From Apostichopus japonicus (Eukaryota; Echinodermata; Holothuroidea; Aspidochirotida; Stichopodidae), in contig NC_092564.1 of assembly GCF_037975245.1 (NCBI RefSeq), positions 10,950,484 to 11,014,483 on the forward strand: a stretch of 64,000 nt of DNA. Direction: 5' to 3'. Below the pieces are notes generated by a model. That model ran no database searches, had not been told where the DNA came from, and saw only the letters and a program-made list of their open reading frames with translations. Below are positions 1-64,000 of the stretch, in pieces; positions within the stretch are counted from its first letter, which is position 1; each line of letters opens with the position of its first letter. The position numbers and the translations under genes were made by a program.

Positions 1-831
1 TATGAAACCAACTGTGGCTGGCCTCGAACTCGACCGAGTCGTCGGGGAACATGACGCATTTCGGGAAGGGGGCGAACGCCCTCCCCCCCCCCCCGAGTAT
101 ATTTTTTTTATGATATCGCTAGTAATTTCAAAGGAGAAAATGCTTAGATGCAACTCAGAAGGCATGGGAGTGTCATTTCCAGCGATCTGGGAGGCCTTTT
201 TCGGCCAAAATTTTCTTGTATGCTTCGCGCCAACTCGTGGTGGCGCTACGCTTAGATAGTTTGCATACAGGCTTCGCCCGTCCCTTGACAAATTATTCGG
301 TACGCGCCTGTTCGAATTTGTAAAGCAAACAGCAGATATGACATCATATCAGTGAGCATGAAAATGGCGGTTCCAGGTTGAACAGCCTCAAAACTGTCGA
401 TGTGCGTAGTCATAGGAACCCAATTTGATTTGGGGGGCTGTAACGACTTGCCCGAAAGCATAACCTAAATTTTTCGCTAATATGTTAAAGTCAATATTAT
501 ATAAGCAGCATCGGTTATCATCGCATGCCATCGTGTACCGTACGGTCCGTGGAAATTGCGAAGTATACCTCGGGATGCTAATGTAAACAACGAAATGTCT
601 TATGTAGATATAGTAAAAGCACGGAGGTCCAATTATGTCAAATTCTCTTTTACATTAGTAATGGCGAATAAGTCGGCCAAGCTTATAGGACTTTATTTTA
701 ATTATCAAGGAGATTCATTTCCTTTAGCTACATCATTGCAATTTATTTTTCTTTCAGTAGCCCCCCCCCCCCCCCCACCCGCATCCTACGCCTATGTATG
801 TTGTGTTCGGTTTCGGAAATATGAGAAGAAA
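1..831 (+). repeat. Interspersed repeat unit, copy A
   Basis: This stretch matches 2167-2861 in the same order and orientation: the 'tatgaaacca..tgtggctgg' start, a 'gacgcatttcgggaaggggg' block, a poly-C run, the hairpin-forming 'cgcgccaac..ggtggcgc' segment, a 'cagatatgacatcatatcagtgagc' block, 'gtaaacaacgaaatgtct', and a second poly-C run followed by 'tacgcctatgt'. It probably begins upstream of the window. Short ORFs inside it (for example 556-1029) are not conserved between the two copies, so I do not call a gene. The family is unnamed here; it may be a non-autonomous DNA transposon or a compound of several repeats. Confidence 0.75.
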
Positions 832-1349
832 GTGTTGAATTTTCTGTTAAAGGGGCTTAAATCGGATTTGAAAAAAGTACAATGCATCCTTTGTCAAATG
901 GTTGTAGCAGTACGTAAATGCCAATGTATAGGGAACAGAATGATTGCTCAAGATCCTGCAAATCCTATTGTACCCAATCAGATTGAATTTTACATCAATG
1001 GCAAGGAAATTTTGTCCAGGCTGACGTAATCCGAATAAAGATTTGATTTTCTTGATTAAGGTGGTTAATCCTGTCTTGATAAGAAAGAACTCAAATTGAT
1101 GAACGGATAATTATACAATGCACTTTCCAGTAGAATGGGCAAATGGAGATTAAAATCGTTGGTAGTTCTCTCCTGAAAGGAATTCTTTAGTGGCGGTCTA
1201 TTGGGAATATGAAAAAAAACGCCATAATTTTTATCGCCATAGTCCTAGTCTGGGGATCTTTCGGAGAGTTAAAACGTTCCAGAATTCTCTGACTAGGTTT
1301 TCTTCATAGTATGTTGTTCCCATATTTTTTATGTCAGAGATTTTTTTAA

Positions 1350-1488
1350 TCACAGCCATACGCAAAGTCTGTACACATTCCTGTGTATTGTATCAAGGCC
1401 AAGCTTAGAGAGATCTTTTGTAGTCACATCCGTACGCAAAGTCTGTTCAATTTCCTGTGTATTGTCTTAAGGCCAAGCTTAGAGTGAG
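1350..1488. repeat. Two-copy tandem repeat, ~70 bp unit
   Basis: Two adjacent copies share 'acgcaaagtctgt', 'ttcctgtgtattgt' and 'aaggccaagcttagag' in order, with a few substitutions. The first copy is about 1350-1423 and the second about 1424-1488. No coding potential was seen. Confidence 0.7.
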
Positions 1489-1774
1489 AACTGATCGATT
1501 CTGACTAATGTGCCGCACTGACGTCACATCTCGACGTAAGTCGAATTTTACGAATTTTCTGGTAAGACTCATCACAGAAACTAAAATTCATCACAGGGCA
1601 AGGCTTAGAAGGGCGATAGAAAGACAAAAAATGATATGACCTGAAGGACTGGATCACAGTTTTTACTAAAAAAATCCTTTAAATAAAAATGTACATATAT
1701 AAACATTTGTTATCATGACTTGAAAGTATCCTGCATATCAGGCGCATGTCCAGGGAGGGCGTTGGGGCGCGCGC

Positions 1775-1950
1775 CCCCCGGGTAAGGAAAAGAGGAGAGA
1801 AAAAGAGAAGAAAAAAGGAAAAAAGAGGGGGAAAAAGAGGAGGAGGAGAGGACGGAAGGGGAAAGAAAAAGAAGAAAGAGAGAAAAGGGAGAAAAGGAGG
1901 GAGTAAAAGAAAAACGCCGAGACACCGGGAAGAGAAAGAGGAACAGTGAC
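1775..1950. repeat. Purine-rich low-complexity tract
   Basis: Almost unbroken G/A on the plus strand. The charged ORF on one strand and the Ser/Phe/Pro-rich ORF on the other both follow from composition and are not genes. Confidence 0.8.
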
Positions 1951-2166
1951 ATCATTACAGCGCTGATCCCCATTATATACACAGGGTAGCCAGTGACGGA
2001 TCAGGATATCGGAAGGGGCGTGTACCTCACCCTACCCCTTTACACCGACAACTCCATTTTTTACGTTTCCAATTTTACCTCTCTCACTCATGATATATAT
2101 ATAATATATATGGTCTATTATAACGCGTGTGTGTGTATACGCCTTAAAAAAATTGTAGAATTGTGC

Positions 2167-2861
2167 TATGAAACCATTTGTGGCTGGTCTCGAACTCGAC
2201 CGTGTCGTCGAGGAACATGACGCATTTCGGGAAGGGGGCGACCGCCCCCCTCCCCCCTTCAGCATGTTTTTTTATGATAGCGCTAGTAATTTCAAAAAAA
2301 AAAGTGCTTAGATGCAACTTACAAAGCCTGGGAAGTGTCATTTCCAGCGATCTGGGAGGCATTTTCGGCCAAAATTTTCTTGTACGCTTCGCGCCAACTT
2401 ATGGTGGCGCTACGCTTAGATACTTTGCCTACAGGCTTCGTTCCTCGCTACGCGCCTGTTCGAATTTGTAAAGCAAACAGCAGATATGACATCATATCAG
2501 TGAGCATGAAAATGGCGTTCCAGGATGAAAAGCCTCAAAACTGTCTGACTTGCCCGAAAAAAATAACCAAACCTTTTTTTGCGCGCGGAGCGCGCGTTCA
2601 ACATGTTAATGTCAATATCATATAAGCAAGCATCAGTTATTACATCGCATGCCATCGTGTACCATACGGTTCGTGAAAGTTGCGCAGTATACCGCGGGGT
2701 GCTAATGTAAACAACGAAATGTCTATATGTAGATGGAGAAAAGCATGAAAGTCCAATTATGTCAAAACTCTCTTTTACATTAGTAATGGCGAATTAGGGG
2801 CTGCACCCCCACCCCCGCCTTGTACGCCTATGTGTATAGTGTTCGCTTTCGGAAATATATG
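2167..2861 (+). repeat. Interspersed repeat unit, copy B
   Basis: Second copy of the unit at 1-831, starting at the same 'tatgaaacca' boundary and ending after the poly-C/'tacgcctatgt' block. It has small indels; copy A carries extra sequence near 380-450. The two copies lie about 2.17 kb apart as direct repeats, so they are either two insertions of one family or a local duplication. Confidence 0.75.
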
Positions 2862-3344
2862 GGTTTTTTTTATTTCCTTCAACGAAGTTTTATAATAGTC
2901 GTTATAAGAGGTTTTAATATTTCTACACCAATAAATTAACTGTGTCTGTATTTTCGCAAATTTCTGACCAACATTCTTCATCACACTTCCCTCTACTCGT
3001 GCAACTTTGACCGGTCTGTAGGGGGTTGAAGGAGGTTTTTCTATATTGGTTGTCCATTGATGAAATTTTGTACAACATTATGGGTATGTTTTGAAGTGAG
3101 TTTATTCACGATAAATGTGAATTTTTAAATTCTGAACGAATAATGGGCTTAAAACATTGAAAAGTGGGGTTGACGGATATTGTGGGCCGCGACGTAGAAT
3201 CACCTACAAAAGCAATGATCCACAGGACATGCGATGAGTTCGAACATGATTTGTGAATGATGACAATCTTCAAAAAGGTTATGGATGGAAAAAACTATTG
3301 GGAAATACTTGGTTCTCAGGCAAAAAGTGTACATCTGGTTGGTC

Positions 3345-3490
3345 ATTTTCAAGCCTGAGAAGTGCCATTTCCGGTGATCTGGGTGGTATCAAAACAAGAA
3401 ATTTTCCTGTACGCTGCGCGCCAACCGATGCTGGCGCTCCGCTTAGACAGTAATTCGCGCCCCGGGTTAGAAAATCCTGGATACGCCCCT
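3345..3490 (+). repeat. Dispersed hairpin repeat, isolated copy
   Basis: Contains 'agtgccatttccggtgatct' followed by the 'cgcgccaaccgatgctggcgc' hairpin and 'tccgcttagacag', the segment also found at about 166-259, 2332-2424, 18532-18620 and 18865-18956. The ends of the element are not defined here. Confidence 0.65.
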
Positions 3491-3494
3491 GCAT

Positions 3495-6298
3495 ATAGTG
3501 GTTGAAGTTAAAGGTGGATACCGAGTGATATATGGTGACAAACAGATCTAGTCTCCATAGTGCAGCAAAGGAAACAATCTTTTTGCATGTTGTGTGTCAT
3601 GTGCGGACGAGTTGTACCTCGAGGCAGGGGCTTCTTCAGAGCATTATACACGGGGGGGGGGGAGGTTCCATGTTTTATCGACTAAAAACAGAACATACCA
3701 AAGGAAGTGTTGATAAACAAAGCGCGAGTCCAACGGGGTTGGGTCCAGTGGGTTTGATCCCCTAAAGCCTTGCCGAAGGTCCCCTAGTTGGAGTCCATGC
3801 CCACAGAAATGCTAAGGGTTACGGTAATGTTGTGCTAAAATGGGGCAAACTTCGACCTTTATGCTTTCTGGGGGAGAGGTCTTAATGGGAGGGATGGAAA
3901 ATATTATTATGTAAGGTGGTTTAGATGCAAAATGGTGCTGAACTGAATACATGTTGAGTTGTTGATTTTCCTATTGTTTGTTTAAATTATTATTTTTTAG
4001 TAGACCATTTCAATTGAATTAAACCACCACAATGATTTACAAATATAGGGAAGATTTCTACCTTTCCTCTATAGCTGGCCGCCACTAGCATCCCCTTAAT
4101 AATTATTTATTTTGCTGTATTTTTTCATACAAGAACCCAATGTAATGTAGCGTATGTATCATAAGTAAGGTCAAAATGTGATCCAAGCATTATAAGTAAA
4201 GTTAGGGCGTTTGGGAGGAAGCCCCGTAAATAGACTTCCACAATAAGTGTAACAGGTCAATCGACAACAAAAAAATAGTCTGTTCAGCTAAAGGATCATG
4301 TTTCCGTGACGCCAATGAAATCATTCATGTTTTGACATTTTAAGACTCATGGACCTTATCATTCTTCTGATTCAGTGTTTGTCTTCCAACTTCCAAGCGA
4401 TGGTCATTATTGATGTTGACGTCACAAGTAATGTGATTGGCTGAAAACTCCGTAATTGCAAACCTGTTTGGGAAAACAATTCGCGCCCAGCATAGTGCGT
4501 CACTACCTCTCCTTTCTCCCTTCTCTTCTCTCTTCTTTCTCACTTCCTTTTACCTTTCTTCTTTCTCTCCTTCCCTCTTGTTGCTCTTTGATTCATTTTG
4601 CCGACTGTTGCAAAAGTTTGCCCACTGCATGAGTGAATAGGGGTGTCACCCCCCCCCCCCCCTCCCTAGCTACGGCCCTGCGTCGAAGAGCTTTTATGAA
4701 TTACAAAATGACATCCCTCATTTACATAACTTTTAAACTAGGATATCTCCCATGCAAAAGGAACACGATATTTCTTAGCAGTTTGGGGTGGTTATTTTTC
4801 ACAAAGATATGCCTATCTGTTATATAAAGATCAAGGGTTCGTTTTGTGTCTTCTTTAACGTTTTTGATATTTCACGTGGCAGATTGATTGAGCCCGTTTC
4901 TTGTGCGTTTACAAAAAAGGTAAGTGTACACGTATTAACCAACAACTGATGACATAAGAGAACAATCTTAAAATGATTCAGTCTGTAACATATTTTTTTT
5001 TTCAACAAAAAGCTGGAATAAAATTTCTCAAATATTTAAATTTACAGCATCTAGTATATTTATACACTATACTTTTAAATAACGTGTTTAACGCCTATGT
5101 TTTAAGGCCTATATTGAAAATGAAAATGACCTAATGAAAATCTACCAAAATAAGGTTCGTACAATCAATACGCAGAGACACGCTCTATCGAAACGTAATT
5201 TATATTTGGGAAACAGAAAAGCTAATACATTTCTACGCATCTGCTGCTTTGTGCAATTTTAAGTTCGTGCATAAAAAAATCGATCACTTTTGAATGTAAG
5301 ATATTTAAATATGCATTTGAAAACTTGGTTGCACCTTACCTATTCCTAAGTGTCCCGAGTTTTCCCATGCAACATAATTCCAGACATGTAGAACAATGAG
5401 CGTTTATCATTAAATAGAACTGCAATACTATAGTGACTTCTCCACTCCAACCCACCCCTCGCCCCTCCAACTCCTCTCTCCACTCACTTTGTGTATGAGG
5501 AAATAGGCAGTCTAAGGTTGCTTTCCATCGATAATTTCGTAAAGTATCTCTATTACGGGTACTGTAATTTTTCACTATACTACACTTTCTCATGAAGTAT
5601 TAAGAATACTTCCTTCATCGCATTTTTGGTAACGTCAATTTCCAATATGCAATGAATATACCAAAGATGCACGATAAGTTACCCACCCAAATGGCTACAC
5701 AGCCATTTCCCTCATTCCATATGCATTATATTCATCTGTGAGCATACACTGACCTGTAACATCTGCCAAATTGTCCCCATTCGTGAGCCAAACGTCTCCC
5801 TATCCACTTTACCTATCCAACTCTTACACACAAGCAGCAGTGAAGCACTTAATGCACTGTTTCATATAGAAACAAACTAATCTCTATTACTCCATTATGC
5901 TCATTCGTTATTATTTCATTCTCAGAATATATAAATAAGATACTTATAAGCCGATGAATAAGAACTATGTAATATTGCCATCCTACATTCTCGCTAACAC
6001 ATTTTAATATTTTGTAATATTTTTTGATCATTTTATTAGATGAATATACGTTCAAATCGTTCATACTTTATGGTACATTTGCTGATTTGCTCGAACGAAC
6101 CAAAATGTGATAGAGGCTTTTAACTATTGGCAAACTCCTTGAAGCTCATTTCATCTCATTTGATGTTGCTGTAATGTGACGATTTTTACAATGTCGAGAG
6201 TAATCGTCGGTGTTCGTTGTGTCATCGCTTTGTGTTTTGGTCACAGTTGTGAAGACAATTCATTATTAACCAGGATGAAGAGAGCTTCATCATTCAAG
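3495..6298. other. Intergenic, no gene seen
   Basis: AT-rich DNA with a poly-G run near 3651, a pyrimidine-rich stretch at about 4500-4600 and a poly-C run near 4649. ORFs are short and without recognisable motifs. The last few hundred bases probably include the 3' UTR of the minus-strand BTB-kelch gene; a candidate polyadenylation signal on the minus strand lies at 6032-6037. Confidence 0.6.
6032..6037 (-). promoter_or_regulatory. Candidate polyadenylation signal (AATAAA)
   Basis: A minus-strand AATAAA about 260 bp past the stop codon of the BTB-kelch gene. Position and sequence fit, but in AT-rich DNA the hexamer also arises by chance. Confidence 0.35.
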
Positions 6299-8428
6299 TC
6301 AGGAATCTTTCTTTGACATCCTTGCGACTATGCAGTAGAAAGGATGGCTGAGATTCGGCCATTCTCTCGAATCCTCTACCCACACATTCTTCTTCAAGTC
6401 AAGTTTGTGAGCCTTGCCTGTCTTACTGGCATCCGCGGTCGTAGTTTCAAGGCCATTCTCGCCACCGAAGACATACAATGTCCCATTATTCGAAACGACC
6501 TGATAGCTCATACGTCCTTCCGGGAGCTCTGGTCCAAACCGCCATTCGTTTTCGTCTGGGTTGTAAATCTCGACAGATTTCAACATGTTTTCTGGATCCT
6601 TGTCGTCCTTAGCCACATTGCCACCAATGACGTATATTTCACGGTTGAGTACCCCGACGCCAGCACACGATCTCGGTAAAATCATGCTAGCTACGGTCTC
6701 CCACGAATCTATACGTGGATTGTAACAGTGGACTGTGTCTAACGTCTGGTCGTTCGTTTCACCACCGATACAGTACAATCGACCAAGTACTGCTGCCGAA
6801 CAGTGTTGCTTGATAGGCTTGGGTAAAGGTGCTATAAACCTCCACGAATTGGTAGCTGGGTCGTAACACTCCGCACTATCCAGAGCACCCTCAGCATTGC
6901 AACCTCCTGTGGCATACACGGTACCATCCATAGATGTCATGCTAAACAGCGATCGTTGCACATTCATCGACGACCTTGGCAGCCATTTTCTTTCAAAGTG
7001 ATCGTAGAGAAAGATCCCGCCTCGTCGATAAGATGTGTACGTACGTCGACTGCTGCCGTACTCGGGAGGTTTTCGGCCAGCCACATATATATTATTTTCT
7101 CCGGTAACTGCGCATGCTGCAAACTCCATCATGTCCGGTAGTGCCTTGACACGATAGGTATCACTGTTCAGTGATGCTGCGATAGCCTCAGTATGATTGG
7201 CTAAAAACACAAACATATCACTAAAGGGCATCCCTTTACGGGTGACTGTGTTGATATTACTCAGGTCGAGGTCTTGCCTTCTTTCCCTCAGTACATGGTA
7301 TTGGAGAGCGCGATCAATCATCTGCTGACATGAGCTGTTGCTAGACACGATGCGATCACGCTCAACCACGTCATGGATAAAGTATGGACTCGTTAAAGCA
7401 AACCGGACATTACGCAAAACATCAACGAGATCGTACTTTCTATTATCGATATCACCTCTTATCCATGTTAAGGCAGCTTCGTAGACGGTTTCCTCTCTGT
7501 CGACATTCAGGTCATCCTGAGAGAGAAGGTCGATAACCTTATCTTTGGAGAGACTTAAGAACTCCTCCTCCTTGAATACCTGGTTGAATCGATCACAAAC
7601 CAGCTTCTTGGATTGTTCCTGGAGATTATTACAGTCATGAGCCGCAGCAAAGAAATATATACCGATGCAATTACCAACGGTCACATGATGTTCCAGGAAT
7701 CGTGCACATGCGTCCCGAAGGTTGTTAATTTGAAACATGTTAACCGCTAGCATCAGTCCCTGTACGTTGTCCTCGTTGATTTCAATTTCAGCAGAATACG
7801 CGTACTCTAATATAAGTTTCATCGATGCTGCATCGATTCCACCGATCGAAATTCTGTCCTGATGACTCTCAACGAGTCCACTTGAAAACATGGCGTGAAA
7901 ATATGGACTGCATGCAGCTAATGTCAAACGATGGCACTTGAATTCTTGGTCTTCAACTTCCAAGATAACATCAGTTAAAAGGTCGTCTTCCCACATTTTA
8001 AGCATCTCTTTTAATACAATTGATTTATGTTTTTCGTCTACAAACTTGTATTTGTCTGGGAAGCAACCCATTTCATCAGCTTTATCGGCAACTTTGCTGT
8101 CAGAATCTACACTATTGGCTGATACTAACTTTCCTTGTGATGATCCAGAACCTCGTTTGTCGTCCAATCCTTCGCTAAACTTTTCAAGGCTTGCCAAAAC
8201 AGATGCCAACGACGCACTTGCGGATGAGGCGGAAGATGAGCCTTCCCTAGCCTCTCTATCTCTGGAACTCATGCTGGAGTAATTTGTGGAAAATGAAAAA
8301 GAAGCAGATGGAGAGCTAACGATCATGCTCCGTCTGTCACGTGGTCTGTAGCTAGGTACGGAGTAGTCACTGTCAAGGAGTGCTGCTGCTGCAGATCCAT
8401 CCATGACCGACTTGGCGTTACGTCTCAT
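6299..8428 (-). CDS. BTB-BACK-kelch (KLHL-family) protein
   Basis: An open frame of 709 residues. A Ser-rich, probably disordered N-terminus (about 1-125) is followed by a BTB/POZ domain (about 146-248, including LLTDVILEVEDQEFKCHRLTLAACS written here only in part as 'LTDVILEVEDQEFKCHR' and 'SPYFHAMF'), a BACK domain (about 253-355, with 'NCIGIYFFAAAH') and a C-terminal kelch region (about 436-700) with double-Gly blade motifs at 508, 555, 602 and 655. Members of this family usually serve as substrate adaptors for cullin-3 ubiquitin ligases: BTB and BACK bind cullin-3 and the kelch propeller binds the target. I could not assign an orthologue. The frame stays open for 15 codons upstream of the Met, back to a splice acceptor (ttccattag) at 8474-8475, so the exon probably begins at 8473 and the true start may lie in an upstream exon. 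No intron interrupts the domains. Confidence in family is high, in the exact start low. Confidence 0.93.
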   Translation of the reverse strand: MRRNAKSVMDGSAAAALLDSDYSVPSYRPRDRRSMIVSSPSASFSFSTNYSSMSSRDREAREGSSSASSASASLASVLASLEKFSEGLDDKRGSGSSQGKLVSANSVDSDSKVADKADEMGCFPDKYKFVDEKHKSIVLKEMLKMWEDDLLTDVILEVEDQEFKCHRLTLAACSPYFHAMFSSGLVESHQDRISIGGIDAASMKLILEYAYSAEIEINEDNVQGLMLAVNMFQINNLRDACARFLEHHVTVGNCIGIYFFAAAHDCNNLQEQSKKLVCDRFNQVFKEEEFLSLSKDKVIDLLSQDDLNVDREETVYEAALTWIRGDIDNRKYDLVDVLRNVRFALTSPYFIHDVVERDRIVSSNSSCQQMIDRALQYHVLRERRQDLDLSNINTVTRKGMPFSDMFVFLANHTEAIAASLNSDTYRVKALPDMMEFAACAVTGENNIYVAGRKPPEYGSSRRTYTSYRRGGIFLYDHFERKWLPRSSMNVQRSLFSMTSMDGTVYATGGCNAEGALDSAECYDPATNSWRFIAPLPKPIKQHCSAAVLGRLYCIGGETNDQTLDTVHCYNPRIDSWETVASMILPRSCAGVGVLNREIYVIGGNVAKDDKDPENMLKSVEIYNPDENEWRFGPELPEGRMSYQVVSNNGTLYVFGGENGLETTTADASKTGKAHKLDLKKNVWVEDSREWPNLSHPFYCIVARMSKKDS

Positions 8429-8473
8429 CGGAGCCGGTGATCTGGTTCCGGAAGCTGATTTGTCTGGATCGGT

Positions 8474-16852
<8,379 letters not shown>

Positions 16853-16960
16853 ATCGTGCAACGAATTCTTGTTTCTTATACACTGCAGAGGTCGTCAGCT
16901 ACGTCTTGACTGAGAGAACAAACCTAGCTATACAGCATCGAATTGGTTAACTACCCCCGA
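16853..16960 (-). other. Candidate non-coding 5' exon of the BTB-kelch gene
   Basis: On the minus strand a less AT-rich stretch ends in a strong donor ('cacgat' then gtaagtatccc) at 16853. It is the best upstream donor I noticed for the acceptor at 8474-8475. The upstream limit shown is arbitrary and the link across 8.4 kb is speculative. Confidence 0.18.
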
Positions 16961-17894
16961 TTCCAAAGCCACAAAAATGATGTATAAAAAGTAGTTAATC
17001 ACCCCTTAAGCATTTGTGTGTGAGTTTGACTCGTAACTGAGGAATCTGTATTGTATATTTCGTTACCATGATACCTCTATACCCATTGTACGTACTACTA
17101 CACGGGATCACTTGGCAAGCGGGATTTCATAATTGTGAATTGTTCGTCAGCCATGAAGTTAATTTGGGAGCTGCCAACGGTATACCTACGTCACTACCGA
17201 GGCATCTCCATCCTCCATGGGAGAGATTGCTGGAATGTGACTCTTGACCAAAAATGGATCGCAGGAATGGCGGGGCTTTTGATGTGTCATGGAGTTGTTG
17301 AATATGCATGATATGGGATGAAATTGATGATGATGTTTTATATTGTTATCAAACGAAGCAGTCTAGAACGAATAAACCGCATTTATTAATGAATATTGTA
17401 GTCTATTGGTTACAGGTAATCTGTCGTTAGTAATCACTGACTTCATTCTACAAGCTGACAAGGAGCTCAACTACATGATAAGAATGAAAAAAAGGGCAGT
17501 GGAGCCGGGGCACAGAAGGAACGCGTGCGCCCATCTCCCTTTCCCCGAGATTTTTGTGAAAACCTCAAGTGCCTCTTTTAATAAATAAGAGTGCCCCTTT
17601 TTGTAATAATAGGTACTTTTTCATTTATGAAAAAGTGCCTTTTCATTATTTAGAAAGTACCCTATCGTTGGAGAATTATATAAGAAAAGAGGAGATAAAA
17701 GGTACCTGCTGCTGAAAATGTTAAGAATCAATTGAAAATAAAAGTACCCTTTTCAACAACTTCCGAATACTTGAATTTTTGGCACGGAGTGTACAGAGGA
17801 TTGGCTTGGGCATCAAAGAGGATTGAGATAATTTAGTGGTTTGCCGCTTCAAAATAAAATTCATGTTTCACTTGCCTTCAATTTATTAATGGTC

Positions 17895-18000
17895 TGAACT
17901 CAGTGGCGGCGGAACCGGGGGGGGGCTTGGGGGGCTCAGCCCCCCAATAAAAAAGTTGAGGGGCAAATGCATGATAAGCCCCCCCCCCCCCAATATTTAC
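17895..18000. repeat. Poly-G/poly-C interspersed repeat fragment
   Basis: Starts with 'cagtggcggcggaaccggg', contains a G run near 17919 and a C run near 17980, and ends in 'caatatttacc'. Similar 'agtggcg..' starts and homopolymer runs occur at about 18280, 18650 and 38085, which points to one repeat style with expandable C/G tracts. Confidence 0.55.
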
Positions 18001-18279
18001 CAAGGCTCCGAAACGTGCATCTGCCCATTTTTCAATGCATACTTGTCGATCTGTCCGATGCACACGTTACTATATAGGTGTAATAATTTAAGTAGTAATT
18101 GCTGGGGGATCCTGGTCCCTCGGCCCGTCCCCTGGCTATAGACGACATTGTCACCCCAACCGCGTCTTCACGTCCCGTGAAAAGTGGAAACAGTGGGTGT
18201 GAGTACCGCTAAGCGTAACACAACTTCGTCTTAGGCCAATGACTTGCCTCATTTCAGCCAGTTCTCCAACATCCCCTTA

Positions 18280-18690
18280 CTTAGTGGCGGAGCGTCCATA
18301 TATACAGTCAGGGGGCGGATCCCCCCCCCCCCCTCCTGACGGACTCAAATGGACTGCTGGCGCCCTTTTCAGCTTTTCACTATTTTTAACTTATTCGCGA
18401 TTATTGACTATTTTATTGCGCTCTCATATACCTATTGACATTTGTCATATTCTGTTGGTGTAAGTTTTCCGACAAAATGGCGACGACACCTATTTATTTT
18501 CCGTTTATCTGCAAATTAGCAAGGCCCGGAAAGGGTCATTTCCTGCAATCTAGGGAGTAACTTTACTCAAAAATTGTCTGTACGCTCCGCGCCAACCTGT
18601 GGTGGCGCTCCGCTTAGATAGTGTCGAAAGCGCCCCTACAGACCATTCTTGCTCCCCCCCCTGACCAATACCCCTAGCTCCGCCACTGCC
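18280..18690 (+). repeat. Dispersed hairpin/poly-C repeat copy
   Basis: Runs from 'agtggcggagcgtccata' through a C run near 18320, the 'gggtcatttcctgcaatct' block and the 'cgcgccaacctgtggtggcgc' hairpin (about 18587-18607), to 'gctccgccactg', the inverse of its own start. The inverted 'agtggcggag' and 'ctccgccact' ends suggest these are the termini of a non-autonomous element of about 400 bp (about 18284-18689). Confidence 0.6.
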
Positions 18691-18834
18691 CTTACTACAC
18701 TCAAAAACGTCTTTGCGAGTACACTACGAGTAATAGCTACTCTCTTAAAACACCATCGAATATACAAATTACAATGTTTTTACAGACTTTTACGTGCAAT
18801 CTGAGAAATTGCAGGCTTGAGACCCATATTTTAG

Positions 18835-19030
18835 GGCTAGGTATTCGCAGCATAAAACACTCGGGAAGTGCCGTTTCCGGCCATCTGGGGGTTTGAAAAA
18901 ACCCAACATTTTCTTGTACGCTCCGCGCCAACCGATGGTGGCGCTCCGCTTAGATAGTCTCCACACATTAGCCCCCCCCCCCCCCCAATAATTTTTCCGT
19001 TCCGCCGCGCCTGTCTGAACTCCCCCTATT
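18835..19030 (+). repeat. Dispersed hairpin/poly-C repeat copy
   Basis: 'gaagtgccgtttccggccat', the 'cgcgccaaccgatggtggcgc' hairpin, 'tccgcttagatagt', then a C run near 18971 and 'ccgttccgccgcgcctg'. Close relative of the copy about 330 bp upstream, but truncated at the left end. Confidence 0.6.
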
Positions 19031-21400
19031 TTGTGCCTACGGAGGGGAAGTTATTGCATAATAAAATATGCATTGTACCACCTTTATCGGCCTGTTAAGT
19101 CACTATTGTAACGTTATACTTGATACGTTGTTATTATAATCTATACTGTAGAGTTTTTATTTTCATATGATCTGTTTGTTTACTCTTTTACCTTGCCATT
19201 CTTCTTTGTACTAACTTCATATTTTCAAAGCTTTTTAGCTGTTCTTTAGAGGAGAGAGGTAGAGGGGAGAGAGGAGAGAGGGGAGTGAGAGGTGGGGTGA
19301 AAGGGGGAGAGGGGTTGTCAAGTGCTTGTGTGATTTTCAATGAGATAAGAAAATAAATTATGATTACCAAACTCAAAACTTGTAACACATTCAGCTGATA
19401 TTTACCGTCCAACCACCATTTTATACTTGCATTATAAAATAAACACCTGCATGTGAGTTTCGCACCTTCGGTGCTCTAGTTTATTGCATGACAATGCGAA
19501 TACATTGCAATCTCTGACATATATTTTACCGGGGTTTCTCCATATTTCCCGGGCCCTTAATCGACACACTTACCCTCTCTTTCGTAGAGTTTGAGGAAAG
19601 GAATCCCCTATGGTTCAAACCCTCTAAACTATTTCCAAACACAGTGGAGCGCTAACTTGTACCATGTATGAATAAGGGAAAGTCAAGGGTAACGTTATCT
19701 GCAGATTGACCAACTATTTTACAAGTTTCTTATATTAAGATGGGGTAGGGGTGCGATGGTGTCTTTAAAAGTAAGATGCGGTAATAATATTCGAGTTTAG
19801 CTTTCATTAACTTCTTTTCGCATGGACATCAACAAGATTTGCATTTTTGGAAGTTTAAATTAATATATGTAGTCCAAAGATTATAATTAGCAGTGCATGA
19901 GGAGGGCATTGCATCTTTAAAAACCTTTCATTTTCCTTGGTATTGTTGAAAGCATTGCGCATGGTAAGTCTCTTCAGGAAATAATATCTTCCTTTATCTC
20001 GATATCACCAAATAGAAAAATACCAAACTTGAGTAAATTTATCACTTAAAGCACAAAAATTAAGTTGAACATGTTGAAATAACAGCAAACAGAATATTGT
20101 TGATGACACCTAAATTTGTATTCGTCGACATTTTCTTCATCTTTTTCATCAATGCACAGAATTAAATAGTTAAAATATGTTGTGTTCTTATCCAGATTAC
20201 AGAACTCTAGAATTATTGTTCAATATTCTTATTATTACATCAGCGACTTTGTAGCAACTTTCATGGGAATGAAAAAGAACTATATAATGCAAGTTCTTTA
20301 ACCTGAAAAAAAAAGATTCATTCAAAGAAAATGTTGAAGCTATGAGATTTAACAAGAGTTCAAATTTTTGTATTTTCCAAATATTAAAGTCATACAATTA
20401 TAATTGTAACTTTCCAGATTCATGAACTTCACATAACTTACATTTAGTATCGATTCTGTGAGATAAGTTACACGGATATGAAAATGCGGTCCACCAAGCT
20501 AAGATCGCATTTTGAAATGATCACTTTGAATTCAAATAAAATACGAAGATTCACAAGATTAGGTATCTAGCTACTTTCATTTGCAGAAAAGAAATCTGAA
20601 AAGTGAAAAAAAGTTATTCCAATAACTAGCAACAATAAAACCATTCAAAGAAACATTTATGAAGGCCCAAGATATGATTAACATACTAAGATTTTTTCTG
20701 AATAGGAAGTTTGATAGATATGAGGGATTGTTTGTCCATGACTTTGCTTATTTTTCTTCTTCCTAAAGATCATATTATAGTGGTGTTGGAATCGTATATC
20801 ACCTTGCAGCAGAACAATAATCCAATCATCACACTTAATTTCTCAAGTACCTACTACTCATGTACGATACAACATTGACAACAGGGATGTGTATACAAGG
20901 ACTAGAACATATATATAACATTTGAATCAAATCCTCTCCGAGTTTAAACTTTACAGAGGCATGTTTTCAAGTGCAATTGCTGATGTTGTTCACTTTTGGT
21001 TCTCTAGCAGAAGGGTTTCCTTTCATATCACAAATGATAAGTAGACAATGCATTGACCATAGTTTTTCCGATTGAGACTAGCAATATTTCATATTTGATT
21101 TCTCAGAAAAAGATGACAGCTAGTCAGCAAATCAAGCACCTTTTACTACTGTGTGTGATCTTTCTATGTTGATAGAATCTAAAGAACACTTTATGCAAGT
21201 AATTTTTATTGCAAAGCAATGAAAATGTCCTCATTGTTTCAATTTATTTCATTGAATCAACCTTTCCAATTAATTAAAATTCAGTTCAGAACTGATATTA
21301 CTGTCACCTTGCATCACAAATTGTCAAATTGAATTTTAATTACAATTAACTGGTGAAAGTGTCTTCATACAAACTTGCTCTTCCAATTTCCACTGATTGT
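19031..21400. other. Intergenic, no gene seen
   Basis: AT-rich except for a G/A-rich low-complexity stretch at about 19245-19318. A small stem-loop 'gcaccttcggtgc' sits near 19461. No coding exon was recognised. Confidence 0.5.
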
Positions 21401-21479
21401 AGCAGACGACATATGACATAAGGATACGCCACTGATACGCCGGTGCTACTGAGATCTCGGCATTGGAACAAACCCAGTG

Positions 21480-21700
21480 TGTCTGTTTTTTGCAATCTTA
21501 CTTCTTAGGCAATCTCTCTGTTTGTATGATATCCTTCTAATATTATTGTAATATTTTCGACTCTGTCGTGTATCTTTAAACTTTTGTTCTACTATGCTGT
21601 ATTTTTGTACTCATTTTGTTTTCTTGTAAAGCGTATTGAGATCGTTGGTATAATGTGCTACATAAATAAGTATTATTATTTTTATTATTATTAATACAAC
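21480..21700 (+). mobile_element. Retroposon 3' tail (possible)
   Basis: The stretch ends in 'gtaaagcgtattgagatcgt', then 'gtgctacataaataagtatt' and an ATT-repeat tail. This arrangement (an 'aaagcg..ttgagat' block, 'gctacataaata', then a simple A/T repeat) is seen at the 3' ends of many animal LINEs and SINEs. The 5' limit is uncertain. It lies just past the end of the TBRG4 gene and could be part of its 3' UTR. Confidence 0.4.
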
Positions 21701-21994
21701 AAATCCAAAACCTGCAAAAGTCAAATTAGTCTTGTGACAAATACGGCACATGTCTGCTGGTTTTACAAGCCATGATTTGGAAACATCTTAAACTGGCTTG
21801 AATTATATAAGGTTTGGAAGCAAGTGGCTGTTTACCTCTAGCAAATCTGGAGATGAAAGCTGTCTAACCCCAATAGTCAGGTATGTCCCAAACAACAATG
21901 TGACACTAATAATTGTATTAAGAAACTCTGTTTGATATTTGGTTAATCTCTGGCATCTCTGCATCCCTAAATGCTTGGTGAAATATGTCACATC

Positions 21995-24900
21995 TCATTT
22001 CAAAGTGATAAATCCATCCATCTTCTCTTTAAGATATTCCACTCTTTTGGTCTCTGTCTTCAGATTACTCCATTCTTCAAATGAGATCTGAAGAAATAAT
22101 CAAAAACTCAAAACATTTTCTATTTGTTTTTCAACAAACAATGTATGGAAAATGTAGGAAAAAAGATATGGAAAATATCATATAAAGCGTAATAAATTGT
22201 TTTTGAAGGTCGTAAGGGAGCCCGCAAAGTTTACAAAAGAACTTTCACCACAACATTTATGAAGAGAGACCTACGAATAAATTATTCAAATTCATGGTGA
22301 TGGGATGGTGATGTGAGGGGCAGTTTGGGGTGTGAAGAGAGGAAAAGTGGTGTGTGAAACGAGGCAGGTTTAAACTTTGTGGTATTATGTGAAGGGGTTT
22401 GGCTTGTGAAAAGGGGTTGGTCTGCAGAGACACAATCAATCTCCTTGCCTTTTTTTTTTTTTTTTTTACAAACAACAAACATGTGCAAGTTACTCGCAAG
22501 TAGCAGGAGTAACTTGGGAGTAACTTGAGTGTTACAAGCAAAATTAACTCACAAATGCAATATTACTCTAACTTTTCAAACACAATATTCCATAGGAAAC
22601 CACATAGCTATTGCCTAGAGGACCTGTACCAAGGTTTATGGTGTCAATACAATGCTTTAGGAGTCACATGGAAAATGATATAAAACCTTTTAAATCAAAG
22701 TAGGGTTTTTTATAACATCCTCATAGCTATATTCCATATTCCACGTACACAAAAACATTATCTTTTCATCAAGAAAACTTGAAGCATCCTCTAATTTGTA
22801 GGCATTTACGGCTCCAGCTGTTAATCATATGCTGGGTCTACTGCCACACATTATCAACTACATGACATACAGTATCAAGGGAAGTACTGTACCTAAAAAC
22901 TACATGATGTAATCCTATTATTATTAACTTAAGTAATACATTGAAAATAGCCAGATGTAAAGAGGGAGGATATAGTCTTGAAATTTTGTTCAAAGTTTGA
23001 TTTTTCATTTTCTCAATCTTCGTTGCAGATTGAAAATCTACCGCAGCATGATTCTGTGTATAGTGCAAAATCAATGGAATTAGCCTATCAAGATTGGTAT
23101 CATTTGGTCTGGTTTTATAAATGAAATGCGGCTTTAAAAGGAATGGGTATCTTTTATTGGTCTTCTTTACCTGCACAACACGATATTTGAGAGACTGGAG
23201 CTGTCGCACCATTAATTGCCTTCGGCCCATTACCTCAGAGCTGCCGTAGAGATAGCTGTTAGGTCCATTAACAACTACTGCCACTCTGAAAGGTAAAAGA
23301 TCAGTATTCACATATAAGTTAATATCAATTCATAAGTAAACATAAGTAAACACTGAACAAAGATCAGCTTTTGGAATCAAAAGAATCTCCAAAGGAGAAT
23401 ACACTGTCATGCCTTGCTTAAAATCTCAGGCTTCAAATAAAAGCTCTACTGAGTCTGTTTTGGAAAACATTTATATCAATTTCCGCAAACATGGATTCAA
23501 CTGGAAGCAAGGGTAAAGCTGTAACAAAGGACTTAAGACATACAATTATAAATCACCACAGATTAAACCAAATATTACTGATACTATTGTAAAAAAAAAA
23601 AATTCAACTATATTTCATCACAGATTAAACCAAATATTACAGACACCATTGTTGTACCTGAAATTTAGTTCATATAACTTGAAATTTTGTTTGAAGGCAT
23701 ACAAGCATGTACTACTTTACCGTGTTATCCTACCCAGTTACTACCATCCTTGTGTGACACAATATACAACATTTGGTAGGCTTGCAACTAACTGCTGTTG
23801 AACTCACCGTACTGCAGTTTCAGGTAGATCTTTACACAAGGGGCTGTGGTCTCTTGAAGCACTAGAGATATTGTAATCGAGCTTAGAGAATGGTACACCA
23901 TCTTTGTCAACAGCAATCATTGCATCTAGGAGGCAACAAGAAAGGAGAAATCAGCAAAATATGCAAGTTTAACATTTTCACTTGGAAGAATATATCCATT
24001 TAATACATACCAAATGTCTTCTTAGCTATATGTCACCTAGTGAAATTGATAATTGTGAAGATTAAAAAATTCAAAACATATCATAATTTTACAAATAATG
24101 ATTCAATGAATCAAAATGGAAAACCAAGACACATTTCTGATCATAAATATTAGTCATTTCAAATATATAAATGAAACACAAATCTTGCTTTGCTTGACAT
24201 CACAAACATGCAGGTAATGATTGCAATTTGAAGGAAGCATGCTAAACAGTGCAGTATCACCTTTTTTAGTTTCTACATGAAGCACCTTTGTAAACATCTT
24301 ACAGAGGGTTAACTTAAATTGTCTTGATTCCACCGAAACTGTCACAAGGGCAGTTTATGAGTATTAGAAGCTTACCTATCACGTAGCCTGCATCCAGTTC
24401 AACATGAGACACAAAATATTTGTCATTCCCAAGAGCTGCTTCTAGCCTCCCTACGACGTCTCGATGTAGATTGCTTTTGGTAGTAGTCTCGATTTTGGGA
24501 TACCGTGCAAGATCTTCCGACAAGAAAGGTCCTTTGTAACCAGGGCATTCTAATTTAGCATAGGTATTCAGCTGGAGCAGCTTCAGCTGTAACGGAATGT
24601 GTCTTGTCTCACTAGAACCTGTAGATTAGTTGGAGTATTTAAAACACATGTGTGATATTGAGAAACATTATAAGACAAAACTCCCTCCTCTCAAGTAATA
24701 ACAATATACTGTAGCTCTTGGGATTATCTGCTTTACAAAGTAATCATCCCAGGAACAGTTTAGTGACATTCACAATTTGCATTGCAGATTTTGAAGGCCC
24801 TTAGCCCTGTCCCATATAAAATACTAGGGTTTTGTACTTAAATACAAAACCTGCTATTAATTTTGCACTTGTATAGCAATTTGCCCATTTTGTATAGCAT

Positions 24901-26777
24901 GCTGTGATGCAGTACAAGAGAAACTATTCACTGATCATATAGCAATGTACTTTACAAAGTTTGAGAATCGCGCAGCTGGCCCTAGCCTAGGATTGTGGTT
25001 ATGTCTATGACATTTAATTATGAAGGAACAAGTAGTATATAATCGATATTTCAAATCAATTGACAAAGAATGAATCTTCAAGAAAAGTTTGATGAGTGTC
25101 CTGTATCAAGTTTAATAGTCTCTTCTATTTATATAACATGGCATTGGTAGCACTTATGGGGCTTCACACTTGAGAAGGATTGGGTGGGGAGGTGAAGGGA
25201 AGGGAAAGAGGAGGTTTGGTGAGCCTTGTGGAACAGAGCATTGTATTACATAGCAACAGACAATGTGAATGTAGTTTTATTTTGAATGTAAAATTCTTCA
25301 GGATAATTGGTAGTAAGAAATAAATCTTAAGCAAGCAAATTGTTGAAACCATTGGAAGAAGAAATGAGAAGCTCTTAGACTGCATGATGACAGAGCTATC
25401 TCTCATCAAGTAGTTGTTGATCTCTATTATAATATTGTGAGGCTTCTTTAGATCTTACTTTGGGCCAAATCCTCCTTACTGTTTGTTTTGGTACAGTATG
25501 TTAAATTACTCACCCATTATTTCATCAACACTTTTGGTTGCCAACAGTTTTTTCATTTGTTCCGCAGGACAAGCATTGAACACTGCTAGGGCCAAGCAAA
25601 CTTCCATTTGCTCAAAGAAACTCAGTGAGTCAAACTCAAAGACTAGTCTCTTCACTAGCTGTGTGGGTGGTTTCAAATTAAGGACACTCATTCCAAAAGC
25701 AATCGTCTGAAGTTCAGACACTTTGAACTCTGTCATGTGACTACTCAGGTGTTCAATGATTGCATCAAATAACTCCATCTCTGGCATATGAAGGAGCCCA
25801 AAACACTTGACGATTGCAGCTACTTGTCTGCTAGAACATTCCCTGAGGTGTTCTTTGCAAAAAGATGCTACCTCTTTGCAGAGCACATAATTCTGAAACT
25901 TTGATATCCTCATATTATTCAGCAATCTAAGGAGCTGAAAGACCTCCCACTGGCTTCGCTGTTCCTCTACCTGGTAAGATACTGATCGTAAAACCAGAAA
26001 AGATCTACGGGCAGATGATACGAAGTAACTGGAGATGTCTACTAAGTCCTGAAAAGAAAAATCATCAATTAGCTCAAGTGTCTTATCCTCGAGTTTCTCC
26101 ACGAATGATGGAGAAAGGTGAAGTGATGTTTTGAGGAGCCGTTTCAGGACAAATGGATTGTTCATCTCCTTCCATCTCAGCTCCAGAACCCTCAATGCTT
26201 CTTGGGCGAGCAACGCTGAGCCTGGATGTCCGGAGAGGAGCCTGGTGTTACAGACAAGCAGAGCAAGATGACGTACAGCCACTCCTCTCAATCGTTGACG
26301 ACACTCCTTCTCCAGAAGTCTTACTGTAGGAGTTTCCACTTGCTGAAGCTTTAATATATTTATGATTGAGTTCACCAGGCTCTCTGAAGTTAACTTTGTC
26401 AAATCGGTTTCAATTGTGCCAAGTAAAGAAACGAATCTTTCATCAGAAGACAAGTCACTTTGCTCTGCATTTGAGAAAAGATTAGAATTTCTTAATGCAC
26501 TAAGGGCTATGGATGCTTGATTTCCATTCAGCTCATTCGTATGTACAAATGCCAGGATGTCCTCAAATTTCTGAGCAGACTTCAACTGGGATATGACATT
26601 GGAAGCAACATCATCTCTTTTCACTCTACTACCTTCAGCTGTTGAAGAAGATGACATTTGTCGAACTTGAGATAAGTGCGAGTCCCCACAGCATGATGAG
26701 GCTTCAGAAAGTCCTCTCTGATGAAGTCTTAGAGCTCTGAAGGTTGGGCGAATGATTCTCAAGGCTCTCTCCATCAT
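21995..26777 (-). CDS. tbrg4: TBRG4/FASTKD4, mitochondrial RNA regulator
   Basis: Five exons joined by GT-AG introns and kept in frame: 26777-25514, 24618-24376, 23925-23808, 23285-23171 and 22087-21995 (stop included). They total 1833 bp, 610 residues; vertebrate FASTKD4 is about 630. The N-terminus is Arg-rich and lacks acidic residues (MMERALRIIRPTFRALRLHQ), as expected for a mitochondrial presequence. Exon 1 carries the alpha-helical FAST_1/FAST_2-type region, with 'LEDKTLELIDDFS' and 'SARRSFLVLRSVSYQ', which closely resemble vertebrate TBRG4. The last two exons form a RAP domain (about 543-600: 'VAVVVNGPNSYLYGSSE', 'LKYRVVQISFEEW', ending 'RVEYLKEKM'). FASTKD4 is known to bind and stabilise mitochondrial mRNAs and to act in processing of transcripts not flanked by tRNAs. 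Start: tandem ATGATG after a short out-of-frame uORF. Another FASTKD paralogue is possible but less likely. Confidence 0.92.
22451..22470. repeat. Poly-T tract in last TBRG4 intron
   Basis: An uninterrupted T run (A run on the coding strand) in intron 4. It may be the tail of a retroposed sequence; no element body was recognised. Confidence 0.5.
23540..23650. repeat. Short tandem duplication in a TBRG4 intron
   Basis: 'cacagattaaaccaaatatt' occurs at about 23557 and again at about 23619, separated by a poly-A run. The flanks match partially. It lies within intron 3 (23286-23807). Confidence 0.6.
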
Positions 26778-26819
26778 TAACTTGACATCCCTTTGCTTTC
26801 ATGTAACAGCTCTCAATCA
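26778..26819 (-). other. tbrg4: 5' UTR part of the TBRG4 coding exon
   Basis: On the minus strand an acceptor (ttttag) at 26820-26821 precedes 42 bases that lead to the start codon. They include the short uORF ATG TCA AGT TAA, which overlaps the real start region in another frame and may reduce translation of the main frame slightly. Confidence 0.45.
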
Positions 26820-26821
26820 CT

Positions 26822-28842
26822 AAAACAAAGATAACAAATGACAAACATTTATCTTACCATAGTTTATAGGGTTAAACATTTATCATACATGTATCACTAC
26901 TGTATATAAGATTGGTTTTTCCGTTGTTAAATAAACATGGCAAAGTGCAAAGTTTAAAATGGCTCAAGCAAAAAGAGAAGTATGTGGTTCATACAAGATA
27001 CACAAGAGTCATTTCATGAATAGTAAGATCTTTTAGCTGTCCAAAAAATGAAAAGTTTTACCTACTGTACTATCCTCAACACACAGGTCTTTCATCGAAC
27101 ATTTCAGCAAACAATCTTACTGTACCTTCTATGCACAACTGTAAGTACTAATCCAAGACCCTTTATTTCCATTTCAAGTTTAACATAAAATTACTTCCTA
27201 TTAGAGAGAGATATTGTTACAATGATGGTCTCCCTTTACCATATATACTGTACATGTATTATTACTTGTGTATCATGAACTGTGTATCTCAATTAACCCA
27301 CAACCTGCAAAGTGCAGTGTTGGATACAATAAATTGTGCAGAGCTGCTAAAATATGTGGAATTCTTGACAGCCTCTCAAGGACTACCTGTAAAGTTCTTT
27401 CTTACATCTTCGCTTTGAAGTTTTCATTCCACTAAACTGTACTGTAAACATAATTGAACCTGCATTTACACATTATACATGTACCCTACACTGATTGATA
27501 AAAGTAATTGCCAGAGAGACAGTCATAAAATATATACCTTTGCTAAAACCAGCTTCAAAAATAACTCTTGGGTTGCAGACTCCAAAATCCTTTACCATAG
27601 TGTCTAGAGCTATATTCTGATTGGTCAGGTAACTGCCTGGGTAATAGACACAATCCTATTTAATAATTTTACTGCCAAGGCCTTGAGACTAAAATAGATT
27701 TTAGTTTGCAGACTATGAGTTAAGAATTGATCCAGTCGCTTCAAGGCCATCAATTCACAAATAGATACAGTATTTTTGCTTGGGTTTGGTTTCCATTTGC
27801 AAGACATTTTACTTTCTTGCTGTCATAATTTTCTCTAGGTTTGCATTGGGGCATGTCCAAAGGTGGAGTTGGGGGGGGGGAGGTGGTATTGGCCCCCCAC
27901 TTCTCATGATCAATCAGGAAAAATGGTTCAGTCAGGAGATTTGTTGCTTTCAGCCAGGGAAGAATAAGACTTCTATGGGGGCACTGTACATGCCCCTCTT
28001 TTCATCCTCACATAAAGTATTTATTATCTCAGCCTTGTATAAAGTGACTTACTGTACCTATATCTAATTTATTCTCTAAATATGCCTCAGAATGCACCAA
28101 TTGACACTTACAGTATTAGTTTTCTGTGGGATCATGGCCAGACCCTCTACATGATCTGGTCTATAAAGTTTCAGGACCCTAACTAAATCAGTTGGGAGGA
28201 TTTTGTAATATTTATTTCCATAATGTTGGGTTCAGAGAGCTCATCATTAAATCGATCTATCTAAGTTATTGTCTAAGTATGCATCAGAATGCACCATTTG
28301 AAGTCTAATTTGTTGGGTGCAGTGGGTGGATTTCCCCAGATTCCCTTCATAGGGAAGTAAGCTTCAAAAGTTCAATGACCCCAGGTTACATGCCCTCATG
28401 CCCTAACAACTACGAATTGAAAAAAGAAAAAGAAAAATAGGCCAAGGCTAGGGCTCCCACATTGAATTCACTACCAACTTAGGCTAGATTAGAAATGATC
28501 CAGATAACTTCTTTTTTCTCCTTTTTTCCTTATTTTGCGATGCTTACTTACAAGTATGCCTACATACAAGCTTACTTATTTACATTACAAGCGATGCTTG
28601 CAAGTTATTTTCAATTGCTACTAACCATCTGCACAGATGTACCCAAACCTCACTTAACTGTAGTGTTAGGCTACAATTGGCCTAGGCTAGATTCTCGCCA
28701 CAATAGTCGGAGTCCTCCCCAACAGGCAGAGTTACAAAACTTACATAAGTGACCGTTCGCATACAATAAAGCTGATGAAAACATAAATAATAAGATTACT
28801 TTAAAATAACGATGAGGTTGATATTCCTTACAAATCTCTTAC
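26822..28842. other. Likely first intron of TBRG4
   Basis: If the 5' UTR exon at 28843 is right, this 2-kb stretch is intron. It holds a poly-G repeat fragment at about 27860-27905 ('ggagttggggg' then 'ggccccccac'). No coding exon was recognised. Confidence 0.4.
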
Positions 28843-28960
28843 CTAACAATATCTGTCGCCACAATCATACGTCGATAAATCGAACGACCATAGACTTTCA
28901 CATATGCAACATTTGTGGGCTCGGTAGCACTCAACTTCTTTGCCAACTATATCAAAATTC
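28843..28960 (-). other. tbrg4: Candidate first (non-coding) exon of TBRG4
   Basis: The minus strand shows a stretch richer in CpG ending in an excellent donor ('attgttag' then gtaagaga) at 28843. It pairs naturally with the acceptor at 26820-26821. The outer limit (transcription start) is a guess. Confidence 0.4.
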
Positions 28961-29674
28961 TACACACCTCCACAGTATTTGAACAGGGAGGACAACATGA
29001 ACGAAAATACAACACGAATGGCTGAGAACACTGGGATTGGTTTGGGGTTGGAGTAGTACGGGTAGGCTAGAGGGGTATTCATTGTGTCTGGTCTGTAGCA
29101 TTATAACTGTTATTATTCTCACAGTCTTTTTTCCGTAATAGTAACAGAAAAGAGAAGTGTAATTAATATATATATTATAATTTGGGAAATTCATCCGGGA
29201 ACAACGATTGTGCTCCTTCATATAACTCAGATTTTCATAGTTTATGCGTTACCTCAAGTAATACATGAATCAACAAATCAAATAGGCCTACATAAATGTG
29301 GTTTGGGAGGGCAAGAGTAACTCGGCACCGGCTTTGTTAATTGAACGTTATTTTAACAGTTGGAACATTTGCCAAACCTGTGTTGGGTGAACCCTCGCTT
29401 AGTTGATATTACCGTAGTTTCGAATTGATCCAAAATAAGTTCATCTTTGTGCTTCGTAACATCTGAAAGATGTCACGTGATAATATAGACTGTTAATTAT
29501 ATCACTGAAATGGCAAACGGAATACAGTATGTACGTATTGTTATATGACATAAATTGACAGGAAGCGATTGTTGCACATTGAACCTCAAGAAGAGCAAAA
29601 CTTGTCAATACCGGATAATTGTGATGCATTTATCTTGTTTTCCGATTACGTATACATTCCTGTTATGTCGATAG

Positions 29675-29676
<2 letters not shown>
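28961..29676. other. Intergenic, no gene seen
   Basis: AT-rich with no recognised coding exon or repeat. It would contain the TBRG4 promoter if the first exon is correctly placed. Confidence 0.4.

Positions 29677-29677
<1 letters not shown>

Positions 29678-29704
<27 letters not shown>
29678..29704. repeat. (TA)n microsatellite
   Basis: A short TA run next to the left edge of the LINE remnant. A tRNA-like A box stretch ('gtggtgcagcggttaattgt') follows at about 29715, possibly a SINE 5' piece. Confidence 0.8.
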
Positions 29705-29706
<2 letters not shown>

Positions 29707-29769
29707 CAGCTGCCGTGGTGCAGCGGTTAATTGTGCTCTGTACTTGCAGCGATTACCAATTGTCCACTT

Positions 29770-31330
29770 ATTTCAGGTATCAAATTTAGGGACATCGAGG
29801 TGAAATTGTTTCAGCATGCCGCGATGACACAACGTTCTTTGTGTACAGTCCACCATTACCAGTATGTATTCTTTATTTAATGTGTTTAGACTATATCAAT
29901 ATGCATCTGGTTCCAAGTACAACCTAGACAAAACCGAGCCTTTAGTTTTGGGGAATTCCCAAATTAATTGTCATGACTTCGACTTCCCCGTCAGAAACGA
30001 CTACATTGAAGATGTTGGGGTTGCCATTGGCAACAACAGAGTTTTGATAGAAACTGTTAATTGGAAAGATAGGTGAATAAGTGCAGTTTATTACTACGTC
30101 GCAGGAAGGGCCGTGACTTATCTTTCAGATGTAAATCGATTGTTATTAATTCAATAGTTATTTCTAGACTTGTTTATCTCATCACTGCTCTTCCAACCCC
30201 TGACTGGGTTATTACGACTATGCGTGAGAGTATTTTAGATTTTATTTGGCGCGGCAAGAAGAGTCCCATGAAATAATTCACTCTATTGTTACCGTATGAG
30301 AAAGGAGGTCTTAATTTAAGAGATATAGAAATTGTTCGTGATGCCATTAGAATTAAATTCATAAGTAAATTGTTAAATGGTACATTAAACATTAATCTTA
30401 AGAAACTAATGTTTATACTGTTTGAATCACTACGAAAACATGAACCTTAATGTGAGTATTTCCCAGATGATTCCTAACAGCTAGCAAATCACTTCCATCC
30501 ATTCAGCCTTTTTATCGCGAAATGTTGTTCGCGTGGAAGAAAATTACCCGACGGCCACTTCTGTGACCCTTTAACTAGAGAGGATATTTTATTCCAAGCC
30601 TTGTTCCATAATCCTCTCATTCGTGACGCCAATGGCACTTCTCTTTTTGATCGTTGCTTTGTTGATGGTGGGATCAGTAGAGTAGGCCTAAGCCATCTAA
30701 TGTATGAGATTATATCCCGGCTCAATTACCTGCTGCAGCAGTGCTTGAAAACATCACGTTAACTAACCCCGATAATCCGATTTCTTTGAAACGACGTCGA
30801 AGGGTTACTTCAACACTATTATTGATGCCTTACCTGAAGAGTGGCTAGTCGATATTCATTATTCTTCAGACAAAGTTGTGTCCTCACAGCCGGAAGTTGC
30901 GTGTATATAACGGCGCCGACACTATCAATGCGTGTGATATTTTGCTGCAAAAAAGCCACTCTCCTACTTCGTACTAAGCTTGACTGCACACCAACCGGTG
31001 AAATACATTGGAGAAAGGTTTATGGTGACATTTGTTTTAATAATAGATGGAAAAATATTTACAAACCTCCAAAAAGCTTTTATGATGCCGACATTGACTT
31101 CAAGATAATGCACAGTTTGCAATGTTAGTTTATTCAAATTTGATATATTAGATTCGCCTTTATGCACAATTTGTAAAGCTACCAATGAAACTATTACTCA
31201 TCTATTTATCAATTGTCGTAAATTCAACCCTCTCTGGAGTCACTTAATCCATAAATTGAATAAAATTATTCATATAAATAACATTGACAATTGGGAAATA
31301 GCTACTTTGCTTGGAAGTGGTTCTTAAGAA
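29770..31330 (+). pseudogene. Decayed LINE ORF2 3' part (reverse transcriptase to C-terminal zinc knuckle)
   Basis: Translating across several frames gives reverse-transcriptase hallmarks in order. A [HY]ADD box ('QHA' then 'DDTTFFVYS') is split by a 2-base insertion near 29820. Next comes a thumb-like 'YASGSKYNLDKTEPLVLG', then 'ILDFIWRGKKSP' followed by a stop and 'LPYEKGGLNLRDIEIVRDA', and 'NPLIRDANGTSLFD' in a further frame. It ends with a C-terminal Cys/His motif ('LCTICKATNETITHLFINC'). The order and the 'GKKSPMK..KGGLNL' and 'NPLIR' motifs fit an L1/Tx1-like APE-type LINE. Multiple frameshifts and stops show it is dead. The 5' part is absent here. Confidence 0.85.
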
Positions 31331-31439
31331 CTCATATATAATTAAACAAAGAAACATGACACAATGATGCCCCCAAACCTCCTTAAGTTTTAGATCTCAT
31401 GGCTTAGAAATTTAGTTTGGGGAAATACATATGTATGTA

Positions 31440-31680
31440 TTTTTGTATGTATTTTAGATCCTTCTGCAAGCAGGAACTCGCAAAGAAGCCTCATTGGCTT
31501 ATCAAAGCCGCAAGCTGACAGAAGTCAGTCTGTTACATTCATATTTAACGTCCATGATTATGAATTGTCAATTGTCAACAACTCTCTAACTCGACGACAT
31601 ATATCTTGGAGTGACTCGAACTGGGGACCTTATGATTGGAAGGCACCGGCGTTAACCACTGAGCTAACACGCCCATATAT
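31440..31680 (-). mobile_element. tRNA-derived SINE
   Basis: On the minus strand 31611-31675 reads as a tRNA-like head: 'gggcgtgttagctcagtgg' contains a canonical A box and 'agttcgagtcac' is a B box, at the usual spacing. The 3' acceptor strand does not pair with the 5' end and there is no clean cloverleaf, so this is a SINE head and not a tRNA gene. Sequence down to about 31440 ('gcgagttcctgcttgcagaa') probably belongs to the body. The tail boundary is uncertain. Confidence 0.65.
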
Positions 31681-32008
31681 AGGCGTCTGCATAAAAAATC
31701 AGGGGACAAATAATCCAAGCAGACTTTTGTATACGATGGGTCTGGGGTCCTCTCCCAGAAAACAATTATAGACTCCAGCATATGCGATTTCCGTCCTATA
31801 TCTAACAACTGTGGATAAATATAATAATATGAAAACTGTCCCCACCGGGATCTTCGTCCATGGTTGTATAGTACAGTATCATCATGTGTAATAATGTTAT
31901 CAATTAATGTTGATGAGGTACTGGTAACACGAGTTTAAAAAGCCAGAGGATGCTTTATCATTATTTGATAAGTATATTATGCCACATTTGCAACACGTTG
32001 TGTTATAG

Positions 32009-32014
32009 TTTATT
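32009..32014 (-). promoter_or_regulatory. Candidate polyadenylation signal (AATAAA)
   Basis: Minus-strand AATAAA about 55 bp past the stop codon of the MS4A-like gene, a usual distance for a short 3' UTR. Confidence 0.4.
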
Positions 32015-32068
32015 GCTGTTGCCCAAAGGTCGTTTACATGGCTGCATGTTATAAGTAATGTATATTGT

Positions 32069-35000
32069 CTACACGCAACTATAGACCACATCTGCTTCTT
32101 CGTAGATAACGGATGCGTACATCGTGCTCTCGGAAGAGGCTGCTTTCACGTCTGGCTCAGTTATAGCACTTGCGATAGATTCCGGCGGAACCACGACATC
32201 TGTAGTAATCGACAAGTCATCTTTTGGTCCATGGCTTGGTAGTCGCTTCCTGCGAGGAATCGTCCACGAGGCGTAGAATCCCTATCAAAAATCAGGCAAA
32301 TAATATTTTGAGAAATTATGAAGTTTTTTTCCTGGAAATGAAATACCCGATTCAGGGATCTCGACACACGTAAGAGATTTGCCTAACTCATTGCGCCCAA
32401 AACCAAATTCTTCCGATATTGTGGATATTCAACTTACAAGACATATCAAGTGAGTAATGACTTCTGATTGCCAGTTTATACCACTTTTTGGGAATTATTA
32501 CATGTAAAGCCGTTTGGAAGTCAGTCTGCAAAATTTGGGAAAAGGGGAGGAACGAAACGTCCCCGTGACTACGGTCCTTATTGGCATAATCCATAAAAGT
32601 AATATTTCAGAAAAGGCACTATGATACAATGGTATCGACTTGAGTATAGTTCATTTGTCAACTAAAAAGAACAGTTTTAGTGAACTAAAACAGACTAAGG
32701 CAAAACAGACTAAGGCATGGGCCCACCAAACTCTCGGGTGGGGAACCTGCACATTGCGGCCCCGGATGTTAGTGCTGCCGCGGCTGTCTGTGAGTTTCGT
32801 ACGGTTCATATTCTAGTCTCATATATTCTAAATTACCTAGCTGGAAAACCCGCATTAGACAGTTACAATATGTTATACAAGGGTCTCAATAGAAGGACAA
32901 CCGAGCAAATTCGGCACGCCAAACATTTCTTTCCGGTCCACGAGAAAGCCCCCCCCCCCACAAAAAACGGGCCAAAGTCTTGAACTCAGCAGGAATTGCA
33001 GATCCAAGCCTTAGATTTGAGCACCCAATCGGCCCACCTTTCCGAATTATTACCCAATAGGCAAGTAATAGTTTGAATCTGTATGCATACTAGCCCTTGG
33101 ATCTAACCAATGTTTTCTCTGGCTTTCGTAGAAGTTGAGAATCTGATCGTTTTATACCAGGGGTTTCCTAACTGGGTTCATGAACCTCTGCAGGCAGGGG
33201 GTGCGTGAGTCCATCCCAGGAGGTTCGTGAGACGTTTCTGAATTTCAAAACTAGAGTACATTTTTGTTGAACTAAAATCTGATATACCCTATAATTTAGT
33301 AATGCACAAAAGTCGTACCTACTGTATATCGACAAACTCTTTTCGCGTTCCATACGCATATGTTGCCATAGTAGTACGGTACCGTGCATGTGATAAATAA
33401 CTGTATTATGAAACAGACACAGGCTGTTATGCGTATTATAGTATAATAATGACTCAGATCGTGTCTCGAAAAGTTGGAGGTTCGTGGATAACTCTGATAT
33501 CCACAGGGGGTTCGTGGGGGCATAAAGTTAGGGAAACCCTGTTCTATACAATGCAAACTGAGTCACCCTATAGGCTATACTGACCTCCGGCTGGGGTTGT
33601 GCAGTTTGGTAAATAGTATGGTAGAAGATTAATATTGCTCCAATAACACAGGAGGATACTTGCAACGAATATGTGCAGCACAGGATAGCATATGGGCCAC
33701 CAAACGGCGCAGATGAGCCAGCACCAGTGGCCAGTAAGAAACCATCAGTTTCATTCTGTGCAACATGTAAAATAGAAGGAAAGTAATTCTAAAAGAATTT
33801 CGGCTATAATATGTATTATTACAAAATAAATAAATCAGTAACAGAAAACTAATATTGGAATGAATTTTGACTTAACAGAGCCGCAAAGGAGTTATGGTTA
33901 AAGCCATGCAAAATGACATCACCAGACACCAGGGCCTTTAACGTCTGGTGGGGTGTGGGGGGGGGAGAATAGTTAGGGAAATGGGTAAGCATATCTTACA
34001 ATAGTATACTTATGTCCAACGATGAAACATGCATGTATCGCACTTATGTGGACAATTTACAGTCTCAACGAGAAATGTCAAGTCATTCGTATTTTTACTC
34101 TCACACTTTTTACTTTAGAAAACTCACGTCAAATTTGTCGACCGTAACTCTTTGGTGCTAAATGTATCATGAGCCTTAATACTTATGTAATTAAGTTATT
34201 ATTAAATAGGTAATTATGGTGAATGTTTGTGATGCGGAATCACGCAACTTCAGAAATTTACTGTAAGTTATTTGATGCAGACAAATTAGGACTAAGTTAC
34301 TTAAAAGGAGACACAAACCTCGCGCGGGGAGTTGTTCTTCAAAAACATCTCTGTCATTTATAAGCCAAAGATCATGGTTGGATGTGTGTTCCGTATAAGC
34401 CAATTAACCATTAACACTTCCATGCTTTGACTTTTACTAGTGGGCTTTATTTAGCTTTGTATCCACCCCGTTTCCGGTTACCATTTAAAATATATTAATT
34501 TATGGAAAACCAAGTTGCTGTCGATATAAAACTATAGTACGTTTCAACTAAAAAGGATGAATTTGACGTCTCATTGCATGTCTATACTTACTGTTGTGGT
34601 AGCATTGGCTTCCGGAGACACTTCAGGTATATTGGATACAATGATTAAGATGAGACAGGTTGCTGTTGAAACCGTAACTATGCAAGATGATACCATGAAA
34701 CACTGTAACTGTAGGTATAGGACAAAAACAAAGTCGATGGGTCTATTGCAGCCAAACCTGCAATCCGATATACTATATATGTATTGAGTACATATGGTCA
34801 TGAGAGCAATTAACTGGATAGAGAACGAATAAGTTACAAAGGTTATGATAATAGGGGAGGAAAGGGGTTAAGGAGGTTGTAGGGGGAAGACAGAAAACCC
34901 GGCGGTGGTTTTCTCTAAAAGAATTTTAGTTATTAAATGTTACAGTGTTACATTGCAAATGTCCTCTTTCTTTCTCAAAATTTCGACGAATGTATTTTCT

Positions 35001-37524
35001 TTAGAAATTTTCCCTTTTTTTCTGGAAATTCGACCTTTTTATATTATGATAATGTAACAATAATTATAATATTAATAATAATAATAATGATATTATTATT
35101 ATTAATAATAATAATTTTAATAATAATAATAATAATAATACCAAGACAAAATTAATATTTTGAAGAAGGCAAGAAGAGCTCTCGCCGATAAATAATACTG
35201 TATCGTGTATGCCCTGTCAAAAACAGACTTAAAGGAAAATAGAAAATGGAGCCGGCAGGTTCAAGATTTATATCAGGCTGGGACAAAACTTCGTCGTTGG
35301 TGGAGCATGGAGAGGAAGTGATGGAAGACCAAACAACTTTTCTTAGAGCGGGATTGGAGAGTGAAAAAACTTATCAGTTCGAGTCAGACCATGGATATTG
35401 TGATAACACTAGCCTCTTCTCTTCGGTTTCGTCATTATTTTTATATAAAACATCTCTGTCAGCCATGGTTCTGCTTGTAGTCGGGGGGGGGGGGGCTATT
35501 TTATTCAAGCCAAACTTAGATTTTACTGTTATCAAGAAAGAAATTCATCAGTGCGGTAGATACATTATTATTGATTTCCTGATTCACAATATTGTGCTCA
35601 CATTAAGTGCTATATATGCCCTAAAAATCGACTCCCCGCAATTTTTACACAGATTGCCGACAAAGCAAATTCTTTCAAAGGCGATTCCATTCTGTTTGCG
35701 GGAGATTTTAATTTTGTATTCAACTTACAACTGGACAAAATCGGTGGCCAGCCATAGACTAACTTTAAGGCACGTGATGATTGTATCGCATTGACAATAA
35801 AGATAATAATAATAATTAGAATAATAATAATTAGAATAAAAAATAATTAACTAAACCGTCGTACGTAAAACATGTAAATCTTACGATATATTTTATGAGA
35901 TTTAATTCCAAAAGTGATGAGGGTCTCAATATTTTCTGTATGTAACTTCGTCTGAGACATACCTTTGCCAATAACGTTAGCTTGATACGTATATAGAGTT
36001 GGATAAAATCTTGTTATGAACAAATTATAAACATGCCTTTCGTATCAATTCTTTACAAATGGAAGCAAGTGAATATAGGATTTATTGTCGAATTAATTAT
36101 GTAAGTTATACTTACCCTTCGCTTTATTTTCCGGCTGAAAAGACCAATGACTCCAGTGATGACCGCCAGCTTCGGAGAAATGACGGAAACATTAAAAAAA
36201 AATTATGTCATAGAAAGCAAATATTAGTCATAGACGTAGGAAGAAGTGGAGCAGAAGGTGAATTTGTCCCTTACTTTCAAAACGGTGGTTAGAAGTATTT
36301 TTGTGCCCCACCCCAACTTTTGTGATTAGAGATACACCCCACGACAGTGTTGGGTATACGTGAGAAATAAATTCGTAATTGAAATTGAAACCATATATGT
36401 TTACTCATTTAGGTGCCTGTTTATGCATTAGCATTAGCACAAAGATTACCATGGAATTGAAATGATCAATTTTTTTTTTCATAAACAGGCACCTAAATGT
36501 TTCCATAGGCAATGTTTCCCACATTTCCACAACCATATATGGGACGCCAAACGAGTAAACATATATGGTTTCAATTTCAATTATATTTATTTCTCATATG
36601 TTTGTATAAGATAAATACAATACAGTACAATACAATACAATACAATAGGGAAGGTTAACATATTAAGGACACTAGAAAAGCAGCAATGCTGTTATCTTAA
36701 CTCGCTAGTGACCATGATGACATGACATGATATCCAAATAGACATTTCTATAATCTTAAATCTTAATTGATATGTTGCTCATGCATGTAAACTGGTAAGT
36801 TTGTATTTAGGGTTACATATTGAAATAATAGTAAATAATAAATTCAGAGCCCTATTCCGTTTGCCATGTCATATACGTGCCTGGAAAAGGGGGGAAAAAA
36901 GTCTATACATATGGAAGGAGAAATGTATGATTAAAACTACCGAGTAGTAAATTCACCTAATTGAGTGGTACCGTACTATATATTTTACGATTAGTCACGG
37001 TGGAAGTCTGTATATGCCCATATAGCTTATACATTCGTTTGCTGTACTGTAACAGAAATCAGGTGACCTTCCCTGTGAAAAATCACCTGTAAGCTATATG
37101 ACGGCGCTTTAGGAATTCAAGTAAGCCATGCTGCCATTCAGGCCTGATGGGAGGGGAGAGGGTGGACAGGGGAGGTGTCACAGCCCCGGTCCCTACATGA
37201 CTTTGGAAGCCTCGAGCTGGCTGCCACTAAGTTATGTTCCTTTCTATGATTTAGTTCAACAAACGTTAACCTCTTTATACTGTATGCATGACAAGATCAA
37301 ATGAAGCTGGATCTTACCACTCCGTTCCAAGTATCTAACGCTGTGGAGATCAACAAGTCTTCTTCATACCGCTTCGTCATAATCATTGCTCTGCCCACGA
37401 TTATGTCCACCAAACCACACATCATAATCAAGATTCCAATGGAAGATATCACGCGAGCACTCGGTCGGTCGATTTTAATAGTATGTGAAGTCACATAGTA
37501 TTGCTTGTTATTGCGGCGAAGCAT
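32069..37524 (-). CDS. MS4A/CD20-like four-transmembrane protein
   Basis: Reconstructed from five exons, all phase 0 with GT-AG sites: 37524-37318, 36169-36116, 34708-34592, 33755-33585 and 32281-32069 (with stop); 253 residues. TM1 is about 25-44 ('VISSIGILIMMCGLVDIIVG'). The junction of exons 1 and 2 reads 'LDTWNGVLAVITGVIGLFSR', the W-x-G-V..ITG TM2 pattern of CD20-like proteins. TM3 is about 90-113, starting after 'KRRLQCFMVSS'. TM4 is about 147-177 ('PYAILCCTYSLQ', 'VIGAILIFYHTIY'). The TM3-TM4 loop has two N-glycosylation sequons (NAT at 122, NET at 127), consistent with an extracellular loop. The tail ends 'MYASVIYEEADVVYSCV'. MS4A proteins act in membrane signalling and receptor complexes. 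An alternative TM3 acceptor would drop two residues. Start: Met at 37524 follows an in-frame stop 16 codons upstream; a further 5' exon is possible. No orthologue is assigned. Confidence 0.82.
33158..33541. mobile_element. Non-autonomous hAT-type element
   Basis: The ends are imperfect inverted repeats ('caggggtttcctaact' left; 'agttagggaaaccctg' right) of the CAGGGGTT type typical of hAT elements. It is flanked by an 8-bp target duplication with one mismatch (ttttatac at 33150-33157, ttctatac at 33542-33549). At 384 bp it encodes no transposase. It sits in the last intron of the MS4A-like gene, ending 43 bp from exon 4. Confidence 0.85.
35060..35146. repeat. (AAT/ATT)n simple repeat
   Basis: Mixed ATT and AAT triplet runs in the intron between exons 3 and 2 of the MS4A-like gene. 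A hydrophobic Ile-rich ORF here is a composition artefact. Confidence 0.85.
35400..35812 (+). pseudogene. LINE APE-endonuclease fragment
   Basis: 'HGSACSRG', a poly-G frameshift, then 'AILFKPNLDFTVIKKEIHQ', 'GRYIIIDFLIHNIVLTLSAIYA', and after another frame change 'GDSILFAGDFNFVFNLQLDK' and, past a stop, 'FKARDDCIALT'. This matches the N-terminal AP-endonuclease domain of L1/Tx1-like LINEs, including the GDFN catalytic motif. Frameshifts at the G run and around 35660, and an internal stop, make it non-functional. It ends in an A/T-rich simple repeat. It is in an intron of the MS4A-like gene, antisense to it. Confidence 0.8.
36361..36596. mobile_element. Foldback element with nested inverted repeats
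   Basis: Outer arms of about 44 bp (36361-36406 and 36553-36596) are inverted copies with few differences; each contains 'aaccatatatgtttactc' or its complement. An inner perfect 20-bp pair ('catttaggtgcctgtttatg' at 36406-36425 and its complement at 36480-36499) lies within them. No ORF. It looks like a MITE or foldback element lying 191 bp from the short TM2 exon of the MS4A-like gene. Confidence 0.75.
36612..36650. repeat. (TACAA)n simple repeat
   Basis: About seven near-perfect copies of a pentanucleotide immediately past the foldback element. Confidence 0.8.
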
Positions 37525-39998
37525 TTTTGAACAAAATCTTCCAAAACCGTCCCGCAGCCTCGTGTTCGAGTTTCAGTTAGACCTGTTCATGATAACTACA
37601 AACAAACATTTTAATGTGTATATACTCTGTATTTCGGAAACTATCCCATTGTATACTGTTATATAAATACTTTAATACAAACTACTGCAGTTGAACAATT
37701 TGACACCCTTAAACACTTGAAATATAAGTGTTATAACTAAGGCAATTTGCAATATTGTCATTCGTTCTGCAACAGATTCAAGTGTTTTAACCAACACTCA
37801 ATTACGGAAGTACAAACGCGCATCACATTGAAGACTTACACAAATTACAAAAGGAAACAAAATCTGAAAATTAATCGCTGTTTAGCTCTTGCTACCATCT
37901 TTTAACAAACGTCTATATTCTGAAATGTATAGTCTTGACGAGATATAGCCTTTTAAAGCTGTCAAATATTGAATTCACCTTTGATACGGCCAAGGTAATT
38001 TTCAAACTTCGGTATAGCTAGTGTGCAAAACGGTCATTTTATGAGGTTTAATGACATTTTGTTTTATAAAGCGATTATTACAAGCAGTGGCGTAGGAGGG
38101 TACTTTTGCGTGGGGGGCTGAAGACTGATGGCCAGCCTGGGGGAGGGGTATAAGGGGAGGGGGTGTCCCCCTCCCCTTTGGAATTTTTTGCATTTCCAGG
38201 TGGCCTCAGATGCAATTTGGTGCAATATAGCACACTTCAACACCCACTCCATTTTGTAAACTTAATTTTGGCCTCGTTTTTGAGCTCTTCCGAAGTAACA
38301 ATAGCGACTTATTATTCCGAATTGCAGCTTATTAATAAGAGATAAGTGTTTGTATATACACAATTAAGAATGCAAAAGTCAATGGAAGGCTGCATATACA
38401 TGCGACCACACGCCTTAAAGCCCGCCGCACACTTGCCCGACTGATCACGACAGGGCCCGACTCGACCGTCATTACCTGTACAATCGTGGATAGTCGGGTA
38501 GTGTGCGTGTTAAGACTACGACTTATCTCGTCTTTGTCAAGTTTTAGGTCGCATCGGTTTCACTGTCCGGAAAACGAAATATATAGCGTTTTCCTGACTG
38601 GCAATCGGCAGGGTTCGGCGGTTTACGACCAAAAAAATAGAAGAATATTCTGGTTACTCAATTTGATCGCTTAGCAAAATTGCTGGAAATGTACCGAATC
38701 TGTAGGTGAAAACCATATACTCATAACATTTTGTATTGCGAGGATACGAATTTTAAAAGAATTGTGATAGTTTGTCAAAAAATCTGGCAATGGCAGTATA
38801 TGGATGATGTCATCAGGGCAATTCAGCTGAAAAATGTCTTTGTTTTTCTTTCGTATTTGTCATTCATTGATCCACAGAGGACTAGAATATTCTATGAAAA
38901 CATTACGTTTTCATTAAATTACAGAGAACTTTAATTTTTTTTCATGGAGCTATATAATTCAAAACGTAAACTGAAAACATGGCTTTCATAGTACGCGATT
39001 TGTAGTAACACGGTTGGTGTCGGTAAGGGGTAAAAAGCGCTGGTCAGATCTTTGACAACATTAGCCCTTGCAACTTTTCCTAAAGTGTCGGTGGGCGTGT
39101 ATAATGCCACACTATTTGGGTGAATATATGACACCTCCTCAGCCATGTGTATACATATGGTTATTTATTGTAGGCCTACTCACGGTCAGTTACCACTATT
39201 TACGCCTCTCATATCTACTTCTAACACAATGTTACAAATATTCGCGTCGTTTTTATTGACTTCTGGGACGTATCTTTTTTTTTTTGCCGCTGTTATTATT
39301 ATCCTACGCCCTTACCTATTATTACACCTTTGTAAAATTTGATTCATTTGACGCGGTTGTTATCAACTTGTTTCTTTTCGCGTTCCATACTAATATGATT
39401 GATTAACTGCGAACAGCTTCGCTATTCAGCACTAATCATTTCGTTGCATAGCAACGTTTGCCCATGTGACACCACTGATTGAAGACTATCAAAACTGATC
39501 GATAAATGGAACGTTGTCTTGACAGGTTCCATGATTGTGTGTGTGAAAACGAGGTCATGTAGGTCCTAGGCTAGCTACTAATAATATGTGACGGAGCCTA
39601 AGCCTTGGAACTTAAGACAGACTTAGAACAGCGATAAAGGCTAAAACAGTGCTGTTTAGCATGTAACTTGGTCCATGCAAAATGAAAACAATCTAACCAA
39701 TTCATCATCACGCCACATCGTCTCTTTTCAGGTCTTCAAACACCATCACTAACAAACAGTGACTGAATTTCAAGTAACGAAATCCATGGTAGCCTAACCT
39801 AACGTTAGGCCAACACTTGTAGTAAGTTCCGTAACAAATGCATACCTTAGTTGTAAGTTAAACCAACAGTAGCCTAAGCTTCGCGCAAGTAACTCTGTTT
39901 GGTAAACTTGCAGAATTTCTGATGCACACGCTTGCTAGCACCTAAGCCTAGCCAAGTATGGTAACTTTGTGTGGCCCTAGTTAAGGCTTTAGTTCTTG
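37525..39998. other. Upstream of the MS4A-like gene; no clear gene
   Basis: Contains a poly-G/C repeat fragment at about 38085-38220 ('agtggcgtagg', inverted 'ggggtgtccccctcccc', 'cctcagatgcaa') and a GC-richer block at 38415-38515 with inverted 'cgcacacttgcccgac' and 'gtcgggtagtgtgcg'. A 71-codon minus-strand frame at 38931-39146 has protein-like composition but no splice evidence. Confidence 0.45.
39442..39456. promoter_or_regulatory. X-box-like palindrome (possible RFX site)
   Basis: 'cgttgcatagcaacg' is a perfect 6-bp inverted repeat with a 3-bp spacer, close to the RFX X-box half-sites (GTTGC..GCAAC) but one base shorter than the usual 14-mer. It lies 4.1 kb upstream of the coding start of the plus-strand coiled-coil gene. 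No transcription start was mapped here. Confidence 0.25.
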
Positions 39999-40012
39999 TA
40001 TGTAGTAAGGCC

Positions 40013-40786
40013 GTGGCTATTCTTACGACTAGTTGTAACAATTATTTATAAACTATTCTTACGACAAAGGCGAATTCAAGCGCAGTAAAGTAAATAAAGC
40101 AACTGCGCATGTAGTAGGGGTAACCCTAACCCTAAACATATATAACCCTAAACCTCAATCCTAACCCTAAATCTAACCCTAACCGGAAATTATTGTTACT
40201 CCTCGTCGTAAAAATAGTAGGATGGTGACTTCGAAGTTCGGCCACTTAAGACTTAAAACACCCCAAAACTAAATCTTCTGGTATAAATCATTTGAAAATA
40301 TACTTCATATGGTGGGAGAATTTTGTTATAGTATGATACACGGCCAAACTTTCTTTCCTGCAAACTGTTTTCACGTTGTTTTCCAAGAAGATTCTTCGTG
40401 ATTGTGGAACTGGTATTTCTTGCTAGAGTATTGCGAAGTTCGGACACACAACCCACAGTGTGGCGCTGGTGATAAAATTGGTGGCGCAGTTGCTTTTTCA
40501 GTAATTATAACAGACTTCATAGATCTTCGTCATTTTATTGACAAATATGTAAGTAATTTCTTGCACACGGGTCATTTTGGAGAGAAAATAACTGTAGCTT
40601 CGTACTTTTTGGTGAAATTTGACTCTTCCTGTAGATTTTCATGGTGAAATCGTGTGTTTCTTAGGGTGTCCGAACTTTCACAGTATGCAGAACTTCGCAA
40701 TACTGACTATACTCCTGGTCATAAAAATAACAACTGCGCATGCGTAGTTGGAAATTATTCTTACAACTAGTCGTAAGAATAGCCAC
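40013..40786. mobile_element. Terminal-inverted-repeat element, ~774 bp
   Basis: The left end 'gtggctattcttacgactag' followed by 'ttgtaa' is matched by its inverse at the right end (about 40761-40786). Flanking 'atgtagtaagg' (40000-40010) and 'atgtagtaaagg' (40791-40802) could be an 11-12 bp target duplication, though that means a few unmatched bases between duplication and repeat. No transposase ORF. A second inverted pair inside ('agtattgcgaagttc' at about 40424 and its complement near 40690) suggests a nested element. Long duplications would fit a Mutator-like (MULE) non-autonomous element, but the class is inference. Confidence 0.7.
40119..40186. repeat. Degenerate telomere-like (CCCTAA)n tract
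   Basis: Seven or so 'aaccctaa' units, some perfect and some diverged ('cctcaatcctaa', 'ccctaaatctaa'), within the inverted-repeat element. The animal telomere repeat is TTAGGG, so this is an interstitial telomere-like stretch. Confidence 0.8.
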
Positions 40787-40793
40787 TTTGATG

Positions 40794-41230
40794 TAGTAAA
40801 GGCTTCGTAATTGAGGCACCTTCAAATATTACTAGCAAGTATACAGCAGGCAACCCAAACTTTTGCAGCCAAGCAGAGTGACATATTTGATGAGTTTAAT
40901 CCATTTCAGGTATATGCTGATCTAATTTTATTGAAGATTTTGACACCCTCCCCCCAGTTTTTCACATTCTTTTGGCATTTGGAAATCTTACTCCCTAAAC
41001 ATACCCAGAGTTACCTCAGTATGTTAACACTACCCTCTGAGACCTAAAGAACTTGACGCGACAGACATTATGCGCTCAAATTCTGCTTAATTGTACGTTG
41101 CGTAGGCACAGAACAAATATTTTGAGATTATTAATACATTTCTGAGAAACTACACATAGGCCTATATAAAAAATGCATCATTAATCAAATCCTTAATTGC
41201 ATCAACTATGAGCCCACCAAGCTACTGTTT
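40794..41230 (+). repeat. Tandem duplication, copy 1
   Basis: Shares with 41722-42325 a long ordered set of matches: 'tagtaaaggcttcgtaattg', 'gatacagcagg..' type block, 'caccctccccccagtttt', 'catttggaaatcttactccc', 'ttgtacgttgcgtaggcaca', 'tatgagcccacca'. No gene was recognised. Confidence 0.8.
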
Positions 41231-41721
41231 TTTTATTCATATCTAGACCTCGCTACACTGATGATGCTATTACTTGTATTAGTAATTACTATAATTGCTG
41301 TGCTTAGTCATTTAAGTCATAGGTGAAATTGTTACCACTTTCTTAATCGCAATTTTAATCTACAATTACAAAGCCATAATGGAAATTACCAAAATAGCCA
41401 CTGTTAAACAAGAAAACATCAAGTTCTTATGCTTGTTGACACCTTTTTGTGGATTGTTTCACCCGGCCATTTAGCAGATTAATACAGTCAACTTCTTGTG
41501 AGTTTAATTTCCGACCTTTACAAATTCTTTCCATTAATTGCAGTATCAGGTCAAACCATCAATGAAATCATATTGCAAAAGGATTATTATAACTAAACAG
41601 CTGAGCATAATCAGCAAGATTGTCATCACCTCAATCCTATAAAAGAACATCAATGCCCTTACTATCGCAAATTTACCATATACCATCATACCTAGGGAGT
41701 AGGGGGCTTAACTTAGTTGCA

Positions 41722-42325
41722 TAGTAAAGGCTTCGTAATTGACGCACCCCAGTAATTGACGCACCTTCAATTATAACTAGCAACGATACAGCAGGCCACC
41801 TAAACTTTTTGCAGTCAAGCATAATTACATATTCATGAGTTTGAATCCATTTCCGCTGTTTGCTGACCAAATTGTGGTTTCTATTAAGCTTTTACCACCC
41901 TCCCCCCAGTTTTACACGTATTTTGGACATTTGGAAATCTTACTCCCAAAAAATTACCAAAATTACTTCAATATGATACAACTACTCTCTGGGACCTGAC
42001 CTGTCTGAGCTAAGTGGTTCAGAGCATAGCAAACAGCATCCAAAGTCAATGGATGTATACTTAGGCCTACTCTACAGTTAGCTTATGGACGTATGTGTCA
42101 ATTTATGGGTATGAAAGAACTTGACACAGCAGACATTTTGTGTTCAAATTCTTCTCAATTGTACGTTGCGTAGGCACAGAACAATCAATATTTTGAGATC
42201 ATTACATTTGTGAGGAACTACACATATGAAAAATGGATGCAGTTGAGTGATTTGGATTTTAGGTTGACAGACATCGTCAATCCAATCCTTAAGTGCGTCA
42301 ATTATGAGCCCACCATGCTACTTAA
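41722..42325 (+). repeat. Tandem duplication, copy 2
   Basis: Diverged partner of 40794-41230, longer because of an internal insertion (about 42000-42110). The two copies are direct repeats about 0.93 kb apart. Confidence 0.8.
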
Positions 42326-43482
42326 TAACCTATTGCAGTGGTTCTTATATATGTTACTAACAGTAGTGCTAGAGGGATGTTATTGTTCCTCACACAGTTA
42401 ATGTCTACAGTTACAGACTACTTTTTGAGACATTACTGTTGTGTGAAACACTCATGTGGTTGGTTTAATAATATGACGCTACTTCATATATTATTAGCTC
42501 CTCTAGCTTCAGTTAACCACTACAGTATTGGAAATTGATTACCTTTGTGTGAATATGCAAATATCTCTGTAGATCTTGGTGTTGGCCTTGATTCTTTGCC
42601 AAGTTTGTCTAACTTGAAATTTTGTAAGTAGCTTGATTGCCCATTGTCCTGAAATTGTACTTTGGCTATACAAAGGTTAGCAATCAGCCCAGGAGGGGTT
42701 ATTTACACTGAAAGCAAAATTTTATATTTAAATACCATTCCACTCTTTTCTTCATCTTTTTATGTGTTACGTGTGTGTGAATGGCAATTTCCAAATATTA
42801 GCAAATTTCTTGTGAATTTGATTTTAGATGGTTTGCAAATGCAAACGTTTCAGCCTTGCAAATTGCATGTCCTGGTTTTGTAGACATCCCTCCTGTAAGT
42901 TAGTGGTAATGTTACTTGCTACAGTAGTTGGTACAGTTTTAAATGCTGTTTCAGGCAACGTGCATAGTGTAAGGCTGACACTAATGGTCGCAAATTTTTT
43001 ATTACAGGTCCTAATGTCCTTCACCTTTGTATGATCACAGAACAGATATCAAAAGCGAGTGTTTTCTGTGCAAAAATTCTAAAACCATGCACACACAGGC
43101 ACAGAGAATATCACTACAAATCACATGCTTTTGCATAGAGCATGTTGCAGACATTTTACCTTCTGGTTGAAGATATACAGTACCTGCTTAAAGTATTACT
43201 TTCCTTCATGCAAATTTAAAGATAAATCTTTAATCAAATTTAATTTTTTGCCGAGTGTCAAAAGCCCAGCAGTCAAACCATATGTAGTCATTAATATAGC
43301 ATGTTTTCCATCCCTGTAAAGGCAGGATGGACAAGTTGTAACCTCATAGCAATATTATTTACAGACAGAACACATGCATTTAAATCATGCACTTGATTCA
43401 TTCTTGGATGTCACTGAGTTTCCTGACAGTAAAAGTATAATACTACGTGTTAAAGTCTTATTTTCTTTTGGTACATCTGCAG
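42326..43482. other. Upstream intron or intergenic DNA of the coiled-coil gene
   Basis: No coding exon recognised. The acceptor at 43481-43482 shows that at least one exon lies upstream, so this stretch is most likely intron. Confidence 0.5.
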
Positions 43483-43527
43483 GATGGTTAACTAAATGAG
43501 CACACGCTAACAGTTACAGATCCCACC

Positions 43528-46500
43528 ATGGCTGCATTAGCTGTCGGGAACCCAACTTTGGAGGCTCAGGATTCCGTCAATGAATCCTTAGCGCTTCAAG
43601 TCTTCACTGAGCCAGAGGATGATTCAGCTCTCATCGGTGAAGCTCTGAAAGATCGTGGTGACTCACCAGCTCAGGTTGTTCTCGACAAAACCTTAAAAGC
43701 CCAGGCTGACAGGAGAGCAGAAGAAACTAAATATGAACTCAATAAAATTCAAGCAAGGGTTGATCAGGTAAGTTTTTGATGTTGAAATGAATTTGGAAAC
43801 TGATCGATATTATTATATGCTCTCATAAATGAACACTTCATTTTTGTTGGTACATTGTAATCATTTGCAAAGCTCTCCAACCTACTTCACTCTAGAGTTG
43901 TAATACTGTAGGTGCCATACAGTTCAATATGTCACAATACAGTTATAATCAGAAATCTTTGATAAATGTTGAGTAAGACCCACAACTTACCTAGAGTAAC
44001 TATTGGCAAAGTAGATAATGGGATGAAAATTTAAAGTGAGTTGGTTTATCATAGTATTTGGAAATGTCACTGTTTGTGCTCTATCAATTTTGCAATGCTC
44101 GTCGATACCAATCTGGTTGGAAACGGGAGATGTAAATATGGCAATTAGTAATATCTTCACAAGTGTACTTAAATCTAATCCTATTTGACAGTTAGAAATT
44201 TAGCTAACAGTGGATGTCGTCTATCAATGTCCATTTTAAAGCATTCGTCGTAACCAAAAATTACAACAGCTGGATTAAACTGTTGCAGATAGCTTAAGTT
44301 GGTATGGGAAGCAGTACAGTAAATAATTTGTGCAATTATGTTATCAATAACTCTAGATATTATAATCTGAGTAGAATCTCTGATATGTTGAAGACATTGC
44401 TGTTTTCATCTGATTTATGAGCAACACAATTCTATCGGTTTATTTCCTTTGTATGTTTATCTCTCTCAACAGACTATGGCTGCTTTTGAATTAAATGAAC
44501 AACTCCTTGAAGACAATAAAGCTGCTTACTTTGTTCCAGATTTAGTGAGTAACCGTAGCAACGTTCACTTCATATTCTTAATAACATTGCTATAGTTTGA
44601 AGTCACTCGTGATAGAGAGTGTGGAGTATTTCTAAACCCCTCATTGGTGTATTCCTACACTAATACTTTTCTGAACTAAAAGTTCTTTTTTTCTGGAAAT
44701 TCCAGAGCAAGCATATATCATATAGGCCAACAAAAGTTACTACTTTTTATTCCATAATTGTATCTCATTCTATGACTTTTACACCGATTTATGTCCAAAT
44801 TGGGCCAAATCGGGCTGAAACACAGTTGTAGCAAGCCTTTTTTGCACACGCTCCAAAACTTGTGCGCCCACGTTTCCCTGTTTTTGATGATTAAGCCCCG
44901 CCTCCAAGTCTGGGTTGTAGCAGATTGGCTATGACTCATGGCAGCTACATGTTAGATATACGAAAATGGCTACCCTTGCGACCAATTTTCTCTACTGTTG
45001 TTAGGTACGCGGCTGATACTAGTAGTGTATTGCACACTAATTCCATATACACATTGTTGTACTGCTGAATGCTACGTAGTGCATTTAATTTATATTAGGC
45101 CTTCGTCTGTTTATAGCTCCATGGTTTTAGTAATATCCATTTAAGGATTGTACTGGTGTTCAGGTAGCTTTTCAGAGCAAGGGTCATAATAAGTTTGTTT
45201 GATTGCCCTTGATTGCCCATCAGGTATTTTTGTATAATTACATATAGGCCTACACATTGTTGTACCGCTGAAGGCTGCTTAGGCCTAGTGCATCCTATAT
45301 TAGGCCTTCATTTAGTAATAGCCACATTAGCATTGTACTGGTGTTCAGGCAGATTTTGGGCCAGGGTAAGTTTGTTTGATTGCCTTACAGTGTGTTTTAA
45401 TTAAGTTTAGTTTTCAACTTATATATTAACTGTGACTCCATAATTTTAACATAATGTTAATGGGATAATACAACAACTATTCATTTGGAATAGAGTGTAT
45501 ATTGTGCATTTCTAGAATGAAGCATCATTATGAATTAAAAGCTTGTTTGGTATATTTCTATAGCCCCCCTCCCCCCCCCCAAAAAAAGAATTAAAAACAA
45601 AAATAATAATCTATCACATTTTATTTTCACTGGAGTATGTATAAAAGAGGAGCCGGCCATAGCATCAAAACTTTTATAAAACTATAAAAATTGTATAAGG
45701 TTATGTTTTATTTATAAGGATATAAGATGTATAACTATAAGGTTATAAGAAGTATGTTTAGCTTTCTTTTGAACCTGTGATGTTTGACATCAAATATACA
45801 AAGAACTAAAAGAAAATACTAAAATGGAGAGGAACTGGGGTGGCTATTAGGGGAGGAGGAGGCCACCCATCACTTTCAATTAAAAACTTGTAATCTACTT
45901 GTACTGTACATTATTTTTTCCAAGTCATAAATCCATGAAATCTTCATGTCAGAAAAATTGAGATGGAAACACGTGGGTTGTTTTGATACTTGGAAGTGGA
46001 CACAGTTTTGATGGTAGTCACCACTACAGTCTACAGTAACATACAGTAGGTCGATAGGCCTAGCTTTCTCAAGGCAGGCATCAAGAATATGGTCGAGTTG
46101 TTCGCCTCTTCTTTGGTCGTTGTCATTGACGCCAAACTATATGACCAAAAGGTCCAACAGAGACTGAGCCAAGATGAAGGATACCACATAAAAAACAAGT
46201 TCTTAAATTTTCTATGACATTACTCTACCTTGCAACGCCGTTCTCTTGACAAACAGGCAATGAGCGCTAAAGGCAACACTCGCAGGATGAAGTGTAACCT
46301 GCAGAGACTATTCGTGGCAAAGTAGCGTAAATGCAAGTTCTTTTTGTTGTACCATGAATCCATGATTGATATTGATAATTGTAGAGACAGAGCAAAGATA
46401 TGAAATTAGGAATCAAAATTAGAACTTCCAGTATTGAGATACTGCGTCATTGATGCTCTTGTCAGTATACTGTTCTGCACGATATTGTATTTGTGTAATA

Positions 46501-49500
46501 AAGGGAATGGTTACTAGCATAATTACCGCATGTGCCTGATGAGTAAGAAAAGACAATGTTATTATCAAGTACATACAACTTGCACGAAACATGATAATGG
46601 TCCTGAAACTTTCATATTGCCGTCTCTAAGTAAGATTTTTTTCCTTTTTTTTTTTCCACACTTTTCTGTCTTTGTCCTTCTCCAGTTTATTCCCTACCCC
46701 ATTCCTTTAATCCTCCCTTTGTCCCTCCACTGTTTATCTCCTACCTCTCCTATTCCCCTGTTGTTTTCTTCTCTCCATCCCTTGTCTACTAATCCCCTTA
46801 CATGTATCTCATTGTGTTCACTGTGCTCATTAACCTGTCTGTATTCTGTGCGTGTGTTTGTCCCTTCTGTTACTGTTACTTGTCATTTAGCCTCTGAAGA
46901 AGATCCTGCTAGGATCGAAACGTCAGGCCAACTTACTTTTACACATTCTATTACACAGGCTGTCTAGTGGATAAGCAGTTTGCTAACAGTTTTATTTTAT
47001 TTTGACTAACTAAGATTCAAAGAAAGCAAAGTGTTTCTGTAAGATAAATATAATTTTGGGGGTTCGAATACTGATGTTCAGTTCTTTGCACTTTCAGCTT
47101 GAACTGGAAAAGGTTATTGGAGATGCAATACAGAAGAGAAAATATCAACAGCATGTCATGATTTTTGTCGTCAGCTTTGAGGAAGCAACAGAACAAAAAC
47201 TAAAACTACTCAACCAGATCAACGATGTGAGTATACTTTGAAGTTCAGGTAATTGCCGGGTTGACAACAGGATTGTACTTGGTCAGTGTAAGTCAGATGA
47301 CACACTAGATGCCGACAACGACAAATTGTTATTACGTACATTCAAGGACTTAGTTATTCTTGTTTCGTTGCATGATGAATGATTAAACTCAAGTGAGTGG
47401 TGACTGCTTATGTTCAGCTTGTGATGCATGCCTGCGTCCATGCCCATTCAGGGAATGATGTATCTCAACGTCCAGGCATAGATGCATTGATTGATTAATG
47501 CCACTGCTCATGCTCTGAAGCTGTGAGTCATTCATATCTACATTCAGTATAAAGCAACAAATGTCCATAGCCAGTGAGGGATGAATGTCACATGCTGCTG
47601 TGGTAAAACTGCTGACAAAGTTTCCAATAAGTTTGTCTTTAATATCAGGTACAAGCCCCAAACAGAAGCCTACAGTGGCAAAGTATCAGAATCTGTTATA
47701 TTTTTGCTACAATTTAAATTTAAAAAATGATGAACTCATTGTAAATTTAATTCATACAAGTTTTCTACAATGGTGTAAAAGTCTGCCATATTTGGTTATT
47801 ATGCTATTCTGTATGCATATGCAGTATTTCAAAGAATATTTAAATCTGTCTAAACATTCAGTAGTGTAGCTAACTTCCTTCCATGAAAGGGCCATGTACC
47901 ACTGTGCCATCTACATACAGAAATAATACTCTGTGCTTAATAATTTTCAGATACAGTAAGAGGCAGTGGATTGAAAGGTCTAACAGTATAAGACATGTCA
48001 AGCAACGTATGAGTATTTAATTTATATAACATTATTCTGTTAATCATTTTAGTCTTGCCTCATTTGAGTGTTTGGTGGTTGATGCAGACTTCAATTTACT
48101 TCCCTTTAACTACAGTTTTACTTCTTAAAACATTATTGTGATTAGTTTGTAGGTTGTTTTGCTTGCAGTAATGGAGAGGAAGTCAGTTTTATGAATAGTT
48201 CTCTCTCTCTCCAGTTTTTTACCATTTACATCAACAACATCGATGAGAAAGATCTTCAACCAAAAGCAGCTGAAGTTGACCTTGAAGAAGTTTCCATCAG
48301 TGTTCAGGAGGCTCTGGCTACGGCTGATATGGCGACTCAGAAACTCTCCGAAATAAACCAGGAAATTGTAACATATGTAGAAAAACTGCACAGTGGGAAG
48401 GCATTGACAAAGTTAGTATATCTGTAGGAGAGAATAAAGGATATTGCAAGCATTGTCATGTATTGGTTCTACACTTGTTACAACGAGACTGTCAATTTTT
48501 TTCCCGCAAATCATTAGCACCTTGCTTTTATTCAAGGGTTTTTGTTGCAAGTGAAAAATGCTGGTAGAATGTCACAATTTGACTGATTGTTACTTGTTGT
48601 TTTAAGAAATATCTGTCAACTGATGAATCATTGCTTTTTGACAACACTCACCTCAGGTCTTGAATTAAATGGTGAAAATGGCAAGGCAAATATTTTCTTT
48701 CTTTCTTCTCTCCATCCCTTGTCTACTAATCCCCTTACATCTATCTCTTTGTGTTCACCATGCTCATCAACCTGTCTGCATTCTGTGTGTGTTTTTGTCC
48801 CTTCTGTTACTGTTACTTGTCATTTAGCCTTTGACGAAGATCCTGCTAGGATCGAACATCAGGCCAACTTACTTTTACACATTCTCCTACACAGGCTCTC
48901 TAGTGGATAAGCAGTTTGCTAACAGTTTTATTTTATTTTGATATAAATATTTTTAGGACAGTTTTTAAAGTTAGTAATTCCATAGAAATGGCAGACCATA
49001 GCAATAGTTTTTCAGTTTTCAAAAGAGCAGCTAGGCATCAATTTGAAAGAGACCTGAGCTTTGTTTATTGAAGTGAGAAAACAACAACATGTACAGAAAT
49101 AACAGAAAGCAAGGAAAAATCATAAGGATATTTGTAGAATCATAGTTCTAGATATTTCCGTATCTCCTTCGCTGCTTTCATAGCTGTTTTCTGGCACTGA
49201 TGTCAGGGAAATTTTGAGCCCTGATCAAGATGATGAAATGTAGGAGAAAGGCACTTTGTTGCCATTAGTAATAGATTGTTTAAGGGTATTATGAAAATCA
49301 TAAGTAGTAAATGATAGTTCTATCCAATAACTGTGCTCTCTTGTTAAAATGGGTTAAAACAGTGCTAAAAACAGAGTTGAGAGATAATGACCTTGATAAT
49401 TTACTTTTGGAAAATTATTGCACATTTTGTGGATACTTTAACTTTGCAGAAGCAAGAAGAAGTTAGAGAAGGCCCTGCTGCAAGCCAAAGATGATATTAT

Positions 49501-52500
49501 GGGATTAACAGAGAAACTAATGGGAGCCCAGGCAGGTAAGTTTACCATTAATGCCATGTTACGTACGGAAAGGCTGCAAGCATGGAGGTACAAATTTTAT
49601 GATGGGATTAACATTAAACCTAACAGGAGCCTAGACAGGTAATGCATCTCTTTGATAGCATGAACATTGGGATAAGGATGCAAGCCTGGAGGTACAAATG
49701 TTATTATTTGCATATGAAGTTTGAACAATTATGGTTTCACAAATTCGAAATTAAGCTGCATGTGTGCATAATTTATGCAATGAATATTCAAATCTGACAG
49801 CTGGGTTATGTGTACAGTAACCCCTTTGGGATGTGTATCCTGGCTCAAGATTCTCTCCTTGTGTGTGCGTACCCTGTATACTTCAAGAAGCCCATTACAG
49901 GATTTAAGACTCGGAAGAGACTATATGCAAGCATGGCTGTACATTAGTTTACATGAGAGGTTACTGATTGCATCTAACAATACAAAGCTGATTTGGTTTC
50001 AAATTTAGCTACAATGAAAGAAGAACTTTTCTAATAATATTTCTCAGCAAAATGTTGACAAATTGACAGTTTAAATGTGTTTGACCTCAGGTAATCTTTT
50101 AATACTAATAACTACAACATTTTAAAGACGAAGGACACAAGCTTGCTTTATTCTTCACCACCTCTGTAACAGTGGCAGCAAAAATATGGAACTTTTGGTC
50201 ACAAAGTTTTCCAAAGTATAAACCTATTAATGCTTTGATGGGAGCAATGTTTTGAATACATCTGATTTGTATACACAGACGGAAAAGGCCACAATTCTAA
50301 TCTTACAACAGATAAAGAACCACGGCCAGACACTATGAACTTGTTCTGACAGATGGTCTAGGGTACAATTCATACCATACCTTCTCTTGATGAGTCCCCA
50401 AAGGACAAAACCAATCACTGAGGGGATCTTTTTATATTTCTTTTTCTTATTGAGGATGGGGGAAGGACTGGACTGGCTTTTATGATAGTTTTAAAGCTTC
50501 AAATGGAATCTCTTTATATTTTCAGAAATTGAAGACAAAGAGGACCAAATGACTAAACTCTATAAACAAATCGATCTTAAGAATCTTGAGACAATGAAGT
50601 ACAAAAATGTTGCAGAGAATGCAAAGGTAAGTTCAAATCTTATTTAATGGGACTAAAAAAAAACCAAACATTTTCTCAAGGATTGGCTATTCTACATAGT
50701 GGATAAGTATGTTATGACAATGGTCATAATATGGGCCAACTTGTCTATAATAATTCTATGATAAAACAAAAAATATTTATAAGCTTGCAGCTTGGAGGAT
50801 GATTTTAAAGAGCAAAGAGTAAAATAATAAAAATCAAATAAAAAGGCAGTTGTTGATACTAGTTAGCTAAAAAAGAATACAATTTTTATGGTTTCTAGAA
50901 TGAATTTTATATCAATTAAAGGTTTTATTAAACAGAAAATGCTTGAAATTGAGGAGGTGAACTGTTCAAGGTTTGTGAGGAATCTATTCCCATTTGTGTT
51001 CAATATGCTAGATCTTTATAATGCAAATGCTATAACTTCATCATGATTCTTGTATATGTAAATTCTGCAGTATTAATTTTAGCTGTAGTATAGGAATTAA
51101 GAATATAACATTCAGTTTGGTCAGTGATTTTAATAATGATTTGAACAATAATTAAATTCTTTTTCATAAAGTTATCGCTATTGATCAAATAAATAGAAAA
51201 TGATTACCTTGTAACTTTGAGAAAATTTCAGCAGAGTTTTGGCTGATCACTTTGTAGAACCAAATCAAATGTTTACAATCTGTGGACAAGATCCCTGATC
51301 CAAAGTTAGGGCTTTCGGGTTGCCAACAAAGGTCTCCATAAACTTTGGAAAAAACACAGACTTATGACAATATTGTGGAAAATGTGGAAAAAATCTTGAA
51401 CATAATTGACTTAAAATAATTTCCAAATATAACTGCATTATACAACTGAGCACCCTTTTCATATAACAATTTATCAAAGGGGAGGGAATAACTCCTTACC
51501 ATAGACCCCTTACCTAGGCCTCATCATCATCTACTGGGGGAGTCACCAAGACAATTGGGGGGGTGGGGGGTGGGGGATGGAAGTAGGCAAGTTGTTCTCA
51601 AGCAACTTTAAATGCTAGGCCAGGACATAAATTAGGGGTCCTCATTATGTTACATTATATTGCTTCCTCACTACACACAGAATAAAACAGGTACATGGCA
51701 TTGCATAATGGACACCAGAGTTTTCATAACTTGGACCCCTCATGTAAAGAGTGATCTATTTATTTAACCCATCTTGGACAGAGAAAATGACCTTTGCTAT
51801 TGTAAGGGCTTGATTGGATTGGAAGAAACTGTGGTCATTTTGTATTAAGTGAAGAAGCTTGAATTACTCCTTAACATTTGTGGGGTTTGTGGGTAATGAT
51901 ATTAAGGTGCATGCGAAATTCAAACTCCTATGATCTCTCACAGAAAAAGCTTGAACAAATCGATGACCTAAATTTAGAGATAAAGGAACGTGATGAGGAA
52001 ATAGAACGCCTGAATAAAGCTGCATTTGATCAAGAACTTTCCATCAAGCAAATGGAACAGTCCAAAGAGAAAAGCTATGCAAAGCTCAAAGGTGCCCATG
52101 AAGAGAGTGAGGTAAGTTAATAAATGCTCATCATTTTCTTCCATTTTCTGTGGGGTAGCTAAAGTGCACATCATTCACTTGAATTTTCTGTGGGAAAGAT
52201 TAAAGTGCACATCATTCACTTGAATTTTCTGTGGGATAGATTAAAGTGCACATCATTCACTTCCATTGTGTGTGGGGTAGGCTAAAGTGCACATCATTCA
52301 CTTTCATTTTCAGTGGGAAAGATTAAAATGCACATCATTCACTTTGAATTTTCTGTTGTTTATTTTAAAGTGCTCATCATTCACTTGAATTTTTCTGTGG
52401 GATAAATTAAAGTGCACATCATTCACTTGAATTGTCTGGTGGGTATGTTAAAGTGCACATTTATTGAATATAATTGTCTCTCTGTATGTCCAGAACCAAC

Positions 52501-55500
52501 ATGTACCCTACAGTACACATATATTTGGGTAGCTTTATAGAGGAAACATTGACTCATAAAGAGCAGAACGTGTCTATGTGAATGTGTCTATGTGAATGTG
52601 GAGTGGAACCAGTTTGTCAATGGAACAACACTCTACAGGTATTCAGGTAGTCACCATCACAAGAAACAAAAATCATTGGGGTTTTTATTAAGGGGATTCA
52701 TGTTTAACCTAATTCTAATTGTTCAATCAAAGATTTGAACTCTTATACTCCTCAGATTTGGAACTAGTCATTAGTCATCAATGCCGTTTAGTAGAAGGTT
52801 TCTAAGGAGAGAATGTTTCGACCTAAATGCAATAAAGTAATCCAAATCACAGATTTTGATTTTTGGGGTAAAAAACAAACTGGTTGCTATAATATACATT
52901 CTCCTGTTTTTGTTTTTTTGTTAGTAGGTACATGGTGTAATATCTCTTCTTTGGCTCTGTAAATTAAATTGATGCCATCTATATAGATAAACCTTCATCT
53001 GATAAAAAAGTACAGCTCTTCCTTCAATACTAATTAGGAACCATTTTTGTTTTGATTTGATTGGTCAAAAATTTGCAGTATCATGTAAACTTCAGTGCAA
53101 TATCTGTATGTGGCAATAGGTTTAAATCACAAGAAAAAGGAGTTTAACCCCTGCTCGACCTCGCAAGAGGTCCTACCGGGGGGGGGGGGGGTTTAAACCA
53201 CACTCTGGGAAGTTTCCCTTTAAAGCAGGATTTTCATAATCTGTTGACGCGTTATTCTACATCGTTGTTTGATCTGAAGTTTTATGCATCATGAGTATTA
53301 GCGAGTATTCAATAGAAGGGAACAATGATTCTATAGGGGGCTTTGTGACTAGGGCAATGTGAATGTAATGCTGAAATACAACTAGCTTCTTTACTATGTT
53401 CAACATGTCTTCTTTTTTATTGTCATTACATTCGCTGTACCTACTACATGTCTGTTTATTTCACTTCTTCCATGGTTTGTTTCCTGGCACCACACAAACT
53501 ATCATCTGCACAGACCAAGAAAGTAATGTAGTCATCCATGCTTTATTTGTTTGCTGTGTGAAAGGGGGGAAAAATACATTCTTTGCTGTGGCTTCAATAT
53601 TGTTTTTGTATTAAAGGAAACTGGAGTTTGTAATCCAAATCTTGTTATATAATAATAATCATAATAATCATAACAATAATAAAGTAGATTATATCGGTTT
53701 ATATTAAGTTAACTGTGAGTGGTTTCAGTTCATAACAGTTCCGATTTATATGCTTGCCTTACTTTTGTAACACTGATTTCCAATAAAAAGAATAACACAT
53801 TAATAATTGTATTAAATCTGCCTTTGTCAACAACAGTGCCATTGGAGTGGAAACCTTCAATTGTTTTGCAACAATATGTTTTCATGTCAAGAGCTATTAA
53901 AGATAACATTGTTAAAGGAAAGTGCTCACTTGTCAAAATGGTATCGTCTAATTTCCCAATCCTATTTTCATCACAAAGATACATTGAACTTTTGTAAATT
54001 TTTTAATAGTGTACGTGCTGATCAATGATGTGAAATAATTCAAGCTTGCATTTAACATTATATTGATTATTTCTGGGACTGTTGCATGCTATATATTGAT
54101 CTTTTAAGCACTAATAAAGAAATTTGTCTGTCCTTAAACTGAGAGTAGAAAGTTGTAATAACAAACTTCTAATCTACTATAAAACTTCCTGTGTGGTAGA
54201 TTTATGTATAAAATACCATCAGACAGTTTGAAAGTAGTAGGATCTTTCATCAGTATCATACTTTGATCGAGATTGCCAAAAAAAATCCAGTACCAGGGTT
54301 AAACTTTCAGATGCTCTAACATGCATACTGTTCCTTTTAGAGGAGATTGTATTAAAAAAAAAAAACTAAAGGAGAGGAATACATGTTGTATTCAAGAGAT
54401 AAAAACATCAATTTCTCCTTAAGACTGAAAAGAGGCTTTATTCTCACAGGGCAGAACATTTTTAAAAATACTTTATTCACAGTAGGCTTCCAAATGTATA
54501 TATGACACTTGCATTGTGTTTTTACCATAGGCCTAGTGTTATCTTACACAATCTAACTTAACATCATATTAAGCTTACATTTTCAAAACTATTTTTTGGT
54601 TTGTGCACTGTTTTTAGTTAAATAACAGAGCTAGTAGGCAGTGTCTGGCATTGGACCTACAGGTACTTTAACTAAAGATCTTTTAAAAATGCAAAGGCCC
54701 GTACATTGTTTTAGAAGTCCTTCTTATACTGTATTTACTTTTCTCATCTTTTGATGGTATGTCCTATGACTGTCCCATGTTTAAGTAAGCCATTAATGCT
54801 CATGTAAACTGTATCCTTTGAATCGAAGTAGCGTTACTTCATCTTCCTGTAAATGTCTATGATATCTATCCAACCATCGGTGCACATTCATTCAGTCATT
54901 GCCTGCTGAACCATCTTAAATATCGCTTGTTAATACATACTGACCCATACTGTATATCCTAAGCTCTAACAGTGTACTATGGGACCCCATCTCGTAATAC
55001 ATGACGTTGATGTGTGACTATATGATGCATTGCATTCTAACATGTTGTTCCCATATATTACAATTACAATGATCATTGCATGTTATATCATATATAAATT
55101 GAAACTGCAGTGTAAGAGCCAGAACTAAAATACTAACAAACTCAATGTTGCATTGGTAACAATATATTTAGCATTTGATCATTTGATCATTTAATGTGGA
55201 ACATATACATGTGCTAAAAGCATAATTATTTACTATAATATATAAGCTTTGAAGCCAAGTGTGACAATTTTGGTGCCTCTGTTGCATTGTATCATTAATT
55301 CATATTCTGTGTAACCAAATTAATACATTTTACTAAACAGGAAAGGGTAAGTAGTATTTGGGCACTACAGAGGTTTCATTATATCATGTAGACACAGTGG
55401 CTACAGTAACCTAAACTTCATACAGAATTAAATAACATTGCAAATGATGCAAAGGTGTAACATTGAAGGCATCAAATGTCACAAAGTTGGAACCCATATT

Positions 55501-58500
55501 TATGGAATGTGTTATTACACGTTAGACACTGCAATGTGTTTTTATGGTGTTAAGAGCAGGGTGGAGGGATGGGGAAGGGGAGGGGAGGGGAGGGGGAGGT
55601 TATTTGGGAAAGGGGAGAAATGACAAACATGTACTGTATATATCTTGTGAGAACTCTTTGTGGCAGAAAGCATATGGTGCAATAGTTTCAATGGTTCAGG
55701 GGTAAGTATTTGGGCACTACAGAGATTTCATTATATTTCACTGTATTGGGAAAGGGAGGGGAGGGGAGGGGAGGGGGAGGGGAGGGGAGGGGAGGGGAGG
55801 GGGAGGTTATATGGGAAAGGGGGAGAAATGACAAACATGTATATATCTTGTGAGAACTCTTTGTGGCAGAAAGCATATGGTGCAATAGTTTCAATGGTTC
55901 AGGGGTAAGTATTTGGGCACTACAGAGATTTCATTATATTTCACTGTATTGGGAAAGGGAGGGGAGGGGAGGGGAGGGGGAGGGGAGGGGAGGGGAGGGG
56001 AGGGGGAGGTTATATGGGAAAGGGGGAGAAATGACAAACATGTATATATCTTGTGAGAACTCTTTGTGGCAGAAAGCATATGGTGCAATAGTTTCAATGG
56101 TTCAGGGGTAAGTATTTGGGCACTACAGAGATTTCATTATATTTCACTGTATTGGGAAAGGGAGGGGAGGGGAGGGGAGGGGGAGGGGAGGGGAGGGGAG
56201 GGGGAGGTTATATGGGAAAGGGGGAGAAATGACAAACATGTATATATCTTGTGAGAACTCTTTGTGGCAGAAAGCATATGGTGCAATAGTTTCAATGGTT
56301 CAGGGGTAAGTATTTGGGCACTACAGAGATTTCATTATATTTCACTGTATTGGGAAAGGGAGGGGAGGGGAGGGGGAAGGGGAGGGGAGGGGAGGGGGAG
56401 GTTATATGGGAAAGGGGGAGAAATGACAAACATGTATATATCTTGTGAGAACTCTTTGTGGCAGAAAGCATATGGTGCAATAGTTTCAATGGTTCAGGGG
56501 TAAGTATTTGGGCACTACAGAGATTTCATTATATTTCACTGTATTGGGAAAGGGAGGGGAGGGGAGGGGAGGGGGAGGGGAGGGGAGGGGGAGGTTATAT
56601 GGGAAAGGGGGAGAAAGGACAAACATGTATATATCTTGTGAGAACTCTTTGTGGCAGAAAGCATATGGTGCAATAGTTTCAATGGTTCAGGGGTAAGTAT
56701 TTGGGCACTACAGAGATTTCATTATATTTCACTGTATTGGGAAAGGGAGGGGAGGGGAGGGGAGGGGGAGGGGAGGGGAGGGGAGGGGGAGGTTATATGG
56801 GAAAGGGGGAGAAATGACAAACATGTATATATCTTGTGAGAACTCTTTGTGGCAGAAAGCATATGGTGCAATAGTTTCAATGGTTCAGGGGTAAGTATTT
56901 GGGCACTACAGAGATTTCATTATATTTCACTGTATTGGGAAAGGGAGGGGAGGGGAGGGGGAGGGGAGGGGAGGGGGAGGTTATATGGGAAAGGGGGAGA
57001 AATGACAAACATGTATATATCTTGTGAGAACTCTTTTTGGCATTAAGCATATGGTGCAATAGTTTCCTTCCTTTGCTCAATCAGTCAAAACATGGGAATT
57101 AAAGTTAGTGCAAAATTGGTCACAGAAGCTGCTCAAAAATGTAGTCTCTTGGTTGAGAAGTTATGAAGAATGTTGCTATGGTAATAGATGCCTCATAAAG
57201 TTGGCTTAACTTGTAATATATGTTGTTGTGTTGTTTGCAACCATAAAATTACAACCATAATTATCACAAATACTTTTGCTTGAAAGGAGGATGTATGAAG
57301 TACAGTAATCTGACCCTTGACTTTATAATAAATTCCAATTCAAACAAAGAGGATGCTTTGAAACAAAAGTTTCCTTTCAATAATAGCTGTGCCATGTTCT
57401 CATTAGGTTTTTAATTAGCATATATGAGGGACTTTACTTTTAGTTTGATAGATTAAGTATTATTGATCAGATAAGTTTGTTCAATTACAACTATTGATTC
57501 TGTACCATAGAAGGTCTCTTCCCTAATCCCCTAGCATATTGAGATGAGCACTGTTCAAAGATATCAACAGAAATTGATTTTGAAGCTCCATTGAAAAACT
57601 AACAAGACAATAGTGTTGACAAAGTCCCACTCAATTTACATAACTGTAGCCTTTTGAAATTCTCTGGAGGCAACAGTTGGCAAGGGTTGACTCTGTCATC
57701 GTCGGCCTGGTCACCGTTCACGTGACTGGTCGTTAACTTTCATTTGATACATCGTAACTTCCAGTAAGGTTTAATAAAATCAAAATGCAAGAATTTGTGG
57801 AAAGATAGAGCTATTTATTTGGATTTGTTTTAATCAACAAGATTGCATAAGAGGTGAGGTACTATAAGTATATATGTAAGGACTAAATTATATATTAAAA
57901 TATACACATACAACATGTGTTGTAGGTAATGTGTTTAATGTGTTAGGACAGTAGTGTTTGAGTGTACAGTTAGCTATTTTGTAGAGCTACTTTGTTGTTT
58001 TAGTATCATTGGTTACTTAGTTCCTAAAATTAGGAGGTCAGTATCTACTGTACAGTTATATTTTGATGCCAAAAATATTATGCATCACTTTATTAATATG
58101 GTGCATTGTCAAAGCGCTTTGAAGACAACAACATGTTTTATTTTAACATTTAATTGAAGCTAGGGTTAAATCTCCAAAGTACCCAGTAATAATAAGTAAA
58201 TTTATATCACTAATGTAACTCTAGAGTAAGGGTACATTCTAAACCTAATATGTATTTGTAACACTTCATTAGTGAATTTTTTTTCTGTTACCTGAAGTTA
58301 TATGAATTATGAAGGAAATAGTGAGGTGGTTTTTTGGATGGGGGAGGGGGGGGGGGTGGCAGGTACTTTACTTCAGTCTTAAATTGTAATAGTAAAGAAG
58401 TGTTTATCCTGAAGGTTTTCACTCTATTGGGGTTATATTATCTTGACTCTAGACTTTGACCTATACAGTAGTAACTAGGTCACTAAGTAAGTATGCTTTC

Positions 58501-61500
58501 ATAAACACTTTCCTGTATGGTCACATGACAATAGCATTAAGTCACAGGTGATATCAACACGTTATGTATGTGACTCTGGAGCCATTTCTAACAGATATAG
58601 ATTGCAGGTGAAAAATATAGAATAGTTTAGTTTAGTTTAGTAGAAAAAAAGGATCAGGAGGGAATCAATAATTTTAATTTCCAAACTATGAGTTTTCTAA
58701 AATAAAGTCTGTGCCATCTGTTCTATATGTTCCTTACTCATCATATTAGGAGGGCATTGTGGTCAAGTGGTTAAGGCAGTGGACTTGTGATCTAAGGATT
58801 ACAGGTTCGAGCCCTGGCCAGATCATTGCGTTGTGTCCTTGGGCAAGGCGCTTTATCTCCATTGCCTCTCTTCACCCAGGTGTATAAATGGGGACCTGCG
58901 AGGTAACTTGTAAATATAGTTGCGTGCGCCGGTTTGTGGCTGCACCCTATGGGAAGTCCCCCGTGGGACACATGGTTGTGGTGCACTGTGGTGCCCCAGG
59001 AGAGATTGATTGAATTGTGCACACTTTGGTGTGTGGGTGTGACAAGTTACCAATGACCAGGGGTTAAGTTATTAAGTCGTGTGAGGAGGCATTAGCCTCA
59101 TACAAGACTGTAAACCTTCAACTTTAACTTTTAACTTTTACCAATCGTATTATTTAAAATAATGAAATTTAATTTCAAGACCGTTTTTTTTTTTTAGCTT
59201 TTCATTACTCATTTGGACATAACTTATACATCTGTACTGTAATGCATTACCATAGATGTATATGAGCATCTCCTTATGAAATGATGTGTAATAAGGATAA
59301 AAATTTTGTAAACTGTTGAAGTCTTAAATTGATACGATTAATCAGGCTAGTCAAATTCTCATATTATTTACCTTGTTACTATTTAAATAGCTCAACATCC
59401 AGAAGCTGCAATCCAAGGTTCAGAATTTACAGCTGCTGTTAGAAGACACCAAAGCTGGTAAGTGATTCTTATTAATTGTTTATTAATGGTAATTAATGGT
59501 TGTACAGAACAGATGATGTCATGACTTTGAAAAAGGAATTATCTGATTAGTGTTCTCGTCAATACCGTTTCACTATCAGCTCAAAAAATTTGATTTAAGA
59601 AGACGAAATATATTATGTTTTATATCATAGAATAAGAAAATTGTAATAATTTATTAAAATATTTAAAGTGGAAAATTTAAATAGACAAATTAATCGTTTT
59701 GATCTCTAAATTATGTATGAATATGACCTCTTGTAGATCTTCAGAAACAACACAGAATTCAAGTTGAAGAACTGAAGCAAGCTCATGAAGAAGAAATTAC
59801 TGATCTGACCACAGAACTACAGAAGAAAATAGACCATCTTGAGGTAAGATGCAGGACTCAACAGTTATACTCAATTCCGGATGACATTTTTAAGAATCTG
59901 TCTTTTTAGCATTTTCTTACTCTACGCTACTTCCGTAGAGTATCCTAGACAGGAATAATTCCTTGGTTTTTAAATTGTAATGCTTTCTTAAATATCTGCT
60001 CAATTAATAACACGAAAATTGAGATAGTGAATCAGTTTTTCTGGTTATTTGTAATATGTCTCAGAATGTTTTCTTTCCATGTCTGCTTTTTTTATTAGGG
60101 CGGGGGGGGGGGGGGGGTGGGGTTGTCTACAGCTACCATTCTACTTGGTGTGGTAACACTAGAGGGGAGAGTGCATTCTGTGATAAATGAATGAAACAGG
60201 CCTGACATTCTTCATAGCTATTGTCATGAGTGGCTTAATAAATTCCCACCTGTGTTTTCTCTCTCCGTCTAATGTATCGCTGTCCCAAACTTGATATTTT
60301 TGTTTACGTATGGGCTGTATCTATCCTGTCATGATCTTATGCAGTAACACTGTGGGTTGAACTTTATGTGCTTAATATGGGCTTATATTCAGTGCATTAG
60401 TTGTTCCTCGTTCTTGCATTCTTCAAAGTTAAGTTGCGGAACATGGACAGGATTGGAAGGCATCTCAGGGTACAGTGCCAAATTTAAGATTTTTAAATTT
60501 TGTAAAATGGGTTTACAACTTTCAATAATCTGTTGTATGCTTTGGTTAGACTCTGTTTAGGCCAAATTTTATGGAAATTTATATAGTGTTATTGAAAATA
60601 TTTAAAGAAACCCCTTTTTTTGTGTAAATAGTATGAAAAAGAAAAAGGTAGGCTACTTTACATAACCACTTATCAGATACATTCTTTGGACACATTATTT
60701 GAAATATTTTGGACATAATATCCTGTTTATTAATATTGATATATGTATGTCTTTTTCATTTCAGAGTGAAGCTCTCAATCAGGAGAGAGGTTGGGCGTCA
60801 GATTCAGAGGAGGAGGGAGAGATTATCTCCAGCCCTCACTCTAGCAGCAGACAAACTCAGAGCAGGAAGTCTGTCAGGGTAAATGAACAAGATTGTTGTT
60901 ATTTCTTGTCCCTATGACAACCTAGAAATTCTCTGGTGATTGTTTGAACAGCAAAGTTATTTGTGTGTAATGTACAGTTTGACTGAGTAATCACATTTAC
61001 TTGGACTGGGATAGTTTTGGTCGCCCGACAAGATATTTAATCTCATTTCAGACCTGTCGCAAGTCATAATCCTAGATATTATTCAGTGCTGGTATAGAAT
61101 TGTACACTGCACCACTTATTCATCAGAATCTCCACAATATCTTGAAATAGTTGGTTGTGGTGATATAGAATACAGCATCAGTTACTTATTAAAGAGGAAA
61201 TATTCGGTTCAGTATGCTAGTATGGCAAAATGCACCAATTTAATTGACTGAAAAGTGAATGTGATCGCTGCTTCAACAACAGACATGATTCAATTTTAAT
61301 TTTAATTAATAAAGTCACATTATAAAGAATTTGCTCTTGGAGTAGTATATTCTCTGTTTTGTTTGTCAATGAATCACACTTAGTCTAGGAACTACAGTAC
61401 TTATCTAGTCTGTTTATCTACAAGAACTATTCACCCACTAGGATCCAAACAGGGAAAGGTATTCCTTGGAAAATTCAAGTACGAAACCTCAGATATTGGT

Positions 61501-63227
61501 GTAGATACTTTGCAACGCCATGTATATGTTCTAAAGTATGTGATAAAAATTAAAGTCTTTTTGCAAATAAATGTGCTGAATAATTTAGAATATAACACAA
61601 TTGTTCCACTGACTGCCTCCAAGGATCCTGAAGTTGAATCTAAAATGTCTGAAGCTAGTGTTGCTGCTAGTGGTAGGATGTCCAAAGATAGTGGCAAAGC
61701 TAGTGATGATGGGTCTACTGTAATTGAGGTATGTCACTACATATGCACCCTCACACAAGCCTTGAGAACATGCACAACTTTGTGGTGATTTTTATCTCTT
61801 TCTGATTGTATCAGCGCAGTAATATTTCAAAATGTCTCCAAATCTCTCTACTCAAGCTCACTTTAAAGGCCTGTCCTGTCACTCTGTCCTTTACAGGGCT
61901 TAACATTAATTTCCCTTGCACTGTCTTGTGGAGTATTGTAAGTTCTTGCCATAATTAGCAGTACTTATTCACTATACGGTAGGTTTTACATTAATACGTT
62001 AAAGAAACTGCACCATTTTTGATGTCACAAATATTGAGATTATGCGGATAGTCAAATAATTTAGTCCACCAACCATTGCATTCTGATTTACCTTAAGATC
62101 ACTCACTGTATATTTCTGGACCTACTATTTTCAGCATCTTTGATGTGCACAGTTTTGTCATTGAGCTCTGATCTTAAAAAATAAATTGTTGAAGTGGTTG
62201 TGTGATTTGCTGAGTTTTTTCCCTCCCTTTGCCAGTTCTGACCGATAGTTTTGTATAAACGATTAATATTAAAAGTGCTTTCAGTATAGCTTTTTCGTGC
62301 AGACAAGGGTTCTGTCAAAACATAAAATTACTGGCATTCTCAAAGGGTATTGAGGAGGCTGGGGTCCAGATTATATCAAAACCAACTGAGAGTGCACAAA
62401 CCTTGCAAAGAAAGAAAGAAAAAATCATTATTTAGTTTAACAAATAGATTGGAATGCTCAAAGGACATTAAATTTGCATTGCATTAAATTTAACATAGTT
62501 TTTTCTTGTGGCTGCTTAAAAAGTTCCTAGACCTGAATTTGGAATTAAAAACATTTATTTCCTTTGTTAAATTATAATAACACATTGTTGGAAGGTAAGA
62601 AATTGCAGTTGCACCAGCTATGTTTGTGTTTGCTGTGAATCCACCTACTCTAGACAGAAATCAGTGGATGATCTTCAACTATGAGTGGCAAAGAAACAAA
62701 TACAGTACTTGCCTTTCTTTTTGGGGGAAGGGGGAGGGAGGGGACTAGTAGGGGTGGGTAGGTGGGAGATTAAAACAAAGTTTGGATCTCTGACAGGAGA
62801 CGTTTGAAGACTCGGAAAACATTCCCATCAGACCAGTGCATCACGGTCATTAGAAATAGGCAACCATTGTTGTGTTGGTTGTCTATGGAAACTTTTGACA
62901 AGCTTGATACATAACGTTCGCTTATGGAATGAGCTCTTGTGTGTGAACTAAATAAAATTGTTTGGTACTTACTACAATCAACTGCTTATGTTGGCACTAT
63001 AATGCAAATGACACATTTGATTTAAGATTTCAAAACCCACAGAGTTATTCCTCAAATTAGTTTGCAAATGAACAAGCCAAGATACCCTGATGGATTTTTC
63101 CATCAAATGAAAGTCATTGACCGATTTTATTTCTCGCAGGACCAATTAAGTAGACAGTCTACACGGGTATCTCAAGAGAAGTCTGTGAAACCATCTCCAC
63201 CAGACACCCCTAAGAGAGGGAGGAAAG
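43528..63227 (+). CDS. Long coiled-coil protein, unrecognised; 3' end outside window
   Basis: Twelve exons with GT-AG sites and consistent phase: 43528-43767 (exon begins at acceptor 43483, so 45 bases are 5' UTR), 44473-44544, 47098-47226, 48215-48411, 49450-49535, 50526-50626, 51944-52111, 59391-59457, 59737-59843, 60765-60878, 61624-61728 and 63140-63227; 491 full codons so far. The N-terminus (MAALAVGNPTLEAQDSV) is acidic. From about residue 55 to 390 it is Glu/Lys/Gln/Leu-rich with heptad spacing ('KKLEQIDDLNLEIKERDEEI', 'LQSKVQNLQLLLEDTKA'), a long coiled coil. The part after it is Ser-rich and acidic ('SDSEEEGEIISSPHSSS'), then basic with 'SPPDTPKRGRK', a proline-directed phosphorylation and nuclear-signal-like motif. 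I see no signal peptide, membrane segment or enzyme motif. I do not recognise the family and assign no function. The exon at 61624 has the weakest acceptor (cctccaag). The 7.3-kb intron after 52111 may hide more exons. Confidence 0.85.
45043..45385 (+). repeat. Diverged tandem duplication in intron
   Basis: About 45043-45208 and 45249-45385 share 'acacattgttgta', 'tatattaggccttc', 'attgtactggtgttcagg' and 'aagtttgtttgattgcc' in order. It lies between exons 2 and 3 of the coiled-coil gene. Confidence 0.75.
46080..46325. other. Unassigned block with GC content above its surroundings
   Basis: The stretch from 'ggcatcaagaatatggtcga' to 'gactattcgtggcaaagtag' has higher GC and codon-like texture than the surrounding intron, and short frames such as 'AKLYDQKVQQRLSQDEGYHI', but these break by frame or stop. 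It may be a decayed mobile-element ORF. No family recognised. Confidence 0.3.
46757..47004 (+). mobile_element. Penelope-like repeat end, copy 1 (intron 2)
   Basis: About 248 bp nearly identical to 48703-48944, from 'cttctctccatcccttgtct' to 'ttgctaacagttttatttta'. It contains the 'ctgaaga..hairpin..gaaacgtc' block often found at ends of Penelope-like retroelements. No reverse transcriptase or GIY-YIG domain is present, so it is a short non-autonomous or truncated copy. The ORF spanning it (46530-46967) is a by-product. Confidence 0.6.
46889..46928 (+). ncRNA. Minimal hammerhead-ribozyme-like motif
   Basis: Elements in order: AGCCT (stem I 5' side, 46889-46893), CTGAAGA (conserved CUGANGA core), one extra A, GATCC-TGCTA-GGATC (5-bp stem II with 5-nt loop, 46902-46916), GAAA (46917-46920), CG, TC, then AGGC (46925-46928), which pairs with GCCT. 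All invariant core positions are present. Stem III would be reduced to one A-U pair, as in the minimal hammerheads reported in Penelope-like elements. The extra A before stem II is non-standard, so activity is uncertain. Confidence 0.5.
48703..48944 (+). mobile_element. Penelope-like repeat end, copy 2 (intron 4)
   Basis: Second copy of the repeat at 46757-47004, in the same orientation, within the intron after exon 4. Its hammerhead-like block (48826-48864) is damaged: the core CTGA reads TTGA and GAAACGTC has become GAACATC, while the GATCC/GGATC stem and the AGCCT/AGGC arms are intact. Confidence 0.6.
49494..49705 (+). repeat. Tandem duplication of an exon end and its donor site
   Basis: The end of exon 5 ('atgggattaacag', 'aggagcccaggcag' type, then gtaag) and the following intron ('ggctgcaagcatggaggtac') recur about 105 bp downstream as 'gatgggattaacatt', 'aggagcctagacag' then gtaatg, and 'gatgcaagcctggaggtac'. 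The second copy has lost the reading frame and has a weaker donor. Confidence 0.75.
52125..52460 (+). repeat. Minisatellite, ~45-bp unit, about 7-8 copies
   Basis: Repeats of 'aaagtgcacatcattcactt' followed by 'gaattttctgtgggatagatt' with point changes. It begins 14 bp past the end of exon 7 of the coiled-coil gene. Confidence 0.9.
52461..55340. other. Intron of the coiled-coil gene, no exon recognised
   Basis: Contains a poly-G run near 53178 next to a 'gacctcgcaagaggtc' palindrome and an AAT-rich simple repeat at about 53650-53685. No open frame with splice sites in phase was seen. Confidence 0.5.
55341..55346 (+). other. Possible 6-nt microexon
   Basis: 'tttactaaacag' then GAAAGG then gtaagt: a good acceptor and a consensus donor six bases apart. 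It would insert Glu-Arg in phase 0 between exons 7 and 8. The same 'caggggtaagta' pattern recurs in each unit of the downstream minisatellite, so this may simply be the repeat's ancestor. Confidence 0.2.
55560..57060 (+). repeat. G-rich minisatellite, ~193-203-bp unit, about 8 copies
   Basis: Each unit contains 'aagtatttgggcactacaga', a block of repeated GGGGA that varies in length, 'gttatatgggaaaggggga' and 'ggcagaaagcatatggtgca'. Unit starts (at the 'atggcagaaag'-equivalent point) fall near 55660, 55863, 56066, 56264, 56458, 56651 and 56849, and the last copy is degenerate near 57040. A diverged unit is visible at 55347-55395. ORFs of about 60-80 codons in every unit follow from the repeat. 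Confidence 0.95.
57061..58744. other. Intron of the coiled-coil gene, no exon recognised
   Basis: AT-rich with a poly-G run near 58342. Nothing coding recognised. Confidence 0.5.
58745..59150 (+). mobile_element. tRNA-derived SINE, ~400 bp
   Basis: A tRNA-like head with A box (tggtcaagtgg, 58760-58770) and B box (ggttcgagcc, 58804-58813) is followed by 'ccttgggcaaggcgctttat' and 'cacccaggtgtataaatggg', a body widely shared by animal SINEs. It ends in a 'ctttaacttttaactttta' tail. It is sense-oriented in the intron before exon 8. Minus-strand ORFs over it are by-products. Confidence 0.85.
60100..60120. repeat. Poly-G tract in intron
   Basis: A near-uninterrupted G run, one of many in this window. 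Its length is likely to be polymorphic or assembled inexactly. Confidence 0.8.
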
Positions 63228-63827
63228 GTAATAATTGTTTACAGCCCCTCACATTTATGTATCTCAACACAAATATCGCACCAATTACCCACTATGAGGT
63301 TCCTGGTAGTCTCTTAGTACTTACCCTGCCATCATATGACACAGGTCATGTCTAGTGCTAACCTAATTAACATTTCAGCGTACTCACTAAATTTTACGGT
63401 ACCTTATGCTCTTGTATCTCTGGCATCAAACATGTGATAAATAACTTAAAATGCATAGTATTGTGATATATGAGAATTTTCTCCTTTTTGACAGTTTCCA
63501 TTTGAGGGAAAGGGAATTGTGGATTATCCCTCAGGCCCGATGAGAAGTGGGATGGATCAGTGAGATAAAGCCCTTTGGCACATGCCAGTGAGGGATTCCT
63601 GGAAAATGTGGGATAAAAATAGTGTATTCTCATTTTAAGAATGTACTTGAGGAAAACCGAAGGGTGTAAAAAGAATAGGGTGCCCTTTGAGATATTTATC
63701 TCTGAGGCATGACCTCTATCTCCATGCCTCTGATTGTTCTCAAGCTGTGGGGGGGGGGGCGGTATTAAAGGGTGTGAAGACTCGTGCACAAAGAAACGTC
63801 TCATGCCGGTAATCTGACCTAGTTTCG

Positions 63828-64000
63828 AATGAGGTGTGACAAGTGTTAGACACCACCATCGATCCCAGAAACTACACACACAGCTTGCTACCTTCGGTAA
63901 TTAGACACTAGTGTAGTCAATACATACAGCTATGGTCAATACCCACAGCACAGTGTACATAGCAGGGAATGAGGTGTAACAGAAGTGTTAGACACCACCA
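63828..64000 (+). repeat. Tandem repeat reaching the window end (~139-bp unit)
   Basis: 'gaatgaggtgtgacaagtgt' at 63828 recurs as 'gaatgaggtgtaacagaagt' at 63967, both followed by 'tagacaccacca'. The second unit is cut by the window edge, so copy number is unknown. Confidence 0.7.

What the first reader, a model, noticed from the sequence alone, without database searches (positions are those of the whole stretch)
32069..37524. MS4A/CD20-like gene hidden in short exons
No long ORF marks this gene, yet five short minus-strand exons join with GT-AG sites, all in phase 0, into a 253-residue protein with four hydrophobic segments. It has the W-x-G-V..ITG TM2 signature and two sequons in the TM3-TM4 loop. 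The in-phase junctions and the domain logic support each other. MS4A proteins are best known from vertebrate immune cells, so a member in an invertebrate deuterostome is useful for the origin of the family.
Basis: partly seen in the sequence, partly recalled or inferred. Interest (0 to 1): 0.78.

Follow-up and report, generated by a model that had tools for sequence, protein, structure and literature searches.

The report
CD20-like four-pass membrane gene
An animal genome carries a five-exon gene for a four-pass membrane protein that weakly but specifically resembles the CD20/MS4A family known from vertebrate immune cells; it is probably a real, distant member and one more data point on how old that family is.

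Summary
Five minus-strand exons between 37524 and 32069, all GT-AG and phase 0, join into 253 aa with four hydrophobic segments, W-N-G-V..ITG in TM2 and two sequons in the TM3-TM4 loop; AATAAA follows 54 nt after the stop. The best Pfam family is CD20, PF04103 (E=4.2e-4), but 20.8 bits is below the curated 27.9 and only TM1-TM3 match. 0 of 20 shuffles hit CD20. Exon 1 alone and exon 1 joined to exon 3 do not hit; exons 1+2 do, at 19.9 bits, so the 54-nt exon 2 makes the signature. Against membership: a three-sequence vertebrate profile does not find the protein, PDB sequences do not match, and the usual second-loop cysteine pair is absent. No second copy was found in the 671.6-Mb genome. A 2010 survey judged invertebrate look-alikes convergent; one intron here lies one codon from a documented MS4A7 exon end, mild evidence for common descent. 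Verdict: probable divergent MS4A-like gene, ordinary in kind; expression and host taxon untested.

The parts
37318..37524 (-). exon 1 (207 nt): start codon, basic N-terminus, TM1, first loop, residues 1-69 ending W-N-G-V
   Evidence: ATG context TTCAAAAATGC
36116..36169 (-). exon 2 (54 nt): most of TM2 and basic loop, residues 70-87 LAVITGVIGLFSRKIKRR
   Evidence: needed for the CD20 match; the 1 of 47 candidate exons that completes the motif
34592..34708 (-). exon 3 (117 nt): TM3 and start of second loop with sequon N122, residues 88-126
33585..33755 (-). exon 4 (171 nt): sequon N127, rest of second loop, TM4, residues 127-183
32069..32281 (-). exon 5 (213 nt): cytoplasmic tail with Y238, Y243, Y250, residues 184-253 and TAG stop
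32009..32014 (-). AATAAA, candidate polyadenylation signal 54 nt after the stop

Best explanation
A real five-exon gene, single-copy as far as the search could see, for a divergent CD20/MS4A-like four-pass membrane protein. Shown: the open spliced frame, the splice sites, four hydrophobic segments and the family match of TM1-TM3. Inferred: both ends lie in the cytosol, the second loop is N-glycosylated outside, and the protein works as MS4A proteins are thought to, as an oligomeric membrane adaptor that sits with receptors or channels, helps them traffic, and signals through tyrosines in its C-terminal tail (Y238-ASV, Y243, Y250-SCV).
For: Exon structure with GT-AG and phase 0; splice site ranks and AATAAA; CD20 the top family, E=4.2e-4, 2.3e-4 for the TM1-TM3 part with 0 of 20 shuffles hitting CD20; the match needs the 1|2 junction; exon 2 ranks 1 of 48 alternatives, by a slim margin (6.2 against 5.6 bits). 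Charges lean to cytosolic ends: 6 K+R before TM1, 3 among the 7 residues between TM2 and TM3, 0 in the second loop; the first loop is neutral with 3 K+R and 3 D+E (TM limits set by hand). hhalign pairs its W66 and ITG with W89 and ISG of CD20 over 68 columns, 21% identity, P=0.016. The exon 1|2 boundary is one codon from the end of MS4A7 exon 3, residue 94 (PMC10031966 passages; MS4A7 letters recalled). MS4A2 has a tail ITAM and MS4A8B an ITIM (PMC11663944 passages).
Against: Below the Pfam cut-off (20.8 against 27.9 bits) and TM4 unmatched; exons 3-5 alone match nothing; vertebrate-only profile E=2.4, ranked behind two random ORFs of the window, and the same hhalign comparison has a probability of only 2.9%; no PDB sequence at E<=10; no cysteine pair in the second loop (cysteines at 36, 90, 96, 105, 152, 153, 162, 252); no intron before TM1, where MS4A7 exon 3 starts; codon statistics do not single out the frame; no transcript evidence.
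Confidence: 0.74

Rival explanations
1. A real gene for an unrelated four-pass membrane protein that resembles CD20 by convergence in its hydrophobic segments, as argued in 2010 for invertebrate MS4A-like genes in general.
For: Sub-threshold match limited to TM1-TM3, no support from a vertebrate-only profile, no second-loop cysteines; published view in PMC2826416 (passages). Asterix and Claudin_2 appear weakly (E 0.11 and 0.12) with exons 1+2.
Against: CD20 is the best family by more than a hundredfold in E-value over the next, and 0 of 20 composition-matched shuffles hit it; the shuffles' best chance match to any family was 0.025. An intron lies within one codon of an MS4A7 exon end.
Confidence: 0.19
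2. Not a working gene: either exons picked by eye that do not belong together, or a decayed copy.
For: Codon statistics are inconclusive; no RNA evidence; no relative found in the two searches made for one (bacterial and archaeal genome contigs, where none is expected; own genome).
Against: Five open exons with well-ranked splice sites, no stops, AATAAA close behind; the family match appears only when the chosen exons are joined; no parent copy seen in the genome from which it could have decayed.
Confidence: 0.07

Closest known systems
CD20-like family, Pfam PF04103 (vertebrate MS4A and relatives)
   Same: TM1-TM3 profile match, W-x-G...I-[ST]-G in TM2, four hydrophobic segments, within the 200-300 residues usual for MS4A (PMC2826416), an exon boundary one codon from that of MS4A7
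   Different: [quoted passage not shown] PMC13079139 passages), no second copy found nearby
MS4A2 (beta chain of the IgE receptor)
   Same: Tyrosines in a C-terminal tail; two YxxV units eight residues apart, similar in layout to an ITAM
   Different: V instead of I/L in the motif (motif rule recalled); not compared with MS4A2 alone
TMEM176
   Same: Four-pass relatives of MS4A; TMEM176B has a tail ITIM (PMC11663944)
   Different: Not tested separately here

Membership tests
CD20/MS4A (PF04103) | profile match above the curated cut-off | tested here: not met
   20.8 bits against 27.9, E=4.2e-4; 21.7 bits for TM1-TM3 alone
CD20/MS4A (PF04103) | match specific to this family and not due to composition | tested here: met
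   0 of 20 shuffles hit CD20; next family for the real segment E=0.28
CD20/MS4A (PF04103) | match to known vertebrate members themselves | tested here: not met
   three-sequence profile E=2.4, hhalign probability 2.9%; no PDB chain at E<=10
CD20/MS4A (PF04103) | four membrane spans with cytosolic ends | tested here: inconclusive
   Four hydrophobic segments, charges lean the right way; no topology predictor run, TM2 hydropathy is modest (peak 1.5)
CD20/MS4A (PF04103) | TM2 signature (GYPFWG, FIISGSLS in PMC11663944) | tested here: inconclusive
   WNGVLAVITGVIGLFS across exons 1 and 2 keeps W-x-G and I-[ST]-G; GYPF is absent
CD20/MS4A (PF04103) | TM1 LGAxQI motif (PMC11663944) | tested here: inconclusive
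   SIGILIM at that place: the G is kept, the Q is I
CD20/MS4A (PF04103) | two cysteines in the second loop (most members; MS4A8B and MS4A12 lack them, PMC11663944) | tested here: not met
   No cysteine between 105 and 152
CD20/MS4A (PF04103) | shared intron positions | tested here: inconclusive
   One of two documented ends of MS4A7 exon 3 lies within one codon; the other has no counterpart
CD20/MS4A (PF04103) | CD20 fold | not testable with these tools

The most novel reading that the evidence does not exclude
The gene belongs to an invertebrate and is a true homologue of vertebrate MS4A, so that the family, its TM2 exon boundary and its tyrosine-bearing tail are older than vertebrates and than adaptive immunity, against the published view that invertebrate MS4A-like genes are convergent.
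Probability: 0.45. Interest if true: 0.55.

Novelty: new member of a known kind. Interest (0 to 1): 0.36.

Why it matters
The one survey of the family's origin seen here places it in jawed vertebrates and calls invertebrate look-alikes convergent (PMC2826416, passages). An intron-bearing gene with a specific, junction-dependent CD20 match gives a character, intron position, by which common descent can be tested. If descent holds, the ancestral function was not tied to B cells or mast cells.

Tried and rejected
Paralogues: none in the window, none in about 198 kb of flanking DNA (best E=2.5; 900 bases just left of the window were not fetched), none in the whole genome at E<=10 with the protein (5 of 5 matches are the gene's own exons). 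The family search of the genome found nothing at E<=0.001, but it rang in 0 of its 14 control genomes and cannot cross introns, so it says nothing. Diverged paralogues are not excluded, since these searches see single exons.

Relatives: 0 in genome contigs, a bacterial and archaeal collection (22 pattern stretches, 0 confirmed). No animal genome collection was on hand. A regular-expression scan for the TM2 string elsewhere in the window (1 unrelated plus-strand match at 60444) has no power, since the string spans an intron.

Literature: ten searches, of which the listed rows were seen. No paper held pairs 'sea cucumber' with 'membrane-spanning 4-domains'; of 2 that pair 'sea urchin' with 'membrane-spanning 4' one is the coral paper cited. 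Apart from PMC2826416, which used a sea urchin sequence as outgroup, no listed title concerns an echinoderm MS4A gene. Passages of PMC8776166, PMC7776563, PMC7067487, PMC5117596, PMC9290968 and PMC2967469 were seen and gave nothing used here; PMC3711070 held none of the terms. Exon limits in residues were found only for MS4A7 exon 3.

Codon bias as a coding test: inconclusive. A vertebrate-only profile as an independent membership test: not significant, counted against.

The chance that one of four introns in 759 nt falls within one codon, same phase, of one of two given sites is about 3% (own arithmetic). The phase of the MS4A7 boundary is inferred from whole residues 50-94 and 135 nt (318 less 183 bp); a split codon at 94 would read the same.

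Full report
Observation. Each is a multiple of three, each junction is GT-AG in phase 0, and the joined frame is 253 residues. Hydropathy shows four segments near residues 25-44, 63-83, 91-112 and 149-171; the second is the weakest. Two sequons, N122 and N127, lie in the loop between the third and fourth. The four donors rank in the top 0.2-2.2% of GTs on the strand and the four acceptors in the top 5-17% of AGs; an AATAAA begins 54 nt after the stop.

Is it chance? The four longer exons are each open in a given frame in 2-12% of random window segments of their length (the 54-nt exon in 37%), but exons were chosen by eye, so the product is not a P-value. A fairer test is whether the joined protein carries information that its pieces do not. 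The full protein matches Pfam CD20 at E=4.2e-4. Its TM1-TM3 part matches at 2.3e-4, and 0 of 20 shuffles within segments match CD20 (limit E=10, though HMMER's filters drop most matches above about 0.1); the best shuffle match to any family was 0.025. Exon 1 alone, exon 1 joined to exon 3, exons 2+3, exons 3-5, and exons 3, 4 and 5 singly give no CD20 match; exons 1+2 give 19.9 bits. Of 47 in-frame middle exons of 30-150 nt that could be spliced between exons 1 and 3, only the chosen one completes W-x-G-V-x-x-x-[IVL]-[ST]-G, and it ranks first of 48 (skipping included) on a small vertebrate profile, though only by 6.2 to 5.6 bits. Codon usage against two long ORFs of the window does not help: frame 0 is the best of six frames in 0 of 5 exons, although only 3 of 500 control assemblies reach the overall score.

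What it is. The best-supported reading is a divergent member of the CD20-like family. For it: the specificity of the family match and its dependence on the splice junction, the pairing of WNGVLAVITG with WGGIMYIISG in hhalign (P=0.016), and gene structure. MS4A7 exon 3 is 135 nt and codes residues 50-94 (PMC10031966, passages); in the recalled sequence this ends LGALC|FGITG. The window gene is split WNGV|LAVITG, one codon away in the alignment. The intron at the other end of MS4A7 exon 3 has no counterpart here. One near coincidence of two sites has a chance of about 3% (own arithmetic), so it is mild support.

Copy number. The protein finds only its own five exons in the 671.6-Mb genome (5 of 5 matches), and nothing in about 198 kb of flanking sequence. 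Human MS4A genes are clustered (PMC2826416); this one stands alone as far as exon-by-exon searches can see.

How it may work (inferred). Basic residues before TM1 and between TM2 and TM3, and a second loop with two sequons and no K or R, lean to cytosolic ends; the first loop is neutral. The tail holds Y238-ASV, Y243 and Y250-SCV. VVYSCV fits an ITIM-like pattern and YASV-x8-YSCV resembles an ITAM with V for I/L (patterns recalled). MS4A2 carries an ITAM and MS4A8B an ITIM in the tail (PMC11663944). A membrane adaptor that travels with receptors and is phosphorylated on its tail is therefore the most likely role; nothing here shows it.

Known or new. A 2010 survey found MS4A genes only in jawed vertebrates, used a sea urchin sequence as outgroup, and took invertebrate look-alikes for convergent (PMC2826416, passages). 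A coral transcript is annotated as MS4A in a table of PMC9357087 (passage). So a CD20-like gene outside vertebrates is not new as an observation; whether it is homologous is open. That the host is an invertebrate deuterostome was not tested.

Noticed in passing
33158-33541: A 384-bp element in intron 4 with inverted ends CAGGGTTTCC..GGAAACCCCTG and near-identical 8-bp flanks GTATAGAA/GTATAAAA, like a non-autonomous hAT transposon (label recalled).
   Followed up: partly
31613-31665: tRNA-like A and B boxes on the minus strand just behind the gene, as in a tRNA-derived SINE (reading inferred).
   Followed up: no
22838-26777: Minus-strand FAST kinase-like gene: FAST_1 domain in the 423-aa ORF at 25506-26777 and a sub-threshold RAP domain match in the ORF at 22838-23311.
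   Followed up: partly
6299-8428: 709-aa BTB-BACK-Kelch (KLHL-type) ORF without a break on the minus strand.
   Followed up: partly
35246-35794: 182-aa plus-strand ORF in intron 2 of the gene that reads like a LINE endonuclease fragment by eye, but 0 Pfam families match.
   Followed up: partly
58753-58825: Borderline Rfam tRNA match (29.1 bits, cut-off 29) that ARAGORN does not report; perhaps SINE-derived.
   Followed up: no
36376-36583: Inverted repeat with 50-nt arms, 84% complementary, in intron 1.
   Followed up: no
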